From a virus: 43,202 nt of DNA. The notes under the pieces are model-generated. The model did no database searches. It was not told the origin of the DNA and saw only the letters and a list, made by a program, of their open reading frames with translations. Made by a program: the position numbers and the translations under genes. The stretch is from positions 1 to 43,202 of IMG/VR virus record IMGVR_UViG_3300009788_000164, one strand, 5' to 3'. Below, in pieces: positions 1 to 43,202 of the stretch (positions within the stretch are counted from its first letter, which is position 1; every line of letters starts with the position of its first letter).

Positions 1-168
1 AGTCTCAAACCCGCAGTGGATTACAAAAGACGCATGTTCATCATACTGCTTTCGATAGACCTCCCTCAACCTGTCTATCAGGATAACAACCATGCCGTTC
101 ATCCTAAAGGCATCACCCCACTTCTCACGTGCATTGAATCCTCGCACCCAATCAAATAGCACACTCAT
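1..168 (-). CDS. Putative M15-type peptidase endolysin, N-terminal part (cut by window edge)
   Basis: Reads from an ATG at 168 to the window edge with no stop (56 residues seen). The segment FVIHCGFET near the edge resembles the start of the zinc-binding region of phage M15 D-Ala-D-Ala carboxypeptidase-type endolysins, where a helix with a motif like VVILIDRLREVY comes first. Such enzymes cut cell-wall peptide cross-links at lysis. The gene sits 4 bp downstream of a holin-like gene, the usual lysis pair. The catalytic His/Asp residues downstream are outside the window, so the family call rests on a short stretch. Confidence 0.45.
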   Translation of the reverse strand, partial: MSVLFDWVRGFNAREKWGDAFRMNGMVVILIDRLREVYRKQYDEHASFVIHCGFET

Positions 169-172
169 AGTT

Positions 173-403
173 CTACCCCGCCAGTGCAGTGATAAGGTTA
201 TAGCCAAGAATAGATACAAGCAACAGTATTATTGCCCATAGTTTCTTGTTGAAACTTTCTACCGTATTCTTTATTTCACCCACTATACCCTCCTGGTTGT
301 CCATCTTCTCTTCACACATCTTCTCCGTTTGAAGTTTCTTAGTTGTTAGAAACTTCGCTATAATGTCTCGTATAACTGCTCTGTCTTCCTCAGTGAATAT
401 CAT
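173..403 (-). CDS. Holin-like small membrane protein
   Basis: 76 residues: a charged N-terminal half with likely coiled-coil character, then one C-terminal membrane segment (about residues 54-74, LWAIILLLVSILGYN). This layout is like XhlA/hemolysin-type phage holin-associated proteins. It lies directly before the putative endolysin, which supports a lysis role. The ATG at 403 abuts the stop of the preceding gene. A tail-anchored protein of other function cannot be excluded. Confidence 0.5.
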   Translation of the reverse strand: MIFTEEDRAVIRDIIAKFLTTKKLQTEKMCEEKMDNQEGIVGEIKNTVESFNKKLWAIILLLVSILGYNLITALAG

Positions 404-1066
404 TTACCAAACTCTCCCTCCAGCAAGTTCCATTGCATTTGACATTAGCGCTACTCCAAGTCCAAGTGTCCCATCTAACAACTCATAGTTTTTAATATCC
501 CCAGATATTTGGGGGCCATTTGGCAACAGGTCGTAGGGGTTGTTGACCGCAAACAAATGTTGGAAAGCTGTACTTATAGACGTTACCGCAAGCGTATCAG
601 TCAAGGTAGTTCTTCCACTATCACTGTACATTTTTAATGTGAATGTTGTGCCTGACCTTGTAAGTGTAAAGTAGATTCTTACAGTAGCTCCCCAAGCTCC
701 TATATCAAATACATTACCAGTGCCAAATGTTTGGATGATAAGAAAATCCTCTGCACCAGAAGTCCTAGTAAATTGACACCAAAAGCTGGGTTCATCGTCA
801 TTTTCTGGCCTATGTTGGGCGTAGCTTTTTGCTGGTGTGTTTGTCATAGCAAGAGCATGCATACCAGCATTATTACTAGAAGCATTAATTACTGCATCCC
901 ACTCTATGCCCAGCGGTAAATCACCAAAAAAGGCCGCCCCATAATCCTTAACTACATTATGGTCAATCTCTGCCTTTAACAAAGTCACAGCTATAGTATT
1001 CGCTGATACCGTAAACCTACTATTAGCATCGTTTTCAGTAAATGTCGTAAAGTCTTCAAGTGGCAT
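404..1066 (-). CDS. Hypothetical virion-type protein, beta-rich
   Basis: 220 residues, rich in Thr, Ser, Gly, Asn and aromatic residues in short beta-like stretches, such as AWGATVRIYFTLTRSG followed by TFTLKMYSDSGRTTL. This resembles concanavalin-like carbohydrate-binding folds found on phage tails and capsids, but I recognise no specific family. It lies between virion-type genes and the lysis pair. Its start overlaps the upstream stop (TAATG). Confidence 0.6.
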   Translation of the reverse strand: MPLEDFTTFTENDANSRFTVSANTIAVTLLKAEIDHNVVKDYGAAFFGDLPLGIEWDAVINASSNNAGMHALAMTNTPAKSYAQHRPENDDEPSFWCQFTRTSGAEDFLIIQTFGTGNVFDIGAWGATVRIYFTLTRSGTTFTLKMYSDSGRTTLTDTLAVTSISTAFQHLFAVNNPYDLLPNGPQISGDIKNYELLDGTLGLGVALMSNAMELAGGRVW

Positions 1067-1395
1067 TATGGCCCCACTGTATTGATGATGTCTTTAGACA
1101 GGTCAGGGTTCCAGTAATGAAACTCCTTAGCATACTGTCTCCACTTCAATACCTCTTGTACTATCAAGTTTGATGCTGGCTCGAAGAGATTTGTTCTGTA
1201 ATCACCCCAACGAGCTACAGCTATGATTCGGTCAGCGTCAGTTATTTCTCCCTTACTAAACTTCTCCATGTCAGCGTTATACCTTGCGCCTTCAGCATTG
1301 TGTTCTATCTGCAACTTCTCCTGAAGGCCATAGGCATACGCTAGTTTGCTCCCTCCTGTAATACAGGTAATAGGATATACTACCTTAAGAGCCAC
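1066..1395 (-). CDS. Hypothetical protein in late block
   Basis: 109 residues, family not recognised. The start is GTG at 1395, sharing one base with the TAG of the gene before it (TAGTG) and preceded by a GAGG site, which indicates translational coupling. The central part (EKLQIEHNAEGARYNADMEK) looks helical, so a small joining or tail-completion role is possible, but nothing in it proves this. Confidence 0.6.
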   Translation of the reverse strand: MALKVVYPITCITGGSKLAYAYGLQEKLQIEHNAEGARYNADMEKFSKGEITDADRIIAVARWGDYRTNLFEPASNLIVQEVLKWRQYAKEFHYWNPDLSKDIINTVGP

Positions 1396-1718
1396 TATAC
1401 TTCCTCATACCAGATGTTGGTAGTACACGCATTAGTAGCCTTTGTAATGTTCAACGACTCATTGTAATCTGTAACTGGGAGTTTATCATAAGGAATAGCA
1501 CCCTGCATATTGAACCCATACTGTACGCCCTTCTCAAGATATGGACCTGCAGTGTACTTTGGCGTAGCCCCAAACTCTACGTTAGGGTCGCTAGTCTCAG
1601 CAGCATCAAAGCTAATATCCCAACGAACTAGTTTAAACTTCTTCTTTGGGTCAGCAGCTGCCACGATTATAGTAGCATTAGCATCACTTACATATGTTTT
1701 CATCTGTAACATTCCCAT
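1395..1718 (-). CDS. Hypothetical protein, possible small virion protein
   Basis: 107 residues, not recognised. ATG at 1718 follows a GGAG site (AGGAGCTCATT). The protein is beta-rich with an early hydrophobic stretch (ATIIVAAADPKKKFKL) and ends NIWYEEV. It lies in an uninterrupted minus-strand run downstream of capsid genes. Confidence 0.6.
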   Translation of the reverse strand: MGMLQMKTYVSDANATIIVAAADPKKKFKLVRWDISFDAAETSDPNVEFGATPKYTAGPYLEKGVQYGFNMQGAIPYDKLPVTDYNESLNITKATNACTTNIWYEEV

Positions 1719-1727
1719 AATGAGCTC

Positions 1728-2468
1728 CTATCTGAAAGACACGTTGGCATCAACTTCACCAGTGCCTGTTAGAGTTCTAAGCCATAACCTGCCATAGCGT
1801 TCGCCAGTGTTTTCAATGTTCCAGTTCGCGGACTGATTAGAAAGATCACTAGGGTCAAACTGATAACTGTCAACGTAGTCTGCCTGCATTGGTGCGTCTA
1901 CGAATGTAGCCGTAGTCACATCACTGGCGTCGGTCATGTCGTCAGTAGCTGCATCCCATCCGCCAGCGTCTGCGTCATTCGCAATAAGCACCTTTCCAAT
2001 TTCAAGAAGCCCCACACCATTTGTTACTGCATCTATTGCAGGAGTTGCTAGAACTGCACTAGCATAGGATTGTGAAGTCCCTGGCGGTTTAGTGGTGATA
2101 GTACCATCAGCAATAATATAAACTTTAAACCCACCAAACTTACTAGCTACAATGTTCGTAGCACCAGATAGTACAGTACCTGCAGCTACAGCAGCCTTAG
2201 TATAGTTGACACCTGCTATTCTATACGAAAAGGCGTAGTTTCTAATTCTCTCTGCAGTAGTACCTACAGCTAGTAGTGGGCTAGATATCAATCCTGTATC
2301 GCCATTAGACTTTGTATGCGAAGATTGCCACACTAGATCAATTACCGATATCTTCGCCGTGCCAAGACTTCTAAACCTAGGACGAATGTTGATTATACGA
2401 GTACCCTCAGGTATCCGTATATACTCCGTTGCCCCTACAGCAGATTGGGCGTTCATAAGTTTATGCAT
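1728..2468 (-). CDS. Hypothetical virion-type protein
   Basis: 246 residues from ATG at 2468. An upstream in-frame ATG at 2561 exists but would overlap the previous gene by about 100 bp; the site at 2468 has the SD GAGGAG at proper spacing. Composition is Ala/Thr/Ser/Gly-rich with alternating hydrophobic residues, typical of structural beta proteins. It includes a stretch TAAVAAGTVLSGATNIV and ends TGTGEVDANVSFR. No family recognised. Confidence 0.6.
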   Translation of the reverse strand: MHKLMNAQSAVGATEYIRIPEGTRIINIRPRFRSLGTAKISVIDLVWQSSHTKSNGDTGLISSPLLAVGTTAERIRNYAFSYRIAGVNYTKAAVAAGTVLSGATNIVASKFGGFKVYIIADGTITTKPPGTSQSYASAVLATPAIDAVTNGVGLLEIGKVLIANDADAGGWDAATDDMTDASDVTTATFVDAPMQADYVDSYQFDPSDLSNQSANWNIENTGERYGRLWLRTLTGTGEVDANVSFR

Positions 2469-3201
2469 CTTTATTCTCCTCGTGGTATAGTACTGGAGGT
2501 TCACACAAAGGTCTACCTTCGGTGTATAGCTTATATGTAATATCACCTCTATCATATGCAAACTTCACCCATTTACGATAGATGTTAATAAGCATGTACT
2601 CAGGAGGTAACGCTAAAAAACTGTCGAGTACAAACTTATCAGTGACATAGGCTTCAAAGTCCTCTTGGTCAGGTTTCAACTCCCATTTGTCTGAAGGGCC
2701 CTTACCTCCTTGGTCAGGTGGGAGTTCGTACTCAGTACATCCTCGTTTGAGATATACAGGTATATCAGGTGAAATCTGTTTACTGATAGCATTTCGCACT
2801 ACGGCGTAGCGTTTACGGCCCTCTTCCAATGACCGTGTGTAGAAGTACCCACCATAATTGCCAAAGGCATAAGGTCGCAACTCAATTCCACATTTGCTAT
2901 AGAAGCCAAGTATATCTTGTACTTCCTTAAGTTGATACAACTCCTTTAAAGTGCGAGGTTTTACTACGACCTTATAACAACTCATGCAGCCAATAGGAAT
3001 AATTTTGAAGCATTTGAATAATATCTCATTCCAGAATTCACAAGATAGAGCGTGGTGAAAGTTAGTAAATACCCAAGGTGAATCCCAAGACCTAGCAATC
3101 TTGCGATCAATCTTACCATCGCCACGGATGTATAGTGCACCCTTAACGAATTGTGGAGCTAATGTTTCCATTATGTCTTTATCACTGTGGCCGAAGTACA
3201 T
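2461..3201 (-). CDS. Hypothetical protein in late block
   Basis: 246 residues from ATG at 3201, chosen because GGAGG lies 4 bases upstream; the longer frame needs a TTG at 3213 that sits on that SD. The protein is rich in aromatic and charged residues, quite unlike its beta-rich neighbours, with a Cys pair (GCMSCYKVV) near residue 75. It looks enzymatic or regulatory rather than structural, but I do not recognise it. Its end overlaps the next gene by 8 bp. Confidence 0.55.
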   Translation of the reverse strand: MYFGHSDKDIMETLAPQFVKGALYIRGDGKIDRKIARSWDSPWVFTNFHHALSCEFWNEILFKCFKIIPIGCMSCYKVVVKPRTLKELYQLKEVQDILGFYSKCGIELRPYAFGNYGGYFYTRSLEEGRKRYAVVRNAISKQISPDIPVYLKRGCTEYELPPDQGGKGPSDKWELKPDQEDFEAYVTDKFVLDSFLALPPEYMLINIYRKWVKFAYDRGDITYKLYTEGRPLCEPPVLYHEENKDA

Positions 3202-3223
3202 TACTTCCTCCAAATTGTTATAC

Positions 3224-3285
3224 TACCATTCATCGAATGAACGCACCTTTTGTAAATCCGTGGGAGGGCATGACATCACCCTCCC
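3224..3285 (-). other. Two hairpins between late genes
   Basis: On the transcribed minus strand a GGGAGGG/CCCTCCC stem (3279-3285 with 3262-3268, 10-base loop) is followed by a TTCAT-CGA-ATGAA hairpin (3229-3241). No T run follows, so this is not a standard terminator. It could slow or process the late transcript between the 54-residue gene and the next one. Confidence 0.4.
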
Positions 3286-3294
3286 TATCGGACC

Positions 3295-3459
3295 TTACTC
3301 GATTTCCACTTCTTCTACCCTGCCAAAGTACACTTCTTTTGTACCATTGCAGTTTGGACAAGTAACCATGACTGCATCACCGTTGCCATGGCTTACTACA
3401 ATCTCCCCGTCGTCATTACAACGAATACAAGGTATGTACAAAATAAGTTTGGATGGCAT
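3295..3459 (-). CDS. Small zinc-ribbon protein
   Basis: 54 residues from ATG at 3459 with an AGAGG site upstream. Two CxxC pairs (CIRC at 11-14 and CPNC at 34-37) separated by a short beta region form a classic zinc ribbon similar to DnaJ-type or rubredoxin-like knuckles. Its function is unknown. It is the only Cys-paired small protein in the late block; the rest are in the early block. Confidence 0.6.
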   Translation of the reverse strand: MPSKLILYIPCIRCNDDGEIVVSHGNGDAVMVTCPNCNGTKEVYFGRVEEVEIE

Positions 3460-3471
3460 CAGTTACCTCTC

Positions 3472-4455
3472 TTAGCTCTCATCATGCGTGTGAGCTATGC
3501 CGGTGTTTAAGTTACCAGAACCAGCGTTCATGTAACCACAGAGGTAGAGCTTTGTGTTATCAGCAGCCACCCAGTTAGTGACTAACCCAAACAAACCACC
3601 ACCCTGAATTAAGACATACCCACCTATAGTGTTGGTAACTACCATAGCAACTGTCATTGTAAAGTTGAGGTTGCTATTGATGAATAGACAGTCCTCAAAG
3701 ATGATGTACCTGTCAACACTACCCGTTGGGAAGTTGCAGAACAGTGCGCCAGTAGCACCAGCGTACTTGGTAATGCGACATCTGATGAACTGGTGACGTA
3801 CAGCTGTTGAAGCAAACTGCAACACAGCATTAGCACCTGCACCTGATGTAATAGTGTCCACACCAAATGTGCAGTCCTCCCACGTATTCTCACCATCACC
3901 AGTAACAGTCATACTGGAAGAGCTAGCATGAGCTGCACCTGTAATATGACCTCCACCAGCTATATGACAGTTAGAGAAGTAATTCCTCTGCCCAGTCATA
4001 GCAATCGCTGTATTAGCCGAGCCTGTAGGAAAGTCGTGGAACACATGGACGTTAGACCAGATGCAACCGTTAGCTGTAAAGTCAATCATTGTAGCGACTC
4101 TCGTAGAACCCGAGGCCCACTCGATCTTAGCACGGTTAGCAACCCTACTAGGTGCACAAACACCTATTAGATGCGTAGCGTTCTTAGCCCATACAAGCTG
4201 TGCAGTGATGTATGCAAAACCAGTACTAGCTCCATCACCGATAAGATACACTGTATCGTTCTTACCAGCTGTGCATACGCTATAGGCCTGTGCAATAGTC
4301 TTGAAGGCCTTGCGTACACTCTTACCGTTGTTACCGTCAGCGCCGTTGACGTAGTCAACGAAGTATGCCTGCCCAGTCAGTGGCATCTGAGCACCACCAG
4401 TGATAGGCACACCACCTACAGTAAGAGCACTAAATGCTGAAGGGTTTCCTGACAT
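3472..4455 (-). CDS. Right-handed beta-helix (pectate-lyase-like) virion protein
   Basis: 327 residues. It opens with AYFVDYVNGADGNNGKS, then AFKTIAQAY, the typical lead-in of phage pectate-lyase-fold proteins. It then shows repeated short strands with N/G/C ladders (TANGCIWSNVHVF, RNYFSNCHIAGG, ENTWEDCTFGVD, YIIFEDCLFINSN), as expected of stacked beta-helix coils. Such proteins decorate capsids or serve as fibres that bind or degrade surface sugars. It follows the major capsid protein, separated by a structured 142-bp spacer. Catalytic residues are not evident. Confidence 0.65.
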   Translation of the reverse strand: MSGNPSAFSALTVGGVPITGGAQMPLTGQAYFVDYVNGADGNNGKSVRKAFKTIAQAYSVCTAGKNDTVYLIGDGASTGFAYITAQLVWAKNATHLIGVCAPSRVANRAKIEWASGSTRVATMIDFTANGCIWSNVHVFHDFPTGSANTAIAMTGQRNYFSNCHIAGGGHITGAAHASSSSMTVTGDGENTWEDCTFGVDTITSGAGANAVLQFASTAVRHQFIRCRITKYAGATGALFCNFPTGSVDRYIIFEDCLFINSNLNFTMTVAMVVTNTIGGYVLIQGGGLFGLVTNWVAADNTKLYLCGYMNAGSGNLNTGIAHTHDES

Positions 4456-4597
4456 CCTTAGCTCCTTCTATCTCTACGCCTCCGGAGAGGAGCAGGCGAC
4501 TTTGTCTTTTGGACAATACTCGGTCTGCTCCCCACCTTCAGCTGCCTCTTTACTAGAGGCCGTTCAGGGCTTCTTGTAACTCGCCCGCGTCCCATGA
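4456..4597 (-). other. Structured intercistronic spacer after the capsid gene
   Basis: 142 bp without an ORF. Features: a nested dyad with outer arms GGAGCAG (4489-4495) and CTGCTCC (4525-4531), inner arms TTGTC/GACAA (4502-4506, 4512-4516), and a separate GCCTCT/AGAGGC hairpin (4544-4549, 4555-4560). There is no T run on the minus strand, so it may be an RNA-processing or stability element that uncouples capsid expression from downstream genes, or a leaky terminator. Confidence 0.45.
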
Positions 4598-5509
4598 TTA
4601 CTCGCTCCCACCACCAGGACTTCCAAATATGTTCCTAGGGTCAGTCCAACCAGGAACACACCTGTAGGTTGTCTTATACTTCGCGTTGTCTGAATCGAAG
4701 TCGTTGTCCTGACTGAAGTCAGGCTTACGCCTCCAGAACCAGAGCATGCCGTTAGGGATATCGGTCTTCATGAACCATGAGTCCGTATCCGTAAGCCAGT
4801 GCATCATCTGATAACCACCAGGCATGGAATTCTGCCCAGGGTTATAATCGTTGTTAGCTGTGTCAGGCAGCTGAGCTGACTTCAGAATGCGCTGAGCGTT
4901 CCACTCATTACTCGGATGAATAATGAGTTTCTGCGCAGTAGCAGGGACTTGTAAGCCCCTGTTGTCGATGAACTGAGTGCCAACGTCAATCATCATCTGC
5001 TCATACGATGTGATGTCAAGGTCAGCAGGGTTAGTCAGCTCATTACGATAGGTACCGCCCTCACGGGTGGTGTGTAAGAGGGAGCAAAGCTCCAGTCCGT
5101 CACCACCTGCGTAGGCTGCAGTAAACGCCCTGTTGAGGACGTTAGCACCTATGATCTCAACGGAGTGCCTACCACTACGAGCAAGACCCTTAGTGAGCTT
5201 GTTCATCTTGCTATAGAGATCATCCTCATACATGGTACGAGTGATTATTACACCCAGACCATATGATACCGGCGTGTACCGCTTGCTGTAGCCTTCAGCG
5301 ATGGTGTCGTATGATACGGCATCACCTTCAGGCATGGTCGGTACTAGACCAGTCCCAACGAGTTCCTGATCATCCTCATAGTTCCGCTTCGTGCTAACGA
5401 CCTGGAAGACCTTATCAAACTCAGTCGCCCTGTCGTTATACTCAATACCAAACAGAACTCGAAGACCAGGAGCCATGAGGGATGAGAAATTGTCTGTAAA
5501 TGCTGGCAT
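4598..5509 (-). CDS. Major capsid protein (HK97 fold)
   Basis: 303 residues, consistent with phage major head proteins. Recognisable features are an N-terminal arm, the region YGLGVIITRTMYEDDLYSK (helix of the P domain), AAYAGGDGLELCSLLHTTREGG, and the C-terminal WRRKPDFSQDND/AKYKTTYRC strands typical of phage capsid proteins of this length. It is preceded by a decoration-like gene and a scaffold-like gene in the standard head-module order. SD AGGAGG precedes the ATG at 5509. No HK97-like protease domain is fused. Confidence 0.85.
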   Translation of the reverse strand: MPAFTDNFSSLMAPGLRVLFGIEYNDRATEFDKVFQVVSTKRNYEDDQELVGTGLVPTMPEGDAVSYDTIAEGYSKRYTPVSYGLGVIITRTMYEDDLYSKMNKLTKGLARSGRHSVEIIGANVLNRAFTAAYAGGDGLELCSLLHTTREGGTYRNELTNPADLDITSYEQMMIDVGTQFIDNRGLQVPATAQKLIIHPSNEWNAQRILKSAQLPDTANNDYNPGQNSMPGGYQMMHWLTDTDSWFMKTDIPNGMLWFWRRKPDFSQDNDFDSDNAKYKTTYRCVPGWTDPRNIFGSPGGGSE

Positions 5510-5521
5510 GTTTCATCCCTC

Positions 5522-6040
5522 CTAGGTAGCGGCGTAAGGGGCTTTAAACCTGTGCTGGTTAAAACGTACTAGCACATCGGTATGCCCGCTACTTGACCAG
5601 TTGTTAGACGGAGTCTCTATGATACCCATTACCATAAAGGCTGTCGTCGTGCTTAGTGAAGCAATGTCCAACTCGTGGGTGGACTTGCTATACACAGATG
5701 AACCAGCACCTGCATTGATCTTTGCAGTCTGTCCAACCATGCTTGCAGTCGCGCTTGTACCAGTGATAGTCTGAATACCAAACAACTGTTCAGGGTCGTC
5801 ATAGACCTTCAACGAGCCTACAGAGCTGGCATCAGTAGTGACTGCGTGCGCTGCTACACCTACAAGGTCAGTTGTAGCCGAGGCTATTGAAGCGACGGAG
5901 ATTTGGGCACTTACAAGCTTGACCGCATCACCTACGCGTATAGTCTGACTCACCTTTACAACATACTCACGTGACCTTATCTCACCGCCCACAAGGCTTT
6001 TAACAGGCCAAAAGCCCTTTGCTGCATCTTTATTCGCCAT
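5522..6040 (-). CDS. Putative capsid decoration/stabilisation protein
   Basis: 172 residues, beta-rich with many Ala, Ser, Thr and Val (QTIRVGDAVKLVSAQ, TDLVGVAAHAVTTDAS). The IRVGDAVKL/GVA pattern resembles phage head decoration proteins of the DUF2190/gpD type. It lies immediately upstream of the major capsid gene, where such proteins are normally encoded. SD GGAGG at 8 bases from ATG. Confidence 0.6.
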   Translation of the reverse strand: MANKDAAKGFWPVKSLVGGEIRSREYVVKVSQTIRVGDAVKLVSAQISVASIASATTDLVGVAAHAVTTDASSVGSLKVYDDPEQLFGIQTITGTSATASMVGQTAKINAGAGSSVYSKSTHELDIASLSTTTAFMVMGIIETPSNNWSSSGHTDVLVRFNQHRFKAPYAAT

Positions 6041-6052
6041 TTAGGCTTCCTC

Positions 6053-6682
6053 CTAGAGTGATGCTTCCTCTTTGAGGACCTTACCGCCTTCACCGAGAGC
6101 GCCATAATGTTTACTGCCGTCTCGTTGCGCTTCCTCATTATCAGCCTCAAGTTTTGACTGTAACAAGTCTTTAGTTCGGCCCTCAAAGTAAGCTGTACGT
6201 TTAGCCATGATTAATCGGGGCAGTTTCATGAGAATCATCTCACGGACCTGAACTGTGGAATCAGTACGAGCGCCGTCTACCATTGTAGGACGGAATTCAG
6301 TCTCAACCTTGGTTCCGTCTACTACGACGGTAGTCCAATGTTCGAGTAGCTTCTTATCGATTTCACGTTTGCTACACCACCTGAGACCATGATCTGGGAA
6401 CATGTCCTTTACCCACTGAGGCACATCTAGTAATGATGCTGGGCGCCAGTCGAAGTCTTCCATATCAGTCATCTCAGTTAAACTCTTCTTTGGCAACGCG
6501 TCAGCTTCGGCTTTGCGCTGAGCTATAACTTCTGCTGTTGTAGGCTGTTCATCAGGAGTTGGCTCAATACTCGGAGGCGACTCCTGGGCTGATTCTAATG
6601 ACCGTTGTTTGGCCTGTTGAGCTTGCTCCATTGCTGTAAGCGGCTTACGGTCTTCTGGTTTTGACGCTTGTGAGTTATCCAT
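6053..6682 (-). CDS. Virion-associated protein, unknown
   Basis: 209 residues. The first 60 are low-complexity Gln/Glu/Pro/Ala and probably disordered. The rest contains a folded segment with PQWVKDMFPDHGLRWCSKRE, then VREMILMKLPRLIMAKRTAY and a charged C-terminus. It lies between scaffold-like and decoration-like genes, so an assembly or minor head role is likely. The ATG at 6682 overlaps the stop of the scaffold-like gene. Confidence 0.55.
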   Translation of the reverse strand: MDNSQASKPEDRKPLTAMEQAQQAKQRSLESAQESPPSIEPTPDEQPTTAEVIAQRKAEADALPKKSLTEMTDMEDFDWRPASLLDVPQWVKDMFPDHGLRWCSKREIDKKLLEHWTTVVVDGTKVETEFRPTMVDGARTDSTVQVREMILMKLPRLIMAKRTAYFEGRTKDLLQSKLEADNEEAQRDGSKHYGALGEGGKVLKEEASL

Positions 6683-7713
6683 TATACGGGTTCCCCTTTA
6701 TTTGCCTTAGCTTTAGCGAAATCCTCAAAAGGGACACCCATACCCTTTGCAAGCTCTTGCTCAACAGCTGAGAGTCTAACTGTCTTCCCAGCGACAGGGG
6801 CACCTTGTGTCTGTCCACCCTCAGGGCTAGGGGGAGCATCGCCGGCGCCACCTTTGCCATTTCCCTTATCATCTACCTTGTTACCAGCCATGCGATTGCT
6901 CACCTCCTTCAAACGCTCTGCATAAGATACGTTCGCCCACTTAGGGTCTTTCATAAGGTTATTATCAATGTCGATTGCTTCACTAGCCTTGATAGGATTG
7001 TAGTCAGGACCTCCCTTAACATTCCAAGGGTTGTCAGCATTGAACGCTGTCATAGCTGCAGTGAACTCTACCTTGTCCTGTGCTTCTGTAGCAGGAGCAG
7101 CTGCAGGTTCTGGCCCCGCTTCAAGCAATAGTTTCTCATCCCTTATTTCAACCTTTACCTCATGCGCTTGGTTGGCTAGCTTATCATACTCCTCAAAGTT
7201 CATGTCCTCTTTTGCAGCTGCTTGCTTTGATGTAATGTCAGCGAGTCTTGTGTTAAGTCCAGTTAAACGGCTCTCAGCAGACCCTGATTCAATCTGGTTT
7301 TTGAGCTCAGCGTTCTGGTCAGTTAAAGTCTGAAGCATGGACTTCACAGTCTGCATAGCTTCGGACTTGTCTATGCCCTCAGCCAACTGGCGCTTCATGT
7401 CTTTGTTCTCAGCATACAGCTTTACAAACTTGTCATGGTTAGGGCCAGGCTTGCCATCCTTGTCGATGAAGCCATCTTCAAACATCGACTGTTTGTGAGG
7501 GTCGTCAAAGACAACTTCTTTCTTATCGTCAGGCTTCTTATCATCAGCCTTTGGCTCATCCTTCTTATCTTTTACAGGCTCTACTTTAACGTCAGTCTTG
7601 TCCTCTGGCAACGTCACATCAACTGCACCCTTATCTGTAGGCGCAGGCTGAGCTTTGTCCTCAAACAAGACTTCACCTTTAGGCTTGTCGTCTTTAATCT
7701 TCTCTTCTGCCAT
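6682..7713 (-). CDS. Putative capsid scaffolding protein
   Basis: 343 residues, highly charged. There is a Lys/Asp/Glu-rich disordered N-terminus (KVEPVKDKKDEPKADDKKP), a central coiled coil (about 115-200, MQTVKSMLQTLTDQNAELK), and a Gly/Pro-rich linker before a short C-terminal helix. This is the usual make-up of phage scaffolds that template procapsid assembly and then leave. Position between portal/chaperonin genes and the capsid gene fits. No protease is seen. Confidence 0.65.
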   Translation of the reverse strand: MAEEKIKDDKPKGEVLFEDKAQPAPTDKGAVDVTLPEDKTDVKVEPVKDKKDEPKADDKKPDDKKEVVFDDPHKQSMFEDGFIDKDGKPGPNHDKFVKLYAENKDMKRQLAEGIDKSEAMQTVKSMLQTLTDQNAELKNQIESGSAESRLTGLNTRLADITSKQAAAKEDMNFEEYDKLANQAHEVKVEIRDEKLLLEAGPEPAAAPATEAQDKVEFTAAMTAFNADNPWNVKGGPDYNPIKASEAIDIDNNLMKDPKWANVSYAERLKEVSNRMAGNKVDDKGNGKGGAGDAPPSPEGGQTQGAPVAGKTVRLSAVEQELAKGMGVPFEDFAKAKANKGEPV

Positions 7714-8071
7714 TTCCCTTATCCTCTACGCGCACCTTAGCGATTAAGTCCATCTCTTTAATACAGCGGAGTTTCTGCCCACCACGTCTGAAAGTAAACC
7801 CCGAGTACTGTCCGTGGTATATGTGATCGCCTATTTCAACAAGCTGGACCAAATTACCACAGGCAATAACTATGCCTTCGTTTGTAGCCATTTCACGTGA
7901 GTTTTCTGGAACCCAGATGGCCCCTGTCTGCTCAATCTCAAGAGGGATTATAATAATGCGCTCGTTAAAAGGAGTCATGTCGAACTCCCTTAGCGCCTTA
8001 TCAAAGTCAATCTCCTTAAGAATGACATCACGCTCTTTGCTAGTTACTGTCCTTCGCACCTGCTGTTCCAC
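7694..8071 (-). CDS. GroES-like co-chaperonin
   Basis: 125 residues from a GTG at 8071, chosen because GGAGG (8081-8085) is 9 bases upstream; an ATG further upstream at 8137 would add a K/R-rich stretch that only mirrors the neighbour's Glu tract. The core FNERIIIIPLEIEQTGAIWVP, then EGIVIACG, EIGDHIYHGQYSGFTF and LRCIKEMDLIAKV follow the GroES beta-barrel order (mobile loop, VGD-x-V-x-F-x-x-Y-x-G, EDDILA end). It would cap the host GroEL. It sits inside the capsid module, as expected if it helps fold the capsid protein like T4 gp31. Its end overlaps the scaffold gene by 20 bp. Confidence 0.75.
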   Translation of the reverse strand: MEQQVRRTVTSKERDVILKEIDFDKALREFDMTPFNERIIIIPLEIEQTGAIWVPENSREMATNEGIVIACGNLVQLVEIGDHIYHGQYSGFTFRRGGQKLRCIKEMDLIAKVRVEDKGNGRRED

Positions 8072-8342
8072 TTTCCATTTCCTCCTTTCGTTTCTTCTCT
8101 TCCTCTTCCTCTTCCTCCGTAGGAGTACCAAGGTCACTTAGAAAGTCTATAGCAATGTTCAGACCTTTAGCTTCTGATACTAGCCTTGCCATCGCATCAC
8201 TGTCCGATGCACCCATAGTGAAGATTAAATGTGTATCTCGTAACTGGATTAGCATCTGTATTGCATCCTTTGTTACAGCCTGTTGAAGCCAGTCTTTGTA
8301 ATCTCCTCTTCCAAATTCTCTGTCTGGAGTAACTTTGCTCAT
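8040..8342 (-). CDS. Small acidic hypothetical protein after portal
   Basis: 100 residues. A helical region (DWLQQAVTKDAIQMLIQLRDTHL) is followed by a run of seven Glu (about residues 76-82) and a Lys/Glu tail. It overlaps the portal stop by 4 bp at its start and the co-chaperonin by 32 bp at its end, so all three are translationally coupled. Not recognised; it could be a head-assembly cofactor. Confidence 0.55.
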   Translation of the reverse strand: MSKVTPDREFGRGDYKDWLQQAVTKDAIQMLIQLRDTHLIFTMGASDSDAMARLVSEAKGLNIAIDFLSDLGTPTEEEEEEEKKRKEEMESGTAGAKDSN

Positions 8343-10387
8343 CTCGCACCCTCCTGAGCTGCTACCTGTTGTTCTTCTTGCTCTGCTTGTATCTGTTCCT
8401 GATTCTCCAGCGCGTACTGCGCAGCTACGTGCTCCAGTTGATGCTGATCTATGATTGTCTTAGCTGTAGGCGTGATCTGATTAGCATATTTGCCTTGCAG
8501 TAGAGAATCATGAACCTCTATATGCTTCAAATGAGCCTGATTAGGCAACACCTGGGCAGTTTGCTCTTTGAGGAACATAGCGTTCTCCTCAAAAGCTGGA
8601 ATATCTGGCGGTTCAGGCGATTCAAAGTAGGACTCAGCGTCTTCTACATCTAATGCCTTGTAATACAGGATAGATGCCTTCTGCCTTGCAACAGGGTTGT
8701 TCTTAGTATCAGGATTCTCGAATATTTCCTTCTGGAATTCCTTCTTCTTAATGATCTGCTCAGCTTTAGACGTAATAACTGGGTCGGACACTGGAAAGAC
8801 GTCTATATCTTCAGCAAAGTCGTCACGAGCAATGAGCTGTTGGCCGCCTTCTGGGTAACCTTGAGTACCGATAACACGGTAGTAGGTCTCTTCACTGATG
8901 AAAATACTGTTGAGTCTATAGATCTTGCTCAATTCCTTCTTAAACGACCTATGAGTACGCTTGTGAATAGCGCTATAGACCTTTCGGCCTTCCTCAATCA
9001 AGGCTAAAACGGTGCTGGCCGGCGTGTCGGACGCAGGGAGCTGACCAGTCGTGGTTTCACTCACACTGGATACGAGCTTAGCATATTCGTATAGCAGTCC
9101 GAGAGTGGAATAGAGCGTATCGTTAGGCCCTTTAAAGTCAAAGTTGTAGATAGCCTTACGCATGTCGTCAAGGTAGGTATTAACTTCCTTGTATTCACCC
9201 ATCTTGAATCTAAGCGACCCACGTTTGATACCACTACGCTTAGCTACAAATCCGCCCTGAATATTAGCGAGATGCCCAGCGTCTATAATTTCGTTAACTA
9301 TTGTATTCGCAGCTTCGTTGAGACCATAGAGGAGTGTGCCTAGCCCTATACCATAGAATCCCTCAGGGTTTGGTAGGAAGTGGTAGTCGGTAAAGTACTC
9401 CATCGTACGGGCTTGTTTCTTGTTATCGAGTTCAATGTAGTACTGACGCGAATACAGGCGCACAACATCACCTGACTCATAGTCAAACACTATCACACAC
9501 GGTTCCTCAAGACCATCACCATCGTAGTCGAGGAGCGTGTGCATCTCAACGAATACTCTCGGAGTTGCACGGTTTTGCTCAGGCTCTTCTACCCTCTGCA
9601 CAGTGTCAGATGCTTGCTTAAGGTCTTGTGAGGGATGCAGGATTGTCCCTGGTTCTAAATCCCATGCAGATGGGACAAACAGCCCCTGATTAACACGCTG
9701 ACGTATTTGGTTGCGGTTGAAGTATAACACATGTGACTTGCGATAAGCCTCTTCCAATGTGGAGATGCCGTAGTTCACTACAAAGTCCACCGCAGGTATC
9801 CATGTACTACGAACTATCTTCATATTAGAATCGTAGAAAGACTTCCTAAACACACTCCCAGCCACACCGAGCTGCATAGTTGACTTGTCCATGCCGTCTT
9901 CAAAATCAGGCATCTGATAGCGAAGCTGATAGTTCATGTAGTCTGTACAGCGCTCAGCGCGTAGAGGGTTAGGCTTACCTATGTCCACACACCTAGTGAT
10001 TTCTTTAGGAAGTATAGCCTCAATAGCACGTGACTGATATTGTATGCAAGCGATAGTAGTAAATGGTAAGTTGACATTGCTAGCATGTTCCCACGGCCAG
10101 GTCTTAGGATCCATATGAGACATGAATAGCTTCAACTCACGAGCTTTAGCAGCTTCCCATCTTGACCTAGACTGCAAGTCGATCTTGAATTCCTGTAGAG
10201 CTAAATCACCGACCTTCTTGAGCCAGTCTTTACCATTGAGGAGAGTCTCAAGGTCCTCAGGGTCAATGAACTTCAAGCCGCCCTCTTTACCTATTGCGAT
10301 AGCAAGGTTAAGCTTCTCGTCAGCTTCAAGCTCAGTTACATCAAACTTCTTCTTTAACGCAGGAGCTTTTGTCCTAGGCTCTGGCAT
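8339..10387 (-). CDS. Portal protein
   Basis: 682 residues, the size of podovirus/P22-like portal proteins. It has the clamp/wing region pattern WPWEHASNVNLPFTTIACIQYQ, the TMQLGVAGSVFRKSFYD segment, and a long helical C-terminal half rich in Gln and Glu (LEHVAAQYALENQEQIQ) typical of barrel ends. It directly follows the terminase large subunit. As the ring at the unique capsid vertex it is the DNA packaging and ejection channel. Confidence 0.8.
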   Translation of the reverse strand: MPEPRTKAPALKKKFDVTELEADEKLNLAIAIGKEGGLKFIDPEDLETLLNGKDWLKKVGDLALQEFKIDLQSRSRWEAAKARELKLFMSHMDPKTWPWEHASNVNLPFTTIACIQYQSRAIEAILPKEITRCVDIGKPNPLRAERCTDYMNYQLRYQMPDFEDGMDKSTMQLGVAGSVFRKSFYDSNMKIVRSTWIPAVDFVVNYGISTLEEAYRKSHVLYFNRNQIRQRVNQGLFVPSAWDLEPGTILHPSQDLKQASDTVQRVEEPEQNRATPRVFVEMHTLLDYDGDGLEEPCVIVFDYESGDVVRLYSRQYYIELDNKKQARTMEYFTDYHFLPNPEGFYGIGLGTLLYGLNEAANTIVNEIIDAGHLANIQGGFVAKRSGIKRGSLRFKMGEYKEVNTYLDDMRKAIYNFDFKGPNDTLYSTLGLLYEYAKLVSSVSETTTGQLPASDTPASTVLALIEEGRKVYSAIHKRTHRSFKKELSKIYRLNSIFISEETYYRVIGTQGYPEGGQQLIARDDFAEDIDVFPVSDPVITSKAEQIIKKKEFQKEIFENPDTKNNPVARQKASILYYKALDVEDAESYFESPEPPDIPAFEENAMFLKEQTAQVLPNQAHLKHIEVHDSLLQGKYANQITPTAKTIIDQHQLEHVAAQYALENQEQIQAEQEEQQVAAQEGAR

Positions 10388-10388
10388 A

Positions 10389-12011
10389 TTAGTATCCTGT
10401 CACTGCACTACGTCCGACAGCTTGCTCAGCTCTCATCTCATCAAGGATGTCGTCGTAGGTTATTGGATCTATGTATTGTGGGTCTGCTAATACCAGACGA
10501 TAGAAGTTCTCCATAAAGTGGTCGTCTTTCTTCACAGCCTCTAGTTTTGGGCCCTTAGTGTTGCGCTCATGCTTACGCCAATCGTCCCAGGAATAGCGTG
10601 TTATCTCCCGGCGGAAGTTGGAGCAGTTGTCTGTGACGTACACTCCAGGTTTGCCACTGGTTTCAGCTGGTGCGAGAAGCTGTTGACAGCGCAGGATGCC
10701 TCTGGCCTTATCTTTCGAGGCCGCGATTGGAAAGGGGTCGTTCATGCCAAAGTCAATTAAGTCCGTGGCTAAACAGGATTTGGTCGAGGGGTCTGGAGTG
10801 TACGCCATAGGATCGATTAGTATTAGTTCAGGTATGCGCCCTCGGCACTTAATGCGAATAGCATCTACAAGAGCCTCAGCATTGCAATCAGTATAGAGAT
10901 CATCGACTAGGTATTTAGTGCCGTCTGCGCTGACAACTAAGAATAGCACAGCATGAGGTACACGAGGATGAGGGTCAATGGCTACATAGAGAGTATAGAA
11001 CTGTTGAGTGTCTCCGCTATACCAATCATTGAAGTCAGGTATTACATGGAGATGGTCACTGAAGCCGGGGTAGACCATACCAGATATGAAAAGGAAATGT
11101 CCTTTACCTCGGACGATAGTTTCCTCTTTAGGGAACTTGGAGAGTTTGCGTATAGCCGCCTCTTTGGATATTGCTGGGTTGTCGAAGATGTTATAAAAGA
11201 AACAATGGATGTCAGGGTCTGCCTCGTCCCCAAGAATCTCAACGTCCCTGTGATGGGAAAAGATTGCGTCAATAAGTCTCCCCTTATTGTCAAGTATGAA
11301 ATCATAATCGTTTTCAACCTCTCTGCTACGTTTGAGGAATACCTTGTCATATAGATATTTAAGCGCACCACTAATGGGAGTGAGGCTAAAAGTCTCCTCA
11401 CCATCTGTGTCAATGAGCCTAGCGAGGTTCTCATCTCTGATATCTTCAGGTGGCTCCTCATCATATCCAATCGAGTGGCGAGATGTACCCTGGAACTTCT
11501 CCACATCTTGGTCATATTGCATGAACTCTAATAGTCCACCTTGGTAGTTGTGTATAGCCTTAATGCGACCAGAGTCTTTCTCAACACCAGCAACTTTGTC
11601 AGCAGGTATGAGTTGTCTAATATAAGGCCAGATAACCTTCATGAATGAGTTAGGGTAGTCATTCATACAGAGGCGATTTTGCCGAGTCGGGTCGAGCCTA
11701 TGCTTAGGTATAATGCCTTCAAGAGATGGCGGAGCCTCACCACAGAACTGTGCGCCATAGTCGATGATATGACTGTAGGTTTTGCTTGATCTGTTACCTC
11801 CAAAGGCTGCTCTAATCTTCGCAGACGATTCATGAAACTTATGGGCAATAGGAGCAGATTCATAAACATGGAACTTAGTGTCAAAGGCTGTAGCGAGGGA
11901 ATCAGTGAGTAGAATCATCTCACGAAGTTCTGCCTCAGAGAGTGTATCAAGGTAACCCTTGAAATCTTCACTCAGTGATGCAAGCTCTTCTATCGTCGTA
12001 GCAGATGTCAC
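10389..12011 (-). CDS. terL: Terminase large subunit
   Basis: 540 residues. The ATPase domain has a Walker A variant GGNRSSKT (71-78) and a Walker B-type SIGYDEEPPED. The RNase H-like nuclease domain has an aspartate strand YVAIDPHPRVPHAVLF, a second acid in ELILIDPMAYTPDP and a third in KKDDHFMENFYRLV. It cuts concatemers and pumps DNA into the head through the portal. Start ATG at 12011 overlaps the stop of the small-subunit C-terminal part (1 bp). Confidence 0.9.
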   Translation of the reverse strand: MTSATTIEELASLSEDFKGYLDTLSEAELREMILLTDSLATAFDTKFHVYESAPIAHKFHESSAKIRAAFGGNRSSKTYSHIIDYGAQFCGEAPPSLEGIIPKHRLDPTRQNRLCMNDYPNSFMKVIWPYIRQLIPADKVAGVEKDSGRIKAIHNYQGGLLEFMQYDQDVEKFQGTSRHSIGYDEEPPEDIRDENLARLIDTDGEETFSLTPISGALKYLYDKVFLKRSREVENDYDFILDNKGRLIDAIFSHHRDVEILGDEADPDIHCFFYNIFDNPAISKEAAIRKLSKFPKEETIVRGKGHFLFISGMVYPGFSDHLHVIPDFNDWYSGDTQQFYTLYVAIDPHPRVPHAVLFLVVSADGTKYLVDDLYTDCNAEALVDAIRIKCRGRIPELILIDPMAYTPDPSTKSCLATDLIDFGMNDPFPIAASKDKARGILRCQQLLAPAETSGKPGVYVTDNCSNFRREITRYSWDDWRKHERNTKGPKLEAVKKDDHFMENFYRLVLADPQYIDPITYDDILDEMRAEQAVGRSAVTGY

Positions 12012-12409
12012 TACATCACCCCAAATCCGGGCTCGCGTTCAACCGGTGAATGGTCCTCATCAGGGCTAGCAGCTTCAGTCCATTCGACTTCAATAGTATC
12101 TGCCTCAGCGAGAGCTTTGATCTTCTCTTCTGCCTCACCCTTTGCAATGCTAACACGATTCAGCAACACACGCATCATCTCTTCCCGTCCCATATTAGCA
12201 CTAATATTGAGATTCCTGTTCTCATTGATAGTCTTAGTAACCTTCCCATGCCCAGCACGGTCAAGCAAATCTTGAGCACACATCACTGATAACTTCTCTG
12301 ACTTCGTGCGATACATAGTACGCTCAATAATCTCAATGGCTGGCATTGAAGCTGCATCCAGTTGCTTCCCCACATCAAGGGAGTCCTTGTCTCTCTCCTC
12401 CCTCAACAT
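12011..12409 (-). CDS. terS: Terminase small subunit, C-terminal part (separated by in-frame TAA)
   Basis: 132 residues beginning MLREERDKDSLDVGKQLDAA and containing VMCAQDLLDRAGHGKVTKT, a pattern I know from the central and C-terminal part of phage small terminases. Its ATG directly follows the TAA of the upstream ORF in the same frame, so the two would form one 227-codon gene if the stop were read. No SD precedes the ATG; expression would need reinitiation or readthrough. The C-terminal part is acidic and likely binds the large subunit. Confidence 0.65.
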   Translation of the reverse strand: MLREERDKDSLDVGKQLDAASMPAIEIIERTMYRTKSEKLSVMCAQDLLDRAGHGKVTKTINENRNLNISANMGREEMMRVLLNRVSIAKGEAEEKIKALAEADTIEVEWTEAASPDEDHSPVEREPGFGVM

Positions 12410-12691
12410 TTATAATCTGCGCTTCATCAGTGGCTGGGTAAGTATAGTCGATAACCAGGACTGGGTGACCCCTAGCTCTGCTGCGATCTCACACTGTTTC
12501 TGACACCCTATCACTAGCCTCCTGGCCAACTCATCATGCCAGGGCTTCAATGCCATCAGCTGCCCATTCCCCGGCTTCCTTCCCACCGCAGGCTTATCAA
12601 CCTTCGCTAGCACCGCATTAGCCAATGCAATCTTATCCACATCTGACATGCCTTCGGTAGTAGCTTCTTCTATCTGCCCGTCTGTGTCCAT
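12410..12691 (-). CDS. terS: Terminase small subunit, N-terminal HTH part (ends at in-frame TAA)
   Basis: 93 residues from ATG at 12691. The helix-turn-helix is at about residues 53-83 (LVIGCQKQCEIAAELGVTQS, then WLSTILTQPLMKRRL), as in DNA-recognising terminase small subunits. The ORF stops with TAA at 12412-12410; the next codon in the same frame is the ATG of the C-terminal part. The ATG at 12691 falls on the predicted transcription start of the promoter just upstream, so the message may be leaderless; alternatively ATG at 12649 (MSDVDKIAL) is used. Confidence 0.6.
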   Translation of the reverse strand: MDTDGQIEEATTEGMSDVDKIALANAVLAKVDKPAVGRKPGNGQLMALKPWHDELARRLVIGCQKQCEIAAELGVTQSWLSTILTQPLMKRRL

Positions 12692-12697
12692 ACATGT

Positions 12698-12726
12698 ATT
12701 ATACCAGACTCTGCCCTCCATGTCAA
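12698..12726 (-). promoter_or_regulatory. Consensus sigma70-type promoter for the late/terminase block
   Basis: On the minus strand TTGACA (12726-12721), 17-bp spacer, TATAAT (12703-12698). All 12 core bases match the consensus. The predicted start, 7 bases after the -10, is at about 12691, the A of the terminase small subunit ATG. The bases after the -10 (ACATGTATGG) are identical to those of the divergent promoter at 12888. Confidence 0.85.
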
Positions 12727-12831
12727 TACCCAGGCCCTAGTCTGTAGGTCCATCTGCACCTCCACCAACCTACAGTCACTAGTGAGCAAAGTGTGGGGAG
12801 TGATGCGTCTAGGTCGGTCGGTCTATCATAT

Positions 12832-12848
12832 CCCCCCCCCCAGGGGGG
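12832..12848. repeat. C10-A-G6 homopolymer dyad between divergent promoters
   Basis: Ten C, one A, then six G: a near-perfect fold-back palindrome midway between the two divergent promoters (12726 and 12888). The rest of 12727-12887 holds no gene; it also shows a GGTCGGTCGGTC triplet repeat at about 12812-12823 and a TGCAT/ATGCA dyad at 12851-12862. Possible regulatory or packaging site. Run lengths may be inexact in the assembly. Confidence 0.5.
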
Positions 12849-12887
12849 TCTGCATTGATGCACATAATAGCTGCATTTGTGGTGGAT

Positions 12888-12916
12888 TTGACATTGTGGG
12901 CGGGTTCTGATATAAT
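12888..12916 (+). promoter_or_regulatory. Consensus sigma70-type promoter for the early block
   Basis: TTGACA (12888-12893), 17-bp spacer, TATAAT (12911-12916), all 12 core bases consensus. Predicted start about 12923. It drives the gene at 13057 through a leader of roughly 134 bases. Shares the downstream sequence ACATGTATGG with the opposing promoter at 12698. Confidence 0.85.
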
Positions 12917-13001
12917 ACATGTATGGTCAACATGACATAGGGTCTTTGACAATTGATTATGTTAGGTGTACCACATGCACCTCGTATGAGGGCATGATTA
13001 G

Positions 13002-13037
13002 ACACATGCATCATGTGTGTATATCATGTGCATGTGT
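13002..13037 (+). promoter_or_regulatory. Inverted repeat in the early leader
   Basis: Arms ACACATGCATCATG (13002-13015) and CATGTGCATGTGT (13025-13037) pair over 13 bp with one bulged base and a 9-base loop. It ends about 9 bases before the GGAGG of the gene at 13057. It could be an operator or an RNA hairpin that controls that gene's translation. CATGTG-type words also occur nearby (12971-12979), suggesting a repeated protein-binding motif. Confidence 0.5.
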
Positions 13038-13056
13038 CCTACACGGAGGTATTCTT

Positions 13057-13416
13057 ATGAATACCCAAGAACATGTTGTTATGCGTATCAAGGATAGCAA
13101 AGACGCAACCACGCAGACGGTTTACACGTTACATGCGAATGTGCATGAGATTCACGACATGTGTGAACTCGACAAGGACATGCGAGCAATGGTCTTTGCT
13201 AAAGGTCTTAAGGTGGAATTGCAAAGCAATTTCCGCAAGAATGGCCCAACGCGCATGGAAACAGAACTCGAACGCCTCGGCATTGAGTTCACCCGTGAGG
13301 ACAATGTGGAAGTGACCAAGGGCGAGACCGAAACGGTCAGAATGTTCAAGAAACTGTCCGTGGAAGATCAGGCCAAGGCAATGGCGGCACTCGAGGCAGC
13401 TGGCATAAACGTCTAA
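13057..13416 (+). CDS. Promoter-proximal early protein, unknown
   Basis: 119 residues from ATG at 13057 with GGAGG 7 bases upstream. Mixed alpha/beta. It ends with FKKLSVEDQAKAMAALEAAG, closely similar to the end of the protein at 22061. Codons look more GC-rich and regular than those of its neighbours, suggesting high expression. As the first gene behind the strongest early promoter it is a good candidate for host takeover or DNA binding, but no family is recognised. Confidence 0.7.
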   Translation: MNTQEHVVMRIKDSKDATTQTVYTLHANVHEIHDMCELDKDMRAMVFAKGLKVELQSNFRKNGPTRMETELERLGIEFTREDNVEVTKGETETVRMFKKLSVEDQAKAMAALEAAGINV

Positions 13417-13474
13417 CACAACCATCCCGGGCATGATGTAAAACTGCCTAACACTACACTCGGAGGTTGTGATA

Positions 13475-13618
13475 ATGATACCAGTTGCATGTTGTACAGT
13501 TTGTGGATTAGGATGTGATAATGTCAATGGTGATACAGGTGACTGCCCTGCTCATGGTGCAGTGATGGTAATATACCATTTCCCAGTTGCACCACTAGAC
13601 GCTGCATTGAATCAGTAA
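13475..13618 (+). CDS. Small Cys-rich protein
   Basis: 47 residues (MIPVACCTVCGLGCDNVNGD at the start), with GGAGG 8 bases before the ATG. Cys at 6, 7, 10, 14 and 24 and His at 27 could bind one zinc. It ends 5 bp before a strong terminator, making it the last gene of the first early transcript. Function unknown. Confidence 0.55.
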   Translation: MIPVACCTVCGLGCDNVNGDTGDCPAHGAVMVIYHFPVAPLDAALNQ

Positions 13619-13623
13619 CACCC

Positions 13624-13661
13624 AGAGGCATGGTGCTAGTACAGGCCATGCCTCTCTTTTT
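13624..13661 (+). terminator. Rho-independent terminator
   Basis: A perfect 10-bp stem AGAGGCATGG (13624-13633) / CCATGCCTCT (13646-13655) with a 12-base loop, followed by CTTTTT. It ends the transcript begun at 12923 and isolates the repeat region that follows. Confidence 0.9.
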
Positions 13662-14101
13662 GCTCAATCCACACTAGCTCCACATAGATGTATTTGTAGA
13701 ACCAGCCGCAAATATGCACCTATCTCTATCCACATATTTGTCCCTACGAGTGTCCTCTGTGTCTTAAGTGCTAAAAGTGCTAAAGTGCCTACCCCCATTT
13801 GTGATGTCAGACTGGAGGGAGTAGAGGTAGAGATGGACATCCTGGCGGGGTTAGCTATGGTGGTAGGCATGGTGTTGTCTGTGGTGGTTGTAGTTATAAT
13901 TTTTTTATTTTTTTTTTAAAAAAAGACCCAGGCCAGGACAAGACATAGGATAGGAGCATACTATTGGGAGAGGCTACTATGATAGTAGACCTACATGATG
14001 GTGGGTGGGCATGTAGGGCAGGGGGGGGGTGTACACATTGGCACTTTTAGCACTTATTGCACACACGACACATGTAAGATGAAAATAATAATCTGGGTGG
14101 G
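13662..14101. other. Repeat- and dyad-rich region, candidate replication origin or operator
   Basis: About 440 bp. A tandem 9-mer AAGTGCTAA (13766-13774, 13775-13783, plus a partial third) lies within a 16-mer TAAGTGCTAAAAGTGC (13765-13780) that recurs inverted and exact at 14041-14056. Between them lie a T7-A-T10-A7 tract (about 13890-13924), a CTACTA-TGA-TAGTAG hairpin (13974-13988), a CCTACATG/CATGTAGG dyad (13990-13997, 14010-14017) and a G9 run (14021-14029). Iterons flanking an AT tract are how many phage and plasmid origins look. One tiny ORF (13833) overlaps it. Confidence 0.6.
13833..13919 (+). CDS. Possible 28-residue hydrophobic membrane peptide
   Basis: ATG at 13833 has GAGG 5 bases upstream. 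The product begins MDILAGLAMVVGMVLSV and continues as one uninterrupted membrane segment ending in Phe residues encoded by the T tract. It resembles small phage or toxin membrane peptides, yet the AT tract may be there for DNA unwinding and the ORF could be accidental. Confidence 0.3.
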   Translation: MDILAGLAMVVGMVLSVVVVVIIFLFFF

Positions 14102-14130
14102 TTGCATCTTATGGTGGAATATGTTATAAT
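14102..14130 (+). promoter_or_regulatory. Promoter for the small-gene block, with overlapping dyad
   Basis: TTGCAT (14102-14107), 17 bp, TATAAT (14125-14130). The -10 is perfect, the -35 weak (3 of 6), which suggests activation or control. An inverted repeat TAAGATG (14075-14081) / CATCTTA (14105-14111) overlaps the -35 and could be an operator. The sequence after the -10 (GTATGATG) resembles that of the promoter at 21172. Confidence 0.6.
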
Positions 14131-14184
14131 GTATGATGAGCAATATAATGATAACTGATGGACAATCTAATGATGGGAGGTAAT

Positions 14185-14310
14185 ATGATAAAGATTGAAT
14201 TGACATGTAAACATTGTAGAAGTAAAATTATCGCGCTGTTTGACCAACATCGTGAGAATGTCTGGTCATGTCCTATTTGCAAACGTCTACACACATGGAG
14301 GCCACAATGA
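14185..14310 (+). CDS. Small zinc-ribbon protein
   Basis: 41 residues with SD GGGAGG 5 bases before the ATG. CKHC (8-11) and CPIC (29-32) form a two-knuckle zinc ribbon. First gene after the promoter at 14102. A 12-codon ORF (14307-14345, starting MKVGDLIMAKWR) overlaps its stop by ATGA and may be a short coupling peptide or a gene remnant. Confidence 0.6.
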   Translation: MIKIELTCKHCRSKIIALFDQHRENVWSCPICKRLHTWRPQ

Positions 14311-14347
14311 AAGTTGGCGATTTGATAATGGCTAAATGGAGGTAACA

Positions 14348-14554
14348 ATGCCAAGCATGTCAAACTCAACACCACAGACAAGATGGATTAGGGAGGGATT
14401 GGAGAGGATGATAGTAGGTATGACCACATCCTTTCCACAACCAGTGGACTTTACATCTGTCCGTAATCTGATGTATACCATCGGGAAGAAGAGAGAATGG
14501 AAATTTGAGTCATACACAGCAGATAATGAGATACATGTGACGAGAGTAGCATAA
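14348..14554 (+). CDS. Small basic hypothetical protein
   Basis: 68 residues from ATG at 14348; GGAGG lies 5 bases upstream, whereas an in-frame ATG at 14336 overlaps that SD. N-terminal helix RWIREGLERMIVGMTTS, then KKREWKFESYTADNEIHVTRV, a likely beta hairpin. Not recognised. Confidence 0.5.
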   Translation: MPSMSNSTPQTRWIREGLERMIVGMTTSFPQPVDFTSVRNLMYTIGKKREWKFESYTADNEIHVTRVA

Positions 14555-14577
14555 CACTGTAACACACGGAGGATAGT

Positions 14578-14712
14578 ATGAAACTGTATTGTGTAGTATG
14601 TTTAAAGGACATGAAACTCATTGTAACAGGGCCAACGGCTCCGGGTGTTGTTGAGAGTGTCTATGTATGTGAGAATACAGACCATGAGATTATAGTTACA
14701 ACGGAGGCCTAA
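14578..14712 (+). CDS. Small CxxC protein
   Basis: 44 residues, CVVC at positions 5-8 and a further Cys at 31; beta-rich (YVCENTDHEIIVTTEA). SD GGAGG upstream. The last codons contain a GGAGG that serves the next ORF (stop TAA one base before the next ATG). Function unknown. Confidence 0.5.
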   Translation: MKLYCVVCLKDMKLIVTGPTAPGVVESVYVCENTDHEIIVTTEA

Positions 14713-14713
14713 C

Positions 14714-14836
14714 ATGGAACTTGACGAGTACCAGACCGGATTAGTTGTAAGTTGCCTCAAAGTTGGGATGGAACAGATGGTTGACCCTTATGACTGTGAT
14801 ACAGTGCAAAATATGATTATAGGACTGGAGAGCTAA
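14714..14836 (+). CDS. Very small hypothetical protein
   Basis: 40 residues beginning MELDEYQTGLVVSCLKVGME. GGAGG in the preceding gene's last codons is 6 bases upstream. Short acidic helices; no recognisable family. Supported mainly by spacing (1 bp gap before, 2 bp after) and SD. Confidence 0.4.
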   Translation: MELDEYQTGLVVSCLKVGMEQMVDPYDCDTVQNMIIGLES

Positions 14837-14838
14837 AC

Positions 14839-15000
14839 ATGAAACTAGTAATTGCACCTAACATGAAGACGGATGAGATGATCTTGACAATTATCAAGAG
14901 TGAAGAATGCTCATTAAATGTGTTTGTTCCTACTTCATACGCAACGGTGAGCATAATGCCTATAGACACGAATAACTTTGAAGTAATCGTGGAGGCCTAA
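14839..15000 (+). CDS. Small hypothetical protein
   Basis: 53 residues beginning MKLVIAPNMKTDEMILTI, with beta-rich character and a single Cys. GGAG precedes the ATG by 7 bases. Its stop overlaps the next ATG (TAATG), and its last codons again supply GGAGG for the downstream gene. Confidence 0.45.
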   Translation: MKLVIAPNMKTDEMILTIIKSEECSLNVFVPTSYATVSIMPIDTNNFEVIVEA

Positions 15001-15335
15001 TGGACAGACGAACATTTATCAAAGCCGCAGTAGCATCAGTAGGTGGAGTATTAGCCACCAATGCACAGGCTGAGCAGAAGACAAAGTATGAAGTGATTGC
15101 TGAGCATTTGGCCCCAGTCTACCAATATTATGCCAAAGACGATGAGTCTGCTACACAAGTCCTTGACATGTTATGTGAGTTGTGTTGGGGATTCCAAGCA
15201 GCCGACCCAAACTTCAATCTGGGCGAGTTTGCAAGAATTGTGGCAGGCAAAGACTCCAACATAGAATGGATAATTACTGGAGATGAAGATACTAACACTG
15301 ACGACCCAGAAGTGAAAGCGAGGTTGTTACCATGA
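15000..15335 (+). CDS. Protein with twin-arginine (Tat) signal-like N-terminus
   Basis: 111 residues. The first residues MDRRTFIKAAVASVGGVLA followed by TNAQA match a Tat leader: RR-x-F-I-K, a hydrophobic stretch, and an AQA cleavage-type end near residue 24. The mature part is acidic with two close Cys (LCELCW). Tat leaders export folded proteins across the inner membrane. Export of an early phage product in this way is unusual. An N-terminal membrane anchor is the alternative. Coupled to the previous gene by TAATG. Confidence 0.6.
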   Translation: MDRRTFIKAAVASVGGVLATNAQAEQKTKYEVIAEHLAPVYQYYAKDDESATQVLDMLCELCWGFQAADPNFNLGEFARIVAGKDSNIEWIITGDEDTNTDDPEVKARLLP

Positions 15336-15424
15336 AGGACTTTGAGGCACGACAGTTCAGGCTCCATGAGCCGTGTTCATGGCTCAAAAGAGCCTGTTGC
15401 TGTTGCTGTTGTCCTCGCTCATAA
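15332..15424 (+). CDS. Possible 30-residue peptide with six consecutive cysteines
   Basis: ATG at 15332 overlaps the stop of the Tat-like gene (ATGA). The ORF starts MKDFEARQFRLHEPCSWLKR and ends ACCCCCCPRS. The run comes from a TGT/TGC repeat. Hairpins CCATGA/TCATGG (15364-15369, 15377-15382) and GGCTC-AAAA-GAGCC (15381-15394) lie inside it and cannot form together, so the stretch may act as RNA instead. Coding is uncertain. Confidence 0.35.
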   Translation: MKDFEARQFRLHEPCSWLKRACCCCCCPRS

Positions 15425-15488
15425 CCCTTACGTTGCCGGTTAAGCCGGTAGCGTTAGTATTGTGAGTATGTGATGTCTGTATAACTAT

Positions 15489-15505
15489 CGTTCATTGGAT
15501 GAACG
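15489..15505 (+). repeat. Hairpin CGTTCAT-TGG-ATGAACG before a gene
   Basis: Perfect 7-bp stem with a 3-base loop, 24 bp upstream of the gene at 15529. The block from GGATGAACGCA to CTAT recurs with one change at 22021, also shortly before a gene. The surrounding 15425-15528 is otherwise gene-free; it contains a GCCGGTTA/GCCGGTAG direct repeat. Confidence 0.45.
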
Positions 15506-15528
15506 CAACTATGCCACACAAGGAGTAT

Positions 15529-15762
15529 ATGGCTAAAATCAGAAGTATCGAAGTGGAAAGGTTGTTCAGCACTGGGCAGTACGAGAACGTGCGAGTGCGG
15601 TTGGGTGTAGACATTGGACCTCGCGACAAGGTTGAGAAGGTCTATGCTGAGATTGATGAACAGATCGTCAACATGGTCTTGGGCAAGGAAGAGATCAAGA
15701 AGGCTGACATTGCCAAGGCTAAGAAGAAGCTTGAGAAGGCTGGATACGAAGTATTTAAGTAG
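15529..15762 (+). CDS. Conserved-looking phage hypothetical protein
   Basis: 77 residues from ATG at 15529 (MAKIRSIEVERLFSTGQYEN). The sequence RLFSTGQYENVRVRLGVDIGP resembles a small family often seen in phage early regions, with an N-terminal beta sheet and a C-terminal Lys-rich helix (KADIAKAKKKLEKAGYEVFK). AAGGAG is only 3 bases upstream, so the ATGs at 15511 or 15499 are possible starts. Its function is unknown; nucleic-acid binding is plausible given the basic tail. Confidence 0.6.
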   Translation: MAKIRSIEVERLFSTGQYENVRVRLGVDIGPRDKVEKVYAEIDEQIVNMVLGKEEIKKADIAKAKKKLEKAGYEVFK

Positions 15763-15802
15763 CAGTTAATACTAAGCTATAACACGAAAGGAGGTGATGA
15801 GA

Positions 15803-16879
15803 TTGGAGTTGAGAGAATTGAAGAAGGGCGAGGAAGCATTGGTGCTAAACTATGGAGGAGCCTACACAGAGGACATCAAAGTAGGTCAAATCATAACTAT
15901 AGACCATCTAGACGGGGAACACTGGTGTGCTAAATTTGGAGATAACCAGTATACAGCAGTCTTCCGTCGTGAGTACCTCCTTGCCATCGGCGACAAGGTT
16001 ATAGACACAAGTGGTAAGCACAAGTGGAGCGGGGAAATTGGTGTAGTAGAAATTATAAGAGACCGTTCCATTACAGTGAAATGGCCAGTTTATGGGTCAG
16101 GCGTGCACGCTACGGGAATCTCTATGGACACTATACGTCACGCTGACCACCAAGACCTCAAACCCACAGGTGAGAGTGAAGCACAGGAAGATGAGGGTAA
16201 GCCAGACTGCTTTGGTGAAGATGGCAACTGCCATAGAACTTGGGTCGATGAACCTCACGGTGAAACCAAGGAGTGTGAGTGGACGTCTAAGTGTCATGCT
16301 GCCTACCACCGAAAGCGACCTGGTAGACTACTCCATCCAGAGACACTTGGACAAAGTAAGTCTAAGCCTAAGTGTTTTGGAAGGTGGACATGTCATGGAC
16401 ACAGTTGCGCAACTTGTCCTAACATATCATTCAGTAAAGAGGTAAGATGCGGATGTACTATAGGACATTGCGTATATGCACAAGATTGTCACGATAAACA
16501 CTATAGAGAAGAATCAAGTGAACCTAAGCACAAAGGTGACGCACAGTGGGGAGCATCTCCACACATGCTACAACGTGCAGCGTATGACTATATAATGAGA
16601 GAAGGAGACTGGAACATGGCTGAGACATTCAACAGACTCGAAAGAGCAAAAGAAATCGAGATGGTAGAACTGCCTAAGGCAAAGAACCAGACTAAGAGCG
16701 CACAGGAGAAGGAAGTCCTGCTCAAGGAGGAAATGGAGCGACTCACCACATTCCCTACTGAGTACGCTGAGAAGGAGTTCCTCCTCCAGAAGCTCGTAGG
16801 TAAGGAGCGGGCCAAGGAGACCATGAGATGTATTGAACTTGGTCTGCCTGTTACTGTCAATATTGAGGAGCAGAAATAG
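15803..16879 (+). CDS. Multi-zinc-cluster phage protein
   Basis: 358 residues. The N-terminal part (about 1-110) has KOW/SH3-like strands (VGQIITIDHLDGEHWC, IGDKVIDTSG, GEIGVVEIIRDRSITVKWP). The middle has two Cys-rich clusters (CFGEDGNCHR then CEWTSKCHAAY; CFGRWTCHGHSCATC then CGCTIGHCVYAQDC). The C-terminus is a charged coil. The start is taken as TTG at 15803 because AAAGGAGG (15787-15794) is 8 bases away; the GTG at 15794 and ATG at 15797 lie on or beside that SD. The CFG clusters recall zinc motifs of phage proteins with unknown roles. Confidence 0.65.
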   Translation: MELRELKKGEEALVLNYGGAYTEDIKVGQIITIDHLDGEHWCAKFGDNQYTAVFRREYLLAIGDKVIDTSGKHKWSGEIGVVEIIRDRSITVKWPVYGSGVHATGISMDTIRHADHQDLKPTGESEAQEDEGKPDCFGEDGNCHRTWVDEPHGETKECEWTSKCHAAYHRKRPGRLLHPETLGQSKSKPKCFGRWTCHGHSCATCPNISFSKEVRCGCTIGHCVYAQDCHDKHYREESSEPKHKGDAQWGASPHMLQRAAYDYIMREGDWNMAETFNRLERAKEIEMVELPKAKNQTKSAQEKEVLLKEEMERLTTFPTEYAEKEFLLQKLVGKERAKETMRCIELGLPVTVNIEEQK

Positions 16880-16946
16880 TATAGCCCTTACCTTGCATCT
16901 GATGAGAGTCAGGTGTAGGGTTGGAGTTATAACTGAGGAGGGTAAT

Positions 16947-17069
16947 ATGGAAACAGAAATATCAGTGTATTGTGAAACATGCCAAGATTGGATGAACAAA
17001 GAAGGTGATGTCTACAGTTGCCCCAGTTGTGAACAAACGGTGTCGGTAGAAGTAAAAATAAAACTATAA
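16947..17069 (+). CDS. Small zinc-ribbon protein
   Basis: 40 residues from ATG at 16947 with SD GGAGGG. CETC (9-12) and CPSC (25-28) make a zinc ribbon followed by an alternating Val/Lys strand (TVSVEVKIKL). Similar in plan to the proteins at 14185 and 3295 but not an evident copy of either. Confidence 0.6.
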   Translation: METEISVYCETCQDWMNKEGDVYSCPSCEQTVSVEVKIKL

Positions 17070-17079
17070 GGAGACAATA

Positions 17080-17217
17080 ATGTTCGATAGACTCGTATCC
17101 GCAGTAGCCCTAATCCCAGAGGCTATCTTCATCTGGACATGGGCGTTAGGATGTATGGCTTTACTGGTGATGGTGGCTTGGGTAGCAGTGGAGTTGTTCT
17201 GGCCGAAGGGAGGTTGA
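17080..17217 (+). CDS. Small membrane protein
   Basis: 45 residues with one or two membrane segments (AVALIPEAIFIWTW, then ALGCMALLVMVAWVAVELF). AAGGAG lies 7 bases before the ATG. It sits between a zinc-ribbon gene and the gene at 17220 and ends 2 bp before it. The last codons supply GGGAGG to the next gene. Role unknown. Confidence 0.55.
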   Translation: MFDRLVSAVALIPEAIFIWTWALGCMALLVMVAWVAVELFWPKGG

Positions 17218-17219
17218 AG

Positions 17220-17588
17220 ATGCGTACGTCATGGGAAGTTGAGAATAATGAGGGTTATGCTGCATATATTAAAGTAGTAAAAGGGGTTAGGGTTGGACAT
17301 TTTTTCAGCGTGATAGAAGCCAATCGCGCCGTCCTCTGCGTCAACGCTTGTGCTGGTATAGATAGTGAAGATTTAAAAAGTATGGGTAGCTTGGAAAAGG
17401 TTATCCACAAAGCCTTCAAATCTGTTCTTAAGCTAGATGTCCTCAAGTCCAATCTAGATGAAGCTCTAAAGTACATCAAGCAATACCAGAAACTTGAACG
17501 AGGTCTTGGTGTACCTAGTCATGAGACAGAGGACTATCATATCCTTACTGAGTTCCTCTCCCGTATGGAGTTGTCTCATGGAAAATAA
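17220..17588 (+). CDS. Conserved-looking phage hypothetical protein
   Basis: 122 residues from ATG at 17220 with GGGAGG 6 bases upstream; the ORF extends further upstream but overlaps the membrane protein. It contains ANRAVLCVNACAGIDSEDLK, a motif (VNACAGI plus a following helix) that recurs in many phage hypotheticals. The C-terminal half is helical (EALKYIKQYQKLERGLG). No activity known to me. Confidence 0.6.
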   Translation: MRTSWEVENNEGYAAYIKVVKGVRVGHFFSVIEANRAVLCVNACAGIDSEDLKSMGSLEKVIHKAFKSVLKLDVLKSNLDEALKYIKQYQKLERGLGVPSHETEDYHILTEFLSRMELSHGK

Positions 17589-18093
17589 AGACCGCAAGCT
17601 AATCCAAGCTTTCCAGAAGTATGCCCAAGGGCTGATACAGGGGTGCAAAGGGTGCGATAGGGATGGTTGGGCAATAGCTGAAGGTTGGGGTGAAGGGGAA
17701 GGCCCCGATAAAAAATTCCCCATAAAGCCCTGTCCCACCTGCGCCCCGATAAGGGGGCTGGAGTTCTACCCCGATAAAAAGAATAGTTGCCCAAGAGTTG
17801 AGAATTTTCGAGCAAATGAACCTTGTTCTGTGAAAGATGAATGTGAATATAAAACCTGTGATGCTCCAAATGCCAACCCCGACCTCACCACCAAGCTCCA
17901 TGGCACGGTCTGGTATGTGCGTCATGTAATGGAGGTGCTTGGGTTGTGGAGAGAATTTAAACACTGGTTTGCTCATCTTGATTGGTCGAGGTTAAACAAA
18001 ATTACAGGAGAACATGACCCTAAAGACATCCTAACCAATGGCACCGATCTCAGGGATGCTGCGCTGGCGTTTATGGAGGAGGTAAAGTCATAA
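17578..18093 (+). CDS. Hypothetical protein with Cys clusters
   Basis: 171 residues from ATG at 17578 (GGAG 7 bases upstream), overlapping the previous gene by 11 bp. Cys pairs GCKGC (23-27) and PCPTC (52-56) frame a linker; further Cys in NSCPR, EPCSVKDEC and KTC. The C-terminal half is a helical domain rich in Trp (VWYVRHVMEVLGLWREFKHW). Two-part architecture: metal-binding then helical. Confidence 0.6.
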   Translation: MENKDRKLIQAFQKYAQGLIQGCKGCDRDGWAIAEGWGEGEGPDKKFPIKPCPTCAPIRGLEFYPDKKNSCPRVENFRANEPCSVKDECEYKTCDAPNANPDLTTKLHGTVWYVRHVMEVLGLWREFKHWFAHLDWSRLNKITGEHDPKDILTNGTDLRDAALAFMEEVKS

Positions 18094-18371
18094 TGCTTAT
18101 ATGCAAAGATTCTGCTACATGCCCTCAAGTGCGTGGCTGCTTCCATGCTCGACGTCATACAGCAGCAAAGTGTAGAGAAGGAGGGTCTAGCAATTTAGAA
18201 GTTACTGAGTGCCCTACATGTCATGTCTGTAAACACGCACTTCCAAATCGATGCACAATATCACCTGCACCTTGTATCCATTGTATAGATGAACAAGAAC
18301 TAATAAACGATATGAAGGAGGCCGCACATGAAGAGAGCTCAACTGAGAAGAGCCATGAAGGAGTTCATTAA
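18093..18371 (+). CDS. Cys-rich hypothetical protein
   Basis: 92 residues; GGAGG 10 bases upstream and TAATG-type overlap with the preceding stop. About ten Cys, in CKDSATCPQVRGC, ECPTCHVC and PCIHC. It may bind two metals. The last 44 bp overlap the next gene, which has its own good SD. Confidence 0.55.
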   Translation: MLICKDSATCPQVRGCFHARRHTAAKCREGGSSNLEVTECPTCHVCKHALPNRCTISPAPCIHCIDEQELINDMKEAAHEESSTEKSHEGVH

Positions 18372-18510
18372 GCCTCACTGGCGCAGAATCAGAAACATGT
18401 ATAATGTTAAAAAGAAAACGAAGCTAGTAGACAGGGTGAAGTTCGTAGAGCATGTGAGAGGAGTTAAACTCCAGAGGAGGGAAGATGAAGCTAAAGCAAA
18501 TAGCCAATGA
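18328..18510 (+). CDS. Small strongly basic protein
   Basis: 60 residues, about a third Lys/Arg (MKRAQLRRAMKEFIKPHWRR at the start). GGAGG 6 bases upstream. Overlaps 44 bp of the previous and 26 bp of the next gene. Nucleic-acid binding is a reasonable guess from charge alone. Confidence 0.5.
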   Translation: MKRAQLRRAMKEFIKPHWRRIRNMYNVKKKTKLVDRVKFVEHVRGVKLQRREDEAKANSQ

Positions 18511-18715
18511 CCCAGAGCTTCTCGAGATAGGCAGGCAAGCTATTGAGAAGGAGCTTGCTGAACGGAGAAACCTGAGGCTGTCAGAGCTGAATAGAGGTAA
18601 TGGACTAGTGATTAAGGAGATAGACGGTACAGAGTCGTCTACTATCCGCTTCGGGCCTGAGACAGCCTTGCGTATTGGTTTAGAAGCTATAGCACTACAC
18701 TTGAATGAGGGTTAG
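18485..18715 (+). CDS. Hypothetical protein
   Basis: 76 residues, SD GGAGG 5 bases upstream of ATG at 18485. Charged helical N-terminus (LLEIGRQAIEKELAERRNLRL), then a short strand region and a final amphipathic helix (ETALRIGLEAIALHLNEG). Ends directly at the next gene's start. Not recognised. Confidence 0.55.
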   Translation: MKLKQIANDPELLEIGRQAIEKELAERRNLRLSELNRGNGLVIKEIDGTESSTIRFGPETALRIGLEAIALHLNEG

Positions 18716-18928
18716 ATGGCTAACCTTCTCATAGAGCCACCTACGCACTGTGACATATGTAAGCAAGCTATAACCAACAAGTTTTATGATAGCAAGGTGT
18801 TGTATGCTCATACTTGGGCTATAATGTGCCATCCATGCTATCATCAAGTCGGTTCTATACCTGGCCTTGGTATGTGTCAGGAGTATACATTAGTTGAGCC
18901 TCATAGATGGGCTAAGACAGGAGGGTAA
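18716..18928 (+). CDS. Phage zinc-finger-like hypothetical protein
   Basis: 70 residues. CDICKQAI (12-19) and MCHPCYHQVG (about 42-51), followed by PGLGMCQEYT, match a small zinc-binding protein often found in phage early regions (CxxC, W-A-x-M-C-x-x-C, then a G-L-G-x-G-Q-x-Y tail). Function not known. Confidence 0.6.
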   Translation: MANLLIEPPTHCDICKQAITNKFYDSKVLYAHTWAIMCHPCYHQVGSIPGLGMCQEYTLVEPHRWAKTGG

Positions 18929-18929
18929 T

Positions 18930-19304
18930 ATGCACATCAGGAGATGGGTATTAGATATAGATCGTCTTCAGTCATTGATGAAGACTGAAGGGTTAACTAT
19001 GGACTCCTTTGCCCAGACCATTGAAGTATCACAGACAACTGTTGACAGATGGATTAATGGTGGAAAGCAACCATCATCAGATAGCTTACTGCGTATCTAT
19101 GAGACGTTTGGGCTTGAGCCTATGCTCATCATGAAGATACAGGAGACTGCTAAGGACATAATCACTAGATTGTGTATAGATGGCAAAGCTCACGATGCGA
19201 CAGTAGTTAAGAAGCATGATGGAGGATACTGCCCAAGATGTAATAAGAAAGTGGTTGGTAAGCAAGGGTTGAAGAAGTACTTGAAGACCAAAGGGATTGT
19301 ATGA
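18930..19304 (+). CDS. XRE-type helix-turn-helix protein with CxxC tail
   Basis: 124 residues from ATG at 18930 (GGAGGG 4 bases upstream). Residues 8-60 fold as an XRE/Cro-type HTH: MTMDSFAQTIEVSQTTVDRW-like helices 2 and 3, then GGKQPSSDSLLRIYETFGL. A tail with CPRCNKKVVGKQGLKKYLK follows. It is the clearest DNA-binding regulator in the window and could bind the dyads near 13002 or 14075. It could also be an early-gene repressor or Cro-like switch protein. Confidence 0.65.
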   Translation: MHIRRWVLDIDRLQSLMKTEGLTMDSFAQTIEVSQTTVDRWINGGKQPSSDSLLRIYETFGLEPMLIMKIQETAKDIITRLCIDGKAHDATVVKKHDGGYCPRCNKKVVGKQGLKKYLKTKGIV

Positions 19305-19339
19305 CCCTATCTCTACCTATAACCTATCGAAGGTGCAAG

Positions 19340-19576
19340 ATGCTACTAACCTTCGATGTGAGCAGAGTAGAGCGTATCCCTGCTGAACCTGACATAGGCA
19401 TCAGAGCAGACGTGGAGAACTACACAGTTGGAGATATATTTATCACTAGTGCTAAACGCCCTTGTGTTGTACCAAGGGAGAAGCTAGACACTGTATTAAC
19501 CGAACTGCTGAGCCGTGAGGGAGAGTATGGTGATGTAGTTGCAGAGATGATAATGGAGGCTACAGATGCAGATTAA
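19340..19576 (+). CDS. Hypothetical protein
   Basis: 78 residues if started at ATG 19340 (AAGG upstream); an ATG at 19301 overlapping the previous stop (ATGA) would add 13 residues. Beta-rich with a final helix (LDTVLTELLSREGEYGDVVA). Its end overlaps the YopX gene by 11 bp. Not recognised. Confidence 0.5.
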   Translation: MLLTFDVSRVERIPAEPDIGIRADVENYTVGDIFITSAKRPCVVPREKLDTVLTELLSREGEYGDVVAEMIMEATDAD

Positions 19577-20006
19577 AGTTAGAGGCTGGCACACTAAGCA
19601 GAAGCGTATGATACCTTGCGAGGAAATGGTTAAAGACCAATTGACTCTACTGACTGATGGTAGATTCATCAACGTACATGGGAATAGTACGAGTCTGAGT
19701 ACAATCTTTGACGTTGAGAAGTTTGTGCCACTGATATGGATAGGTCTTAAAGACAAGAATGGGGTTGAGATATACGAGGGGGATGTGGTAAAGAAACATT
19801 CTATATCTGCAGTATGGAAAGACGACGGTGCTATAGGTATAGTCGAATGGCGTAATAAATACGGTCAGTGCAAGTTTGGAATTCGCTTAATTAGCAATCA
19901 TGAAAAATGGAGCTTTGATGGGCCAGAAGGTGATGAATGGTCAGATCACGAGCTCGAAGTTATCGGCAACATCTACGAGAACCCTGAACTGGTGCCAAGT
20001 GTCTAA
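19566..20006 (+). CDS. YopX-family protein
   Basis: 146 residues. WIGLKDKNGVEIYEGDVV and the closing EVIGNIYENPEL are the hallmarks of the YopX family, a beta-barrel protein widespread in phages and prophages, and the opening KVRGWHTKQKRMI also fits. Molecular role unknown. Confidence 0.8.
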   Translation: MQIKVRGWHTKQKRMIPCEEMVKDQLTLLTDGRFINVHGNSTSLSTIFDVEKFVPLIWIGLKDKNGVEIYEGDVVKKHSISAVWKDDGAIGIVEWRNKYGQCKFGIRLISNHEKWSFDGPEGDEWSDHELEVIGNIYENPELVPSV

Positions 20007-20505
20007 CCGTCTCCGCTATAAGCCCAACGACACTGAGCGCAAGGTCATGCAAGCTCTCGCTCTATCTGGTGCGGCTAGTATCAAATGTCAGACATTTATC
20101 AAAGCGCGTTATCAACAGAATCGTATTCGATCTATGGTTCGCAAGGCTGGTGTAGGCAATGCTATCAAAATTAGCGTCAAGTCAGGTGTTGTATTCTTAT
20201 GGATGCTAGCTAAGTTCAACTATCTCACATTATCACGAGAGATATATGATGTAGCTTCACTCCCTGAGAATACCTTTGAGAAGCATGGGCAGACTGCAAG
20301 GAATCTCACAGATGACACTGATAATCTGCTCGATGTGTTTCAGTTGGAGGTCAAGCATAATATACCGCTGAGTGATACACAGAAGTTTATTAAGGCTGCA
20401 GCGGTGGAGCAGTTAGCTAAGGGCGCTATTACAGAGGAGAAGTATAAAGAAGTGTTGGCGCAGTATGATATAACCGTAGAGGAGGAAGACAATGACACCA
20501 CTTGA
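19999..20505 (+). CDS. Hypothetical protein, basic N-terminus
   Basis: 168 residues from GTG at 19999, overlapping the YopX stop by 8 bp; SD is weak, and ATG at 20047 is an alternative. The N-terminal 70 residues are basic (RLRYKPNDTERKVMQALALS); the C-terminal part is helical and ends with acidic residues (YDITVEEEDNDTT). Not recognised; may bind nucleic acid. Confidence 0.5.
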   Translation: MSNRLRYKPNDTERKVMQALALSGAASIKCQTFIKARYQQNRIRSMVRKAGVGNAIKISVKSGVVFLWMLAKFNYLTLSREIYDVASLPENTFEKHGQTARNLTDDTDNLLDVFQLEVKHNIPLSDTQKFIKAAAVEQLAKGAITEEKYKEVLAQYDITVEEEDNDTT

Positions 20506-20581
20506 ACTATTTCTCACAGGAGTAGTAATTGGCATTGTTATGGTAGCAATCACTATATGGTTTACTAAGAGGTATCTATAA
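20492..20581 (+). CDS. Tiny single-pass membrane protein
   Basis: 29 residues with SD GGAGG 6 bases upstream: MTPLELFLTGVVIGIVMVAI, then TIWFTKRYL. One membrane helix with a basic C-terminus, so probably N-out/C-in. First of a group of three small membrane genes (20492, 20581, 20945). Confidence 0.5.
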   Translation: MTPLELFLTGVVIGIVMVAITIWFTKRYL

Positions 20582-20727
20582 TGGCAACAGCATTATGGCT
20601 TTGCGGAATACTTATAGCACATGCGTTAAACAAGAATAAGTACAGCGTAGGAGAGAGCCTGGTTACACTCGTAATCCTTGCTTGGGCTGTAGCATATGAT
20701 GTATTAACTATACTAGGAGGGAAGTAA
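20581..20727 (+). CDS. Small two-pass membrane protein
   Basis: 48 residues; stop/start overlap TAATG with genes on both sides. Membrane segments ALWLCGILIAHAL and LVTLVILAWAVAYDVLTIL with a short charged loop between them, a holin-like layout, though far from the endolysin gene. Confidence 0.5.
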   Translation: MATALWLCGILIAHALNKNKYSVGESLVTLVILAWAVAYDVLTILGGK

Positions 20728-20948
20728 TGCCAGATGACAAGATCACTCTAATCACAATTCACCCTGTTCCTAAGCACTACGACGCACAAGTGTTAAAAGG
20801 GCACTACCACATTGATGTAACTAGAGAGAATATTACAGGGATTGATACAAGAGAGCACATTGCAACGGTGAAGTCTAAGTCTTGGGCGCGTGAGATAGCT
20901 GAGCATCTCTCGCATGTATACGATGTTGAGTTTAAGGAGACGACATGA
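20727..20948 (+). CDS. Small hypothetical protein
   Basis: 73 residues, GGAGGG upstream. Beta-alpha: KITLITIHPVPKHYD, then KGHYHIDVTRENI, then HIATVKSKSWAREIAEHLSH. The layout recalls small two-layer sandwich proteins. No family recognised. Confidence 0.5.
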   Translation: MPDDKITLITIHPVPKHYDAQVLKGHYHIDVTRENITGIDTREHIATVKSKSWAREIAEHLSHVYDVEFKETT

Positions 20949-21151
20949 GAGATCAAATAATAGCATGGGCAATTGCTAACAAGATGAGAACAGTCGCTGT
21001 AGTAGGCATATCTATGTTTATGGTAGGTATGAATGTCGCTGTTGCTAATGGCTCTACATTGAGTGCACTAGATATTATATCAGCTACGTTAATGATACAA
21101 GGTATAAATGTGTGCCTTGTAGGTCTTATCATAGCTGCACCATTTAACTGA
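20945..21151 (+). CDS. Small two-pass membrane protein
   Basis: 68 residues starting in the stop region of the previous gene (ATGA overlap). Two membrane segments (TVAVVGISMFMVGMNVAVA and IQGINVCLVGLIIAAPF). The last gene before the promoter at 21172. Confidence 0.5.
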   Translation: MRDQIIAWAIANKMRTVAVVGISMFMVGMNVAVANGSTLSALDIISATLMIQGINVCLVGLIIAAPFN

Positions 21152-21171
21152 CAATCTTTTGTCTGTATTGG

Positions 21172-21200
21172 TTGACATTCTCATACCATTATGTTATAAT
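21172..21200 (+). promoter_or_regulatory. Consensus sigma70-type promoter
   Basis: TTGACA (21172-21177), 17 bp, TATAAT (21195-21200), again a full consensus match. Predicted start about 21207, giving a 44-base leader to the ATG at 21251. It re-initiates transcription into the DNA metabolism block. The leader contains ACACGGAGG, also seen before the genes at 13057 and 14578. Confidence 0.85.
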
Positions 21201-21250
21201 GTATATGATGGTGCGAGAGGTATAACTTCAAATCACACGGAGGTTATTGT

Positions 21251-21631
21251 ATGGAGCAAGAAAGCGCTACTGTTGCCAGTTTTAATAAGGCACCGGCTCA
21301 GCCAAATCAAGCTGCAAGAATCAGAGCAACTCTCGCTGCCCATCTCAAAGCCGAACGCGACAAGCATCTTGTATCTATCTATGAGATCAAAGTAGTTCAC
21401 ATCCTCACCTGCAAACTCTGCCACGGAGTCTACACCTACTCTTACACATCCAAGAAGAAAGACATCCGACTACCTCGCCAATCTGAAAATCGTCACAACA
21501 CTCATCACTGGGTTGAGGAGTCAGTTCAATCTTGCCATCTATGCCCTGAACGATTGCCTAGCATGGACACAGACGCACTTATAGCGCATGTCATAGACAG
21601 GGTAAGAGTTCTAGCGCGTGGTGGCAACTGA
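21251..21631 (+). CDS. Promoter-proximal Cys-containing protein
   Basis: 126 residues; GGAGG 7 bases before the ATG. Helical N-terminus (ARIRATLAAHLKAERDKHLV), then a probable metal site of CKLCHGVYTY and CHLCPERLP separated by a His-rich stretch (NRHNTHHWVEE). The first gene behind a strong promoter; codon choice looks optimised like that of the gene at 13057. Function unknown. Confidence 0.6.
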   Translation: MEQESATVASFNKAPAQPNQAARIRATLAAHLKAERDKHLVSIYEIKVVHILTCKLCHGVYTYSYTSKKKDIRLPRQSENRHNTHHWVEESVQSCHLCPERLPSMDTDALIAHVIDRVRVLARGGN

Positions 21632-22008
21632 TGGGTAGACTAATACCATATGACGACATCGTGCGTACACCTATACCTATGCCCGAAATGCCTAGAGTAG
21701 AATACATTGAAGGTGTAAATATTCCACCTAAGCGCCATTGGGGAGATAACCCTGGAGGCACAGGAAATAACATCTACTCGATCTGGGGTGAAGGATTTTC
21801 TGCTACAGGGCAACATGGTACTGCAAAGTCATTTGGTTGTTGGCGAGGAGACTCGTTTGAACATGCTTGTGACCAATGCTTTGATAATGAGTTCGATAAG
21901 AAATACTACAAGAAAGGAGAGAAGTCACTAATACTTAGACGGCGTTTATACTACTGGGGATGTGAGTTATTCCCAGAAGAGAGTAAAGCTAGACGCTCGT
22001 TTGGTTAA
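21631..22008 (+). CDS. Hypothetical protein
   Basis: 125 residues, start overlapping the previous stop (TGATG). Pro/Gly-rich N-terminal half (PPKRHWGDNPGGTGNNIYS), then CWRGDSFEHACDQCFDNEF and a basic helix. The Cys set C-x9-C-x2-C could bind metal. Not recognised. Confidence 0.5.
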   Translation: MGRLIPYDDIVRTPIPMPEMPRVEYIEGVNIPPKRHWGDNPGGTGNNIYSIWGEGFSATGQHGTAKSFGCWRGDSFEHACDQCFDNEFDKKYYKKGEKSLILRRRLYYWGCELFPEESKARRSFG

Positions 22009-22012
22009 GGTG

Positions 22013-22029
22013 CATTCACCGGATGAACG
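22013..22029 (+). repeat. Second copy of the TTCA-GGATGAACGCA element
   Basis: CATTCAC-CGG-ATGAACG, an imperfect version of the hairpin at 15489 with the following GCATCTAT matching GCAACTAT there. It lies 31 bp before the gene at 22061 and 4 bp after the previous stop. Confidence 0.4.
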
Positions 22030-22060
22030 CATCTATCATGACAGAAAGGAGGAATATCAC

Positions 22061-22465
22061 ATGCCAAAAGTATATGATTTCACAGTAGGTAAGAAAGACG
22101 AAGACGGTAACAAAGTGGACATCGGCACGTTTACTATCAATGGCCCTGAGTCCATTGAGGAATGTGTTGAGATGTACGGTGCGGACGTCGCGCTCAATAA
22201 CTGTATGCAGTCAGTTATCATCTCAGCTCAGGCTCTTGCTCGTAGGGTTGCTTCCAAAGAGTCCATTGAGAAGGTTCAGGAGACCCTCAACGCTTACAAG
22301 CCGAAGATTGGCGCCATTCGCGGCGGAACATCGCAATCTGCAATGGTAAAGCTGTTCAAGGACTTAAGTCCGGAAGACCAGGCGAAAGTGCTGGTAGACG
22401 CTGGCGTTACAATTCCTGGCGCAACTGCTCCAGCCGAAGCCACTGAGTCAGAAGCAGTAGCCTAG
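22061..22465 (+). CDS. Early protein sharing a C-terminal motif with 13057
   Basis: 134 residues from ATG at 22061 (AAAGGAGG 8 bases upstream; the longer frame back to 21962 overlaps the previous gene). Beta-rich first half (VDIGTFTINGPESIEECV), then helices and the segment FKDLSPEDQAKVLVDAG, close to FKKLSVEDQAKAMAALEAAG in the product at 13057, and an Ala/Glu tail. Last gene before the structured 380-bp gap. No family recognised. Confidence 0.65.
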   Translation: MPKVYDFTVGKKDEDGNKVDIGTFTINGPESIEECVEMYGADVALNNCMQSVIISAQALARRVASKESIEKVQETLNAYKPKIGAIRGGTSQSAMVKLFKDLSPEDQAKVLVDAGVTIPGATAPAEATESEAVA

Positions 22466-22845
22466 CCACCGATAGGTTACTGAATCCACGGGCTATCGAG
22501 ACGTTGTGTTAGGGCACACTACAGAGCCATCACTGACACAGCAGTATAGCCCACGGATGTGGGGAGACATCAAATCTGAACTATCTGTGATGTCTCCCCT
22601 ATAGGGTGCTCTCGGCTAACCACCGTTTGCATCCACTCCGTGTGTGGCGGGAGGGTGGAGGTCTGAAGGAAGGACTTCACCCTCCCAATTGATAACAAGC
22701 TGGAGTGGCTGAATAACTTAGCGTAGTAAGGCACTTCACCTTAATCAGGAGAAGGTACTAGCTAGTTGCGTGATGTGATTAGTTAGTTGCAGGTTTGAGT
22801 TGATTACTCCAATCCTGTCTCCAGCTTATAATAAAGGAGGTATAT
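22466..22845 (+). ncRNA. Structured gene-free region, candidate RNA element or origin
   Basis: 380 bp without a credible ORF but full of dyads. CGATAG/CTATCG at 22470/22493; ATCCACGGGCTAT/ATAGCCCACGGAT (22484-22496 with 22546-22558, two mismatches); a perfect 12-bp stem GGGGAGACATCA/TGATGTCTCCCC (22561-22572, 22588-22599); GGGAGGGTG/CACCCTCCC (22649-22657, 22678-22686), extendable; and a long-range stem AAGCTGGAG/CTCCAGCTT (22697-22705, 22819-22827). An 11-mer TAGYTAGTTGC repeats 21 bp apart (22759, 22780). None is followed by a T run. The outer stem ends 6 bases before the SD of the next gene, as in a riboswitch-like leader. An alternative pairing TGGAGT/ACTCCA (22701-22706, 22806-22811) excludes the outer stem. 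Confidence 0.55.
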
Positions 22846-23001
22846 GTGAGCTATTCAACCAAAGGTAAATGCTCCAAGTGCGCATCAGACAAGGGTGATA
22901 AATGTACTACATGGGATAAGCCATTCAGAGAACTCATCCCATCTCATATGAGCAAGACCTCATACCAATGTCATAAGTATAATAGACGGAGAGGTAAATA
23001 A
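22846..23001 (+). CDS. Small Cys-rich protein (GTG start)
   Basis: 51 residues from GTG at 22846; AAGGAGG ends 5 bases upstream, and the nearby ATG runs straight into a stop. C9, C12, C20 and C42 followed by HKY. The pattern C-x2-C-x7-C-x21-C-x2-aromatic is close to that of the product at 24575. The gene lies just behind the structured region, which could control its translation. Confidence 0.55.
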   Translation: MSYSTKGKCSKCASDKGDKCTTWDKPFRELIPSHMSKTSYQCHKYNRRRGK

Positions 23002-23153
23002 TGCCTCGCTATGAATACAAGTGTATTAAATGTGGCACTTTCGCTGTGCGCATAGTTAATATGACTAATCGTGATAAACAGGTCTGCATCCACTGTGATA
23101 GTAACATGGCTAGAGTGCCTTCAGTGCCTGCAAAGCCTAATGTAAAGTGGTAA
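23001..23153 (+). CDS. FmdB-like zinc-ribbon protein
   Basis: 50 residues starting MPRYEYKCIKCG, with a second pair CIHC (29-32) and a basic tail rich in Pro and Val. This matches the FmdB/CxxC_CXXC putative regulatory family (start P-x-Y-E-Y-x-C-x-x-C-G). Stop/start overlap TAATG with the previous gene. The cellular role of the family is poorly known. Confidence 0.7.
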   Translation: MPRYEYKCIKCGTFAVRIVNMTNRDKQVCIHCDSNMARVPSVPAKPNVKW

Positions 23154-23175
23154 CCCTAAACATTTGAGGTGCGAG

Positions 23176-23658
23176 ATGATTAAAGTTAACACAAACTCAT
23201 GGCATTACAGACTGTTGGATTTCGCAGGTATTAACCAACCAAGAACACTATGCACATACTTTTGGAGTGTAGTATTTGCTCCACTTGCTGTACTCGGTAT
23301 GAGCACTATTAAAGGATTCGGGTTCTTTTTTGGTCTAGATATAGGCTGTGAAGGAGATATATACATCGCACAGCGCCCTGCCTTTTGGACAACTTTGATA
23401 GTATGGATTGCTATGATCTACATTGTAGTCCCTTACGTATCACCTTTCATCGCAGACGAAGGATATCTTATAGTTTTACTTCTAGCATCTATGATTATAG
23501 AATTCGTCTGTGTAGTATGGGCTTTCAAAATGGTGCTTAGTATACTAGACAGGCGTGAGCAGCGGTCTGAAGGCGACGGATTCTTAACTTTAACTGGAAA
23601 GATGATTAGTGCTGTAAAGCAGAGAGTATGCCCACTAATCCACTATATTGAGGTATAA
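23176..23658 (+). CDS. Multi-pass membrane protein
   Basis: 160 residues from ATG at 23176 (GAGGTG upstream; the longer frame uses a TTG at 23164). It opens with VNTNSWHYRLLDFAGIN, a motif shared by a phage inner-membrane protein type, then has three or four membrane segments (WSVVFAPLAVLGMS, LIVWIAMIYIVVPYV, YLIVLLLASMIIEFVCVV). Possibly modifies the host envelope. Not assigned. Confidence 0.6.
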   Translation: MIKVNTNSWHYRLLDFAGINQPRTLCTYFWSVVFAPLAVLGMSTIKGFGFFFGLDIGCEGDIYIAQRPAFWTTLIVWIAMIYIVVPYVSPFIADEGYLIVLLLASMIIEFVCVVWAFKMVLSILDRREQRSEGDGFLTLTGKMISAVKQRVCPLIHYIEV

Positions 23659-23660
23659 GT

Positions 23661-24575
23661 ATGCAACTATTAAAGAACATGTCCGAAGCCAAGGGTAGAC
23701 CTTGGACAGACTACACCAATCTCACTCGTCTTATGCGCTGTCCTCGTATGTACTTCTGGCAGAGCATCCAGAAGGTAGACACAACAGGTGAGAAACCTGC
23801 CCTTGTTAATGGTGAAGCTTACCATGAATGTAAGGCTGGATATCTCAAGATGATACTCAATGGCACAGACCACGACACCGCTGTAGCAGCAGCTCTCACG
23901 CTACTCGAACCTATCATGGCACGAATTACTGAACCTGACGACAAGCGGAACATCACTATTGCAACTCAAACCATGTACAATTACTTCCAGACACACAGGG
24001 AAGAAGTATTTGAGGTCATGGAAGTTGAAATCCCCTTCGCTATTGATCTTAATGAGTTCTTGTTTGTAGGCAAGATAGACGCCATCAAGAACTGGCCGGG
24101 CTATGGGATTATGATTGAGGAGACTAAGTCTACCAGTATCATCGGCACTCGCTGGCAGATGCGGGGCAAGCCTAACATGCAGATCGACGGGTATGTAGCT
24201 GCAGCCTTTATATCGTTGGGCAAGATGCCTTATGGCGCACTGCTTGATGTCATTCCTGTCACCAAAGACCCTAACAAGGGCACTAATCAAGCTTTCCGTG
24301 TTATAACTATCCGTAATGAGAAGGATATAGACCTCTGGGTGCAGAATGTTAGATATTGGTGGCAGACGAAGATGGAATACGAAGCGAAGAACTTCTTCCC
24401 TCAGAACACTGAGAACTGTGTACCTCTCATTGGATTCGGCTGTCCATTTACTACCCTCTGCGAGATGTATCCAGACCCTCACAACATGGATGAGATCAAG
24501 CTCCCTGCAGCGTATGAGATTAATGAGTGGGCTCCATTTGAGGAGTTGAAGAAGATAGAAGCGGAGGCTAGGTAA
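23661..24575 (+). CDS. PD-(D/E)XK nuclease (Cas4/RecB-like), probable Fe-S
   Basis: 304 residues. N-terminal WTDYTNLTRLMRCPRMYFWQ is the helix motif of PDDEXK_1-type nucleases. The active site is GKIDAI (136-141) with EETKST (the E-x-K of motif III), followed by a Q-x3-Y motif QIDGY. Cys of RCPR plus NCVPLIGFGCPFTTLC at the end give four Cys as in Cas4/AddB iron-sulphur nucleases. Likely 5'-3' or single-strand exonuclease in a recombination module with the downstream ATPase and DUF669-like protein. Confidence 0.8.
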   Translation: MQLLKNMSEAKGRPWTDYTNLTRLMRCPRMYFWQSIQKVDTTGEKPALVNGEAYHECKAGYLKMILNGTDHDTAVAAALTLLEPIMARITEPDDKRNITIATQTMYNYFQTHREEVFEVMEVEIPFAIDLNEFLFVGKIDAIKNWPGYGIMIEETKSTSIIGTRWQMRGKPNMQIDGYVAAAFISLGKMPYGALLDVIPVTKDPNKGTNQAFRVITIRNEKDIDLWVQNVRYWWQTKMEYEAKNFFPQNTENCVPLIGFGCPFTTLCEMYPDPHNMDEIKLPAAYEINEWAPFEELKKIEAEAR

Positions 24576-24736
24576 TGCCTAAATGCCAACAGTGTAGAAA
24601 TGGTACTACTTACAATCGCACTAAAACTCGCTGCAAACTTGGGCTTGTATCTGAGGGCAAGCGATTCCCTGTTACACGAGCTAAGGCTGAGGTTGAGTGT
24701 GAGAAGTTTCATCACTATAAAGATAGGAGGGAGTAA
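24575..24736 (+). CDS. Small Cys-containing protein
   Basis: 53 residues, coupled at both ends by TAATG. C4, C7, C20, C42 and a following EKF resemble the arrangement in the product at 22846. Basic (TYNRTKTRCK, DRRE). Possible zinc or Fe-S site. Confidence 0.5.
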   Translation: MPKCQQCRNGTTYNRTKTRCKLGLVSEGKRFPVTRAKAEVECEKFHHYKDRRE

Positions 24737-24954
24737 TGATTATTACTGTTAAGGTTGAAATACCTGACAGAGCCGATTGCGGAGGACTCGGTTGGATTTG
24801 TGGATACTACGAACGCATACCAGCAGGGGACTACTGCAATCTATTTAACAAGGACCTACCTAATGACAAACCCTGCATGGAATGTGCTAACGCACGAGAC
24901 AAACACAGTGTGCAATTTGTGGATTCAGAAAAGCATATATTAGGAGGTGACTAA
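24736..24954 (+). CDS. Small Cys-containing hypothetical protein
   Basis: 72 residues; GGAGGG just upstream. Cys at 15, 22, 34, 47 and 50 (CGGLGWIC, YCNLF, CMEC). Beta-rich start MIITVKVEIPDRA. Not recognised. Confidence 0.5.
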   Translation: MIITVKVEIPDRADCGGLGWICGYYERIPAGDYCNLFNKDLPNDKPCMECANARDKHSVQFVDSEKHILGGD

Positions 24955-25245
24955 ATGGGAGAAGCACTGGAGAGAGCAAAAGCCCAGTACAAGAGTGAGC
25001 TCTCCATTCGTGGTGTGAAGTTCTCACCAGAGTTGATGGAGTCTCTACTTGAACCTCTACTCGAAGCCGCTTGTCAAGAGGGCTTTGACTACGGGAGGTA
25101 TGAGTACAAGCTGTATGGCAAAGGATGTACTCCAGCGACGGATGAACCAATAGTAGAACTATCGAAAGGAGGAAGTGAAGATGAAGGACGAGGAGAAACC
25201 CAAGAAGAACTTTCAGAGACTGGTGGAAGCACAAGCGAAGGGTGA
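24955..25245 (+). CDS. Hypothetical protein with disordered tail
   Basis: 96 residues; GGAGG 7 bases before ATG. A helical domain (EALERAKAQYKSELSIRGV, then LMESLLEPLLEAACQEGFDYG) ends in a Gly/Glu/Ser-rich tail that overlaps the next gene by 65 bp. Not recognised. Confidence 0.5.
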   Translation: MGEALERAKAQYKSELSIRGVKFSPELMESLLEPLLEAACQEGFDYGRYEYKLYGKGCTPATDEPIVELSKGGSEDEGRGETQEELSETGGSTSEG

Positions 25246-25393
25246 GCCTACAGAAGCGCAGATAATGATGAATCGTGGAGTCGCTTGCAATGTAGAGGAA
25301 TGCGACTTTCAGCACCACGGTGGGTGTTTAGCTCTTGTTGCCATCATCACCAACGAAGGTTGCATGACTGACAGAAAGTTGATAGAGGACTAG
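25181..25393 (+). CDS. Small Cys-rich protein
   Basis: 70 residues from ATG at 25181 (GGAGG 8 bases upstream). Charged helix (KDEEKPKKNFQRLVEAQAKG), then CNVEECDFQHHGGCLAL and a last Cys in NEGCMTD. Resembles small phage metal-binding proteins. Stops 1 bp before the GTG of the ATPase gene. Confidence 0.5.
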   Translation: MKDEEKPKKNFQRLVEAQAKGEPTEAQIMMNRGVACNVEECDFQHHGGCLALVAIITNEGCMTDRKLIED

Positions 25394-25394
25394 C

Positions 25395-26240
25395 GTGCTA
25401 GCTCTCATTGTAGGTGTGCCTAAGTCAGGTAAGACAGTCAGTGCCCTCACGTTTCCGAAGCCTCTCCTATATGTAGGCTTGGAACCTGAAGGTATTGAGT
25501 CTGTCTATAACGCTAAAGGGGATGATAACAGACTCATTGTACCTACTGTTGAATCTGACAAGATAGACGTCGTCCCTATCATCCGCTCTACTCGCGCTGA
25601 CCTACATCTCAAGACTCCTACCAAGGAAGACTAGAAAGGTACTCAAAAGCCTGCATATGCTAAGGGTGGCTACGATGCCATCATCAAGTGGAATACACTA
25701 GTCAATAGCTTAGACGAGAAAGGCATACCTGACCCTGAACTCATCCAAAATCCTCGTGACCGAGCTCCGCATGGAGGGCCTTATCGTACTCTCGTTATTG
25801 ACTCAGCTACATCCCTCTTCAGGTATCTCAAGGAAGCTATTATGTGGGCTAATAACATGCCACGTCTACGCATTGGCGACTATGGCACACTCGAGGGTAA
25901 CCTGTTTGGTCAGATGATTCCTGACATGCAGCGTATGCTACAGCAGGGTCACTTTGACTGGGTGATTGTAGTTGTGCATGAGGAGTTGTTTCAGGCTGAG
26001 GATTCAAAAGAGATATATGAGCAGCCAGTCGGCCCGTCTCGTGCACAGGGTAGACAGATGTCTAAGGAGTTCTCAGAGTGCTGGCGTCAAGTAGCGAAAG
26101 GGGGCAAGTACATTTGGCGCACTAAACCGCACGGGCACTTCGCCACAGCAGGTTCGAGGCTTCATCTACCAGACAAGATAGACGCAAACTTTAAAGCGCT
26201 GACAGAAGTATTGCCAGCTAGTATGAAACATTTACTTTAA
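25395..26240 (+). pseudogene. RecA-like (AAA_24/Sak4-type) ATPase split by an in-frame TAG
   Basis: A GTG start (GAGG 6 bases upstream) opens an 846-bp frame broken only by TAG at 25632-25634. The first part (79 residues) holds Walker A VGVPKSGKT; the second (202 codons after the TAG) holds Walker B RTLVIDSATSLF, a VIVVVHEELF strand and the C-terminal core. Together about 281 residues, the size of phage Sak4-type RecA-like single-strand annealing ATPases that work with an SSB and a nuclease. The nuclease lies upstream and a DUF669-like gene follows. It could be a readthrough product, a recent mutation or a sequence error. The ATG at 25842 is downstream of Walker B and could not rescue function. 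Confidence 0.75.
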
Positions 26241-26260
26241 TCCCATAAGGAGGTATTACA

Positions 26261-26758
26261 ATGGGCAGACTTGGAATGGATGTGGAGGGTGGAGGACCTC
26301 TCCCTGATAACACTTATGAGCTAGTCCTTGACAAAGTGCAGTTTGAGTACAAGCTATCATCAGACGTAGCAGGGTGGAAAGACAATACTGGTGAGTGCTC
26401 TGCATCAGATTTCACTGACTACGAGCGTCAGGTAGAAAACCCTGACAACCCTGACAAGCCTAAAGCCACTTCACGTATTAGGCTTGGTTTCAAAGTTACA
26501 GAGAACGAGCGTGCATCACTCAATGGGCGTTACATTAGCCACGATCTCTACATGAATGACAGTTCTGCAGGCTTTGTTAACGCAGCACTGAAAGCACTTG
26601 AGGTGGACTTTGACGAGACAGGTTTTGACACTGAAGACCTTACAGCTGCCGTTGGAACACATATCATTGCTCGAATTACTATGGAAGAGCGTGAAGACCG
26701 CGATGGTAATAAGACCGGTGACATCGACAACAGGCTGAAGGGTCTCAAGGCAGCGTAG
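26261..26758 (+). CDS. DUF669-like single-strand-DNA-module protein
   Basis: 165 residues; AAGGAGG upstream. LPDNTYELVLDKVQFEYK, then RIRLGFKVTENERASLNGRY and a final strand-helix pattern (GTHIIARITMEER) fit the DUF669/SSB-like proteins encoded beside phage RecA-like ATPases. The C-terminus is basic rather than the usual acidic SSB tail. Likely role: binding single strands during replication and recombination. Confidence 0.65.
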   Translation: MGRLGMDVEGGGPLPDNTYELVLDKVQFEYKLSSDVAGWKDNTGECSASDFTDYERQVENPDNPDKPKATSRIRLGFKVTENERASLNGRYISHDLYMNDSSAGFVNAALKALEVDFDETGFDTEDLTAAVGTHIIARITMEEREDRDGNKTGDIDNRLKGLKAA

Positions 26759-26760
26759 CT

Positions 26761-27117
26761 ATGAGTGATGATGCTAGACAATGTGGTGAGGAGTTTGATA
26801 GTTCCACTCCTATGCTTAGAACTAATTGTGGGAAGATATATCTAACCATGATGTTTAACAAGGACGACGGAACCCTCTTCCATGTTCTAGTGTCAGCAGG
26901 AAAGGTGGGGGGCTGCATGTCAACGCAGCTCTCCTCCTTTATCCTGCTTGTTAATGACATGTTAGAGTATCATGAAGTTGGTTCACGGTTACACAGATAT
27001 AGTTTATTCCTTAAATCATCTTGCGCTGCTGTAGGTCCTGACTGCTGTATCGCTATGATAGCACGTATTCTATTCAATACTGAAGAAGCCATCGCACGGG
27101 AAAGGGACTTCACATAA
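26761..27117 (+). CDS. TSCPD-domain protein
   Basis: 118 residues. GKIYLTMMFNKDDGTLFHVL, then SAGKVGGCMSTQL and HRYSLFLKSSCAAVGPDCCI plus AMIARIL match the TSCPD domain known from the ends of vitamin-B12-dependent ribonucleotide reductases and from free-standing proteins. The name-giving Thr-Ser-Cys-Pro-Asp is changed to VGPDCC here, keeping Pro-Asp. No reductase gene is in the window. Precise role unknown. Confidence 0.6.
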   Translation: MSDDARQCGEEFDSSTPMLRTNCGKIYLTMMFNKDDGTLFHVLVSAGKVGGCMSTQLSSFILLVNDMLEYHEVGSRLHRYSLFLKSSCAAVGPDCCIAMIARILFNTEEAIARERDFT

Positions 27118-27374
27118 TGTCTAACTATGACAAAGAGAACAACGCACAGATTCATGTGTTGATACCTAAAGATAATAAACAGGCCCTTGATAAGATGTTA
27201 CCTAAGGGTATGTTGTCTCATATTGTAAGGCAATTCCTCAGACGATTTATTGCCAAGATGCGTTCACCGGATGAAGGCAAGTCGCCATTTGATGCAGCAG
27301 CTGACGAAACAATTGAGAAGTATAAGAAGGAGAGTGGATATGGAATTAAGGGTCAGTCAGATAATAGCGAATAA
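27117..27374 (+). CDS. Possible ribbon-helix-helix protein
   Basis: 85 residues, TAATG overlap. AQIHVLIPKDNKQALDKMLP, then SHIVRQFLRRFI is the strand plus two helices expected of an Arc/MetJ-like DNA-binding fold; a charged flexible C-terminus follows. Its end overlaps the acyl-carrier gene by 35 bp. Fold call is by eye. Confidence 0.5.
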   Translation: MSNYDKENNAQIHVLIPKDNKQALDKMLPKGMLSHIVRQFLRRFIAKMRSPDEGKSPFDAAADETIEKYKKESGYGIKGQSDNSE

Positions 27375-27588
27375 GCTAGAAATAGATATGATGGCTATGT
27401 ATGGAGAAACTACACTGGCCAATTATCTCAACTTAATAGAAGACCTTTGTATGGATAGCTTAGACCATGTTGAATTGATAGTTACTTTTGAAGATGAGTA
27501 TAAGCTTAAGATTTCTGACATAGATGCTGAGCAATGGAAAACAGTTGGCGACATTATTAAGTATCTTAAGACAAAGGGGTGTAAGTAA
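27340..27588 (+). CDS. Acyl-carrier protein
   Basis: 82 residues from ATG at 27340 (AAGGAG 8 bases upstream). MDSLDHVELIVTFEDEYKLK carries the phosphopantetheine serine (Ser40 in DSL) followed by the ACP helix II pattern. ISDIDAEQWKTVGDIIKYL then matches helices III and IV (normally I-P/S-D-x-D-A-E-x-x-x-T-V-x-D-x-x-x-Y). The length is typical of bacterial ACP. Usually it carries acyl chains for lipid synthesis. Why a phage has one is open: lipid remodelling, or a carrier for another ligand. Confidence 0.8.
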   Translation: MELRVSQIIANKLEIDMMAMYGETTLANYLNLIEDLCMDSLDHVELIVTFEDEYKLKISDIDAEQWKTVGDIIKYLKTKGCK

Positions 27589-27821
27589 TGCAATTACAGG
27601 ACCTACTGGACGCACCGATAGCAAGTCTGACTGATGAGCAGGTGGAGTTGCGCCTTGCTGTGTTGAGTCAGCTAAAGTTCCGACCAACGAAGGCTAAGAC
27701 TACATCCAAGGCCTCTACCTCTGCTCCACGTTCTAACAAGGAGAAACAAGCAGCTAGCTTACTCAAGGGTCTTAGCCCTGAGCAATTGAAGAAACTCCAG
27801 GAGGCTATGAATGCCTTATAA
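27588..27821 (+). CDS. Small hypothetical protein with LSPEQ tail
   Basis: 77 residues, TAATG overlap with the ACP gene. Helix at each end joined by a Thr/Ser/Lys-rich linker (TKAKTTSKASTSAPRSNKEK). The end LLKGLSPEQLKKLQEAMNAL recalls the LSxEDQAK ends of the products at 13057 and 22061. Possibly a DNA-binding or adaptor peptide. Confidence 0.5.
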   Translation: MQLQDLLDAPIASLTDEQVELRLAVLSQLKFRPTKAKTTSKASTSAPRSNKEKQAASLLKGLSPEQLKKLQEAMNAL

Positions 27822-29106
27822 CACAGTCGAGCGAGTTGTAGAAGTCCCTGTTAAGGATATAATAGTTGACGACGATAGATTTCGTAAGACCTTCGTGGGT
27901 ATAGAGAGTCTTGCCGAGTCTATTAAGGCTGTAGGTCTTATGAATCCTATTATTGTTAATGAAGACATGCGTCTTATAGCAGGGGAGCGGAGGCTTAAGG
28001 CACATATATTGATGGAGCTCCCTACCATTAAGACTATCATTAGAACGCATGACCAAGTACGTCACCGTGCTCTTGAGATCATTGAAAACCTTGACCGTGA
28101 GAACTTCACATGGGAGGAAGAAGTCCTAGCCACCCAAGAACTTCATAAGCTGATGGGGGCTGAGTATGGGACTGACTGGTCGCAAGCGAAGACTGCAAAG
28201 AAAGCAGGCATTGCAGAAGGAAAAGTCTCGGGCGATCTCAATCTTGCGAAAGCGCTCAAAGAAAACCCTGACATCTTCACTGGGGCTACAGACAAGAAAA
28301 CTGCTTTCAAACGTCTTAAGACATTTAAGATCGAGGAGGCCAGAAACGAAATCGCTCTACGTAAAGCTAAGACAACCGAAGGACTACAAGCGAAGAACCT
28401 CATCTTTCATGGAAATTGTCTGGACCTCATCAGTAATTTACCTGATAAGTCGATTGACGCTATCATCTCCGACCCATTCTATGGTCTCAATATATCAGAT
28501 GTCAAAAAGACAGATGACAAGGCTGGTCAGGATATCTATGAGGATAACAAGGAGTTATACTCAAAGACGATGCTAGAGTTTGTAATGAAGTCGCAACGTG
28601 TAGTACGAGACGACTCATGGGTAGTCATCTTTGGAGCCATTGAGAACTTCCAGTTCTTATACAATCTGCTTACAAGATATGGCTGGAACTGTGACCACAT
28701 GCCCGGCTTCTGGTACAGAGGCAACGTAGGCCAGACCAATGACCCTAACCATCGCTTCGCTCGATGTTATGAGATGTTTATCTATGGCTATCGGGGAGAT
28801 GCAGTGTTGAAGAAACCTGGTTCCTCCTTGGTTCTACAATACAGTGGCGTCAATCCTGCTGAGAAACTCCATGAAGTTCAGAAGCCTCTCGAGCTGATGG
28901 AGGATCTAATTGAGCGCTTCTGCCTCCCTGGTAGCACTATACTAGTCTTCATGTGTGGGTCAGGGACAACTATAGTCGCAGCCATCAGACGCGCATGTAA
29001 GTGTTATGGATTCGAGTTGGATGAGTATAACTATAATCAAGCTGTTGGGAGAGTTACTGAGGCGTTGAAGTTAAAGAACGCTGGACAAGCAGAGTTGATA
29101 AGGTAG
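27811..29106 (+). CDS. ParB/Srx-like domain fused to DNA methyltransferase
   Basis: 431 residues, GGAGG 7 bases before ATG. Residues 8-110 are ParB/Srx-like: VPVKDIIVDDDRFR, GIESLAESIKAVGLMNPIIV, AGERRLKAHI. The C-terminal half is an amino-methyltransferase of the order seen in beta-class enzymes: catalytic DPFYG (221-225, normally DPPY) followed by the SAM-binding F-x-C-GSGTT (from 380). It is likely to modify phage DNA against host restriction. The Phe in place of the second Pro is unusual and may affect activity. Confidence 0.8.
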   Translation: MPYNTVERVVEVPVKDIIVDDDRFRKTFVGIESLAESIKAVGLMNPIIVNEDMRLIAGERRLKAHILMELPTIKTIIRTHDQVRHRALEIIENLDRENFTWEEEVLATQELHKLMGAEYGTDWSQAKTAKKAGIAEGKVSGDLNLAKALKENPDIFTGATDKKTAFKRLKTFKIEEARNEIALRKAKTTEGLQAKNLIFHGNCLDLISNLPDKSIDAIISDPFYGLNISDVKKTDDKAGQDIYEDNKELYSKTMLEFVMKSQRVVRDDSWVVIFGAIENFQFLYNLLTRYGWNCDHMPGFWYRGNVGQTNDPNHRFARCYEMFIYGYRGDAVLKKPGSSLVLQYSGVNPAEKLHEVQKPLELMEDLIERFCLPGSTILVFMCGSGTTIVAAIRRACKCYGFELDEYNYNQAVGRVTEALKLKNAGQAELIR

Positions 29107-29113
29107 GTGCGAG

Positions 29114-29389
29114 ATGAGTGAGACAAATAGTAACTGCTATTTCTATGATTGGAATAGTCATAAGCACTGGCCTAGCTATCCTTCATCATATGGCGCTAGA
29201 TGCAATAAAGAGGATAAGTTTTTCAGTAGAGATGAGGACGATGTATTAGACCCAGACTGTTCTCAATGTATAGGATATAGCGAAGACGACATTTGTGAGT
29301 CTTGCCATCGTGGACTTAAGAGTCACAAAGACGCTGACACATGTATGGCTTGTGCCATCGATGAAAGTATGAGGAAACATGATGGCTAA
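29114..29389 (+). CDS. Cys-rich hypothetical protein
   Basis: 91 residues; GGTGCGAG before ATG as at 23176. Eight Cys, many as pairs (CSQC, CESCHRGL, CMAC), with aromatic-rich N-terminus NCYFYDWNSHKHWPSY. Looks like two metal sites. Not recognised. Confidence 0.55.
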   Translation: MSETNSNCYFYDWNSHKHWPSYPSSYGARCNKEDKFFSRDEDDVLDPDCSQCIGYSEDDICESCHRGLKSHKDADTCMACAIDESMRKHDG

Positions 29390-29639
29390 CATGCACAAAA
29401 ACAAAACATGGTGCCACATCTACATCACCCATCAAGGTGATAAAGTTCAAGTACGTATCATCTGGCCAACTAATGATAAGGGAGAACTCATTGGAGCTGG
29501 AGATGGGTATAGATTCTCCACTCCTTGGATAAAGTGCGCTAATAATAACAATCATTACTACGCACTCATTAGAGATTATGTGAAGAGGTTGAACCTCAAG
29601 GTTGCATTAAGAACTAGACATAGGGTGAGTCACTCATGA
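29379..29639 (+). CDS. Small hypothetical protein
   Basis: 86 residues; ATG at 29379 or 29382 with GAGG upstream, 11 bp overlap with the previous gene. Beta-rich (CHIYITHQGDKVQVRIIWP) then a basic helical end (RDYVKRLNLKVALRTRHRV). Not recognised. Confidence 0.5.
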   Translation: MMANMHKNKTWCHIYITHQGDKVQVRIIWPTNDKGELIGAGDGYRFSTPWIKCANNNNHYYALIRDYVKRLNLKVALRTRHRVSHS

Positions 29640-29809
29640 AGCTCAACTTAAGTAAATCTCGAGAAGAGCTGCGCCCAATTATAACTGACATAATTGACGA
29701 TGCTATGCGCCATTGGAGATGGGGTAACTGGGATATATTTAAGCGATCTAGTTTAGATAAGATGATAACAAAAATCTTTGCTGTTATAAAGAAGAATGCG
29801 GAGGAGTGA
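29636..29809 (+). CDS. Small helical protein before the polymerase gene
   Basis: 57 residues, ATGA overlap with the previous stop and TGATG overlap with the polymerase start. Two helices (REELRPIITDIIDDAMRHW, SSLDKMITKIFAVIKKN) with Trp-rich connector. The last codons supply GGAGG for the polymerase. Role unknown. Confidence 0.5.
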   Translation: MKLNLSKSREELRPIITDIIDDAMRHWRWGNWDIFKRSSLDKMITKIFAVIKKNAEE

Positions 29810-32148
29810 TGCAAGATATTGAACTAGTAGCCCACGTCCCTGCTCAGGGCCCTCGTGACTGCCTCATGGCTCTAGTAGGCGAAGCCCCTGGACGCAATGA
29901 GCTAGTCTCACGTACTCCCTTCACTGGAACCTCAGGCGACTTGCTCAACACAAGTCTCCATCGTGTTGGAGTTGATCGTCAAGGCTGCTATGTGACTAAC
30001 CTCGTCAAGCGCGGGTTAGCTGGCAATGACTTCAGCAAGCTCTGGATAGGCTCAGTCCCTTCACAGGAGCTAGGCTTATGGCGTCAGATGCTGCTTGAGG
30101 AGCTTGACACCCTTGAGACTAACCTCGTAGTAGCCCTTGGAGCCAATGCTCTCTGGGCACTCACTGGAGAGAAGGCCATCTCCAAGTTCCGTGGCTCACT
30201 ATTCATGTGCAAGCTACCATCGGGGCGAGAGATTAAAGTCCTCGCCACTTATCATCCAGCTGCTATACTTCGCCAGTGGGACTGGAAGGCTGCGTTTGAG
30301 TTTGATTTGGTTAGAGCTGTTGAAGAGGCTAAGACACCTGACCTCGTGTTGCCAGAGCGAGAGTATCATATTGCTCCTACATATGAGGAGGCTATGGACT
30401 ACTGCAATATTAACAGTGATCTCACTGGTGAGTTGAGCTATGACATCGAGTGCCAACCGGGGAAGATCATGTGCATTGCATACTCCCGCTCACCGAATGA
30501 AGCCATCTGCATCCCGACAACCACTGAGTATTGGGGTAGTACTGGACGCTTGAAGAATATTCTTGATTACCTTCGCCATGCTATGTCTCCTACACGAATA
30601 GAAAAGGTAGGCCAAAACATCTCCTTTGATATTCAGTATATCATGCGCTTCTTCACTATCTTACCCACTCGCCCCTGGTTCGATACAATGATAGCTCAAC
30701 ACGCTTGCTATAGTGAGATGCCTAAAGGTCTAGCATTTCTCACTAGTATCTATACTAAAGAACCTTACTATAAGGACGAACTCAAAGTTTGGCAAGGTAA
30801 AATGTCTGACCTCGAGACCCTCTGGACATACAACTGTAAAGACGCTGCTGTCACATTAGAGTGCAAGCATGAACTCGAGAAGGAGATGGCTGATCTAGGA
30901 GTGCGTCATACCTATGACTACATGATGGGGCTACTTGAACCACTCCTCTTCATGATGTTAAGGGGCGTACGCATAGATGTAGAAACCCTCGCTTGGCATC
31001 AAAACAGTTATCAGGATTCATTAGCTAAAAGGGAGGCCCACTTTGCAACGGTATATCCTGGCATCAATCCGCACTCGTCTGCTCAGATTAGAAATCTCGT
31101 TTACAATACACTGGGTTTACCTCCAGTGCTGCTTAAGGGTAAACCAACAGCGAACGCAGATGCACTCGAAAAGTTGGCTGTTAAACACCCTGATGTGGCT
31201 GAAGTTCTTGGTATCCGTAAAGACCGTAAAATGCTGTCTACTTATATTGACGTTCCTGTTGACCCAGTTGATAAGCGGATGCGCTTTTCGCTTAACTCGA
31301 CTGGCGCTGAGACTGGACGACTCAGTTCTTCAGGCTCTGTGTTTGGGTCAGGAACCAACCTATCAAACTGGCCTAAGAAAATTCGTGATACAGTCGTGCC
31401 TGAACCTGGAATGGTCTTCACTCAGGCTGACCTCAAAGGTGCGGAAGCACTTGTTGTTATGTATGAAAGCGGGGATGAAGTAGGGATTAAGATGATGGAT
31501 GAAGGTAAGAACATCCATATCCATACAGCTACTGACATCCTCTGGCCGGGGCTCACTGAAGAGGACATCCTTGAAGACCAGAAGAAGGGTAAAGAAGAAG
31601 GCCGTGACCCTATCAAGATTAAGTATGATATAGCCAAGAGGATTAGACATCTATGTAATTACATGGGGAGTTATGTCGCTATTCAACGTGTGCTTAAGTG
31701 TACTGCCCCAGAAGCCAAACGCTACATAGCTGTGTTCATGGCTAAGAACCCACAGATACCGAAGTGGCATAACGAAGTCAAGGACAAGCTCAACCGAGAT
31801 CGTATCATTATCACCTGTCTTGGTCGTAAGAGGATATTCTTTGGTAGATGGGGGCAAGAGCTAATACGTGAAGCTATTGCTTATGGACCTCAGGAGACTG
31901 TAGCTCATGTGCTTAATATTGGACTCAAGAGGGTATATGAGGAGATATGTGTTCATCCAAAGGTTAACATTATCAACCCTGTGTATGACTCTATCCTGCT
32001 TGAACACCCACCCGAGATGGCATCGGAGATACATGCAAGATTACATGAGTTGATGAAAGTGGAGTTAACTATCAAAGGTCGAACCTTCAGTATCCCTGTT
32101 GATATAGAGATGGGAAAGAACTGGAGAGATATGGAGAAGGTGAAATGA
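29809..32148 (+). CDS. Uracil-DNA-glycosylase/DNA polymerase A fusion
   Basis: 779 residues from ATG at 29809. Residues 1-165 are a family-4/5-like uracil-DNA glycosylase: GEAPGRNELVSRTPFTGTSG, YVTNLVKRG, VVALGANAL, TYHPAAILR. Its Fe-S Cys are not evident. Then a 3'-5' exonuclease region (ELSYDIECQPGK; D-x-E near 212) and a family A polymerase: motif A QADLKGAEALVV (Asp541), O-helix RHLCNYMGSY (Tyr618 at the place of E. coli Phe762), motif C VYDSILLE (725). It replicates the phage genome. A glycosylase-like domain joined to a polymerase is known from SPO1-type phages. Confidence 0.85.
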   Translation: MQDIELVAHVPAQGPRDCLMALVGEAPGRNELVSRTPFTGTSGDLLNTSLHRVGVDRQGCYVTNLVKRGLAGNDFSKLWIGSVPSQELGLWRQMLLEELDTLETNLVVALGANALWALTGEKAISKFRGSLFMCKLPSGREIKVLATYHPAAILRQWDWKAAFEFDLVRAVEEAKTPDLVLPEREYHIAPTYEEAMDYCNINSDLTGELSYDIECQPGKIMCIAYSRSPNEAICIPTTTEYWGSTGRLKNILDYLRHAMSPTRIEKVGQNISFDIQYIMRFFTILPTRPWFDTMIAQHACYSEMPKGLAFLTSIYTKEPYYKDELKVWQGKMSDLETLWTYNCKDAAVTLECKHELEKEMADLGVRHTYDYMMGLLEPLLFMMLRGVRIDVETLAWHQNSYQDSLAKREAHFATVYPGINPHSSAQIRNLVYNTLGLPPVLLKGKPTANADALEKLAVKHPDVAEVLGIRKDRKMLSTYIDVPVDPVDKRMRFSLNSTGAETGRLSSSGSVFGSGTNLSNWPKKIRDTVVPEPGMVFTQADLKGAEALVVMYESGDEVGIKMMDEGKNIHIHTATDILWPGLTEEDILEDQKKGKEEGRDPIKIKYDIAKRIRHLCNYMGSYVAIQRVLKCTAPEAKRYIAVFMAKNPQIPKWHNEVKDKLNRDRIIITCLGRKRIFFGRWGQELIREAIAYGPQETVAHVLNIGLKRVYEEICVHPKVNIINPVYDSILLEHPPEMASEIHARLHELMKVELTIKGRTFSIPVDIEMGKNWRDMEKVK

Positions 32149-32411
32149 TGGAACTTGTTAAGAGCAAACTAAAGATTGATGAGTCAACGCTTGTATTCTA
32201 CAGTGACCCTAATGCCTTTCTGTGTGTAACAGCAAAAAACATAGAGGCCATTAGTGTAGCAGTTAGTGTTGAAGATCATACGCAGCTATTATGCACTATT
32301 GCTTTAAGCAGCGGAGCAACAATGAAGGCTCATATAGACGACGATGCATATGTGAAGTTAGTCGAGTTCTTCAAAATACCAGTAGGCCTTGTGCCAAAGG
32401 AGCCATTCTAA
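32145..32411 (+). CDS. Small hypothetical protein
   Basis: 88 residues; ATG at 32145 or 32148 overlapping the polymerase stop, with GGAG upstream. Beta-rich (STLVFYSDPNAFLCVTAKNI, TIALSSGATMKAHIDDDAY) and ends just at the Lar-like gene (TAATG). Possibly an accessory to the polymerase; not recognised. Confidence 0.5.
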   Translation: MMELVKSKLKIDESTLVFYSDPNAFLCVTAKNIEAISVAVSVEDHTQLLCTIALSSGATMKAHIDDDAYVKLVEFFKIPVGLVPKEPF

Positions 32412-32596
32412 TGAATAAGCCATGTCCATTTTGTACTAGCACTGATACAGTTGTAAGCACAAGACCTAGCAAGTTTAGTAAACGCCCAATAAGTTGGATT
32501 GTATGTGTACCTTGTGGCGCAAGAGGACCTGTAGCTCTACATGAAGAGTTACCATACGACTTATGGAATAAAAGACTGGAGCCTAAAGATGAATAG
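32411..32596 (+). CDS. Lar-like (restriction-alleviation family) zinc ribbon
   Basis: 61 residues from ATG at 32411. KPCPFC-TSTDT, then CVPCGARGPVAL and DLWNKR reproduce the Lar family order CPFC-G, C-x-x-C-G-A-x-G-P, W-N-x-R. In E. coli, Lar reduces type I restriction. Family members in phages are mostly of untested function. Beside a methyltransferase fusion it may be part of anti-restriction. Confidence 0.75.
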   Translation: MNKPCPFCTSTDTVVSTRPSKFSKRPISWIVCVPCGARGPVALHEELPYDLWNKRLEPKDE

Positions 32597-32801
32597 ACGA
32601 GACTTCTTAAAAGGGTTAATGGCTATCGCAATTTTGCCATTTATACCTAAGGCGTCTAAAAGTACTGAACGTCCAGTAGCAGGAGGTTTTGTATGGCGAT
32701 GGAGTAGAACACAAGACCCTGAAATATGGGAGATAGACATGGGAACTGAGGTAGTTACTACTAGAAATAATGGAACTGGGTGGGTAATATTGGATGAGTA
32801 A
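32589..32801 (+). CDS. Small protein with a twin-arginine (Tat) signal-like start
   Basis: 70 residues from ATG at 32589 (8 bp overlap). MNRRDFLKGLMAIAILPFIP is a textbook Tat motif (N-R-R-D-F-L-K), followed by a hydrophobic stretch; the remaining 45 residues are beta-rich with several Trp. No clear AxA cleavage site, so it may stay membrane-anchored. It is the second such protein in this window; the other is at 15000. Confidence 0.6.
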   Translation: MNRRDFLKGLMAIAILPFIPKASKSTERPVAGGFVWRWSRTQDPEIWEIDMGTEVVTTRNNGTGWVILDE

Positions 32802-33984
32802 CCGAAGGTTACCTAACTTCTTGGACGCCTATATGGATTATACTGCACAGTTAGAATCCCCAGACAGCTACCACCTATGGGTGGGTATGTCTATGATTGC
32901 AGCCTGTTTAGGGCGCAAAACATGGCTGGATATGGGTCTATTTAAAGTATTCACTAACATGTACATAGTCCTTGTTGGCCCACCTGGGCGGTGTAGAAAG
33001 TCCGTTGCTGTCAACACTGGCATTGATCTCGTTCTTGACATGCCTGATGAAGTTCGTGTGAGCGCTGACTCCATCACTCGTGAGGCATTGATTCAACTAA
33101 TTAATACATGCAAGAGTGATAAGACTCTTATAGACTATGGAGAAGGTGAAGTGCCTTATGTACACTCATCTTTAACAGTTATATCTAAAGAGTTAAGTGT
33201 GTTCTTAGGTACAGGAAATCACGACTTGCTATCGTTACTTACTGACCTATACGATTGCCCTAAAGTGTGGGTATACAAAACTAAGGGCCAAGGTACTGAC
33301 TCCCTTCAAGGCCCTTGGCTTAACATGTTAGGTGCATCAACACCTGATTGGCTTGTCGGCTCTGTACCAGCTGAGGCTATAGGTGGTGGGTTTACTAGTC
33401 GAGTACTCTTCATTGTTGAAGATAAGGTACGCCATAAGAAGGCTAAGCCCAAAATGACGGAGCATGAGTTAACATTACGCTCGAAGCTTCAACACGACCT
33501 TGAGCAGATGTGTCTTGCCAAGGGTGAATTTATACTAACGCAAGAAGCAGATGAGCACTATGAGGAGTGGTATAATAACGATAATACTAAGATAGACGAC
33601 GCTAGATTTTGGGGCTATGCTGAGCGTAAGCATATACATATGTTAAAGGTTGCAATGATACTAGCTGTATCTGAAGGGATGGATAACATTATTGAAGACA
33701 AGCATGTTACTAGAGCATTACGACTACTGGATGATATTGAGCCAAGTATGATCGAAGCCTTCGGTGCTGCAGGAAGGAATCCATATGCCGCTGACATGGA
33801 TGAGATTATACAGAATATTAAGAGGTCTGGTAAGATAGAACACATGCAACTGAGGAGGTCGCTACTGATGAATGTGTCTAAGGGGAACTTCGCTGAGGCT
33901 ATTAATACATTGTTAGCATTGAATATGGTTAAGGCTACTGTGGATAAAGAGACTAAACAAACTTGGTATACTTATGAGGGGTGA
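32794..33984 (+). CDS. DUF3987-like ATPase, likely helicase/primase-associated
   Basis: 396 residues. N-terminal FLDAYMDYTAQLESPDSYHL and MSMIAACLGRKTWLDMG, then Walker A-type VGPPGRCRKS (61-70), an acidic strand LTVISKELSVFLGTG, and LQGPWLNMLGASTPDWLVGS, as in DUF3987-type phage and plasmid replication proteins. The C-terminus has a winged-helix-like segment. Placed between polymerase and ligase, it probably acts at the fork. No DnaB-like helicase is seen elsewhere in the window. Confidence 0.7.
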   Translation: MSNRRLPNFLDAYMDYTAQLESPDSYHLWVGMSMIAACLGRKTWLDMGLFKVFTNMYIVLVGPPGRCRKSVAVNTGIDLVLDMPDEVRVSADSITREALIQLINTCKSDKTLIDYGEGEVPYVHSSLTVISKELSVFLGTGNHDLLSLLTDLYDCPKVWVYKTKGQGTDSLQGPWLNMLGASTPDWLVGSVPAEAIGGGFTSRVLFIVEDKVRHKKAKPKMTEHELTLRSKLQHDLEQMCLAKGEFILTQEADEHYEEWYNNDNTKIDDARFWGYAERKHIHMLKVAMILAVSEGMDNIIEDKHVTRALRLLDDIEPSMIEAFGAAGRNPYAADMDEIIQNIKRSGKIEHMQLRRSLLMNVSKGNFAEAINTLLALNMVKATVDKETKQTWYTYEG

Positions 33985-33986
33985 TA

Positions 33987-34175
33987 ATGGACTTAAATAA
34001 CATTAGCGAAGTAAGAAGACCTGCAAAATCAGGAAAGCAAATGGGCAAGGCCATTATTGAAATGGTAAACCTAATGTATCTTGATAAAAATGCACTCTGT
34101 TTTCTTAACACTATAACCAAAGTACTAAATGCAGAATTTAGGCGTAGAAAGAAGGCATGGAGGGAGAGCCAATGA
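33987..34175 (+). CDS. Small basic hypothetical protein
   Basis: 62 residues from ATG at 33987 (GAGGGG upstream; a GTG at 33981 lies beside that SD). Two helices ending in FRRRKKAWRESQ. The stop overlaps the next ATG (ATGA). Not recognised. Confidence 0.45.
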   Translation: MDLNNISEVRRPAKSGKQMGKAIIEMVNLMYLDKNALCFLNTITKVLNAEFRRRKKAWRESQ

Positions 34176-34408
34176 TACGCATAGCAGCTGAAACACTCCT
34201 AGCCTGCTGTCTCATACTTGCCCTACATCAGTGGGCATACTATGAAGGCAACCATATCTATGCTGTAAAGCAAGAGCTATTCACTCAAGAGGTAGAAGCA
34301 AGGATAGACAAGCTAAAGGCCAGAGCAGAGGAAATCTCTACTGGCATGGATAGGTGTTGGAGAGAGTGGAGATTTATGAACTGGAAACATCAGTGGGAGA
34401 GGGAGTAA
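34172..34408 (+). CDS. Small membrane-anchored coiled-coil protein
   Basis: 78 residues from ATG at 34172 (GGAGG 8 bases upstream). One N-terminal membrane helix (AAETLLACCLILALHQWAYY), then a charged coil (EVEARIDKLKARAEEIS). Layout is like inner-membrane spanins (Rz), though short and far from the lysis pair. Confidence 0.5.
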   Translation: MIRIAAETLLACCLILALHQWAYYEGNHIYAVKQELFTQEVEARIDKLKARAEEISTGMDRCWREWRFMNWKHQWERE

Positions 34409-34635
34409 TGGACAAAGTAGAATACAAGAAAGAGATGCCTAGAGTATGCCCGCTAATAAGTGGGAGACAAGCAGTAACAGTAGCTACATGCAAGAAGTGC
34501 TGTTTCTTTAGCCATATGCTAGGGCGCAATTTGCTTGAGTCATATGAAGATAATTGTGAAAGAGGGTGCTGCCCTAGTACACATAAGGTATGGAAATCAG
34601 GCTATCCTCAATGCTTATTTGTAGCGAGAGACTAA
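34408..34635 (+). CDS. Small Cys-rich protein
   Basis: 75 residues, TAATG overlap. Eight Cys, among them CKKCCFF and CERGCCPS plus a final CLF. Similar overall plan to other Cys-paired proteins of this block. May bind zinc or an Fe-S centre. Confidence 0.5.
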   Translation: MDKVEYKKEMPRVCPLISGRQAVTVATCKKCCFFSHMLGRNLLESYEDNCERGCCPSTHKVWKSGYPQCLFVARD

Positions 34636-35555
34636 TGGACTACATCAAACCCATGAACGCTGTTGACCTCAGTCGTCAAGATGTCAAGAAGAAACATGAC
34701 AAACTCAACCATGTTCTCAACTGTGGCGAGTATATAGTCCAGCGTAAGATTCAAGGCAATCGTATGGATATACTATTTCGAGTCCAAGGTAATGAGCTGA
34801 TTACCCGTGGAGGGCACTTCAAAGGCCTGTGGCTACCCCCCCTCACTGTGCCTATGGAAGACCTCCACGGGACTCAGCTTACTGGTGAAATCTTTCATCC
34901 AAACTATAATGATAACCAGTTAGCAGGTCTACTTAATCGTAATGCTAAGCCTATTGAGGATGAGATACTCAAGGGAATGCGTCTCTATGTATTCGATATA
35001 GTGAAGTGGAAAGGTGACGACTGTTATCATGCCCGCCAGATTGAACGCATAGGTATGCTCATGAGAATGCAGAAGCGGCTACATGCGGAGAACTTTCACA
35101 TTCGAGTATTGCCTGCCATGCAGTTCAATACAGCTATGGATGCCCTCAAGCTGTTTGACAGTGTAGTGAGTGAAGGCGGCGAGGGGATAATGCTTAAGCA
35201 TAAGGATGCTGTGTATCAACCTGGGAAGCGCCCCGAAAACACATGGTATAAGCTTAAGAAGACCTTTACTATAGATGTGTTCATTATAGGATTTAACCCT
35301 GGAGAGGGTAAGTACAAGGGGATGGTTGGCTCAGTGCAATGTGGCATATATAAAGGTGACCAAGTTATCCATCTATGTAATGTATCAGGGTTTGACGATG
35401 TTACTAGGTATGACATTACTAATAACAAAGTCAAATGGAGAATGCGAGTCATAGAAGTCTGTGGCTTTGTGAAGACTAGCACCAGTATGCGCGAGCCAAG
35501 GTTTGTACAAGTGCGAGATGATAAAGAGCCAAGGGAGTGTGTGATAGATGAATAG
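34635..35555 (+). CDS. ATP-dependent DNA ligase
   Basis: 306 residues, a two-domain phage ligase. Motif I QRKIQGNRMD with Lys38 as nucleotide acceptor (the family's usual K-x-D-G reads K-I-Q-G here), motif III LYVFDIVKW, motif IV EGGEGIMLKH, motif V TWYKLKK. An OB domain (VFIIGFNPGEGKYKGMVGSV) follows. It seals nicks made in replication and repair. The start at 34635 overlaps the previous stop (TAATG). Confidence 0.8.
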   Translation: MDYIKPMNAVDLSRQDVKKKHDKLNHVLNCGEYIVQRKIQGNRMDILFRVQGNELITRGGHFKGLWLPPLTVPMEDLHGTQLTGEIFHPNYNDNQLAGLLNRNAKPIEDEILKGMRLYVFDIVKWKGDDCYHARQIERIGMLMRMQKRLHAENFHIRVLPAMQFNTAMDALKLFDSVVSEGGEGIMLKHKDAVYQPGKRPENTWYKLKKTFTIDVFIIGFNPGEGKYKGMVGSVQCGIYKGDQVIHLCNVSGFDDVTRYDITNNKVKWRMRVIEVCGFVKTSTSMREPRFVQVRDDKEPRECVIDE

Positions 35556-35748
35556 AGACTTAGACATAATATATGTAGACATTCAGACTAGTAAGGCGTA
35601 CTACAGATATAGCAGAGACGACTTTCTACCTGTAAGCGCTATACGAAGGGCAACAGTAGACGCAACTGAGCTCTGTCAAATGACAAGACCAGAGGACATC
35701 ATTAAGTATAAAAGAGTAGAAGCAAGGGAGGACTCATCAGATGACTGA
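35548..35748 (+). CDS. Small hypothetical protein
   Basis: 66 residues; GGAG upstream, 8 bp overlap with the ligase. Beta-alpha small protein (LDIIYVDIQTSKAYYRYSRD) with charged C-terminus. Not recognised. Confidence 0.45.
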   Translation: MNRDLDIIYVDIQTSKAYYRYSRDDFLPVSAIRRATVDATELCQMTRPEDIIKYKRVEAREDSSDD

Positions 35749-35944
35749 GGAACTAAGTGCATGTCAGAAGTGTGATAATGAAGACAAAGAGTGCACACCT
35801 GAGTGTGAAGACCTTATAGAAGAACTTGCACCTGAACCCTTTACACCTAGACCTTACCTCACTCTTATGCTTCTCTTAATAGCTCTAGCCATCTGCTCTA
35901 TAAGCCTTATGAGCTTGCTATTCTACGTAGGGGTCTTCCCCTGA
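35741..35944 (+). CDS. Small tail-anchored membrane protein
   Basis: 67 residues; GGGAGG before ATG. An acidic N-terminal half with CQKC and CTPEC, then one membrane segment (LTLMLLLIALAICSISLMSL) and a short tail. It ends inside the C-terminal coding sequence of the convergent giant gene (27 bp overlap). Function unknown. Confidence 0.5.
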   Translation: MTEELSACQKCDNEDKECTPECEDLIEELAPEPFTPRPYLTLMLLLIALAICSISLMSLLFYVGVFP

Positions 35945-38900
35945 TGCAAGAGCTATTATATCTATTAACATTCTGCGATGTCCAGGATACATACCGATGG
36001 CAATTTCGTAGAGATTACCGCCATTCTCGGCAGACTTTATACTCTTATTTATCTGGTGTAGCAAGGGCACCCCGAACGTCTTACCAAGTAGCTCACTCGC
36101 TGGCTTTGCCGCACCACGCTTTCCAGACATCCAGTCTGTTACATCATCAACGTAGTCTGCACCAGCACCCAGTAGGCCTCCTCCGTATGCTCCACCGCCT
36201 ATAACAGGGATCTGTTTAATGAACTCGAGCAGAGACGACTTAATCATCTGAAAGGCTCCATCGTCTTTCATATAAGCCTGCCATGCTGCTCTAACAGGTG
36301 CAGGTAATGGACTGTTGATACCTATAAAGTCCTCATAGAACGAGTTGATAAGCGCGCTATAGATTAAGTACATCATAATACGTCTAGTACGCTCTGCCTT
36401 AAGCGCATCTGTGTCCCATACTCTACCCAGCTTTCCATGACGTTTACGTACTGCTAACATCTGTGCATGCTGCTCTATATCTTTCTCCTTTACACCTTTG
36501 TTAAGGAGTTGCCTCTTAACTCCATTGATGTTGTCCTGAGCCTGTTCCAACCCAGGAATTGTCATGCTGTCTGTAAACGCTAGCTCACTAATTAAATGCC
36601 AGAACTCATTAAGCTGGAACGTCTGAAATAATGTCAAGCCTCTACCTACATTAGTACGTTGAATAGGAGCACGAAGGCCTGGAGCTGACCCACCATGGGT
36701 CTTAGCAATCAACCTATCTGCAGCAGTCGCAGCTTGCTTATCACTCAGACCATTGTCCTTACCATACTGAAAAGCTGCTAACCATCCAACCTCAGCAGTC
36801 GCCATGTCAGCATGTTGGATAAAGAAGAACGCGCCTGACTGTAATCTATTACCAGCTAAGGCTAAAGTCTCCACTGCATTCTGTGGTGAAAGGTTACTTA
36901 TATTATTCTTTATCTCCTCCATTATAGCCTCAGGAGTACGTGTAGGTAAATGGTGACTTAATCCTAAACGCCTACGTACTTCAGGGTCTCCCATAAGGTG
37001 GGCTGCTCCCCATTGCTTCAATGCGTTGAAGAAGTAATCATGTCCTATGTTAATAGCTGTAAGGTAGTTCGCAGTAGGCTGAATGATTGCTGTCCTGAGG
37101 ACAAACCCCATAGTGTATGTAGCCACGTTGTTAGTAATACGCCCTATCAACTTGTCCACCCAAGGGGCTACGTTCTCACCAAACTCTTTTCCCTTTTTAG
37201 TGCCAATGATAAAGTCTGCCCAACGGTCTAACTCTGACCTCACATTGACTAAACCTCTATGCTCTAGACTCACAGCCTGTTGAGAGTCTTCTGTTCCAGG
37301 TATAAACATTGTACCAGTTAACTCCCTTGTTGCTGTGATAATAGGGCTAAAGTGCATGTGCTTAGACGCGATGTCTGTATAGGTCTTAAACACTCTGTCA
37401 TACCTCAGCTCAATAGGCTTAGGCCCAGGCTTACGCTCAGTGAAGCTGAACCTAGTTGTCTCTTCACGGTGCATACCCAGATCCCTCTCAGACTCTTCGA
37501 ACATCTCTACAATCTTGGCATAAGGTGCAGTAATTAAGTCGCTAAAGCCTTGATTTAGTCTATCATGCGCTCTAATGAAAGTAAAGTAATCTGATCTGTA
37601 TGGTATAGGATCTTTACCCAACCTCATACGAGTCTTGTTAATAGCTACCCACATGTCGTTGAAGTGTTGATGGCCTAAGTCATACGCTGCCATAGCCTTA
37701 CGATTAGCTGCAGTCCTTTGGTATATCTCATCGACCTTAACACCCTTACTAATAAGATACTCTCTCATCTTAGGTGTGTCCTTCACTGCAGCATATATAC
37801 CCAGATCATATGTGTTAACTCCTCGAAGAGCTGCAGTCATAGAGCTTAGTATTCGCTCTGTGTATTGTCTATGTAGTGTTAATGCTACTTGATACCTGTC
37901 GGCAAGCTTCGCAAATCCAACGCCAGGCATCATCTTATCCATTGACTCAAAGATATAGTAGATCGGCTTAGATCTAAACACCTTCATATCAGCCCCTTTG
38001 TAAGCAGCTATAGCTACTACCATATCCCTTGTAGTGAGGATGCCTTTTCGACCCTTCTGTTGACCGCTTACTTTAACATGCGCCATTTGAGCGCCCTGCG
38101 AACCTCCAGTGTCAGATACTAGAGCATACCTCCACCCGAACTTGGCATTAGCTCTAGCATCAGCAGGTAGAGACTTGCGCCATTGACTCATTGTCATACC
38201 CTTGTTCCTAGCCTCACCTGCAGACTCAGCTAATGCCTCAACCTCTGATGTTGGCGAAGCTATCCACTGTGCAGTAGTGCGAAGCTTAGTAGGGAGAGAA
38301 GCAGCTACATCGTTGAGAGCTCGACTTAGAGCACCGACTATGTCTTCATAATCCTGGGCAAGATTGCTTTCGTTGAGAGAGTCTATGATACCTACAAGTT
38401 GCATTGTAATGGCCTCAGCATCAGCCTTCACTGCAGACTTGCTAAACTCACTGATATCCTCAAGATGTTCAATAGACTCTGCCACAGCTGCAGCTTGTCT
38501 CAATGCTGTATCAAGGGCCTTTCTTATATCCTTTACTGCAGCCTTATCCATAAGCTGTGGAGTAGTGTGAGCGTTGATGCTGTTCTTAATCTGCACATTA
38601 ACACTCTCAAGCTCCTTAAACACAACCTCATCAATGATACTACGCAGTATCGCTAGAGGGTCTGCAGTCTTCTTATTCATCATAGGAAACACTACATCAT
38701 CAAACTGGGCAAGTAGATCTTCCTTCGCTTGTATTCTAGACTTCTGGTCATACTTGTTTGCCCACTTGGTAATATCCCTGAACTTCCTTCTGACTTCACG
38801 CCAGCCCATTTTCTTCGTGCTAGTATCGTTCACCGGCTGAGTGGTAGTATCAATTGGTTCCATAGCCTTACCACGCTTAAACATAGACAAACGTTTCTTA

Positions 38901-41896
38901 GCATAGTCGAGCTGGAGCTCAAGGTCAACGAGCTCCTCATCAAGCTCCCTTACCTGTTGCTCTTCCATAGCTGCAGCCTTATCAGCGATTCGTCCTTCAA
39001 TAGTCGCAATGGCTTTAACAAGACCTTGCTCATTTAGATCACGCAGGCCAGGCTTATACTTGACTACTGCGTCCATTGTAATACCTTCGATTGGAGGCAA
39101 TAGAGATATATCACCGTAGTCTTCTATAAAGTCAAGGGCATCATCCTCAGATATATTCATCTGGCCTTGTAACCACTTGACTATATCTTTCACCACAGCC
39201 TTATCAGTAGCCTTCACAAAGTCGACCATATCTTCAGCTATAACCTCAAGCGCTTCAGGGTCATTGGTGAGCTCGGCGTAGTCTCTTAGCACTACCTTTG
39301 GTTTAGCAGGAGCCTTGGGCTTAGCCTTCGCTTTAGGCTTTGGCGCTGGCGCTGGAGTCGGCTTAACCTCAATCTTCTCTCCAAGCACTTGCTCAAAGAA
39401 TGGAGCTAAGTCCTCTCTCACTTGAGGGTATACGTTCTCAATGAATGGAATCCTCTGTTTGATGAACTCTAGCACTTTATCAAATATGCTATTGAGTTTT
39501 GCGTTAGGAGATATGTACTCTCTAGTCGTATACAGCACAAACTGGTGAGCGAGGAATTCTTCATCTTCAGATAGGTATGAAGCTGAACCTTCTGGGAGCC
39601 CTGCATCTCTCCATACACCAAAGCGCTCCTGTTTTGAAATAGATTCAACAATACTTCTAGCTTTATCTGCATCAGTTTTACTAGCTTTATGATGAAGCCA
39701 AGCATGTAATGACTCATGTAAAAATGTAGTAAGCCCTTCACCTTTGTCTCTTTCACCTTGACGAAGGATATTAGCAGGCATTCTTATAATAGGAACGAAG
39801 GGAGATGTTTCACCTAATACTCCAGCACCAACATCTTCTACTTCCAATGCTAGGTCTTCACCCACTTGTCTACCTGCATACATCTCCTTAAGCGCTGCAA
39901 CTTGTTCAACTTCCAATGAATTCTGTTCAAACAGGTCTTGCCAATATTGTAATAGCGAAGCATGACCATCACTAATATTAGCAAAGTCAAAGTCACTTAT
40001 AGTCTCGCCTTTAGCACGAACGGATTTAGGGTCAAGTGTTTTCTTATACTCAGCAATCTTCTGTTTCTTGTTCTTCATATTAGTATCGTAAGCTGCTATA
40101 TCGGTTAATGTGCTTGCGATACCAACTTTATCTCGCAGCAACTTCTCAATAGTGAAAAACGCTACATCGTCTTTAGTGCCTTCAGTGCGTACGTTGTTAA
40201 TTGTACTTTGTACATCTGTCCTCAATTTCTTTAACTTACCCACAGCAAGTGCCGCTACATTCTTACTCGCTAATATTTGGTCAATGCCTTCTAATACTTG
40301 ATTAGCTATTACTTCTATTGTTTTAACAGGCGTGGTAGATTTGGCTTCCTCTTTAGGCTTAGCCTTCTTTTCCACTTCGGGCTCCACCTTAGGCTCAGCT
40401 TTGACTGGCTCTTCAACTGGCTTAACCTCTTCTTTAACCACTTTGTCTCTAGCCTTCTGCGTCGCTTTAATATCGTCCATTCTCTTCTGCATACCCACAA
40501 TCTCAGCGTGAGCTGCTATCTCCTCTTTACTTAGCCCTTGCTCAGACAGCTCTCGCTTCTTATCATTAAGCGCGAAGAGAATATCCTGTTCCTCAGTCAA
40601 CTCAGGTTGAGCTGCCCCCTCAAACGCACCAGCTTTCTCCAAATTATCTAGTTCTCTATCTGCCTCTTCTTCCATTGCAGTCTCTACCTGTTCACGAATC
40701 TTATCTTTAACCTTATTATACTTTGTATCAATAGTCATTGCTACCTTATCTATCAACCTCTGTGCTTGAGGGTGCTCATCTTTATCTATAAGACCTTTGA
40801 TATCATCAAGTTGCATTTGTTCAGCTCTACCAAGCTCACCGTAGAACTTATTCAATACTTCATACTCATTCTCAATACCCTTTCTATAACGTGTCTCAAC
40901 TGAGGAATTGTACGCTATACCTATACCTCCAAGCATAGATAACCCTATAGTCGCTGGAAGAACATTGAAAGATTGAAAGACTGTCTCCTTCAACTTGTCT
41001 CCTACTAAATATCCATTAAGCCATTCCTCAGACATTTCCTCGACAGACTCCCATGCACCAACTCTAAGAATCTTAGCAGCAACTGAACCTGTAGCCACTT
41101 TACCTGCAGAACCAAACAACGCTGGAGCAAGACCTATAAACCTCGTACCAGCAGCTACATAGGCGAACATTTTGAGATAGCCCTTATATGCCTCACGTTG
41201 GGTCATGCCCTTATCAATCATAGCATCATAAGTACCTGCAGCTTCCATACCACCGTTTAGCACTGACATCACTGTTAGGCCTACAGTAGGACTCTTAGTC
41301 ACAGTTGCAGCACCTGCACTAAGTACTAAATTAGGTAACATTGAGCCACCACCTGACAGTATGCTATACATCAGGTATGACGGGTCTGTAGCAAGGTCCC
41401 ATCTAACATTGCCATCTTTGTCTACTATCTGCTGTCGGAAGAATGGGTCTCCGTTTCTTATTACATCCTGGAGCTTATTATTGAAGTGCTCTGCTATCTT
41501 ACCATAGCCTAATTCAAGCGTTTCAGCTACTTCTTTTACTACTCCCGATATTGGTCGTAATGTCTGTCTTACATAGTTTAGATGGTCGTCTAATTTAATA
41601 GCCCCAGCACCGTTTCTTTGCGCGTTAGCAGAGGTAAGATAGTTGCCTTTGTAGATGTCCTCAAATTCTTGAGCAACGACACCTGTAGCAACTTGGCCTA
41701 CTCTTGCCGCACCAGTTGCAAATCTCTGTGGGAGTTCCTCTAGTCCCTGAGCTAGTGCACCCTTAGGGTCTGGTCTAAGCCCAAGCACCTGGGATAATAG
41801 TTCACCCTTACGTGCTTCGACTTCCTCTTGAATACTAGTAGGAACTAACCCTAGTTGCCGAGCGAGGGATTCTCCTCTGCCTATACCATTGCTCAT
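35918..41896 (-). CDS. Giant polyvalent virion-type protein with HExxH protease motif
   Basis: 1992 residues. Regions: about 1-330 hydrophobic/Gly-Ala-rich segments (LVLSAGAATVTKSPTVGLTV) that may insert into membranes; 350-560 charged coil and Lys/Glu/Pro linker; 600-800 a zincin-like domain with HESLH (His727-His731) and a downstream acidic EDEEFLAH; a Pro/Lys/Ala linker near 845; then a long helical part to the end. These traits match phage polyvalent/internal virion proteins that are ejected into the host ahead of DNA. The C-terminal part is hydrophobic (IPVIGGGAYGGGLLGAG). Family assignment of the helical part is not made. Confidence 0.7.
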   Translation of the reverse strand: MSNGIGRGESLARQLGLVPTSIQEEVEARKGELLSQVLGLRPDPKGALAQGLEELPQRFATGAARVGQVATGVVAQEFEDIYKGNYLTSANAQRNGAGAIKLDDHLNYVRQTLRPISGVVKEVAETLELGYGKIAEHFNNKLQDVIRNGDPFFRQQIVDKDGNVRWDLATDPSYLMYSILSGGGSMLPNLVLSAGAATVTKSPTVGLTVMSVLNGGMEAAGTYDAMIDKGMTQREAYKGYLKMFAYVAAGTRFIGLAPALFGSAGKVATGSVAAKILRVGAWESVEEMSEEWLNGYLVGDKLKETVFQSFNVLPATIGLSMLGGIGIAYNSSVETRYRKGIENEYEVLNKFYGELGRAEQMQLDDIKGLIDKDEHPQAQRLIDKVAMTIDTKYNKVKDKIREQVETAMEEEADRELDNLEKAGAFEGAAQPELTEEQDILFALNDKKRELSEQGLSKEEIAAHAEIVGMQKRMDDIKATQKARDKVVKEEVKPVEEPVKAEPKVEPEVEKKAKPKEEAKSTTPVKTIEVIANQVLEGIDQILASKNVAALAVGKLKKLRTDVQSTINNVRTEGTKDDVAFFTIEKLLRDKVGIASTLTDIAAYDTNMKNKKQKIAEYKKTLDPKSVRAKGETISDFDFANISDGHASLLQYWQDLFEQNSLEVEQVAALKEMYAGRQVGEDLALEVEDVGAGVLGETSPFVPIIRMPANILRQGERDKGEGLTTFLHESLHAWLHHKASKTDADKARSIVESISKQERFGVWRDAGLPEGSASYLSEDEEFLAHQFVLYTTREYISPNAKLNSIFDKVLEFIKQRIPFIENVYPQVREDLAPFFEQVLGEKIEVKPTPAPAPKPKAKAKPKAPAKPKVVLRDYAELTNDPEALEVIAEDMVDFVKATDKAVVKDIVKWLQGQMNISEDDALDFIEDYGDISLLPPIEGITMDAVVKYKPGLRDLNEQGLVKAIATIEGRIADKAAAMEEQQVRELDEELVDLELQLDYAKKRLSMFKRGKAMEPIDTTTQPVNDTSTKKMGWREVRRKFRDITKWANKYDQKSRIQAKEDLLAQFDDVVFPMMNKKTADPLAILRSIIDEVVFKELESVNVQIKNSINAHTTPQLMDKAAVKDIRKALDTALRQAAAVAESIEHLEDISEFSKSAVKADAEAITMQLVGIIDSLNESNLAQDYEDIVGALSRALNDVAASLPTKLRTTAQWIASPTSEVEALAESAGEARNKGMTMSQWRKSLPADARANAKFGWRYALVSDTGGSQGAQMAHVKVSGQQKGRKGILTTRDMVVAIAAYKGADMKVFRSKPIYYIFESMDKMMPGVGFAKLADRYQVALTLHRQYTERILSSMTAALRGVNTYDLGIYAAVKDTPKMREYLISKGVKVDEIYQRTAANRKAMAAYDLGHQHFNDMWVAINKTRMRLGKDPIPYRSDYFTFIRAHDRLNQGFSDLITAPYAKIVEMFEESERDLGMHREETTRFSFTERKPGPKPIELRYDRVFKTYTDIASKHMHFSPIITATRELTGTMFIPGTEDSQQAVSLEHRGLVNVRSELDRWADFIIGTKKGKEFGENVAPWVDKLIGRITNNVATYTMGFVLRTAIIQPTANYLTAINIGHDYFFNALKQWGAAHLMGDPEVRRRLGLSHHLPTRTPEAIMEEIKNNISNLSPQNAVETLALAGNRLQSGAFFFIQHADMATAEVGWLAAFQYGKDNGLSDKQAATAADRLIAKTHGGSAPGLRAPIQRTNVGRGLTLFQTFQLNEFWHLISELAFTDSMTIPGLEQAQDNINGVKRQLLNKGVKEKDIEQHAQMLAVRKRHGKLGRVWDTDALKAERTRRIMMYLIYSALINSFYEDFIGINSPLPAPVRAAWQAYMKDDGAFQMIKSSLLEFIKQIPVIGGGAYGGGLLGAGADYVDDVTDWMSGKRGAAKPASELLGKTFGVPLLHQINKSIKSAENGGNLYEIAIGMYPGHRRMLIDIIALASGEDPYVE

Positions 41897-42996
41897 CTAG
41901 TACCTCTAGCTGTGCTTCTACTAGTTAGTATCTCTTCCCCATATCGAGGGCCAGAGAAACCTGATGCTTGAGGTTTCGGCTTAGGCTTAGTTGTCCTACC
42001 TTGAATTGCATCAAATGCTTCTATCATTTCTGGGGGGAGTTCAATTCCTGAGCCGCCGCCAAAGGGATAGTTAAACCCCTTATCAAACGCGCCTGCATCA
42101 GCAAGAACTCTAGCAACATCCTTACCATCTTTGATCTTTATATCACCGATAGTAGGACTCGTCCAGAAGTCTACACCTTTAGCATGCCTCTTCTTAAGAT
42201 ACTTTGCAACTAGATTGAGGTCGTTTCTTGTCAATGGGAACTCTTTCCCAGTCTCTTGTTCAACAGCTTGAGCCCAGGATGTCCACATCTGCCAAGCGTG
42301 TTCACGAGCAGGTTTTTTCTTGCCTTCAGCAACAGCTTTTTGATAACCTTCACTAGCATCAAAGAAACGTTTCTTTACAAGATCAGGTAGAATGCTATCA
42401 GGTTGCTCAGTAGCTGCAGCTGTAGCTGCTATCCCTCTAGGGTCGCTAGCAGCTCGAATGTCCATGAACCCTCCACCACCACCTGTCACTGCATACCAAC
42501 CCGACTTTGTTATTGGAACCGACCTATCAAACTTCCTAGTCTTCTTATCATACAAACCGTCCCACTTGGTACCCTTATCTAAGTAGAAAAACTGGGTATC
42601 CTTAAAATTAGGGTGCAAAGCTACATCCCTTATCTTGTCTATATTAAGTATATCTGTAGCTTCTGGAGACAGTATCTCCTGCAACTTTGCTATATTCGGG
42701 CCGTAGAAATTGTTACCAGCTTCTACATCCCCACTTTCAACCATTGCATTAGCCCTATTGTAGACTTCTGTAAGATAAGCTGCACCCCATTGGACCTGCT
42801 CCAGCGTATGCTGTTTAGCTCTAGCAGCTGCATAAGGGTCGTCGTCATCTAATGTACCAAACGCAGTGGCTAGACCCTTCTTCTCTTGTTCTCGCTCTAC
42901 CGCCCGTTGCTGACGTTCAGCTATATCAAGCCCTTTGCGTCTAGCATCAGTGACAGTTTCCTGTGTAAAGTATTCTGATGGTCTTAGTATTGCCAT
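41893..42996 (-). CDS. Virion-type protein upstream of the giant gene
   Basis: 367 residues; GGAGG before ATG at 42996. The first 80 residues are a charged coil (RKGLDIAERQQRAVEREQEK). The middle is mixed with a Gly run and AWQMWTSWAQAVEQETGKEF; the tail is basic and Pro/Lys-rich (TTKPKPKPQASG). Its stop overlaps the giant gene start by 4 bp, so the two are coupled. Probably an ejection or internal head protein; not recognised. Confidence 0.55.
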   Translation of the reverse strand: MAILRPSEYFTQETVTDARRKGLDIAERQQRAVEREQEKKGLATAFGTLDDDDPYAAARAKQHTLEQVQWGAAYLTEVYNRANAMVESGDVEAGNNFYGPNIAKLQEILSPEATDILNIDKIRDVALHPNFKDTQFFYLDKGTKWDGLYDKKTRKFDRSVPITKSGWYAVTGGGGGFMDIRAASDPRGIAATAAATEQPDSILPDLVKKRFFDASEGYQKAVAEGKKKPAREHAWQMWTSWAQAVEQETGKEFPLTRNDLNLVAKYLKKRHAKGVDFWTSPTIGDIKIKDGKDVARVLADAGAFDKGFNYPFGGGSGIELPPEMIEAFDAIQGRTTKPKPKPQASGFSGPRYGEEILTSRSTARGTR

Positions 42997-43005
42997 AACG
43001 CCCTC

Positions 43006-43202
43006 CTAACCCTCGTCTCTAAATGTGCTAGTACCAACTCCATACTGCTTAGATTTACCAGCATTGAATACAGCATCCAGTCGCGCATTAAAGTCCTGTT
43101 CTTGATTATACGCAGATAGGTCTTTACTAAATCTATCAAGCCCATAAGTGACTGACCCAAGCGCTGACTGCTCTGCCTCAGATGCCTCAATTGCAGACTG
43201 TG
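43006..43202 (-). CDS. C-terminal part of a late gene (cut by window edge)
   Basis: 64 residues to a TAG at 43006-43008. The sequence is Ala/Ser/Glu/Gln-rich and helical (AIEASEAEQSALGSVTYG, KDLSAYNQEQDFNARLD), 9 bp upstream of the next gene's ATG. Composition resembles internal virion proteins of short-tailed phages. No start is visible. Confidence 0.55.
   Translation of the reverse strand, partial: QSAIEASEAEQSALGSVTYGLDRFSKDLSAYNQEQDFNARLDAVFNAGKSKQYGVGTSTFRDEG

Follow-up and report, generated by a model that had tools for sequence, protein, structure and literature searches.

What occupies 380 gene-free nucleotides in the early block of a virus genome? The question arises from IMGVR_UViG_3300009788_000164, a 43,202-base virus record that we analyzed over its whole length (the window; positions are 1-based along the whole record). 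Its genes are laid out as a structural block on the minus strand and an early block on the plus strand, the latter with exonuclease, ParB/methyltransferase, DNA polymerase, primase, and ligase genes. The element at 22466-22845 sits within this early block, and longer gaps on the plus strand are found only where the genes are on the minus strand. An initial annotation had called the stretch gene-free, which holds: it is bounded by an ORF stop at 22465 and a GTG start at 22846 and contains 12, 6, and 10 stop codons in its three plus-strand frames. That annotation also named a set of stems, some of them mutually exclusive, and proposed a new structured RNA, a riboswitch-like control, or a replication/packaging site. 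We located each of the named stems, confirming the observation as a whole, and its interpretation is partly supported.

Fold and setting of the element

The perfect 12-bp hairpin lies at 22561-22572/22588-22599 (100% paired), and the 9-bp hairpin described as extendable reaches 12 nt with 92% pairing at 22649-22660/22675-22686. The long-range stem is P1 of Table 1. Both competing partners of GGGCTATCG (22490-22498) are present, CGATAG at 22470 and ATAGCCC at 22546, and the minimum-free-energy (MFE) structure pairs it with the latter. CTGGAGT likewise has competing partners, and both the ensemble and the structure of the family favor CTCCAGCTT; the second innermost pair of P1 has a probability of 0.68-0.99 over 11 fold contexts. 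The MFE of the 380 nt was -149.6, compared with -115.5 ± 6.4 for shuffled sequences (z = -5.3, 0/100 shuffles), and the 5' domain, the P0 hairpin, and the manA-like part gave forward-strand z scores of -4.3, -4.5, and -4.6, respectively (each 0/100 shuffles). As the reverse complement was likewise more stable than its shuffles in most parts, energy alone does not prove which strand is the RNA.

Strong hairpins on both strands could also mark a DNA-level site, an origin or a packaging signal. However, the element contains no iterons or other repeats apart from the stems, and the GC skew turns near 14 kb and 36 kb, showing no local change; the kinship to RNA families and the leader position described below point the same way. 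The suggested replication/packaging site is thus unsupported, and we consider a DNA-level role extremely improbable.

Neither a sigma-70 promoter nor an intrinsic terminator was detected in 21900-23300. P1 ends 6 nt before the Shine-Dalgarno (SD) sequence AAGGAGG and 18 nt before the GTG start of the next ORF. As no promoter or terminator was recognized and an ORF starts this close to P1, a leader role is the simplest reading in the window. The 51-aa ORF that follows gave no Pfam family above the cut-off. The second ORF after the element (23001-23153) encodes a small zinc-ribbon protein (PF09723, 38.1 bits).

Table 1. Features of the element and of the start of the next gene
Feature	Position	Strand	Basis or remark
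5' domain: helix 22490-22496/22546-22552, inner helices, and the 12-bp hairpin	22466..22645	+	MFE, shuffles
P0 hairpin, directly 5' of the manA-like domain	22649..22686	+	z -4.5
P1 5' strand, acceptor-like; inner 7 bp GCUGGAG/CUCCAGC	22697..22705	+	9 bp, covariation
Core: UG, GCU/GGC, GAAUA, short hairpin 22716-22727, AA; read as a D-arm whose loop holds a hairpin	22706..22732	+	
P3, anticodon-arm-like: 22735-22740/22748-22753, one A-A mismatch, 7-nt loop	22735..22753	+	aligned pairs
P4, 13-bp hairpin, variable-arm-like	22757..22787	+	MFE; cmscan alignment to manA P4
P5, T-arm-like: GCAGG/CCUGU, loop U...AAU plus small inserted hairpin	22789..22818	+	
P1 3' strand, immediately after P5	22819..22827	+	9 bp, covariation
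SD AAGGAGG at 22834 and GTG start of the next ORF	22834..22848	+	
Next ORF, 51 aa	22846-23001	+	

Kinship with manA RNAs

At gathering scores, an Rfam scan gave no match in the window, ROOL included. With permissive filters, the manA model RF01745, which had not been preselected, matched the 3' part at 22689-22828 with 27.1 bits (E = 8.6e-7 across the whole record), below its curated gathering cut-off of 55.2 bits. In P1, the core, P3, and P5, 21 of the 22 scoreable pairs are standard in the window, and the core letters GUG-RCU-GAAUAA / UAA-GGY are found at 22705-22732. The 3' part (22649-22827) is a diverged manA relative. It shares with manA the core letters, P1, the order of P3 to P5, the adjacency of P5 and P1, and a 5' hairpin; besides the lower score, it differs in a very short core hairpin, an insert in the P5 loop, an additional 5' domain of 180 nt, and a phage that is not a T4-like cyanophage. 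The idea of a new structured RNA therefore survives in part: strong covariation in relatives, whose lack was to count against the initial proposal, supports a structured RNA, whereas the kinship of the 3' half to manA, a published riboswitch candidate, means that the element is not wholly new. According to PMC2864571, manA occurs in T4-like cyanophages and two gamma-proteobacteria as well as in marine metagenomes; PMC7779021, on Rfam 14, counts 48 significant pairs in the manA alignment after its correction.

The relatives were gathered by blastn similarity to one member for the cyanophage manA loci and by core patterns for further loci. From a 20-row alignment excluding the window, RNAalifold derived 29 pairs, 20 of them changed on both sides, and the covariance model built from these rows (R1) matched the window with 20.3 bits (E = 6.1e-6); elsewhere in the window it reached E = 0.33 at best. 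No second manA copy was found in the 5' half with R1 up to E 10, and the 5' domain (22466-22645) had no Rfam match at E ≤ 10. Over 47 chosen sources, R1 gave 44 matches at E ≤ 0.1. In 44 manA-like rows, 23 of the 29 pairs change on both sides; 94.1% of the cells are paired compared with 68.7% in shuffled data, and the covariation score is 0.479 compared with 0.130 for shuffled and 0.05-0.09 for slid alignments, differences that remain large even though an alignment fitted to a structure favors that structure.

The P1 sequences are wholly different between types and yet keep the same anchoring G. The helix ranges from 5 to 12 bp among types, L187 having 9 bp and both L066 and the second L208 copy having 12 bp; the 9 bp of the window gave P = 0.007, and the short helices (4-6 bp) of other types were individually not significant in this test. 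A convincing P1 was not found by the test in L185, L188, L189, L194, L205, and L206, of which L188, L194, and L205 are ROOL RNAs with the partner strand upstream, and L185 and L206 were retained in some pattern-locus counts.

Other routes to relatives yielded little. Comparison of the element with phages by blastn gave only chance-like matches of 26-34 nt in seven records, nine pattern stretches reached via the upstream protein P0001 were not confirmed, and the exonuclease led to none. One core-pattern set of 32 loci was mostly chance-like; two of its loci (L002 and L008) reached the manA cut-off, and two more (L013 and L023) were manA-like below it.

Comparison with class-II tRNAs and ROOL RNAs

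The conserved order of parts is P1, UG, RCU, GAAUA, hairpin, AA, RGY, P3, P4, P5, and, with no linker, P1 again. So arranged, manA-like RNAs look like class-II tRNAs. In tRNA numbering, we take UG to be positions 8-9, RCU/RGY to be 10-12/23-25, GA to be 13-14, and AA to be 21-22. On that numbering, all 43 rows that have letters there carry U8, G9, C11, G13, A14, A15, A21, A22, and G24 unchanged, a conservation that is partly inflated because many rows were fetched by patterns fixing some core letters; the cyanophage rows L082-L095 came via blastn. P5 has five pairs and reads GGU...A(N)YCC, as in a T-arm. With Leu-like class-II tRNAs the manA-like RNA of the window has in common the acceptor-like stem, UG 8-9, the D-stem pair C11-G24, G13/A22, A14, A21, a variable arm of the long kind, and a T-arm of 5 bp that adjoins the acceptor.

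There are differences as well. The manA-like RNA of the window has a hairpin in the D-loop and an insert in the T-loop; across the group, P1 is not fixed at the 7 bp of a tRNA. In the window, CCA is not encoded, UUAU following the 7-bp stem in place of a CCA end, and the loop UUAAUCA sits on a mismatched anticodon-like stem and offers no decoding anticodon. ARAGORN called no tRNA anywhere in the window, and at 22000-23200 the tRNA model of Rfam had no match up to E 10. Among the helices of the group P3 is the weakest, with pairing in 84% of cells, and in the window it can pair UCACC/GGAGA with one mismatch and a 7-nt loop; the D-stem pair of the core is not predicted by ViennaRNA alone (probability 0.03). 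By eye, a P0-type hairpin stands at the same place in most group members. Among the open-licence papers searched, we found none terming manA tRNA-like or tying it to ROOL, and the term tRNA-like does not occur in the available portion of PMC2864571.

Phages related to the window phage through their polymerase (80 loci and three phage records, 83 in total, 1.39 Mb) gave one real R1 match (L097; 23.7 bits, E = 1.4e-5); the polymerase of the L097 phage shares 48% identity with that of the window phage in the best segment. Its element, UGGCGGAAGCG...GCAGGUAUCGAAUCCUGC, has letters that we take to resemble tRNA-Leu. Run on 50 of the 83, the Rfam manA model had given no match, a false negative given the later R1 match in L097, and an exact-core regular expression over the 83 loci gave just two matches, both chance-like. 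A descriptor of D-arm letters, T-arm, and adjoining acceptor hit 5 of the 83 loci on the plus strand (L097, L099, L102, L129, and L163), with no hit on the minus strand or over 10 shuffles. A looser version hit 11 of the 83; each shuffle gave 0-1 hits and the minus strand gave none. Four of these 11 loci (L123, L124, L142, and L172) were unlike the others or ambiguous.

We read seven of the elements (L097, L099, L100, L102, L129, L157, and L163). By eye, all seven have an SD-like motif and a start within about 8-40 nt downstream, L099 being the weakest, and several have a hairpin within the D-loop. The alignment puts the window among the seven at both ends; the descriptor misses the window itself, where the T-loop carries an insert. 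ARAGORN called a tRNA in none of the seven, and of the four scanned with the Rfam tRNA model (L097, L099, L102, and L163) only L163 matched (30.3 bits). Against the tRNA-like reading, R1 had no match in the clearer tRNA-like relatives L099, L102, and L163, and when run unfiltered on L096, L098, and L099 it did not improve on E 0.1. Among the early genes of polymerase-related phages there are tRNA-Leu-like elements whose placement resembles that in the window. Such relatives within the same phage group, none of them called by ARAGORN, could also mean that the element is a phage tRNA-Leu gene in decay, one that has insertions and lacks a function of its own. The window, however, has kept all its helices, with 21 of 22 pairs, its inserts are base-paired too, and the position before the SD recurs in the seven relatives, which together make decay very improbable.

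The core pattern also retrieved ROOL RNAs (RF03087). Five of them (L050, L081, L188, L194, and L205) show the core loop of manA, GUG-RCU-GAAUA / AA-RGY, in swapped strand order. In the first four, the strand opposite GUG-RCU-GAAUA-A is U-AA-AGY and lies upstream; R matches Y in each, the pairing being ACU/AGU in L050 and GCU/AGC in L081, L188, and L194, the last two identical in sequence at the core. The likeness consists of a 5x2 internal loop GAAUA/AA closed by RCU/RGY, with GUG before it; apart from the strand order, ROOL differs in its length of about 600 nt, and it gave no Rfam match in the window at the gathering score or at E ≤ 10 in 22000-23200. The available text of PMC12286853 describes ROOL as an octameric cage and does not name manA. 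The solved ROOL structure could display the common core in three dimensions. A check of 6 GOLLD records, made without a positive control, showed the core in none.

Genomic contexts and possible roles

Of at least 120 pattern-fetched matches, 80 were taken in. The 95 cyanophage-type loci among the matches listed gave 79 distinct, usable ones; the 16 dropped were duplicates, too close to an end, or had an unrecognized RNA end. Among these listed matches, a sigma-70 promoter of at least 10/12 stood directly upstream in 73 of the 79 loci, compared with 17 of 395 random sites, a terminator was found within 75 nt downstream in 14 of the 79, compared with 7 of 395, and an open frame of at least 40 codons started within 250 nt in all 79 (median 45 nt). 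A tRNA comes immediately after the manA-like RNAs of L082 and L094; others lie inside tRNA islands (L186 with 12 tRNAs and L209 with 27) or near tRNA or tmRNA genes (L187, L183, and L199), one of these tRNA-island or tmRNA-linked loci having a permuted tmRNA, and in L088 an opposite-strand gene is next to the RNA. Several family members, with a terminator, tRNA, or opposite-strand gene downstream, are therefore not leaders. The promoter, terminator, ORF, and tRNA contexts indicate that manA-like RNAs are found at the start of transcripts, as leaders of genes, and sometimes on their own.

The same contexts, together with the core module common to ROOL and the structure of all 380 nt, would suit a stand-alone structured RNA that is cut from the operon transcript, 5' domain included, and acts in trans or as a particle in the manner of ROOL and GOLLD. 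For the window we consider this rather unlikely, as no promoter or terminator is recognized there and an SD and a start follow 6-18 nt past P1.

To our knowledge, manA, a candidate riboswitch since 2010, has been assigned neither a ligand nor a function since its description. A metabolite riboswitch, as proposed for manA in the available text of PMC2864571, would be consistent with a junction fold adjoining the SD and with CUCC at 22636-22639, which some fold contexts allow to pair with the SD. That pairing, however, is sensitive to the fold ends, for which reason we dropped SD sequestration as the main mechanism; the features downstream are unrelated across the family (talC, purL, hypothetical genes, tRNA), and the four terminators that we read (L084, L085, L086, and L092) lie after P1 and do not overlap it. 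With downstream genes varying and several family copies standing alone, a ligand switch is not favored, and we judge this form of the riboswitch-like control quite improbable.

We think it probable that the element is an early-operon leader with a manA-like, tRNA-like fold, whose handling in the manner of a precursor tRNA sets downstream expression. The fold would arise as the early operon is transcribed, the 3' ~180 nt of the element adopting a tRNA-like tertiary structure of P1 acceptor, UG linker, D-arm with a loop hairpin, anticodon-like arm, variable arm, and a T-arm stacked on P1. Host enzymes might then treat it like a precursor tRNA, perhaps with RNase P cutting before P1 and 3' trimming behind it, and the operon mRNA would be cut or capped immediately upstream of the SD, which could set the stability and translation of the downstream genes.

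For the family at large, chances appear even that manA RNAs are class-II tRNA-like RNAs with a D-loop hairpin, put by phages at transcript starts or before ribosome-binding sites, with the D-arm module strand-swapped in ROOL and with the window and L097 as intermediates. The same estimate covers jointly the view that steps between a tRNA-Leu-like and a manA-like leader are visible in the window and its relatives, chiefly L097. The tRNA-like reading would account for the invariant letters of manA, suggest RNase P, the CCA enzyme, a synthetase, and EF-Tu as candidate host partners, and make manA open to simple tests. It would also link three odd groups of phage RNAs: leaders, the RNAs of tRNA islands, and ornate forms like ROOL.

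Some manA-like RNAs depart from the common form or setting. Tandem pairs of cores occur in L040 (about 2028-2370), L047, and L208 (3277-3666). Matches in two contigs titled Candidatus Taylorbacteria (L066, 3884-4052; L074, 4386-4539) belong to longer elements of ~300 nt that are closed by P1 at their outer ends. In the contigs with L008 (1700-1869), L013, and L023 (364-535), genes follow TTTAWATA-like boxes that by eye resemble archaeal promoters; if they are such promoters, manA-like RNAs extend to archaeal viruses.

Follow-up and report, generated by a model that had tools for sequence, protein, structure and literature searches.

The locus at 25395-26240 on the plus strand of a tailed-phage genome is, judged from its sequence, a gene of the Sak4/AAA_24 family, and this copy is interrupted by a single in-frame TAG. 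The window, that is, the whole stretch of DNA analyzed, is the complete IMG/VR virus record of 43,202 bases. We consider it very probable that this is an ordinary Sak4-type recombinase gene with an isolated nonsense codon, which is either a recent allele without function or a single-base error in the consensus, because none of about 70 full-length relatives has a stop. Between these two we lean slightly toward a real allele. The original prediction had raised a rare control of a phage recombinase, for which no positive evidence emerged, the stop being unconserved and no recoding signal having been found in the record; the gene is divergent but ordinary.

The interrupted Sak4 gene

Translation of the frame gives 79 residues, the TAG, 201 residues and a terminal TAA, or a 281-residue protein when the TAG is read through. 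The 5' part (25395-25631, plus strand; 79 codons from a GTG start) holds Walker A, GVPKSGKT, at residues 7-14 (25413-25436), and matches both phrog_124 and PF13479. The TAG follows as codon 80 (25632-25634, plus strand), in the loop between Walker A and Walker B. The 3' part (25635-26240, plus strand; 201 codons and TAA) holds Walker B, TLVID, at residues 132-136 (25788-25802), and its first in-frame ATG is at 25842. This order of motifs around the stop, visible in the translation, is the one originally described. Both K13 (Walker A) and D136 (Walker B) are identical in all 55 aligned sequences.

The marks of family membership, a whole-protein profile match and the Walker motifs in a RecA-like core, are present, and an intact reading frame is absent. 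The read-through protein matches AAA_24 (PF13479) at 7e-9, with 36.2 bits against a cut-off of 27, and Sak4-like phrog_124 at 5e-12; phrog_124 is also matched by either half alone, the 3' part at 1.6e-6. These profiles and the relatives agree on the predicted identity as a RecA-like ATPase. Codon statistics support the frame on either side of the TAG (the remaining two frames contain 13 and 30 stops) and, with a tblastn alignment that runs across the TAG, bear out the view that the frame is clean on both sides. A chance open reading frame is excluded, since the tblastn alignment to the closest relative covers residues 1-273 (E 3e-50). The start at 25395 is supported by three relatives (L013, L015 and L016), in which an ATG stands in place of the window's GTG, and the first residue of the relatives' Sak4 coincides with it.

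The Sak4 single-strand annealing proteins of HK620, PA73, phi11 and 52A (PHROG 124, Pfam AAA_24) belong to the same sequence family, with a RecA/RAD51 fold. The window gene resembles them in its Walker A and B motifs and its adjoining exonuclease gene, but differs in being divergent (33-40% identity to its closest relatives) and interrupted by TAG. By family, its product is predicted to be an ATP-dependent single-strand annealing protein, an activity known for HK620 Sak4 (PMC5928155). PMC5928155 also cites a PA73 Sak4 altered in Walker A that retained part of its recombineering activity. The exonuclease gene, of the PD-(D/E)XK type (23661-24575, plus strand; PF12705 at 1.4e-10, phrog_1218), is the usual neighbor of Sak4 in relatives, and the order is kept in L005, L010 and L011. 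On its other side the Sak4 gene is followed by a ParB-methyltransferase/polymerase block. Replication genes lie together on the plus strand of the record and structural genes on the minus strand.

Intact relatives and the place of the TAG

As the sole query, the Sak4 protein found no relative in IMG/VR and phage records, and no match among named phage records at 1e-5. Relatives were instead reached through the adjoining DNA polymerase, whose alignment with three syntenic phages served as the query and returned 80 records. Four of these have 46-49% polymerase identity, and their Sak4 proteins align from the first residue to 273-275 (E 3e-50 to 2e-31) with no stop. A fifth close relative, L095, at 33% Sak4 identity, was recovered with a Sak4 alignment. 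In all five (33-40% identity) the frame is open across the TAG site. An iterated profile search extended the Sak4 frame to 85 loci, which leave about 70 full-length frames once duplicates and frames cut by the end of a locus are removed, and an internal stop occurs in 0 of these homologues. PF13479 was found in 47 of the 49 records searched, the window included, and only in the window does a stop fall within the match. Some other records show additional stops with phrog_124; these appear to arise where the profile extends past the gene end, and they are missing from the PF13479 matches of the same records.

Other routes to relatives gave little. A DNA pattern spanning the TAG site had no second copy among IMG/VR viral contigs, and a scan of genome contigs with one alignment (A3) found no relative. 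Queries with terL and capsid gave two fragments only, at 59-60% and lacking Sak4, or nothing.

Among the aligned homologues, the residue at the TAG site falls in a loop column occupied in only 4 of 55 rows. The model of the read-through protein has a pLDDT of 89.7 and a pTM of 0.89, with its weakest block at residues 71-80 (pLDDT 62), and in the PDB Foldseek matches it best to RAD51 paralogues, RadA, RecA and KaiC. The rarely occupied column and the well-folding model point to a Sak4 frame that is otherwise intact. Judged by alignment and model, the motifs are like those of intact relatives and the stop lies in a tolerant place. Such a place is only a weak hint of a translated codon, since 16 of the 281 residues have equally low occupancy, as do three among the 49 codons that are a single substitution away from TAG. 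An insertion element, an intron and translational bypass at the TAG were also considered and rejected; the loop is not an inserted element, because the closest relatives have most of it.

Stop codon usage and a second interrupted gene

TAG is an ordinary stop elsewhere in the record, as originally noted: it terminates genes at 22463-22465 and 25391-25393, and closes 15 of the 56 predicted genes in our working list (TAA 28, TGA 13). A second stop lies within 12 codons of the end in 13 of the 15 TAG-terminated genes. Other conserved genes aligned to relatives (portal, terL, capsid, polymerase, methyltransferase) contain no internal TAG, which, with the frequency of TAG as a terminator, upholds the earlier judgment that a global code change is not the explanation. 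The exception among conserved genes otherwise free of internal stops is a TAA in a terS-like gene.

This gene lies upstream of terL (12691-12011, minus strand) and is split by an in-frame TAA at 12412-12410, directly followed by ATG. It came to light when window genes were checked against fuller pieces of three relatives (L101, L103 and L099), each of which has a single open frame across the site at 31-39% identity. Its 3' part weakly matches the terminase small subunit profile phrog_2538 (E 0.0024). In all three relatives an Arg stands where the window has the restart Met, so the split may reflect genuine stop-restart fission rather than an error; alternatively, it is possibly a second lesion of the record.

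As a control, we counted in 91 sequences the stops bridged in a sense-frame gene by at least two other records. The window has two, the Sak4 TAG and the terS-like TAA, in the 15.8 kb covered, and about 895 kb of relatives have none after a hand review that dropped stops lying antisense, in another frame or at the end of a gene, which makes the comparison a rough one. The stops not counted included one in L092, antisense to its Sak4, one in L012 at an annotated gene end, and one in L027 at the end of an HNH-like gene. In L027 (about 3326-4447) a TGA parts two adjacent HNH-like frames, which are continuous in its near-identical counterpart L026. Judged against these relatives, a pair of stops like that of the window seems unusual for a single record. 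Falling in conserved genes, the two stops raise the chance of a poor-quality record or of defective genomes, and two interrupted genes fit poor or degenerate sequence, with suppression by the host a minor possibility.

Origin and consequences of the stop

We propose that ribosomes would halt at codon 80 and release a 79-residue fragment with Walker A only. A complete ATPase would not be made from the interrupted copy, because the next in-frame ATG, GTG or TTG comes after Walker B; it is reasonable to suppose, as did the original prediction, that neither putative half would be active alone. The TAG itself would have arisen either within the sampled phage population, as an allele that abolishes function, or in the metagenomic consensus, as a one-base error. 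Function has thus probably been lost, and recently, since the remaining frame is intact. Besides the cost that a null allele should have, taken up below, two points count against this explanation. A second in-frame stop in a conserved gene of the record exceeds what one stray event predicts, and the TAG lies in a loop that tolerates change, so that its translation would hardly be harmful, although this is only a weak hint. Of the four options originally left open (readthrough, suppression, mutation and error), the intact relatives favor mutation or error, and readthrough and suppression are left with neither a recoding signal nor a tRNA found in the record.

Suppression would require that the host, or a part of the phage outside the record, supply a UAG-reading tRNA of useful efficiency, giving full-length Sak4. 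The intact frame beyond the TAG, the tolerant loop and the TAA in a second conserved gene are in keeping with this, and no terminal direct repeat was found in the 43,202-base record, which may be incomplete. However, the suppressor tRNA search suggested earlier turned up no tRNA gene in the window, and 25 related loci hold a single tRNA-Gln(ttg). Further, TAG and TAA together close 43 of the 56 predicted genes, which efficient suppression would lengthen, and we regard suppression as unlikely. It is in our estimation quite unlikely that the host reads some stops through and that full Sak4 (TAG) and terS-like (TAA) proteins thus depend on a host or state with suppression. Some crAss-like phages are known to use a changed code in which TAG specifies an amino acid. 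These TAG-recoded phages (genetic code 15; crAss-like, PMC9523058; phAss-1, PMC10607447) likewise have in-frame TAG in phage genes, but recode it genome-wide (41 ORFs in phAss-1), whereas the window has it in one gene, uses TAG as a frequent terminator and, in a possibly incomplete record, shows no suppressor tRNA. This stop usage, and the alignment of other conserved genes free of internal stops save the terS-like TAA, exclude a changed code in practice.

Programmed readthrough, in which a local signal lets some ribosomes past the TAG and sets the ratio of short to full-length product, could draw on the frame being open on either side and on the 100 nt from the TAG, whose fold is somewhat more stable than that of shuffled sequences (z -1.84; 9 of 200). 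However, this is the top score among seven stretches, and the Walker A region, taken as a control, comes close to it (z -1.74). The locus has no Rfam match, the short product would comprise only part of an ATPase domain, and no relative has a stop here or at any other internal site, so that the conservation expected of a programmed signal is absent; we find this reading very unlikely. Gene fission, with two Sak4 parts made separately and then assembling, appears highly improbable. It is conceivable for the terS-like gene of the same record, where ATG directly follows the TAA, but in sak4 no in-frame ATG, GTG or TTG occurs between the TAG and 25842, a position past Walker B. A split ATPase made by restart is therefore unlikely on the sequence, and translation of a separate piece from residue 80 on would have to begin at an unusual start codon.

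If the stop is real, the nonsense codon would be a null allele of a usually important recombinase in a phage population. Such an allele should be costly, because staphylococcal phage phi11 requires Sak4 for growth and reproduction (PMC5499656, PMC5928155). Yet a real null allele of sak4 would not be absurd. PMC5499656 reports that mutations in phi31 Sak4 allow the phage to grow on Lactococcus carrying AbiK, and a phage satellite repressor protein inhibits Sak4 (PMC11846896); for these reasons null alleles could matter. The phi31 mutants are likewise altered Sak4 alleles in a phage population and suggest a possible reason for a real null allele, but in that case both the AbiK defense and the Lactococcus host are known. 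If the stop is an error, the lesson is that one isolated in-frame stop in a phage record from a metagenome is no proof of recoding unless reads or relatives support it. More general importance would attach only to suppression, the reading judged unlikely above.

Several other genes of the record deserve mention. On the minus strand, 35918-41896 encodes a 1992-residue protein that has no Pfam match and weakly matches a PHROG whose function is unknown. In the replication block, 27811-29106 (plus strand) encodes a ParB-like domain fused with an N6/N4 DNA methyltransferase (PF02195, PF01555); in L005, L006 and L007 the gene occupying this position before the polymerase carries a methylase or ParB-like annotation. 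The polymerase (29806-32148, plus strand) is of family A and is fused to a uracil-DNA glycosylase domain at its N-terminus and to a 3'-5' exonuclease domain (PF03167, PF01612, PF00476). The same block contains a small protein (27337-27588, plus strand) with a phosphopantetheine-attachment domain like that of acyl carrier proteins (PF00550, 5e-7).
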